Origin: a virus
IMG/VR virus record: IMGVR_UViG_3300042731_005760
Span: 1-25,508 of that record
Length of the DNA: 25,508 nucleotides
Strand: one strand, 5' to 3'
Each line of letters opens with the position of its first letter. Positions within the stretch are counted from its first letter, which is position 1. Shown here in pieces: positions 1 to 25,508 of this stretch. A program made the position numbers and the translations under genes. The notes below the pieces were generated by a model. The model saw only the letters and a program-made list of their open reading frames with translations, did not search any database and was not told where the DNA came from.

Positions 1-66
1 ACAGACTTCACGGCCATTACCGCTGGTAGCATGACCGTGACGGTTTACTACATCGAAACCCAATAA
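1..66 (+). CDS. C-terminal end of an unknown gene (cut by window edge)
   Basis: The first 22 codons are open and stop at TAA 64-66, giving a tail that ends TVTVYYIETQ. The alternating Thr/Val/Tyr pattern suggests a beta strand, as in small phage decoration or accessory virion proteins, but too little is present to name it. It lies 28 bases upstream of the capsid polyprotein in the same direction, so it probably belongs to the same transcript. A gene that starts at 25377 is of the general small-virion-protein type and could be a relative, but no residues overlap, so this cannot be tested here. Confidence 0.55.
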   Translation, partial: TDFTAITAGSMTVTVYYIETQ

Positions 67-94
67 ACCGGTTTTCGGTAGATGAGGTGGAGAA

Positions 95-2983
95 ATGACA
101 GCTACTTCTTATCCTGTTATAGATCGCGGAGAACCAATCACCGAACTGGTACGCGGGTCGTTGGAATATACGCTGACGACCATCCGCCGGGCCTTCGATA
201 ACCAGTTCGATGGCGGCTACGTTGACGGCTCGTGGCTATGGGTCGAGGACACTTTCGAGGATTACGTCATCGTTAGCTCCTCGAGCCTAGCTCCGAGCGT
301 GTTCTATCAAGTTGCCTATTTACGGGGCGAGGATGACGATTTTGCATTCGCCGATGTGAGCGAATGGGAAATCGTGCAGCTCGCCTATGAAATGGCGAAC
401 AGCGACAGACCGGCCGAGCGTGGTGGGGTGGAGGAATCGGAAGAGGCTGGAGAGCCGGAAGCCGAAGACCCGGAAGAGTCAGAAAAGCTGGAGGAGCCGG
501 AAGAGGCAGAAGAATCGGAAAAGCTGGATGAGTTGGAAGAGTCGGAAAAGTCTGACGAGCCAGTAGAGACAGAAGCCGAAGACTCCGAGTCAGCCCATAC
601 CAGTTATGAAGTGTCCGAGTCCCGACGCGCGCTAACGCGCCGGGATGCAAAAACCAAGTTTATTGAGGTCGAGCCGGAAGGCATCCAACTGATGGAAGCC
701 AACGGCAATAGACCCAGAATCATTCACGCCACGGTTGCCACTGCCGACATGGTGAACGGCAACGGGCGCCGGTATCCCCTGGCAGTGCTGAAGGAAGCGG
801 TCGAATTGGCCAGAGACCATCTTCGTGAAAGCATGGGCCAGGGTCGCGCCAGGTTGCTCGGGGAAGCCGAACACCCGTCGGATAAGGGGAAGCGACCCAT
901 GTTCCTGGAAACCGTTACCGTATGGACTGACATATGGCTCGAAGAAGAAACGGGCCAGGTCAAGGCCAAGGGGCGCATGGTCGAGAACACCGTGGGCAAG
1001 GACGCCATTGCGACCATGGAAGCCGGAGTCCTTCCGGGTGTAAGCCTGCGTGGTTATGGCGAAAGCCACATGGTCAAGGAAGACGGCAGCAAGATTGAGG
1101 AAGTGGATTGGATCAACTTCACCGGCATCGATCTGGTGCTCGACCCAAGTTTCCAGGATGCAGCCGTCGACCTCTTTGAATCCGAAGATCCTAATACCCC
1201 CATGGAGGAAGCAGAAATGACAGCTAACACCAATCCCCCGGCCGAGGCTCCGGCCTTGACCGAGGAACAAGAAGTCCGTGAACGGCTTCAGGCGGAGCAA
1301 GCCCGCGAGCAAGAGATCGCCGACGCGCGTGCAGCGGCCGAAGCTGCCCGAAACCAGGAAGCGGAGTTACGCAAACTGTTGGGCGTCGATGAAAAGGCCG
1401 ATGTAATGAAAGCCCTGGCAGAGCGCAACCAGCGGCTGGCCGAGATGGAAGAGACCCAACGACTGGCCGAGGTCGCCGACTTTGTCGAGACGGCCGTCAC
1501 CGGCGTCGAGTATCCCGAAGGAATTATGGCTAAATTCCGCGAATATATCGGCCAGCCAGATTCCTTAGAGGAGGCCGAAACGCGCATCGTCGAGGCCCGC
1601 GAGCTGTTTGACGGCATCGTGGCCGAGCTGCGCTTGCAGCAAAAAGGCATGAAACCCAAAACCGGCGGCGTTCAGGTTCTCGGTCCGGTTATCGAGACTG
1701 AAGCCGGAGCACCTGCCTACGCCAAAGCCGCGTTTGAGATCACCGAGTCCCTGGTTAAGGCCGAGAAAGCCGAACGCCGCAATCTGGCCGAGCCAAAGAA
1801 TCGATCCGAAATCTTCACGGTTCAATACCTGAAGCGTTTCGACGAAGAGTACCGGTCGCACCTGTTGGCCGAAAGCAAAATGATGGAAGAGGCCGAACTG
1901 AGCACTGATTTGAATCTGCCCTACTCGGTTCTCCGGGCCGTCGTCGAGGAAGCATTCCCCCAGCTCGTGGCAGCGGGCATCTTCGATGTCGGCACCATCA
2001 ACCAGGCCCCGATTCGCGTTCACTACGAAGCCGCTTACGCCAATGAATCAGGTGCAACCGGCAGCGCGACAGATGAAAGCGTTACATCCGATGAAGGCGC
2101 CTGGGTCGCTCTGGCAAACAAACGCATCGACTTTGGCAGCGTCGTTGTTACCAGCGATCCGGCTGGCACAACTTACGTCGAAGGCACCGACTATGCTATT
2201 GACTACGCCGAAGGCAAGCTCTACACCATCACGGCCGCGAACGGTGGCTCCATAGGCGATTCAACCGCTCTTTTGGTGGACTACACCTATTACAACATCC
2301 GCAAGGGCGAGAGCGCCGAGATCGAGCGGGCCAAGACGACACTTTCTTACCAGACGTTGGAAGTCGCTGCCGACCGCCTGGCGACCGAGATCACATCCGA
2401 AGCCGTGGTATTCAGCCGCAGCCAGCTCGGCTGGGATGCGACGACCCGGACCATCGGGATGCTGATCAAGGAAGTCATGCGCCGCATCGACTCCGATCTG
2501 TTCCATGCCGGTCTGGGCGCAGCGCTTCAAGTGGCCAGCAACAGCGGTGGCACCTGGTCGAAGGGCGTCGATACCTACGACACTCTCCGCAAATACATCG
2601 GCTATGCCAAGGTGAAAGTGGCCAATCGGTTCTACGAACCGACCTTCGTCCTGATGTCCGTTACCAACGCCGATGAGCTGAGCAATGCCGACTTCTTCTC
2701 ACAATCCGGAGCAATTCCAGGTTACGACCTGAACGCAGCCGGTTACGTCGGCCGTGTGAAGAGTCTGCCTGTGTTTGCCTCGACCGAGTTCCCGGATGGT
2801 TACGCCTTGGTCGGCAACCGGGAGTTGGTCATGCACCGGGTCTTCCAGCCGATGCAATTGCAAGGGCCGTTCCAGACGTTTGGCGCCAACCGGAAGCTCG
2901 TGGCCTCGAAGCAATACTTCATCGAGGAGTACAACGGCCATATCGAGCCGGTTCCCGGCAAGGGTGCCTACGTCAAGATCTAG
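95..2983 (+). CDS. Prohead protease - scaffold - major capsid polyprotein
   Basis: 962 aa, start ATG with GAGGTGG at 84-90. Domains in order: residues 1-105, a compact acidic/aromatic domain; 113-165, a Glu/Pro/Ser/Lys acidic repeat linker; about 195-365, a serine protease of the T4 gp21-like (S77/S80) prohead type, with NGNGRRYP, the presumed catalytic His260 in GEAEHP and Ser317 in GVSLRG; about 385-530, a charged coiled-coil, scaffold-like; about 545-962, an HK97-fold capsid protein with a gp23-like N-terminal signature (TDLNLPYSVLR) and the closing segments PVFASTEFPDGYALVGNREL and FIEEYNGH. Residues about 683-735 are an inserted beta module. Protease and capsid are usually separate genes; here no stop separates them. 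An internal start at 1217 can make the scaffold-capsid part alone. It ends in tandem TAG TAG. Enzyme and capsid assignments are family recognition; the catalytic pair is read directly. Confidence 0.88.
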   Translation: MTATSYPVIDRGEPITELVRGSLEYTLTTIRRAFDNQFDGGYVDGSWLWVEDTFEDYVIVSSSSLAPSVFYQVAYLRGEDDDFAFADVSEWEIVQLAYEMANSDRPAERGGVEESEEAGEPEAEDPEESEKLEEPEEAEESEKLDELEESEKSDEPVETEAEDSESAHTSYEVSESRRALTRRDAKTKFIEVEPEGIQLMEANGNRPRIIHATVATADMVNGNGRRYPLAVLKEAVELARDHLRESMGQGRARLLGEAEHPSDKGKRPMFLETVTVWTDIWLEEETGQVKAKGRMVENTVGKDAIATMEAGVLPGVSLRGYGESHMVKEDGSKIEEVDWINFTGIDLVLDPSFQDAAVDLFESEDPNTPMEEAEMTANTNPPAEAPALTEEQEVRERLQAEQAREQEIADARAAAEAARNQEAELRKLLGVDEKADVMKALAERNQRLAEMEETQRLAEVADFVETAVTGVEYPEGIMAKFREYIGQPDSLEEAETRIVEARELFDGIVAELRLQQKGMKPKTGGVQVLGPVIETEAGAPAYAKAAFEITESLVKAEKAERRNLAEPKNRSEIFTVQYLKRFDEEYRSHLLAESKMMEEAELSTDLNLPYSVLRAVVEEAFPQLVAAGIFDVGTINQAPIRVHYEAAYANESGATGSATDESVTSDEGAWVALANKRIDFGSVVVTSDPAGTTYVEGTDYAIDYAEGKLYTITAANGGSIGDSTALLVDYTYYNIRKGESAEIERAKTTLSYQTLEVAADRLATEITSEAVVFSRSQLGWDATTRTIGMLIKEVMRRIDSDLFHAGLGAALQVASNSGGTWSKGVDTYDTLRKYIGYAKVKVANRFYEPTFVLMSVTNADELSNADFFSQSGAIPGYDLNAAGYVGRVKSLPVFASTEFPDGYALVGNRELVMHRVFQPMQLQGPFQTFGANRKLVASKQYFIEEYNGHIEPVPGKGAYVKI
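431..589 (+). repeat. Acidic imperfect repeat linker in the capsid polyprotein
   Basis: Codons for residues 113-165 form degenerate repeats around EESEKLEEP, EEAEESEKLDEL and EESEKSDEP. The DNA repeats as GGAAGAGTCGGAAAAG-like units. The segment is almost all Glu, Asp, Pro, Ser and Lys, so it is expected to be unfolded. It separates the N-terminal domain from the protease. Possible roles are a flexible tether, a protease target removed at maturation, or negatively charged filling of the prohead; the sequence does not choose between them. Confidence 0.8.
1204..1219 (+). promoter_or_regulatory. Internal ribosome binding site and in-frame start
   Basis: GGAGG at 1204-1208 lies 8 bases before ATG 1217, inside the capsid polyprotein and in its reading frame. 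The 18 bases 1211-1228 around this start recur exactly at 12012-12029. This is a better Shine-Dalgarno sequence than the one at the main start (GAGGTGG), so independent initiation is plausible. It sits exactly at the boundary between the protease and scaffold domains. Confidence 0.65.
1217..2983 (+). CDS. Nested scaffold - major capsid product (alternative start)
   Basis: Starting at the internal ATG gives 588 aa beginning MTANTNPPAEAPALTEEQ: a coiled-coil, scaffold-like N-terminus followed by the HK97-fold capsid domain, without the protease. Many phages make protease and scaffold or capsid in very different amounts, and lambda C/Nu3 does so by a nested in-frame start. The same arrangement would let this phage make many capsid subunits per protease. 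The start, ribosome binding site and domain boundary are seen; that ribosomes use it is inferred. It may alternatively be the relic of a separate capsid gene whose upstream stop was lost. Confidence 0.55.
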   Translation: MTANTNPPAEAPALTEEQEVRERLQAEQAREQEIADARAAAEAARNQEAELRKLLGVDEKADVMKALAERNQRLAEMEETQRLAEVADFVETAVTGVEYPEGIMAKFREYIGQPDSLEEAETRIVEARELFDGIVAELRLQQKGMKPKTGGVQVLGPVIETEAGAPAYAKAAFEITESLVKAEKAERRNLAEPKNRSEIFTVQYLKRFDEEYRSHLLAESKMMEEAELSTDLNLPYSVLRAVVEEAFPQLVAAGIFDVGTINQAPIRVHYEAAYANESGATGSATDESVTSDEGAWVALANKRIDFGSVVVTSDPAGTTYVEGTDYAIDYAEGKLYTITAANGGSIGDSTALLVDYTYYNIRKGESAEIERAKTTLSYQTLEVAADRLATEITSEAVVFSRSQLGWDATTRTIGMLIKEVMRRIDSDLFHAGLGAALQVASNSGGTWSKGVDTYDTLRKYIGYAKVKVANRFYEPTFVLMSVTNADELSNADFFSQSGAIPGYDLNAAGYVGRVKSLPVFASTEFPDGYALVGNRELVMHRVFQPMQLQGPFQTFGANRKLVASKQYFIEEYNGHIEPVPGKGAYVKI

Positions 2984-3029
2984 TAGGTTAAAAAGCTAAG
3001 CATTAGCCTGATACCTTAATATGTTGAAA

Positions 3030-3067
3030 GGGTGACGGTCTCGACTAAATATATGAGGCCGTCACCC
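3030..3067 (+). terminator. 13-bp hairpin after the capsid gene
   Basis: Arms 3030-3042 and 3055-3067 pair over 13 positions with one G-T pair; the 12-base loop is AT-rich. It lies 46 bases after the capsid stop codon and before the next ribosome binding site. There is no T run after the right arm, so it is not a classical intrinsic terminator. It could protect the 3' end of the capsid message or cause partial termination that lowers downstream expression. Confidence 0.5.
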
Positions 3068-3100
3068 ACTACATACATATAGCAATAAGGAGCAAATCCT

Positions 3101-3628
3101 ATGACATCTAAAACCGCGAAAGACGAACAAGTCAAGGAAGAGGGAGGGGCCGATTCCCTGAATCGGAACGTCGTCGAGACCGAGGCCGAACCGAAGCCTG
3201 CCAAAAAGACGACCCGACGTCGGCGCTCGACTAGAAAAGCGGCGCCTAAAAAGGTGGAGCCGGAAGAGCAACCCGAACCAGAAGTTCGGGCCGAGCCTGA
3301 CATCCAATTGACCATCGAAACCAAAGACGGAGAAGTCATTGAGATCGAGGGCACTATCGGAGAGCGACCGGACAACCCGGAGCCTGGAGATCAGATTGAG
3401 CCTTCCGAGCTTGAGCCAGCGGTTGAAATCCCCTGGATTCCACCGAAGCGCGTAATCGTCAAGAACCTCGGTGGCGGGCCGGCCGTCGTTGGCGTGAAGA
3501 CCCTACTCCCCGGTGAGGTCGGGCCGTGTACGTGGCCCCAGTTCCTTGCCGCGACCGACGCCCACCGTGGCTGGCTCCTTTGGAGCGAGGTGGGCGAAAT
3601 TAACTTCAGGAGTGACTTTCCGGCATGA
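3101..3628 (+). CDS. Lys/Arg/Pro/Glu-rich low-complexity virion-associated protein
   Basis: 175 aa, start ATG with AAGGAG at 3087-3092. Residues 1-70 are low-complexity and strongly charged, with a basic patch (KKTTRRRRSTRKAAPKK) that could bind DNA. Residues 70-110 are acidic and Pro-rich. The last ~60 residues look folded (VKNLGGGPAVVGVKTLLPGE then CTWPQFLAATDAHRGWLLWS). I do not recognise a named family. Its place directly after the capsid gene, and its ATGA overlap with the adaptor-like gene, suggest a head or neck component; it could also be a capsid-decoration or DNA-binding head protein. Confidence 0.75.
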   Translation: MTSKTAKDEQVKEEGGADSLNRNVVETEAEPKPAKKTTRRRRSTRKAAPKKVEPEEQPEPEVRAEPDIQLTIETKDGEVIEIEGTIGERPDNPEPGDQIEPSELEPAVEIPWIPPKRVIVKNLGGGPAVVGVKTLLPGEVGPCTWPQFLAATDAHRGWLLWSEVGEINFRSDFPA

Positions 3629-4302
3629 GTACCGCGTTTGCAGACCTGGTAGCTCGCCTACAGGTAAACTTTCCAGCACAAGTCGGAAGCCCCACAACGG
3701 CACAGTATGAAGCGGCCGTCTTCTCTGGCGTTGCCGAGTTCTCACAGCACGATAACAGAATAAAGCGGGCCAGCATAAATATCGTGTCAGGTACCGGCAG
3801 CTATGCGATGCCGGCTGACTTCCTGAAGCTGGTTTCCTTCGATGACATCTTCGAGGGCAGCACTATCGTACAGCCGGGCGGAAAGCTCATCGCCACGAAC
3901 ATGACCATGCAGGAGGAATTGCATTGGTTCGACGGTGCAAACCTGGTCATATCACCGACGCCCCAATACACATTGACCCGATACTTCCAATACAAGGCCA
4001 GGCACGTCAAAGACGGAAGCGACAATTATTCGGAGCTTGGCGAGGAAGAGGCAGAAATTGCCTTAATTTCGGCACAAAAACATTTGCTCGTGATGCTATC
4101 CAGCACGCGGGCATTTGACGGCTTTTCCTTCACGTTTGGCGACGTTCGCATCGACAAGTCGAATGCGGTTAAGTCTTTTGCCGATGCCATCCAGCTCCTG
4201 GACAGGCAGTTTGACGAGCGTATGAAGAAATATGCGCCGACGACCGGGGTTCGAGCACGTTACTCGGACATGGAAGTGGCGCGTTATCACGACCTTCATT
4301 AA
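3625..4302 (+). CDS. Head-tail adaptor / neck protein-like
   Basis: 225 aa, start ATG overlapping the previous stop by four bases (ATGA), so translation is probably coupled. N-terminal helices (FADLVARLQVNFPAQ, TTAQYEAAVFSGVAEFSQ) are followed by a beta-rich middle (SYAMPADFLKLVSFDDI, LVISPTPQYTLTRYFQYKARH) and a helical C-terminus. This is the pattern of gp6-like phage connector/adaptor proteins, where short helices assemble under the portal and the middle interacts with DNA or the next neck ring. Assignment rests on fold pattern and position between capsid and closure-type genes, not on a diagnostic motif. Confidence 0.6.
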   Translation: MSTAFADLVARLQVNFPAQVGSPTTAQYEAAVFSGVAEFSQHDNRIKRASINIVSGTGSYAMPADFLKLVSFDDIFEGSTIVQPGGKLIATNMTMQEELHWFDGANLVISPTPQYTLTRYFQYKARHVKDGSDNYSELGEEEAEIALISAQKHLLVMLSSTRAFDGFSFTFGDVRIDKSNAVKSFADAIQLLDRQFDERMKKYAPTTGVRARYSDMEVARYHDLH

Positions 4303-4314
4303 GCGAGGTGGAAA

Positions 4315-4674
4315 ATGTCACTCAGCCAAGCGAAGCACGTACGTTTGGTTCCTGACACGCGAAGCAGTTATTTAAGTTCAATTGAGATCACGCTATCGGC
4401 TACACCTGGCACGGTGACCACCGTGTCTTTGCCTGATGAGACCATAGGTTTCCGTTTGTATCCGAGAAGCAATGCCTGCCGGTTTGCAGTCGGCAAAGTC
4501 CCGGCAGCGGTAGCCACTAGCGGCGCCACCAGTATCCCCGCCAGCGCCTTGGCCACCGGCGGCATCGCCAAGGCCGATGCCTGGGAGACCCGCCTGCTGG
4601 AAACCGGGCAGTCACGGACGCTACGTCTTCGTTCAACGACGGCATCATTGGTTGTTGACCTTGAGGTGTTCTGA
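4315..4674 (+). CDS. Small beta-rich structural protein
   Basis: 119 aa, start ATG with GAGGTGG at 4304-4310. The composition is Thr/Ser/Val/Ala-rich with alternating strands (SSIEITLSATPGTVTTVSLP, IGFRLYPRSNACRFAVGK) and no long helix or membrane segment. It resembles the small beta-sandwich proteins often coded near capsid and fibre genes, which decorate heads or form the base of a fibre. Its stop overlaps the start of the 667-aa lectin-like gene by one base (TGATG), so the two are likely co-translated and may form one appendage. No specific family is claimed. Confidence 0.7.
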   Translation: MSLSQAKHVRLVPDTRSSYLSSIEITLSATPGTVTTVSLPDETIGFRLYPRSNACRFAVGKVPAAVATSGATSIPASALATGGIAKADAWETRLLETGQSRTLRLRSTTASLVVDLEVF

Positions 4675-6677
4675 TGGCTCATGGCATCAGTCCTCTGTTG
4701 ATGAAGGTACCAGGATTAGGTGCCTTTTGCCCCAGGCGCAACGAGCTCAAATACCTCCTCCGCGACGACTTCGTTAACGATGTAGCGGCCGGTAGCGTTG
4801 ACGGCACGGACGCAGATCCCGGCCCGGGCAGCCGAACGGCCGTAGACACGGGCAACAACCTGTCACTTTCTGGTGGGAAGCTATCCTTTACCGGTGGCCT
4901 GGGCACGCCGTCCTTTGGCAATCCCGGCCTGTGGTACGAGGCCCTTGCCCGGGAGCCCGGCCGGATGCTGCTGGTGGATTTAACTGCCGGCGCCGCCAAC
5001 CACAGAACGACCGTCGGCTGGGACAACGGCCAGGCCGGGCCGCCCAACCTGCATGGTTTTTACCTATACAGTGACGGCTCATTCAGGGCTTACGACAATG
5101 CCGCTAACCTGGGCATCGGCATCGACTTCGCGGCCGGCACGAAGTACAAGCTGGCCATTATCCTTAGAGCGACCGGCGCATTCTATTTCATGCGAATTGC
5201 CGGAAAGTGGGAGCTGGTTTTTGTTAGCGACGAACTGACAACGGCAAGCTGCTATCCGGGGTATGGAAACTACCAGATGGTTTGCACATCGACGTTCATG
5301 CGCGTGCCTAAAAGCCTCTGGCTCCCGGCCGCGGTCGTTAGCGACGGTTTCGGAAGTGTCCCCTCGTTGGCCGACCAGGGAAGTAATCAAATAGCACTGG
5401 CGATATACGGGCCGGTCAGTCTCGGGGCACCGGGAAGCGGTGACGGATTAACGGCCGCGTACTTTAATATGAACGATGCTTGCCTGAAGATAGGTGGAGC
5501 TACTTTTGACGCTAAGTTCAATGGCGATTATGGCACAGCCATTTGCCTGACAAAGCTCCGGTCAGCGGCCGACTGGAATGATACGGCCGCTTACCGGTAC
5601 ACCTTCCATGCCAGGGACGCATTGGCCGACACCAATTACGTCGTCATGGGCAAGTCTAACGTCGCCAATGAGCTGGTCTGGCGGCATCGGTCTGGAGGCC
5701 TGGTTCACAACCTGACACATGACTTTGGGCCGTCGCCTACGACCGATTGGTTCAGCCAGGCCATGACCTGGGACGTGGACGCGGATGGTGGCAACGGCGA
5801 GTTGAAAGCCTTCGTCGATGGTGTACGGGTTGAATCGGCTATTGCCATCGACCCGATGGAGCCGCGTGACTGGAGCGCAACCGGCACAAACGTCATCGGA
5901 GCTGGCTCGCTTACGCAACAGGAATGGCCGGGAAGTATCGCCCACATGATTTTGAGCTATGGCGTATGTGCTTCCGAAGCGGAGATGTTGACCATCTATA
6001 ACGCACTGGTAGCAGGGACGTTAACCTCGACTATCTTGGACGGCATCTTCGGCGAAGCTGAACCAGGTTCAGCCGGAAATTGGTCATGGTGGAAACTCGA
6101 CGAACAATTTATATCAGACGGTCTTGGCCATGCAGAAGGCGTGAACAGTTCGTTGGGCAGTGGCGGAAAGGCCATACCGTGGATTCAGGAGGACGGCTTC
6201 TGGACGGTAGCCAACGGCCGGGCCGAAGTCGCCAACCTGGTCGACTCGAAGGCCGTCGCCACCGTGGATGCCGGCTCCAGGGATGTTGTCCTTATCGCCG
6301 AAGCCACCCGAGCGGCCGGAGAAGTTGGTATAGTGGCCCGCTATCAGGACGATGACAACTATCTACGAGCGTTCCACGACGGCACGAATTGCCGGCTGGT
6401 CCAGCGTGTGGGAGGCGCGCAATCGACCTTGTTTTCATCGGCGCGAACGTACCAGGCCGGAGCGCCCATCAAGCTGGTGCTCTCCGGCAACCGGGCCGCA
6501 CTGTTTTACAACCACGTGGCCGTCAACGACAACCCGGCCATCGTGGACCCCGGACTGACTTCGACCAGGCACGGCCTCTATTCGACAGATGGGGGCAACA
6601 CGGTGGACAACCTGCGGGTCTGGCGGGCAGGCACGGCCGGAGAGTATTACCGGTTGGAAAGGTATGCAGATATTTAA
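4674..6677 (+). CDS. Triple concanavalin/LamG-like surface protein
   Basis: 667 aa. After a short N-terminus (1-30) three beta-sandwich units can be seen: residues about 31-220, opening DDFVNDVAAGSVDG; about 225-450, a LamG-type unit with YRYTFHARDAL, WFSQAMTWDVDADGGNGELK, FVDGVRVESA and GSIAHMILSYGV; about 470-655, with GFWTVANGRAEVANL, LIAEATRAAGEVGIVARYQD and TVDNLRVWRAG. Such domains bind sugars or proteins on surfaces. Units 1 and 3 look like the same domain type. It has no signal peptide or membrane segment. Coding inside the head-neck region rather than at the tail tip suggests a head fibre or capsid-bound adhesin. A tail-side fibre is the alternative. Function is inferred from fold and position. 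Confidence 0.72.
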   Translation: MAHGISPLLMKVPGLGAFCPRRNELKYLLRDDFVNDVAAGSVDGTDADPGPGSRTAVDTGNNLSLSGGKLSFTGGLGTPSFGNPGLWYEALAREPGRMLLVDLTAGAANHRTTVGWDNGQAGPPNLHGFYLYSDGSFRAYDNAANLGIGIDFAAGTKYKLAIILRATGAFYFMRIAGKWELVFVSDELTTASCYPGYGNYQMVCTSTFMRVPKSLWLPAAVVSDGFGSVPSLADQGSNQIALAIYGPVSLGAPGSGDGLTAAYFNMNDACLKIGGATFDAKFNGDYGTAICLTKLRSAADWNDTAAYRYTFHARDALADTNYVVMGKSNVANELVWRHRSGGLVHNLTHDFGPSPTTDWFSQAMTWDVDADGGNGELKAFVDGVRVESAIAIDPMEPRDWSATGTNVIGAGSLTQQEWPGSIAHMILSYGVCASEAEMLTIYNALVAGTLTSTILDGIFGEAEPGSAGNWSWWKLDEQFISDGLGHAEGVNSSLGSGGKAIPWIQEDGFWTVANGRAEVANLVDSKAVATVDAGSRDVVLIAEATRAAGEVGIVARYQDDDNYLRAFHDGTNCRLVQRVGGAQSTLFSSARTYQAGAPIKLVLSGNRAALFYNHVAVNDNPAIVDPGLTSTRHGLYSTDGGNTVDNLRVWRAGTAGEYYRLERYADI

Positions 6678-6721
6678 GAGTTCCGTTTCCTTAATTTTGT
6701 GGGCAGCTCCTCATTGCCCCT

Positions 6722-6755
6722 GGCCAGCTCCCGAAGCCTCCCACGGGGGCTGGCC
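6722..6755 (+). terminator. 12-bp GC-rich hairpin in an intergenic gap
   Basis: Arms 6722-6733 and 6744-6755 pair over 12 positions with one G-T pair around a 10-base loop. It lies in the 146-base gap between the lectin-like gene and the closure-like gene, a gap that is C-rich and holds no convincing ORF. No T run follows, so termination would be factor-dependent or partial. It may separate expression of the abundant head genes from the neck/lysis set. Confidence 0.45.
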
Positions 6756-6823
6756 CCCTCGTCCCTCGATTCCTCGGGATTCTCGGGGCAGGCTCCAATC
6801 ATTGGGCATGGAGGAATAAGTAA

Positions 6824-7147
6824 ATGTTATCTGGTGCAGAAATTGCGCGAATTAAGTCAGAAATAGGCCGCCTGATCGGCGGCAATCAGACGTCCATCGC
6901 CATACGGCGTGGCTCGACAACCCTGCCAACGCAGAACGTTCGCATCGAACGGAAAGCGGGTGGCAGCAGGGAAGTCAAGTCGCCCGGTGGCGAGGAGAGC
7001 CGGGCAGCGATTGTCGTCCTGGGAGGCATAACACTCGACATCCAGAAGGATGACCGGTTTACCTATAACGAACAGCTCTACCGGGTGCTATTCGTTCGGC
7101 CTAACAAACAAGTATGCACGCAAGCGGAGGCAGAGTTAGTCGAATGA
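6824..7147 (+). CDS. Head-closure / head-tail joining protein-like
   Basis: 107 aa, start ATG with GGAGG at 6810-6814. It has an N-terminal helix (GAEIARIKSEIGRLIG) and then a small beta barrel (TSIAIRRGSTTLPTQNVRIE, LGGITLDIQKDDRFTYNEQL, YRVLFVRP). The 'D-I-Q-x-D-D-R-F ... Y-R-V' order is common in phage head-closure and stopper-type proteins that seal the portal channel and join the tail. It overlaps the M23 gene by four bases (ATGA). Size and context agree; a different neck ring protein is possible. Confidence 0.55.
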   Translation: MLSGAEIARIKSEIGRLIGGNQTSIAIRRGSTTLPTQNVRIERKAGGSREVKSPGGEESRAAIVVLGGITLDIQKDDRFTYNEQLYRVLFVRPNKQVCTQAEAELVE

Positions 7148-7830
7148 CGAACGTAGATTTAACACCAAGGCGCATTTTACCCGCTGGCTTACGGCTGAGA
7201 AGTTGGCCTCAGTTGGCCAACAACGTTGTGGCGGTTGTCAGGCGGGACGACGTCGTTTACCCAATCGGCATTGAGCGCACCACCGGCCTTATCACCTGGA
7301 TAGCGGTTCGCACGCCGGACGACAAGTTGGGTTGGGTATCGACTGTCTACACCGAGCCGATAGAGGAAAAGGAAGCCATTGCCCCGGGCCAACCGGCGCA
7401 GTTCCGCTTTGAGGTATGGCCGACTGAGTTCGAGGTCATCACCCAGGACTTTGGCGCCAACCCACAGAACTACCGGAAGTTCTACGGCGATGACCGTGGG
7501 CACCAGGGAATTGACATCCGGGCCTATCATGGCTCGAAAATCTTCTCCGTTGCTTCGGGTACGGTCAAGATGGTGTACACGCCGGATGACTTAAAACGAA
7601 AGTGGCACAATTTCGGCATCCACGTTCGGGTGAGCCACATAGACGGTTATGAGACCATCTATGCCCATTTACTGGAATTGCACGTTGAGGTGGGTAATCC
7701 GGTCAAAGCGGGAACGGTTCTCGGGCTTGCCGACAACTCTGGCAACAGTTTCGGCGACCACCTTCACTTGCACCTGAAGCACAACGGCCGGGTGATTAAC
7801 CCCAAACCGTTCTTACTGCCGCTGATGTGA
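7144..7830 (+). CDS. M23 peptidoglycan endopeptidase with SH3-like domain
   Basis: 228 aa from ATG 7144, which overlaps the previous stop (ATGA); an in-frame upstream ATG at 7114 lacks a ribosome site. Residues about 12-72 look like an SH3-type wall-binding domain (LRLRSWPQLANNVVAVVRRD ... GWVSTVY). Residues about 95-225 are an M23 zinc peptidase: QDFGANPQNYRKFYG, H120-x3-D124 in GHQGID, H175 in YAHL, and H206-L-H208 in GDHLHLHL, the full set expected for metal binding and catalysis. The enzyme cuts peptide cross-bridges of the cell wall. It has no signal peptide, so it is either a holin-dependent endolysin or a virion-borne lysin; the neck-gene surroundings leave both open. The catalytic assignment is secure. 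Confidence 0.9.
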   Translation: MTNVDLTPRRILPAGLRLRSWPQLANNVVAVVRRDDVVYPIGIERTTGLITWIAVRTPDDKLGWVSTVYTEPIEEKEAIAPGQPAQFRFEVWPTEFEVITQDFGANPQNYRKFYGDDRGHQGIDIRAYHGSKIFSVASGTVKMVYTPDDLKRKWHNFGIHVRVSHIDGYETIYAHLLELHVEVGNPVKAGTVLGLADNSGNSFGDHLHLHLKHNGRVINPKPFLLPLM

Positions 7831-7838
7831 GGCATGTA

Positions 7839-8306
7839 ATGCTGGCTTTTTTCGATAGGCACCTGGAGATCCTGATACCGGTCATTCTGGCACTCATTAC
7901 GATTGCCGGGAAGCTGGCAATGAACTACGCCAATAGCCGCAAGAATGGCACCGAGAAAGCCAGCAAAGAAGCCCAAACCAAGAAGACCGAGATCGAGGCC
8001 GCTCACATGCTCATTCAAGACTACCAGCAAGCCGTTACCGACCTGAGAAACGAAGTAAACGAATTGAATGCTGAGCGCGACCTGATGCGGGCCGAATTAG
8101 ATCAGCTGCAATCTGAGTTCCAGGAATTGCGAGAGACTAAAGACCGGGAAATTGCCGAACTTAAGTCAGAAATACGATCGCTCAAAGGGCAGCTAACTCG
8201 CGAACGTAATCTGCGCAAAGAGCTGGAGCACAGGCTTGCCCTGAGCCTGCCGAACGGGCTCGACACCTCCGAGGCGATAAATGGCCAATCAAGCGATGCG
8301 CATTAG
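7839..8306 (+). CDS. Membrane-anchored coiled-coil protein (holin- or spanin-like)
   Basis: 155 aa from ATG 7839, chosen because GAGG at 7829-7832 lies 6 bases ahead; GTG 7827 is the alternative. Residues about 8-27 (LEILIPVILALITIAGKLAM) form one membrane helix. Residues about 35-140 are a nearly unbroken charged coiled coil (LRNEVNELNAERDLMRAELD, ELRETKDREIAELKSEIRSL). One N-terminal membrane helix plus a long coiled coil is the layout of i-spanins and some single-span holin-like lysis proteins. Location immediately after the M23 gene supports a lysis role. No family-specific motif was seen, so the function is inferred. Its last 26 bases overlap the gp10-like gene. Confidence 0.6.
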   Translation: MLAFFDRHLEILIPVILALITIAGKLAMNYANSRKNGTEKASKEAQTKKTEIEAAHMLIQDYQQAVTDLRNEVNELNAERDLMRAELDQLQSEFQELRETKDREIAELKSEIRSLKGQLTRERNLRKELEHRLALSLPNGLDTSEAINGQSSDAH

Positions 8307-8655
8307 GTGGGAAATACCACCATCCGAGCTGGCTAAAGCCATCGAGAAGTATGACGACCAGTTCATGGAAGCCTTGTATGGCCTGGCCGAACGAAGCGGG
8401 GTCAAGATCCAGAATGAAATGCGCATCAATGCCCCGTGGACGGACCGAACGGGGCAGGCTCGTGGCAATCTCTTCGGAGTAGCCGAACGGCCGAAAAACA
8501 AAAAGTGGCTCGTGCGAATCTATGCCATTCACGGCGTTCCTTATGGCGTTTTCCTGGAGTTAAGGTACGGCGGCCGGTACGCGATTATCATGCCCACTTT
8601 GCAACGGCTCGGGCCGCAATTAATCAAAGACGTACAAGGGTTGCTCAAGGACTGA
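8281..8655 (+). CDS. HK97 gp10-like neck/tail-completion protein
   Basis: 124 aa, start ATG 8281 with a GAGG-type site (8269-8272); it overlaps the coiled-coil gene by 26 bases. The pattern APWTDRTGQARGNLFGVAE, then HGVPYGVFLELRYGGRYAII and PTLQRLGPQLIKDVQ is the characteristic order of the HK97-gp10 family (phage tail completion/neck proteins that help attach the tail). The N-terminal helix (SELAKAIEKYDDQFMEALYG) also fits. It precedes the portal by two bases after its stop, whereas gp10 genes usually follow head-tail connector genes. Confidence 0.75.
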   Translation: MANQAMRIRWEIPPSELAKAIEKYDDQFMEALYGLAERSGVKIQNEMRINAPWTDRTGQARGNLFGVAERPKNKKWLVRIYAIHGVPYGVFLELRYGGRYAIIMPTLQRLGPQLIKDVQGLLKD

Positions 8656-8657
8656 CA

Positions 8658-9980
8658 GTGGCCAGCATCCTCAATGCATTACGAAGTTTGTTTCGAGGCC
8701 GTACCGAGCTGGATCCAACCACCTCGGATGAAATGCTGACAATGGCGGCGCAGGGCAAGGCACCCAATCCAACCGAGGCCATGCTTACCCGCTTTGCGGC
8801 CGAGGGACAACGGGCCGACATAATCAACTTGTGTCGCAAGATGTACAATGAGGACACCCGGGCCAGCTCAGTCATCCAGACATTGGCGCGTGATGCCGTG
8901 AAGGGCGGTTTCCAAATTGAGACTGAAGAGGAAAGGGCGCTGACCGTTGCTCAGGAGCTGTTATCCCGTATCAATCTGGCCGAAAAACTTGAAAAGTGGA
9001 ATCGGGTGGCGTTCCGAGATGGAGATTGCTTCCTGGAGTTGGGTATCAATGCCCAGAGGCAGATCGCGATTATCACCAAAAAGCCGACCCTGCGAATGCG
9101 CCGGAACACCGATGACCGGGATATGTTCCAAGATCCGGAAAAGGCTTATACCTTAGTTCCCGAACACGTCTACGTGAGCAATGACCGGGAACTGGTGCAT
9201 TTCGCCGAGTGGCAAATCGTCCACGCTCGTTGGGATCATGATGAGGGAGACCGTTACGGCCGGCCGCTGCTGGCGCCGGCCCGCTCATCCTGGAAGCGCA
9301 TAAAAGAGGGAGAGCTGGACATCGCCGTTCGCCGGAAGACGAGGGCTGGGATTAAGTTTCTCCACAAAATCAAAGGGGCCGACGACGCGGCTCTGAAAAA
9401 ATATCAAGCCGAAAACAAGTCTGTGCTTGACAACCCCTTCGCTGCAGCAGCGGATTTCTTCATGTCCGACGACGGCGACATAAAAGTTATCCAGGGGGAT
9501 GCTAATCTTGGCGAGATCGAGGACGTGTTGCATCACATGCGAACGTGGTTCCTGTCAAGTCCGGTTCCTATGAGCATCCTTGGATACGGTCAGGATATTA
9601 ATTACTCAGTGGTGGAGCACCAGAAAGAGCAATACGACGAGACCCTGACCGAGGTGCAAAAGTGGGTTGTGTCGCAGTTTATCCGGCCAATCCTCGAAAT
9701 TGAGTGGCTGTTGAACGGCATCCTCCCCGAGACCGTCAAGTATTCGATTAAATGGCCGCCGAAAAAGCAGTTCACGCCGGAAGATTTGGAGAAAGTCGCC
9801 CGAGCTGCTTTGGCGTTACGCTCGCTGGATATGCCGGCCGAAACCTATGCCAAGATAATCGGCCGCTTTTTCCCCGATATCGACCCGGACATGCTATTGC
9901 CTGAAGCTGGTGCAATCATCGCCGACCAGGAGCGCCTGGCCAATATTGCTAGCAAGTTGGGTCGAGGTTTCTCTAAGTAG
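8658..9980 (+). CDS. Portal protein
   Basis: 440 aa from GTG 8658, two bases after the previous stop with CAAGGA (8646-8651) as ribosome site; a longer reading from ATG 8436 would overlap the gp10-like gene almost wholly and adds a Arg/Ser-rich shadow, so it was rejected. Features typical of portals: N-terminal ILNALRSLFRGR, a helical stem/wing region (RKMYNEDTRASSVIQTLARD), FRDGDCFLELGINAQRQIAI, the HFAEWQIVHARW and YGRPLLAPARSSWKR segment, and the crown/clip end with SSPVPMSILGYGQDINYSVV. Twelve copies form the DNA channel at one capsid vertex and bind terminase. The gene lies downstream of capsid and neck genes, unlike the usual terminase-portal-protease-capsid order. Confidence 0.85.
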   Translation: MASILNALRSLFRGRTELDPTTSDEMLTMAAQGKAPNPTEAMLTRFAAEGQRADIINLCRKMYNEDTRASSVIQTLARDAVKGGFQIETEEERALTVAQELLSRINLAEKLEKWNRVAFRDGDCFLELGINAQRQIAIITKKPTLRMRRNTDDRDMFQDPEKAYTLVPEHVYVSNDRELVHFAEWQIVHARWDHDEGDRYGRPLLAPARSSWKRIKEGELDIAVRRKTRAGIKFLHKIKGADDAALKKYQAENKSVLDNPFAAAADFFMSDDGDIKVIQGDANLGEIEDVLHHMRTWFLSSPVPMSILGYGQDINYSVVEHQKEQYDETLTEVQKWVVSQFIRPILEIEWLLNGILPETVKYSIKWPPKKQFTPEDLEKVARAALALRSLDMPAETYAKIIGRFFPDIDPDMLLPEAGAIIADQERLANIASKLGRGFSK

Positions 9981-9985
9981 CAAAC

Positions 9986-11191
9986 GTGGCCATCGACTTA
10001 CTCGACATCCCCCTTAAGGACTTGGCCCAGGCGCAGCAAACGGCCCTGATTCGTTTGCATTTGTACACCATGGCTGAGATCCATGGCGTCATGCTGGAAG
10101 TATCTAAGTCTGTCAGGGACGTATTTCAAGGCCGTGATGGAAGCGCCGAATTTTCATCGGCCGACGCAGGCTCTGTCTCGAATGCCGTACTAAGCGCCTG
10201 GGACGCGGGCCAGGATCGGCTGACCGAGATAATCGGGCATGGCATCCGGCACGCGGCCATGCTTCCCTTTGGCCAAATGGCCGTGATGCACGATGCCTTG
10301 TTGCTTCCCATAATAAATGAAGCGCAAGCTACGCCGACCGCTGAAGCCCGTTCGATTAACCATACGTATGCCGAAGCCCGCTCGATCGCCAGCGACAACC
10401 TCGGGCAGACGTTTGATGACATCCTGTATCAGACGGTTAACCGGACTTACTCCGACGATCTGGCCGTTAGCGACCGGCTATGGCGCATGGACGCCAATGC
10501 TCGCCGGGGCATCCGTCGCACGGTCGCGGCCGGAGTTGCTGAGCAAAAGTCAAATTGGGAAGTGGCGCAGGATTTAGAAGGCTATCTCGGAGCCGGAGCC
10601 GAATGCCCGAGATGGACACGATCCCGCCTCCAAGTCACGAAGGCAGACATCGCGGCCGGAGACGACACCGGCCGGATAACCGGCGGCGACTGTAAGGGGC
10701 AGGGCGTTTCCTACAATGCGCTGAGACTGGCCAGGACGGAAATGCAGTTCGCGGCGCACGCCATGACGCGGGAATTATTCGACGCAATGCCCTGGGTGGA
10801 CGCCGAGAGGTTCTGGCTATCGCCAGATCACCCGGAAGTGGACGAATGCGACGACTGGGAAAGTGGCGGGCCGAACGGTGATGGCATCTATCCGTTGGGC
10901 GAAATCATTCTGCCGTTACACCCGAATTGCCTGTGCTTCACAGAGGGAATCATTATTAGCGTCGAAGAGCTAATCGGCCGCTACCAGGACTATGCCGTTA
11001 GTGGGGGAGGTGGGTTCGGCCGTTACGCCAGTATGCTCGGCGGCGTGTTGGGCACGGCGCTAACCGGTTTCGCCATCAGCAATGTCATGGGCCATTGGCT
11101 CAACGATGACCCGAATCAACTCGACGACGTGTTTTATGCTTCGCAGGACATTCTGGCCGACGAGGAATATCGCTATGAGCTTTACGATTGA
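9986..11191 (+). CDS. SPP1 gp7 / Mu gpF-like minor head protein
   Basis: 401 aa, start GTG 9986, five bases after the portal stop; the ribosome site is weak, so coupling to portal translation is likely. The C-terminal half carries the family hallmarks: ALRLARTEMQFAAHAMTREL, HPEVDECDDWESGG and the cysteine/histidine end LPLHPNCLC, with several Cys and His that may bind metal. Family members bind the portal inside the head and assist DNA entry into the host. A Gly-rich run (VSGGGGFGRYASMLGGVLG) then a hydrophobic helix (TALTGFAISNVMG) close the protein, which is unusual and could contact membrane. It sits directly after the portal, as in most phages. Confidence 0.82.
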   Translation: MAIDLLDIPLKDLAQAQQTALIRLHLYTMAEIHGVMLEVSKSVRDVFQGRDGSAEFSSADAGSVSNAVLSAWDAGQDRLTEIIGHGIRHAAMLPFGQMAVMHDALLLPIINEAQATPTAEARSINHTYAEARSIASDNLGQTFDDILYQTVNRTYSDDLAVSDRLWRMDANARRGIRRTVAAGVAEQKSNWEVAQDLEGYLGAGAECPRWTRSRLQVTKADIAAGDDTGRITGGDCKGQGVSYNALRLARTEMQFAAHAMTRELFDAMPWVDAERFWLSPDHPEVDECDDWESGGPNGDGIYPLGEIILPLHPNCLCFTEGIIISVEELIGRYQDYAVSGGGGFGRYASMLGGVLGTALTGFAISNVMGHWLNDDPNQLDDVFYASQDILADEEYRYELYD

Positions 11192-11597
11192 GACCACCAT
11201 TCTGGCGCAGCTCCAGGCGGATGGTACGTTGACCACGTTGCTTATTGGAGGCATACACAACGAAGTGCAAATTGACAGGCAGAAAACAGAAAGCGCATTT
11301 GATAGCCAAACGAAAGAGCTTTTACCCTGTGCCAATCTAAAATTAGAGACAGAGTTGCCATACGGCCCGCTGGATGACAGCAACCGGGCCTTTATCACGA
11401 TCATGTTTTATGACCGGGCAGGATATTCGACGATTGAACAAGCGCGAGCACGTGTGTACACATTGTTGCACCGGCAGACTTTCACCGGAATTACTGAGGT
11501 ACGCCATGCTGATGACGTGCCCCGCGCGTGGGACGATGCGCTTGATTGTTATCTTATCCTTAGCCGTTATCAGGTAACGAGGAGCACGAAACAATGA
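11175..11597 (+). CDS. Tail-terminator-like protein
   Basis: 140 aa from ATG 11175, with GAGGA at 11162-11166 eight bases ahead; it overlaps the minor head gene by 17 bases. The order of elements - helix with ILAQLQADGTLTTLLIGGIH, a long strand LPCANLKLETELPYGPLD, RAFITIMFYDRAGYSTIEQA, RVYTLLHRQTFTG, and the end strand DCYLILSRYQV - fits minor tail/tail-terminator proteins that cap the tail tube at the head side. The position just before the major tail protein supports this. A longer upstream reading from 11082 has no ribosome site and was rejected. Confidence 0.65.
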   Translation: MSFTIETTILAQLQADGTLTTLLIGGIHNEVQIDRQKTESAFDSQTKELLPCANLKLETELPYGPLDDSNRAFITIMFYDRAGYSTIEQARARVYTLLHRQTFTGITEVRHADDVPRAWDDALDCYLILSRYQVTRSTKQ

Positions 11598-11941
11598 GAA
11601 TCTGCTATCAACAGCCAGGGAGACGCGAATGGAGGGTGGGGGATGAGGTTATCGTCTGGTCGGAAGATCATCCGGTCAACGACGTCAACGACCCGGAAGC
11701 ACTGGCCGAGATTCTAACCTATCCGTACCCGCAATTTGTCATCGATTATGCCGAGCCATTGCTTGAGGTTGTGGACGCAGAGACGGCCACAATACTGGCC
11801 TATGCCGGCATTGTCAACCTTGAAATGCTGGCTTTATTGGACGAAGACGGTTTCGACGCCTTGATGCAGCTTGGGTACAAGCAAGAAGAAATCGAAGGGT
11901 GGCGAGACAAGGCGTACGCAATCGCCGAGGCGCCATTCTAG
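11594..11941 (+). CDS. Hypothetical tail-region protein with helical C-terminus
   Basis: 115 aa, start ATG overlapping the previous stop (ATGA). N-terminus MRICYQQPGRREWRVGDEVI is beta-like; residues about 45-65 read PQFVIDYAEPLLEVVDAE; residues about 65-110 form helices (TILAYAGIVNLEMLALLDED, FDALMQLGYKQEEIEGWRDK) that resemble helix-hairpin-helix or SAM-type pairs. I do not recognise a named family. Translational coupling to the terminator-like gene and placement before the major tail gene suggest a role in tail assembly or the head-tail joint. Confidence 0.65.
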   Translation: MRICYQQPGRREWRVGDEVIVWSEDHPVNDVNDPEALAEILTYPYPQFVIDYAEPLLEVVDAETATILAYAGIVNLEMLALLDEDGFDALMQLGYKQEEIEGWRDKAYAIAEAPF

Positions 11942-11949
11942 TTTATCAA

Positions 11950-11969
11950 CCGGCCGTGGCAGCGGCCGG
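11950..11969 (+). terminator. Perfect 7-bp CCGGCCG hairpin
   Basis: CCGGCCG at 11950-11956 and CGGCCGG at 11963-11969 enclose a six-base loop, nine bases after the preceding stop codon. No T run follows. It stands at the head of the 199-base gap before the major tail gene and could limit read-through from the neck genes or protect an mRNA end. Confidence 0.45.
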
Positions 11970-12017
11970 CTATAAGTGGCAGGTGTAAGCCTGTCCCGAG
12001 GGACGAGGGATGCAGAA

Positions 12018-12125
12018 ATGACAGCTAACCCCAACCAAAACCAATCCAGGGACATGGCTTCCTGCGCCTGCCGATCATTTAGTGGTCGAGCACTGGAGAA
12101 ATCCGGTGAATATAAATCATATTAA
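12018..12125 (+). CDS. Possible 35-aa peptide or relic of a gene start
   Basis: The ORF reads MTANPNQNQSRDMASCACRS and continues to SGEYKSY, ending at TAA 12123-12125, 15 bases before the major tail gene. A GAGGGA site lies at 12005-12010. Eighteen bases around its ATG (12012-12029) are identical to those of the internal capsid start at 1211-1228, and MTANPN resembles MTANTN. This looks like a copied translation-start segment, perhaps the remains of another capsid-type gene start or a short leader that helps load ribosomes onto the tail gene. No function can be assigned. Confidence 0.3.
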   Translation: MTANPNQNQSRDMASCACRSFSGRALEKSGEYKSY

Positions 12126-12140
12126 GCAGGAGGTTATGTC

Positions 12141-12665
12141 ATGGCTTACGGTCAATATCCATTCGGCCTTAAAGACGTAAAACTCACAGATATATCCGGT
12201 TCGACGCAAGTCGATTTACCGGCCGCCCGGACGATGGGCTTCAAGGAAGCCTTGATCAACAGCGAGCTGCGTGGCGACGATCAAACCATCGCTGTGGCTG
12301 CTATTTCAGACAAGGTGGAATGGGCGCTCGAATCCGGTGGCATCAGTCTGGAAGCGTACGCTCTGATGAGCGGCCGTTCGGTTACTGTTGGAGGCACAAG
12401 CCCCAATGAAACCAAAACGCTGAAAATCCAGGCTGGTGAATCATTCCCTTACTTCAAGGTGTATGGGAAGTCTGTGGGCGACGGCGACGGCTCCGACATC
12501 CACGTCAAAGTTTACAAGTGCAAACTGACAGCCCCCATTGAGGGCACATTCCAGGACGGCGAGTTCCTGGTGACTTCGTGCAGTGGCATCGCCGTAGACG
12601 ACGGGGTGAACGGAGTCGCCGACATCGTACAGAACGAGACGGCAGCAATTCTACCGGCGAGCTAG
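12141..12665 (+). CDS. Major tail tube protein
   Basis: 174 aa, start ATG with AGGAGG at 12129-12134. The sequence fits a tube-forming beta-sandwich: MAYGQYPFGLKDVKLTDI, VDLPAARTMGFKEALINSEL, the exchange of charge in RGDDQTIAVAAISDKVEWAL, then ISLEAYALMSGRSVTVGG and SFPYFKVYGKSVGDGDGSDI. Hexameric rings of such a protein stack to form the tail tube. The strong ribosome site, a separate gap upstream and position before the chaperone and tape-measure genes all agree. It ends in tandem TAG TAG, as does the capsid gene. The length is near the usual 150-200 aa. Confidence 0.85.
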   Translation: MAYGQYPFGLKDVKLTDISGSTQVDLPAARTMGFKEALINSELRGDDQTIAVAAISDKVEWALESGGISLEAYALMSGRSVTVGGTSPNETKTLKIQAGESFPYFKVYGKSVGDGDGSDIHVKVYKCKLTAPIEGTFQDGEFLVTSCSGIAVDDGVNGVADIVQNETAAILPAS

Positions 12666-12686
12666 TAGGCTAGAACTTAGCCCAAT

Positions 12687-12818
12687 ATGGCATCTATCGC
12701 CGGTCGGCCGTGGACTATGGAGCTTACGCACTGCCATACAGAAATGGATGGCTCTGTGGTTCCGACCGGTCGGCGAATGTTGCCCGTTTATCAATCTAAT
12801 CGCCAAAGGGAGGCATGA
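12687..12818 (+). CDS. Possible 43-aa peptide filling the gap before the tail chaperone
   Basis: An ATG-started ORF (MASIAGRPWTMELTHCHTEM ... YQSNRQREA) covers most of the 156-base gap and stops 3 bases before the chaperone ATG. The upstream ribosome site is poor. It contains a 12-base palindrome at 12762-12773 (CCGACCGGTCGG). The close fit between its stop and the next start suggests coupling, but length and weak start leave it uncertain. No family is recognised. Confidence 0.3.
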   Translation: MASIAGRPWTMELTHCHTEMDGSVVPTGRRMLPVYQSNRQREA

Positions 12819-12821
12819 GAA

Positions 12822-13283
12822 ATGACAGCACTACCCAATACTGGACTTTCACTCGCCGAGTGGCGAGCCAGGCAAATTGAGGACGTTGTTTTGCCAAGTG
12901 GCCTGGCCGTCAAGGTAAAGCGTGTCGGCTTAAAAGAGTTGGCAGCTCAGGGCCGGATACCCGAAACGCTTCTCGGAATCATCCAGCAAGCGATGGACGG
13001 CTCCGGGGAAGAGGGTGGCCCGAAAATCAAGATCCAACTGGTAGACCTGGGCGCTATCGGCGAGGCCTACGATCTCGTGGCAAAAGCGTGCATCGTCGAG
13101 CCAAAGCTGGCTGATGAAGCCGATGACGAGCACCTATCCGTTGCCGAGCTTCCGTTCGAGGATAAGGAATTTATTTTCGAGCGGAGCAATCAGGAGGCAG
13201 TTTCTCTCGCGCCCTTTCCTTCAGGAAGTGCAGCAAGTGACGGAGCTTCACCTGATGGCCAGGACCTACCGGAGATTGCCTAG
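12822..13283 (+). CDS. Tail assembly chaperone, short form (gpG-like)
   Basis: 153 aa, start ATG with GGGAGG at 12808-12813. N-terminal strands (DVVLPSGLAVKVKRVGLKEL) are followed by helices around IPETLLGIIQQAMDG and YDLVAKACIVEPKLADEAD, then SVAELPFEDKEFIFERSNQE, a pattern common in short tail assembly chaperones. From about residue 132 the sequence becomes low-complexity (SGSAASDGASPDGQDLPEIA) because it has left the conserved frame. Located between the tube protein and tape measure, exactly where lambda G/GT-type genes lie. It binds and loads the tape measure protein during tail assembly. Confidence 0.75.
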   Translation: MTALPNTGLSLAEWRARQIEDVVLPSGLAVKVKRVGLKELAAQGRIPETLLGIIQQAMDGSGEEGGPKIKIQLVDLGAIGEAYDLVAKACIVEPKLADEADDEHLSVAELPFEDKEFIFERSNQEAVSLAPFPSGSAASDGASPDGQDLPEIA

Positions 13284-13506
13284 CGAGCTCCTGCGCGTCG
13301 AAGACGAGTGGGCCGCCTGGCAGTTTGACCGGGCCGTCTGGTACGCCGGGATGAAACATGAAGTAAGTACGGCAAATAACCCGGCGACTGGCTCGATGAG
13401 CAAATCGCAGCTCTTGAAAGAGCAGATAGCCACCGGGCAAGCTAAGTTCGGTTCACTCGCGGGGAAAGCTCGCAAGATGAAGGTGCCCGAGTCTGGTATC
13501 TGGTAG
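12822..13506 (+). CDS. Tail assembly chaperone, frameshifted long form (gpGT-like)
   Basis: A second frame is open through 13506 and carries the conserved extension LPSELLRVEDEWAAWQFDRA and VWYAGMKHE, typical of the T part of phage G-T chaperones. It lacks a good start of its own. Joining it to the upstream frame needs a +1 (or -2) shift. A slip on CCC-T at 13212-13215 gives 131 + 96 = 227 aa with a smooth junction SLAP-FLQEVQQVTELHLMAR. The long form is made in smaller amounts than the short form and bridges tape measure and tube protein in known phages. An independent start at ATG 13255 is the main alternative. Confidence 0.65.
13212..13215 (+). other. Proposed +1 frameshift site (CCC T)
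   Basis: In the short-form frame the codons are GCG CCC TTT; sliding tRNA-Pro from CCC to CCT puts the ribosome into the frame of the T extension (TTC CTT CAG). Overlapping proline codons of this kind are known +1 slip sites in phage structural genes. No clear stem or stop codon next to the site was found, so the exact place is inferred from codon chemistry and sequence continuity. Confidence 0.5.
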
Positions 13507-13523
13507 CTGGCCGGGGATGATAA

Positions 13524-16500
13524 ATGTCAGTCCAACTTGGCAGCGCATACGGGGTAATCGAACTGGACGCCAGTGGCGTCGAGTCGGCCGTCGATAAAGC
13601 CAACTCTTCTCTTGGCCAGCTTGGGGGTGGACTGGCCAAAGTCGGCCTGGCCGCTGGAGCCGCATTGGTGGCCGGGGCCGCAGCTCTGGCTGGCGTGGCC
13701 GCGTCCGGCGTTAGCATGGCTAAAGACCTGGAAGCCCAAATGTCGGGCATCCAGGCCGTGATGGGCGCTACCGTCGAGGAAGCGGCCATGCTAAAGGAAA
13801 CCATCCTTGAGTTGGGTATTGACCCCGGCCTTAAAGTGACGACGCTGGAAGCTGCGGCCGCGGTCGAAATGCTCGGCCGTAACGGTCTCAAAACGCAGGA
13901 GATCCTGGACGGTGCGGCCCGGGCAACCGTCCTCCTGGCCAATGCGACCGGTGGCGAGTTTGGCCAGTCGGCCGACATCGCCACCGACGTCATGGCTCAG
14001 TTTAACTTCCAGGCCAGCGAGATGGAGACGGCCGTCGATGGCATCACCTCGGTTATCAACAACTCGAAGTTTACCATCACGGACTACCAATTTGCATTGG
14101 CGAATGCCGGCGGCGTGGCCGCATCTGTGGGCGTCGAGTTTGACGACTTCAATACCTCAGTAGCTGCAATTGCCCCATTGTTTGCCAGTGGCGCGACGGC
14201 CGGGGCCGGTCTTCAACGATTCCTGAGCGTTCTAAATCCGACGAGCAAACCGGCAATCAAGGCCATGCAGGAACTGGGCATCTGGACGGAAGAGGCCGGA
14301 AACCGGTTCTATGATTCTCAGGGCAACCTGAAAAGCATGGCCGAGATCGCCGGCATCCTGGAGGAGACCCTATCACCTCTATCTGAAGCGCAGCGCACAC
14401 AGGCATTGACGACGATTTTTGGTGCTCGGGCCATGCGCGTGGCCGTTGGTCTGATGAACACCGGGGAAGAGGGCTTCAGGAGCTTGCAGGAAACCATGGG
14501 TGATACGTCGGCCGCTGAAAATGCCGCAATCCGCATGGACAACCTTGCCGGGGCCATAGAAATCCTGATGGGCATTGTCGATACGGTGAAGATCCGGATC
14601 GGTGATACTTTCCTGCCAGTGTTAACGGACCTGGCCCGAGCAGCATCTGAATTTGTGAGCAAGCATAGTGACAAGTTTGTCGGCTTTTTCGAGAAGATCG
14701 CCGACGTCATTACAGCGTTTGTATCCGGCTCCCCGGGTGACTATCCATGGGAAGACATATTCCCGCCGTGGCTCGCCGGTCTGATGTACGAAATATCCGG
14801 CCTCGTGGAAGGCACGATGCAAGTTATCCAGGACATGCGAGACGGCGTGTTCAGCATCGACTACCCGTGGGAAGACGTGTTTCCTGAGTGGGCCGCCGAC
14901 ATCGCCTACAAGATAACGGACGCAATTAAGTTCTTTCAAGATCATGCAGAAGAGTTCGAGGCAGCTATTAAGGCCATTGGCGTTACGCTCGCCGCTTCCG
15001 GCATCGCCGCTATCGTGGTGACCATCGCCGGCGCACTGTTGAGCCTTATCAACCCGGTGACCATTGTCCTTGGACTAATCGGCCTGCTGGCCGCGGCCTG
15101 GGAGGGCAACTGGCTGGGCATCCGGGACAAAGTGCAGCCGATAATCGACGAAATTATTCCCAAAATCCAGGAGCTGGCTTCCAGCATCGGCGAGTTCCTG
15201 GGAGACGCGAAAGAGTTTGTCGGCGACTTCATTTCCCGCATTCAAGACGGAGAAGGGCCAATCGATGCCTTCCTCATTACGCTTGAGGCCTTCGGTATTC
15301 CTGGAGAAGCATTGGACAAAATCCGAGAGTTGGGCGAGATAGTCGGTTCCCTGGCCGAATATTTCAAGATAGTTGTCGAAGACGGAGACGCGCTAAACGA
15401 CTGGCTAACCCATTTGCCGGAGCCGATACAACCGCTGGTAGAATCCTTCGGCGAGCTTGTCGCCAAGATAAAAGAGGTCGGGGAGGGGATTGGCGAGTTC
15501 GTCGGCGACCAGGGCGCCAAAATTTCTGAATGGGTGGAAGAGAACCGGCCGCTAATCGAGGAGTTTGCACAGCGCATCGGTCTGATACTTGGCATTCTGG
15601 CGCTTGCATGGGCAAAAATCCAGACGGCCGCGCTCGGAGCCTGGGACGTTATCCTGCCAATCCTTGGAGGCTTGGTTGATTTAATCCTCGGGCTGGCCAA
15701 AACCATCATGCAGGTTGTGACCGGTGACTGGGAAGGGGCCTGGGAAACCATCAAGGAAACGGCCGTCAAGGTTTGGGAGGCGATTAAGGAAGCCGTTACC
15801 AATTTCGGCAATTGGGTCGCCGGTTGGTTCGGCACGTCGCTCGAAGGAATAAAAGAGACCTGGAGCGAAAACTGGGAACGGCTGAAAGAGATTGTCGGCC
15901 TCGCATGGGACAAAATCCGCCTTACAGTCCGGGCCAAATGGCGAGAGGTGAAACAGTCGATCACGGAGCCAATCAATAACCTGCTAAAAGAGTGGTCGAA
16001 TAAATGGGAGGTTATAAAAGCTCGGGTTGAGCGGGCTTTTATCCTGGCTAAGAACGCCATTATCAGGAAGTGGGAGGAGATCAGGACCGGGCTAACCGAT
16101 GGCGTCAAAATCTTCGTCGATGAATGGATAAAGAAATGGTTCATTTTGCGAACCAGGATCGCGCTGGCCTGGATTCAAGTCAAGATCGCCATTCTGAAGA
16201 AGTGGGACGAAATTGTCAGCTCTTTGGAAGGCAAAGTTGACGACGTGGTTAACTGGGCAAAAGAGACCTGGGAAAGCGTCAAGTCAACCATATCCGGGGC
16301 CTGGGACGGAATCAAGGCGCTACTGGAGCAAAAGGTACGCGAAATGTTCGAGGCCATGGGCCTCGACTACGACGAATACAAAGCGCGGTGGGAAGCTATT
16401 TGGGAAGATATCAAGCTCGTCGCCAGCACGGTTTGGGAAAACATCAAGACGGCCGTCTCTGAGAGAATCGCCGAGTTTATCCAGACGATAGTCGATTTCT

Positions 16501-18125
16501 TTGAGCCAAAAATCCAGTGGTGGGCCGATTTGTGGGAATCGTTCAAGTCCACGATAGGCGAAGCCTGGGATACCATTTCCACCAAAGTCAGCGAGGTTTG
16601 GGAGACCATCAGCACCACGATCAACGACAAGGTTACAACCGTCGTGGACTGGCTAACCGAGAAATGGGATTCCATCAAACAGTGGTGGCAAGAAACCTGG
16701 GACACGGTTTCCAGAAAGGTTAGCGAGGCCTGGGAGGCGATCTCCAGTAAAGTCAGCGAAGTCGTCGAATCCGTGCGCAGCACCATCGAGGAGAAGATAA
16801 ACGCCGCCAAAAATGCCGTAACTACGGCAGTTTCAAGCACCCGGGACACAGCCGGAGGTATTTGGGACGAAATCTCCGGCAAGGTCACTGAAATCTGGAC
16901 GGCTATTTCCAGTTTCATCACCACAACGGTCGAGACTATCAAGACGGCCGTCTTGGAAAAGATTGAGACAATCAAGACCGAGGCAGGACTCAAATGGATT
17001 GCATTCAAGACGAACGTCGAGACCATGTTCGGTGGCGTTGTGACGGCCGTCACCACTAAGATGAAAGAGGTGTATGACGCCATCACCGGCAAAATCCAGG
17101 AAGCACTTCAATGGGTGACTAATAACATCGAAACGGTTAAGCAGTTCGGCCGGGATCTGGTGCAGGGCGTGGTTGATGGTGTTGCCGAGAGTGCCGGGAA
17201 ATTGATCACCAAACTCACAAACCTGGCGGAAAGTGCATTGAAAGCGGCGAAAAAAGCGGTCGGGGCCGAATCGCCTGCAAAAGAGTTTATCAAGATCGGT
17301 GAGGCCACAATCCAGGGTTGGATCCTGGGTATGCTTGAGTTGGAGGATGAATTAGAGCGCACAGTATCCAGCATCGCCAACAAGATAATCAGTGTGGCGT
17401 CTTCCGTATCCAGTGCTGGGAAATTCTTTGCCAAGAAATACGAGAAGTCGGCTCTTGACCCCATCGCCGAGAAGATAGCCGAGTACGAGCAACAGCTTGC
17501 CAATTTGGAAAGATTCCTGGGGCAAAAGCAGGATAGTAGGAACGCAATCCAGCAAGAGTACAATCGGCTCCTCGAAGAGCGGAACAAGTTGGCGGAAGAG
17601 TACGAGGAAAAAGCGAAAAACATCGCCGAGTTTGAAAGACAACAGAGCCGCTTACAGTTCCTACAGCAACAAGTCAACCTGATACGCTCGATTCAGGACG
17701 CGGGCCTCGACCCGGCCGAGATCCTGGAGGGCTTGAATCTTGGCCTGGACGCCACCCTGCCGGAGCTAATTGAAGCGACATCCCGCTTCATTGGTGCAAT
17801 GGTGGATGAGGCCAATGATATTTTGGAGATTCAGTCGCCGTCGAAGGTATTCAGGCGCATTGGCGAGCAGAGTGTGGCCGGTTTCATTGAGGCATTGAAA
17901 CACGCGAAATCGGACGTGCAAAAGGTGACCGACCAGGCCATTGGCGGAGCTGTCCGGCCGGGAGTGACTATACCAGACCTTGCGGCAATGAGTGCGTTAG
18001 CTCCGGCAACCGGAGTTTACACCACACACGAGGGCAACAAAGCCTTGCACATTTACGGCGACGTGCGCCTCGAAAGAGTCGATAGCGGCGAGGATTTAAT
18101 CGAAAGACTTTTGGATCTGGATTAA
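13524..18125 (+). CDS. Tail tape measure protein
   Basis: 1533 aa, start ATG 13524 with GGGGA at 13513-13517. Residues about 60-370 are a TP901-type tape-measure core (AKDLEAQMSGIQAVMGATVE, FGQSADIATDVMAQFNFQAS, ALTTIFGARAMRVAVGLMN). A 40-residue tandem unit with DYPWEDIFPPW and DYPWEDVFPEW starts at residues 406 and 446. Hydrophobic stretches lie at about 485-535 and 685-735. From about 735 to 1150 Trp recurs every 7-15 residues in helices. Residues about 1311-1395 are a Gln/Glu coiled coil. Two SPAK/SPSK modules (ESPAKEFIKIGEATIQG; QSPSKVFRRIGEQSVAG) close the protein. It sets tail length and enters the host on DNA injection. Its last bases are part of a direct duplication. Confidence 0.93.
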   Translation: MSVQLGSAYGVIELDASGVESAVDKANSSLGQLGGGLAKVGLAAGAALVAGAAALAGVAASGVSMAKDLEAQMSGIQAVMGATVEEAAMLKETILELGIDPGLKVTTLEAAAAVEMLGRNGLKTQEILDGAARATVLLANATGGEFGQSADIATDVMAQFNFQASEMETAVDGITSVINNSKFTITDYQFALANAGGVAASVGVEFDDFNTSVAAIAPLFASGATAGAGLQRFLSVLNPTSKPAIKAMQELGIWTEEAGNRFYDSQGNLKSMAEIAGILEETLSPLSEAQRTQALTTIFGARAMRVAVGLMNTGEEGFRSLQETMGDTSAAENAAIRMDNLAGAIEILMGIVDTVKIRIGDTFLPVLTDLARAASEFVSKHSDKFVGFFEKIADVITAFVSGSPGDYPWEDIFPPWLAGLMYEISGLVEGTMQVIQDMRDGVFSIDYPWEDVFPEWAADIAYKITDAIKFFQDHAEEFEAAIKAIGVTLAASGIAAIVVTIAGALLSLINPVTIVLGLIGLLAAAWEGNWLGIRDKVQPIIDEIIPKIQELASSIGEFLGDAKEFVGDFISRIQDGEGPIDAFLITLEAFGIPGEALDKIRELGEIVGSLAEYFKIVVEDGDALNDWLTHLPEPIQPLVESFGELVAKIKEVGEGIGEFVGDQGAKISEWVEENRPLIEEFAQRIGLILGILALAWAKIQTAALGAWDVILPILGGLVDLILGLAKTIMQVVTGDWEGAWETIKETAVKVWEAIKEAVTNFGNWVAGWFGTSLEGIKETWSENWERLKEIVGLAWDKIRLTVRAKWREVKQSITEPINNLLKEWSNKWEVIKARVERAFILAKNAIIRKWEEIRTGLTDGVKIFVDEWIKKWFILRTRIALAWIQVKIAILKKWDEIVSSLEGKVDDVVNWAKETWESVKSTISGAWDGIKALLEQKVREMFEAMGLDYDEYKARWEAIWEDIKLVASTVWENIKTAVSERIAEFIQTIVDFFEPKIQWWADLWESFKSTIGEAWDTISTKVSEVWETISTTINDKVTTVVDWLTEKWDSIKQWWQETWDTVSRKVSEAWEAISSKVSEVVESVRSTIEEKINAAKNAVTTAVSSTRDTAGGIWDEISGKVTEIWTAISSFITTTVETIKTAVLEKIETIKTEAGLKWIAFKTNVETMFGGVVTAVTTKMKEVYDAITGKIQEALQWVTNNIETVKQFGRDLVQGVVDGVAESAGKLITKLTNLAESALKAAKKAVGAESPAKEFIKIGEATIQGWILGMLELEDELERTVSSIANKIISVASSVSSAGKFFAKKYEKSALDPIAEKIAEYEQQLANLERFLGQKQDSRNAIQQEYNRLLEERNKLAEEYEEKAKNIAEFERQQSRLQFLQQQVNLIRSIQDAGLDPAEILEGLNLGLDATLPELIEATSRFIGAMVDEANDILEIQSPSKVFRRIGEQSVAGFIEALKHAKSDVQKVTDQAIGGAVRPGVTIPDLAAMSALAPATGVYTTHEGNKALHIYGDVRLERVDSGEDLIERLLDLD

Positions 18126-18174
18126 AAATGGCCAGCAACATGCGACCGAGTACCTATGATTGTCATGCAATAAA
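18068..18174 (+). repeat. Junction duplication, copy 1 (end of tape measure + false start of next gene)
   Basis: These 107 bases align with 18175-18281 with 11 differences, ten of them transitions. Copy 1 supplies the real C-terminus of the tape measure (LERVDSGEDLIERLLDLD) and then a duplicate start of the distal tail gene (MASNMRPSTYDCHAIN). Confidence 0.95.
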
Positions 18175-18232
18175 CCTTGAAAGAGTCGATAGCGGCGAAG
18201 ACTTAATCGAAAGACTTCTGGATCTGGATTAA
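18128..18232 (+). pseudogene. Chimeric 34-aa ORF made by the junction duplication
   Basis: It starts with 16 codons equal in sense to the distal tail gene start (one change, Gly to Cys) and runs in frame into a second copy of the tape measure C-terminus (LERVDSGEDLIERLLDLD), ending at TAA 18230-18232. The start context is the same as that of the true gene at 18235, so it could be translated, but it is best read as a by-product of the duplication with no function of its own. Confidence 0.8.
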
Positions 18233-18281
18233 AAATGGCCAGTAATATGCGACCAAGCACCTATGACGGTCATGCGATAAA
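18175..18281 (+). repeat. Junction duplication, copy 2 (second tape-measure end + true start of distal tail gene)
   Basis: Second member of the 107-base pair. It repeats the tape measure terminus with four synonymous changes and carries the functional start of the distal tail gene at 18235. Ten of the eleven differences from copy 1 are silent in the frame that matters for each half. Confidence 0.95.
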
Positions 18282-20292
18282 CGACGGAAACAACTACGTC
18301 AGCACCGTGCTGAACTGGCCCGGTTTTGCCGACGCCAATCACTATGAGAGCGACCGGCCCGGAGCTATGCCTGTTTTGGGCACGATGTCCTATAAAGGGA
18401 TTAAGTTCGTCTTGCTCGTGGCCATTGAGAACGTGACCAGCGCTGACACGTTACGAAAGCAGCTCTCCCAGTGGTTTGATCCCAAAGGCGGCGATAGTAA
18501 GCAACTGGTGTTCACAGACAGCGATGGAGCCAGCAATCCCCGGTACCTGATGGTTCGGCCGTCGAAGATGATGCCCGTAGGCAATACCGGCCGACTTCAT
18601 TGGGCCATTACGCTGGTCGTTGACGGAGCCGGAGACATCGACGGCCGTCTTCGACGCACGACGACCGACACCTTGAACTGGAGCGTTACCAGTAACGGTG
18701 ACACGCAGGCAATTACGAACGACGGCGAAGACGACGCCTATCCGGTCTATAAAATCAAGCCGACCGCTTCCAAGACCGGTGACTATAACTACAGCCGCTG
18801 GTGCCCGATTCGTTGGCGCGTGTGGAATAAAATTTCCAACTATCCGACCGACATTGTTGACGCTGGCCTCGACACGGCCAGTTTAATCACGAATAACAAG
18901 TTGCACAGCTCCGGCCGGGACCTGGCCGTGTATGTGAACGGAAAAAAGGTTCCCCGGTGGATTGGGAATTTGAACACAGCTTCAAGCCGGATATGGGTGA
19001 CGCTCGATTGGGAAATGCCGGGCGAAGCCTGGTTAAGGGTTTCAATACCTGCGAGCGGCAGCATATCCGAAATAAGCATCAACCCCTTTGACCCGATAAC
19101 GGGCATTCCAGATTATCGGCCTATCATGAGCAGATTCCCATCCTCGGGCATTCTCATGATCGACAACGAAGCCTTCCAATACACCAGCAAAAATGATAAT
19201 AACGGCTATTTTTACGGCATCACCCGTGCAGTGCGAGGCACCAGCATGGCCGCTCATACCGGCTCGAATCTCCCCGGCACCCTGATTTGGGGCGTGCAGC
19301 ATGACATCACGATTGTCTATGACAATACCCAAATTACGAGCGACCCGATACAAAATGACGTAAAAAAACCACTTTTTGACCTGGATATGAGTACCAATGA
19401 TTTGTGGTTTTACACTGAGTTTGGCGACAACTCGGGCCAGCGACCGTATCAATGGGGTTTTATCCGTGACAGCTTGTGGGGCACACCCACGGCCGTGCAT
19501 TACACCAAAAGCCAGGATAAGGATATGCCAGCCGACCCGTGGGAAGTCATGGGTATTTATTTACGAAGCCATGATTCCTATGGCGTAGCACCTGACGGCC
19601 GCATCTATGACGGTGAAGCGCAATCTGCATGGATTCGCTTTTTCAATGAGGTAGGCATAAAAAGTTATGCCATTACTAGCGGCTACAAGATGAGGCCGAG
19701 CGGTGCATCGGGCACCTGGAATGCCAAGGCGTTTATGGCCGATGGTGGCCAGAATAGCCATGTAGATTACCTGATTCCAGAGCCAGGCCTACGTGATTCA
19801 TGGGAAGCATGGAGCCGGACATCGCCCACATTGCCAAAATGGACTTATTTTTTTAATACGACTCAGTTTTCACGGCACCCGACGACTCTTTACATCTATT
19901 CCCGGACGCCTAAACAAGATGAGTGGTATGTGGAGTTTGGCGATTGCACGATTAACCTCGACACCAACCGCACGCCGCTACTACACTTCCTGGGGCCTGA
20001 AATTTCCAGCCGGTACAACCTGGACGTCGTCATCGAAAACACGACCACGGGCGAGCAAATGCGCATCCAGTTCCCTATGGCAGTTGATGAAACGTTTGTC
20101 GTGGATACCGACAAAAAGCTCGTCTATTTTGCCGCAGATGGAAGCAATCAGTTTCAGGCCATGTCGTTACCGGACACGATCCGGCGAGATTGGCTCAAAT
20201 TACAGCCGGGAAGCAATACCCTGAAATACAACGAAGCTGGCGTCAGCACCGCAACCGTGACGGTCGAATGGGTGGAGCGATTCTATGATTAG
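18235..20292 (+). CDS. Distal tail protein (Dit) with large insertion
   Basis: 685 aa, start ATG three bases after the duplicated tape-measure stop. Residues 1 to about 150 are Dit-like (NWPGFADANHYESDRPGAMP, SQWFDPKGGDSKQLVFTDSD, ARMMPVGN-type turn, LHWAITLVVDGAGD). The last ~70 residues also fit (ETFVVDTDKKLVYFAADG, DWLKLQPGSNTLKYNEAG), so about 430 residues are inserted between the two parts. The insert holds a unit with LMIDNEAFQYTS and YFYGITRAVRGTSMAAHTGS, often seen in phage tail-tip proteins. A Dit hexamer joins the tube to the hub; inserts commonly carry host-binding domains. Its end overlaps the hub gene by 8 bases. Confidence 0.78.
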   Translation: MASNMRPSTYDGHAINDGNNYVSTVLNWPGFADANHYESDRPGAMPVLGTMSYKGIKFVLLVAIENVTSADTLRKQLSQWFDPKGGDSKQLVFTDSDGASNPRYLMVRPSKMMPVGNTGRLHWAITLVVDGAGDIDGRLRRTTTDTLNWSVTSNGDTQAITNDGEDDAYPVYKIKPTASKTGDYNYSRWCPIRWRVWNKISNYPTDIVDAGLDTASLITNNKLHSSGRDLAVYVNGKKVPRWIGNLNTASSRIWVTLDWEMPGEAWLRVSIPASGSISEISINPFDPITGIPDYRPIMSRFPSSGILMIDNEAFQYTSKNDNNGYFYGITRAVRGTSMAAHTGSNLPGTLIWGVQHDITIVYDNTQITSDPIQNDVKKPLFDLDMSTNDLWFYTEFGDNSGQRPYQWGFIRDSLWGTPTAVHYTKSQDKDMPADPWEVMGIYLRSHDSYGVAPDGRIYDGEAQSAWIRFFNEVGIKSYAITSGYKMRPSGASGTWNAKAFMADGGQNSHVDYLIPEPGLRDSWEAWSRTSPTLPKWTYFFNTTQFSRHPTTLYIYSRTPKQDEWYVEFGDCTINLDTNRTPLLHFLGPEISSRYNLDVVIENTTTGEQMRIQFPMAVDETFVVDTDKKLVYFAADGSNQFQAMSLPDTIRRDWLKLQPGSNTLKYNEAGVSTATVTVEWVERFYD

Positions 20293-21331
20293 GCCGCGCA
20301 CGCTTATCGGAGACCATTTCGGCCGCGTGCTGGCCGAGGTCAATCCCACGATGAGCACGCTTCAATGGAAGCTCAACGACGTGAGCAAGGTCAATCTTAC
20401 GATTTCGCGAACCGACCCCCAGGTCGTCGAGTACAATTTTCTCCCCGGCAATCGCATTTTCATTGAGCCTGGCAACGGCCTGCCTCCGTGGGGTGGCATC
20501 TTAGATCCGCCGGAGACCTGGACGGTTGACGAGCTGAAAACGACGGCATATTCGGGCGAGGAGGTTTTGAGGCACCGGCAAACGGATAGGGGCCGTTACT
20601 TCCTGGACGCTTCACCCGGTTTCATTTTCAGATCGGTGATAACGGAAGCGTTGGACAGGGCGCCGATGAATCTGGCCATTGGCACGGTCGAGAATGTGAA
20701 AAGCCAGCATAGTCCCGAATATCACTTGAAGGATTTACTGTATATCTGCCAGAACTCATTGGTACGAATCGCCGACACGGACTTTTGGGTGCAGCCGACC
20801 CTCGACGACGGCAAGATAAACTTCACAGCTCATTTGTACGCGTATCGTGGAGTTGAACGGCCGAACGTCGTCTTCATTGACGGCCATAACGTCGCTGATT
20901 TGAAGCTCAAAAGACAGGGGCCAATTGTCAACTCCTGGGATACGGCCGGTTCAGGAACCGGGTGGGGGGATACGGATAGGGCTTACTCGCACCGGGAAGA
21001 CGCCGCCAGCATTGCCAGGTACGGATTGCGGCAAGGCTCTTCGATACATGCCGATATTTTGTTACAGGGCACGCTCGACGAGACCACTGACTTTTTGCTC
21101 GACGAGACCAAAGACCCGCGGAACAGATGGAGCATGACTGTTACTGACACCAAACCAGCCGCGTTTGAAGACTATGACATCGGCGACGTTTGCCGGTTGA
21201 TCGCGCCAGATTTCGGCTGGAACGGGTTCGACGGTTACGTTCGCGTGCTCAGCCGGAATTACGACCCGCGTGACGACAAGTGCGCTTTAGTCGTCGAGGA
21301 TACGGAATTGTCACAGGTGCAGGAAGCGTAA
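20285..21331 (+). CDS. Tail hub protein, ReqiPepy6 Gp37-like
   Basis: 348 aa, start ATG 20285 overlapping the Dit stop by 8 bases. The order RVLAEVNPTMSTLQWKLNDV, FLPGNRIFIEPGNGLPPWGG, KTTAYSGEEVLRHRQTDRG, then LKLKRQGPIVNSWDTAGSGT and KPAAFEDYDIGDVCRLIAPD matches siphovirus Gp37-like hub proteins, which form the trimeric centre of the tail tip under Dit. Its length is close to the family's usual ~350 aa. No catalytic lysin domain is attached, so wall penetration would need the M23 enzyme or a factor outside the window. Confidence 0.8.
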   Translation: MIRPRTLIGDHFGRVLAEVNPTMSTLQWKLNDVSKVNLTISRTDPQVVEYNFLPGNRIFIEPGNGLPPWGGILDPPETWTVDELKTTAYSGEEVLRHRQTDRGRYFLDASPGFIFRSVITEALDRAPMNLAIGTVENVKSQHSPEYHLKDLLYICQNSLVRIADTDFWVQPTLDDGKINFTAHLYAYRGVERPNVVFIDGHNVADLKLKRQGPIVNSWDTAGSGTGWGDTDRAYSHREDAASIARYGLRQGSSIHADILLQGTLDETTDFLLDETKDPRNRWSMTVTDTKPAAFEDYDIGDVCRLIAPDFGWNGFDGYVRVLSRNYDPRDDKCALVVEDTELSQVQEA

Positions 21332-21332
21332 C

Positions 21333-24206
21333 ATGGCCTCGATTGAAGAGCTGGTAAGCAAAGACCTGAACGAAAATCATATTTTTTCCGACTTGCAAGA
21401 GCAACGAGAGCGGTTACGCACACTGGAGGAGTATGGTGGAGCCTATCACCAGGTTACCCAGGTGACGGTCGATGTTGACGAACTTTTGTCACTTAATATC
21501 ATCGCCGGAAACGGCCTGGTTGGGGGAGGTGTTTTAACCGGCGATGTGACATTGACGCTTGGCACTCCGAGCACCCTGAGCGTTGCTACCAGTGACGGCG
21601 TGACGAGTACGAGCCATACGCACGCAATAAATACCTCGGCGAATCCGGGCGCGGCTGCTTCCATCCTGGCCAGCGACTCCAGCGGCTATCTTCAGCTCAA
21701 AAGACTGGGGCTTGATGTCAGTCCGACTTCTCCGCTTCACATTCGGAGTGGCACGACCCCACAATTACGCCTGGAGTATAACGAAAGCAACACGGCCTAT
21801 TTGCAGACCAGCGGCTCAGGCGCTCTCCGCCTGTACTCCTCGGGCAACCTGGAGCTGTATCCTGATGGAGACATTTTGATCGGGGCTGGCGGCAAAGATG
21901 TCCTTCCGGTCAATTCCTACGAGGTCAATCTTGGTTCTATCACCAAAAAGTACCTGACTCTGCACGCGGCCGAGTTGTGGGTTTCTACTCTAGTGGCACA
22001 AGATGTGTTGGCCACAATTGGCGGGCGTGTTGTGGTTGCCCCGACGACGAAGCTGGCAGCGGATTTAGGTGATGGAGCTGGCGATACCACTATATCGGTC
22101 GAGCACAACAATCTGGCGGGCGGAGACGTTATCTATCTTGAATCCTATGAAGGCGGAGCGGCAAAAGTCGAGTTTATGCTGGTTAAATCCGCTTACTCAG
22201 GCACCGGCCCGTATTCTTACACCGTGGAGAGAAACCTCGACGGAACCGGCCGGAATCTCTGGTATGCCGGAGACGCAATCCTGAATACAGGGAAGGGTGG
22301 AGATGGCTTTATTGATTTATATTCTGTGTCTGGTCTCGCTGATGCTGGTGCTTTTGGCCCCACGATTGTAGGGAACGTTCGCGGCTACTCTGCTAATCTG
22401 GTTGCTAATCCGGGGTTTGAACAAGCCGGGATGGGTGGAGCCGACATCTGGTATTCATGGCAAGAAGGAGCCGGATCCGGTGCATTAGCAGATGAAACCA
22501 CCCTGGTTCGTAGTGGGAGCCATGCTTGTAAGGCGAGCTACGTTACTGGGCAGGCGAGTCTTTACAATGTCCATCAGGTTACCCCATCTTCGATATATAT
22601 CTTCTCATTTTGGACTCGTGGCGATGGCTCCGTGGACGGTCAATATGCCATATATGACCTCTCGAATTTTTCTTACATTATTTCCCCTACATCCACCGGG
22701 GTTAGTGGCACGACCTATACTCAGGTGGTTGTCAAATACACAGTACCGGCCAATTGTTACTCGATTAAATTTGAATTGTATTCGCCGACAAGCTCCGGCG
22801 ATGCTTATTTCGACGACGTTGAGGCTTTCCTGTTGGACTACAATGGGTGGCAAGAGCATTGGGCCATTGGCAATCTCAATGGCCTATATGGGGTCAGCTC
22901 CGACGTTTACGGTGTGGGCCTCGGCCGGCCGGACAAAGCCTACGTCCTGATTGACGACACCGATGGCGTGACGATCCGGGATTCCTTCGGGACGAAGCTC
23001 ATTCAGTTGGACGTGTCTGGTAACGTCGTCTTCGGAAACGTTGCAACTGATCATGCCAATGTGTTTTGGAACAATACCAGTGATACCCTGGAGTTTCGTG
23101 GGGGAGCTTCAGGAACGACTGTTCAATCATTCATTGATACTGACGGTTCGTTTGTGGCCGGAGATCAAACAGATAAAGATGTCAAGCTGAACTCGGACGG
23201 CCTTACCCTGTTGGCACAACCAGATCCGTATGTTACCGGTGGCAAGTCTATAGATTTCTACTCCACGACCGACTCTGTAATCATGGCCATGATAACGGCC
23301 TCTCGCACATCGGCCGGTGGCGACGACTATGTGTATATGGTCTTGCAGACCACCGACGATCTGACAAATGGCGTGAATTATTCAGGTCATTCGAATCCAA
23401 GACTTGCTATAGGTTGGGATCAATTTGGGGGTAATCAAGGAGTAGTTTCGGTTGGGGATGCTGCTTTTGTTGTGGGTAGCAGAAGTTTTTCTGATATTTT
23501 TCCGGCCGTTAAGGGACGCATTTACTCTGAAGGTATTATTGACGCTGGCGGGGATTTTGTAACATCGACCGGCAATGCCAAGATAGGTAATGGGGCAGTC
23601 ATCGGAAGCTCCTCGGCCAGTCCCGGCTATGGCGATCTCCGGGTCGGCGGGGGCATCTATGTTGGCTCGACAGGCTCGGACGCAGCTACCGGTAATGTGC
23701 AAATCACCGGCGACTTTATTTCGAATAACGGCGGAATAGGTTTAGGAAACAGCGGGTTCAATCCCGGAAACGGGCAAATTGTATGGGATGCACGCACTTC
23801 GGGCGCAGGTCTTCGGCCGTGGGACGGAGGTACGTATTATCAGGCTTATGGATATGTCCCTCTACAATCTTATCTTTCATACGTCGAAGGTGGGACGCTC
23901 ACAGGAGGCCCAACTAGCGGAACCGCGATTACCCTTCCGACAAGTGTTCCATATTACGCGAAAGCGGTTTCTCTTATAATCACTCTTACTTGTACAGCAG
24001 CCGGGGGGTGGGTGACTGTTGGGCCGGGAAATTCTGGAAACGGACTTCATCATGTATCCGCGTATCATGGAGCCGCTAATCAGTATGGTTCGCAGGGAGG
24101 GATTTGCGCCATTGATTCAGCTAATCCGCGTAGACTTTACCGCTCCCATCATGCGCAGGGTGGGACGATCACTTATTGGCTACGGATTACCGGGTATTTT
24201 ATATAG
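21333..24206 (+). CDS. Tail fibre / receptor-binding protein with carbohydrate-binding-like domain
   Basis: 957 aa, start ATG one base after the hub stop. Residues 1-50 include a helix (DLQEQRERLRTLEEYGG) likely to attach to the tail tip. Around residue 94 is the SHTHAI motif common in phage fibres, followed by Gly/Ser beta repeats (LRLYSSGNLELYPDGDILIG). Around 296-315: VERNLDGTGRNLWYAGDAIL. Residues about 352-505 look like a CBM4/9-type sandwich (NLVANPGFEQAG ... YFDDVEAFLLDYNGW). Residues 560-830 hold beta-helix-like repeats with short glycine steps, and the last ~90 residues form a beta-rich tip (GGWVTVGPGNSGNGLHHVSA). The 3' part is visibly AT-richer than its neighbours, a sign of module exchange. 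Fibre role is well supported; the receptor is unknown. Confidence 0.82.
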   Translation: MASIEELVSKDLNENHIFSDLQEQRERLRTLEEYGGAYHQVTQVTVDVDELLSLNIIAGNGLVGGGVLTGDVTLTLGTPSTLSVATSDGVTSTSHTHAINTSANPGAAASILASDSSGYLQLKRLGLDVSPTSPLHIRSGTTPQLRLEYNESNTAYLQTSGSGALRLYSSGNLELYPDGDILIGAGGKDVLPVNSYEVNLGSITKKYLTLHAAELWVSTLVAQDVLATIGGRVVVAPTTKLAADLGDGAGDTTISVEHNNLAGGDVIYLESYEGGAAKVEFMLVKSAYSGTGPYSYTVERNLDGTGRNLWYAGDAILNTGKGGDGFIDLYSVSGLADAGAFGPTIVGNVRGYSANLVANPGFEQAGMGGADIWYSWQEGAGSGALADETTLVRSGSHACKASYVTGQASLYNVHQVTPSSIYIFSFWTRGDGSVDGQYAIYDLSNFSYIISPTSTGVSGTTYTQVVVKYTVPANCYSIKFELYSPTSSGDAYFDDVEAFLLDYNGWQEHWAIGNLNGLYGVSSDVYGVGLGRPDKAYVLIDDTDGVTIRDSFGTKLIQLDVSGNVVFGNVATDHANVFWNNTSDTLEFRGGASGTTVQSFIDTDGSFVAGDQTDKDVKLNSDGLTLLAQPDPYVTGGKSIDFYSTTDSVIMAMITASRTSAGGDDYVYMVLQTTDDLTNGVNYSGHSNPRLAIGWDQFGGNQGVVSVGDAAFVVGSRSFSDIFPAVKGRIYSEGIIDAGGDFVTSTGNAKIGNGAVIGSSSASPGYGDLRVGGGIYVGSTGSDAATGNVQITGDFISNNGGIGLGNSGFNPGNGQIVWDARTSGAGLRPWDGGTYYQAYGYVPLQSYLSYVEGGTLTGGPTSGTAITLPTSVPYYAKAVSLIITLTCTAAGGWVTVGPGNSGNGLHHVSAYHGAANQYGSQGGICAIDSANPRRLYRSHHAQGGTITYWLRITGYFI

Positions 24207-24215
24207 GGTGGAATT

Positions 24216-24695
24216 ATGGCTTTTGAACGAGTACCTTCACGAGTGCCCACCACAATTAGCGAAATAGACATCAGGTTGTCATTTGATATTAACGCAGTTG
24301 CAGCCGAAACCTTACGCACAACGAATCCGGTAGATCTGCCGATTTCGTTGTCAATTGCAGTCGTTCCCAACCAGACATGTGAGTTGATTAGCGTAGTTGT
24401 GTCGGAAATCGGGGGAAATGTTCTGGTTGAGGACGCAGATTACACAGTCGATTATGTCCAAAAGACTATCACTCCTCTCGCTTCCGGCAGCATGGTTGAG
24501 GACACCGAATATCTGGTTGAGTACGTGTACGACCAGAAATCCGCTGCATTTTGCATGAATGTGCTGGATGCAGATGGGGAGATCATGAAGCAGTATCAGG
24601 GTGATCTGGCTCCCCATTTAACCGCAAACCAGCGCGACGGAATCATTCAGCTACTGAATGACTTGCGTACGAAAGCTGAAAACGAAATTTTGTGA
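24216..24695 (+). CDS. Small virion-associated protein with DYxVDY beta module
   Basis: 159 aa, start ATG with AGGGTGG at 24205-24211. Residues about 58-110 (VLVEDADYTVDYVQKTITPL, SGSMVEDTEYLVEYVYDQ) match the inserted module of the major capsid domain (YVEGTDYAIDYAEGKLYTIT, SIGDSTALLVDYTY). The remainder is a Pro/Ile-rich N-terminus and a helical C-terminus (LTANQRDGIIQLLNDLRTKA). No enzyme motif. Position after the fibre suggests a fibre accessory or baseplate protein; the module hints that it may decorate or contact virion surfaces. The name is descriptive only. Confidence 0.72.
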   Translation: MAFERVPSRVPTTISEIDIRLSFDINAVAAETLRTTNPVDLPISLSIAVVPNQTCELISVVVSEIGGNVLVEDADYTVDYVQKTITPLASGSMVEDTEYLVEYVYDQKSAAFCMNVLDADGEIMKQYQGDLAPHLTANQRDGIIQLLNDLRTKAENEIL

Positions 24696-24789
24696 GGATT
24701 ATAAATGCGAACCCCGACGTGCAGAACAATTGTGAGATAATTTCGTCGATTTTTAACGGCTATTCCATGGCAGTGGAGGCAGAACAGAA

Positions 24790-25191
24790 ATGGCAGCTAA
24801 AAGCAGGAAAACTTCCATCGAAGTTACTCTGGGGGAGCTGAACGACTCCGTATTTGCATTAAATGCCATTATCGGGCTGGAGCTACCGGCTCGACAGTCA
24901 TTCCTATTGGCGCGGGCAGTCCGGGCTATCAACGAGGATCTGAAGACCTATAACGAAACTCTTCAAGGATTGCGCGAAAAATGCCTCATTTCGCGAGACA
25001 AGTGGGCAGACCCTAACAAACCCGAGTGGAAAACCGCCAGCGCGGAGAAAGATTTCTCCACAGAAGCAAAAGCCCTTAACGATACGGTTGTTACACTACC
25101 GATAAGGAAGCTTGGCATCAGCCAGCTTGAAGGGCAAAAGTTGAAACCGGCGCATTTGGTCAACTTGATGTGGCTATTCGATGAGGACTAA
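24790..25191 (+). CDS. Hypothetical helical phage protein
   Basis: 133 aa, start ATG 24790 with GGAGG at 24774-24778. It is mostly helical: VTLGELNDSVFALNAIIGLE, then LPARQSFLLARAVRAINEDL and KTYNETLQGLREKCLI, ending with LEGQKLKPAHLVNLMWLFDE. I recognise the general type 'LP-x-(K/R)-x(4)-LAR ... N-E-x-L-x-x-Y' found in many phage and mobile-element genes of unknown function, but cannot name it. A separate ribosome site and a 94-base gap upstream suggest independent control from the fibre genes. Confidence 0.7.
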   Translation: MAAKSRKTSIEVTLGELNDSVFALNAIIGLELPARQSFLLARAVRAINEDLKTYNETLQGLREKCLISRDKWADPNKPEWKTASAEKDFSTEAKALNDTVVTLPIRKLGISQLEGQKLKPAHLVNLMWLFDED

Positions 25192-25196
25192 AAATC

Positions 25197-25319
25197 TTGA
25201 CGTTCTTGCTTTTAGTTTACTACGCCAGAGAGCCAGAAGTACCGAGAGACATCTTGCCCTGGGTGGCTCTGGTGGACTGCTTATTGCTATTTTGGACCGT
25301 TTTCAATTACTTAAGCTAA
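25197..25319 (+). CDS. Possible 40-aa membrane peptide, TTG start
   Basis: From TTG 25197, nine bases after GAGGA 25183-25187, the frame is open to TAA 25317-25319: MTFLLLVYYAREPEV, then PRDILPWVALVDCLLLFWTV and FNYLS. Two hydrophobic segments (about residues 2-9 and 19-38) flank a charged turn, the layout of a small hairpin or single-span membrane protein. It follows the previous stop by five bases. Size and place (after the tail genes) would suit a small holin-like or other membrane peptide, but no family is claimed. Two hairpin-forming stretches overlap its coding sequence. Confidence 0.5.
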   Translation: MTFLLLVYYAREPEVPRDILPWVALVDCLLLFWTVFNYLS

Positions 25320-25335
25320 AGTTCGTTAGTTTAAG
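25310..25335 (+). promoter_or_regulatory. 10-bp inverted repeat before the last gene
   Basis: CTTAAGCTAA (25310-25319) pairs with TTAGTTTAAG (25326-25335) with one G-T pair around a six-base loop; TATAGCATTTTT follows. This could be a weak terminator for the tail genes (short T run) or an operator, since TATAGC at 25336-25341 resembles a -10 box. The sequence supports the repeat; its use is undecided. Confidence 0.4.
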
Positions 25336-25376
25336 TATAGCATTTTTACTCCTACCCTATTTGGAGGTATGCAGAA

Positions 25377-25508
25377 ATGACAAGGACAGACTTATCCGTG
25401 CAGGAAATCACCCGGTCGGGCTTAAATGTTGCCTTTATGGCAGCGACGGACATGAACGCCTGGGCGATCCCAAACAACGACGGAAAGATGTTCGTTCGTG
25501 TGAAGAAC
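25377..25508 (+). CDS. N-terminal part of a small phage protein (cut by window edge)
   Basis: 44 codons from ATG 25377 with GGAGG at 25362-25366: MTRTDLSVQEITRSGLNVAF, MAATDMNAWAIPNNDGKMFV, RVKN. The 'T-x-L-x(5)-I-x-R-x-G ... P-N-D-G-x-x-F-x-x-V-K-N' layout is typical of small (~100-120 aa) beta-barrel virion proteins of unknown function found near capsid or fibre genes. Its start context (GCAGAAATGACA) is shared with several genes of this window. The C-terminus lies outside. Confidence 0.7.
   Translation, partial: MTRTDLSVQEITRSGLNVAFMAATDMNAWAIPNNDGKMFVRVKN

Follow-up and report, generated by a model that had tools for sequence, protein, structure and literature searches.

The stretch of uncultured phage DNA analysed here (the window, 25,508 nt; IMG/VR record IMGVR_UViG_3300042731_005760) carries at the boundary between its tail tape-measure and distal-tail genes a 107-nt unit in two directly adjoining copies. 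We lean towards reading this duplication as a real joint formed by recombination between two related phages whose DNA differs by about 10%. The two copies differ almost exclusively at silent sites in both genes, and both genes remain whole. The features of the junction are as follows.

13524..18125, + strand: tail tape-measure gene, 1533 aa (PHROGs/Pfam tape measure, PhageMin_Tail)
18068..18174, + strand: copy 1 of the 107-nt unit, with the working tape-measure end and an unused distal-tail start
18128..18232, + strand: 34-aa chimeric frame between the tape-measure and distal-tail genes, read directly from the sequence
18174..18176, no strand: junction between the copies; C18175 is, judging from the flanks, probably common to both parental flanks
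18175..18281, + strand: copy 2 of the 107-nt unit, with an unused tape-measure end and the working distal-tail start
18235..20292, + strand: distal-tail gene, 685 aa (PHROGs Dit 3.7e-7; Pfam SPP1_Dit C-terminal domain 2.9e-9; 37% identity to the relative in contig L010)

The duplicated gene boundary

Two independent programs, TRF and a repeat finder, recovered the unit exactly twice, at 18068-18174 and 18175-18281, with 11 mismatches between the copies (10 transitions and 1 transversion), in agreement with the coordinates and the count given in the original prediction. The unit comprises the last 18 codons and the stop of the tape-measure gene, followed by the first 15-16 codons of the distal-tail gene. 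Ten of the 11 differences are silent. All four differences in the tape-measure half belong to this class, both copies encoding LERVDSGEDLIERLLDLD followed by the stop, and so do six of the seven in the distal-tail half, where the peptide reads MASNMRPSTYD[C/G]HAI and the lone replacement places Cys in copy 1 and Gly in copy 2; this distribution, including the Cys/Gly exchange, had been described beforehand and was confirmed in full. Beyond the copies, the identity of the flanks falls to chance level (16/60 upstream and 19/60 downstream). The contig is free of any N, and the copies adjoin without a gap.

Despite the duplication, the open reading frames 13524-18125 and 18235-20292 are both whole. 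The final 18 codons and the stop of the tape-measure gene lie inside copy 1, and of the two distal-tail start codons, at 18128 in copy 1 and at 18235 in copy 2, the latter is the working one. The unused distal-tail start is fused to the unused tape-measure end, giving the chimeric 34-aa frame MASNMRPSTYDCHAIN-LERVDSGEDLIERLLDLD. Out of 25295 possible positions for a 107-nt tandem duplication in the window, 3300 (13%) leave all genes intact. The composition on either side of the joint revealed no clear step at 18175. An RNA element was considered as well and rejected, the fold z-score being 0.43 and neither Rfam nor a tRNA search giving a match.

Divergence of the copies and distance to relatives

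The nearest relative found was a 4803-base IMG/VR contig (L002, IMGVR_UViG_3300027917_001866), which corresponds to window positions 8051-12880 at 83-95% DNA identity. The window and L002 differ on average at 12.9 positions (sd 6.4) per ungapped 107-nt stretch, and on this comparison the copies, with 11 differences in 107 nt, lie at the distance that is usual between strains of this phage group. The silent share of the differences between the window and L002, calculated with the gene at 11175 excluded, was 69%, with which the 10 of 11 found between the copies is compatible (P 0.10). Transitions were slightly over-represented between the copies relative to the window and L002 (P 0.04).

Under unselected decay, at least 10 silent differences among the 11 would arise with a probability of 2e-6 if rates are equal, 2-3e-5 under the transition bias derived from L002 and 2.4e-4 if only transitions are allowed; the silent-site test was picked after the pattern had been noticed, though the margin is large. 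Since neutral decay in place is so improbable, the divergence most probably accumulated in two lineages, with both halves still parts of working genes, before the copies were joined. The original prediction had argued that decay in place would not keep both frames silent, and that two diverged lineages, each under selection, were joined at this spot; these probabilities bear out the first argument and, together with the distance similar to that of L002, support the second.

Searches of viral_contigs with the distal-tail, next-tail-gene, tape-measure C-terminal and fibre proteins, as well as with a degenerate DNA pattern, yielded no relative at strain level for either side of the joint, and none that spans it; in the phage records there was no match by DNA or by the distal-tail protein. 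The only relative found with both genes was L010 (JAHIUU010000022.1), a phage tail module on a phage-like contig filed in a Candidatus Dependentiae genome, in which the tape-measure gene, the distal-tail gene and the next tail gene follow in the same order. A plain 17-nt spacer separates the tape-measure and distal-tail genes of L010, with no chimeric frame, and this shows the ordinary layout of the boundary; at 33-37% amino acid identity, L010 is too distant to date the duplication event.

L002 itself contains a duplicated boundary, that of a head-morphogenesis gene and the next gene (3045-3343; copies 3045-3175 and 3176-3343), which is absent from the window and adds 131 bp relative to it. 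One of these copies has lost 36 nt, carries a frameshift and replacements, and encodes MSSTTETTMLITGGIYNEIQVDRRRQQTLL..., and the remnant ahead of copy 2 reads TLSEEEILNELYD versus ILADEEYLYELYD. If the L002 contig is sound, this suggests that boundary duplications occur in this phage group.

Several other features were observed along the window. About 100 bases between the major tail gene and the next gene (12666-12781), including the inverted repeat CGCCGGTCGG / CCGACCGGTCGGCG, are missing from L002. A head-maturation protease and a capsid protein are apparently fused in one 962-aa frame (95-2983), and L008 and L009 likewise align with this frame over most of its extent. Two 27-base segments (GGATGCAGAAATGACAGCTAACCCCAA), 12008-12034 and 1207-1233, are identical at 25 of 27 bases while 10.8 kb apart; one lies inside the protease-capsid frame, and the other, which L002 retains, sits in the leader ahead of the major tail gene.

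Origin of the duplication

On the reading that we favour, the joint would have been formed by an out-of-register (illegitimate) crossover between the two related phages. The left parent would be a phage read as far as codon 15-16 of its distal-tail gene, and the right parent another phage read from 19 codons ahead of the end of its tape-measure gene. Both genes would stay whole because the overlap contains the gene boundary, and the cost of the crossover would be the duplicated boundary and the 34-aa chimeric frame between the genes. A two-step variant would give the same product: a tandem duplication would come first, and the DNA of a relative would then be brought in at the start of copy 2 by homologous recombination. 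We infer the join in a DNA molecule, its crossover origin and the assignment of the two sides to the parents; from such a join it follows that the tape measure would derive from one lineage and the distal tail from the other. Counted in favour of the joint are the silent pattern, the L002-like distance, the 13% chance of sparing the genes, the absence of N, the boundary duplication in L002 and a mycobacteriophage precedent described below. Counted against it are the plain spacer in L010, the excess of transitions relative to L002, and the origin of the record as one metagenomic virus contig, with no second record carrying the duplication and no strain-level relative found across the joint. Strain mixtures are, moreover, the classic setting for false duplications.

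It is a serious possibility, though not the reading that we favour, that the duplication arose during assembly or library preparation, so that no phage carries it: contig ends of two co-occurring strains would have been concatenated, or bridged by a chimeric read, with the 107-nt overlap too different to merge. The single metagenomic record fits such an origin, as does the fact that the copies differ at exactly strain-level distance, and unmerged haplotypes are a well-documented source of false duplications in mixed-haplotype assemblies (PMC9516828). Such false duplications are, however, marked by gaps (PMC9516828), whereas no N stands between the copies here. The jump from ...GCAATAAA to CCTTGAAAG has one base in common with the inferred parental flanks, and a k-mer graph assembler would thus need reads across the jump; these could come from a chimeric molecule in the library. 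Both genes are left intact at this position, as would occur by chance in 13% of cases, and this also speaks against an assembly or library join. Among 80 marine-phage IMG/VR loci (678,589 bases), no comparable adjacent diverged duplication of a length not divisible by three was found; this weighs against assembly joins, but the survey bounds real events and artefacts alike and does not decide between them.

A simple tandem duplication in one lineage, which then diverged in place while selection on the chimeric 34-aa frame kept the changes silent, appears very unlikely. Such selection would likewise leave the changes silent in both reading frames, and the chimeric frame is indeed open over 18128-18232. 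Without selection, however, the observed pattern has the low probabilities given above (2e-6 to 2.4e-4), the chimeric frame only repeats parts of the neighbouring genes and is absent from L010, and the comparable duplication in L002 decayed with a deletion and a frameshift. A mutagenic pair of template and variable repeats, as in diversity-generating retroelements, would account for two diverged copies of about 107 nt beside a tail gene, but its probability is negligible: the copies are adjacent, and they differ by mixed transitions at silent sites with no bias towards A. Pairs of that type were found in L011 (16374-17135), L015 (13494-14188) and L017 (19209-19952), where repeats of 115-116 nt differ almost only at adenines of one copy, like template and variable repeats. 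The mutation spectrum in the window, with differences that do not fall at template adenines, refutes this candidate.

If the recombination joint is real, a module exchange between close relatives has been caught soon after the event, with the crossover point and the parental halves still readable, and such legibility is uncommon for mosaic joints. It is a more speculative and rather unlikely proposition that phages of this group repeatedly exchange modules through out-of-register crossovers that spare both genes and leave boundary duplications. In that event each exchange would have left a duplication as a scar by which it could be dated, recent and still silent in the window, decayed in L002, and illegitimate recombination among close relatives could be read directly from such scars. 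Should the duplication be an assembly join, it would caution that, in virus collections, overlaps between strains can be mistaken for duplicated gene boundaries.

Comparison with known joints and duplications

Under either reading, a real joint or an assembly join, the event is of a known kind. Mosaic joints that lie close to gene boundaries and show little homology are a standard finding of phage comparative genomics, and illegitimate recombination is a usual explanation for them (PMC3029335). The window resembles such joints in its breakpoint at a gene boundary, in the functions kept and in the little homology at the joint, but differs in that the partners are close relatives, about 10% apart, and for this reason the overlap is visible as a duplication. 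The L002 boundary duplication occurs in the same phage group and likewise involves a duplicated gene boundary; its copies are decayed, whereas those of the window are cleanly silent. False (heterotype) duplications in assemblies (PMC9516828) share with the window the adjacent diverged copies of one locus, yet they usually show a gap between the copies together with half depth, and the window has no gap.

The closest described case is that of genes 67 and 68 of mycobacteriophage Island3, in which about 60 bp of a gene 3' end recur at the end of the small gene that follows (PMC3029335, Fig. 5C). The last 18 residues of this small gene repeat those of the upstream gene, which the authors attributed to intra- or intermolecular recombination (PMC3029335). 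Recomputed here, the Island3 repeat spans 57 nt with 5 differences, of which 3 are silent and 2 change the protein. Both cases represent a gene-end repeat with diverged copies. The Island3 copies are, however, separated by 257 nt, and an 85-residue gene of new sequence lies in this interval; moreover, Island3 is an isolate, and its near-identical relative Brujita has a single copy. With its copies directly adjacent, the window case is tidier than Island3.
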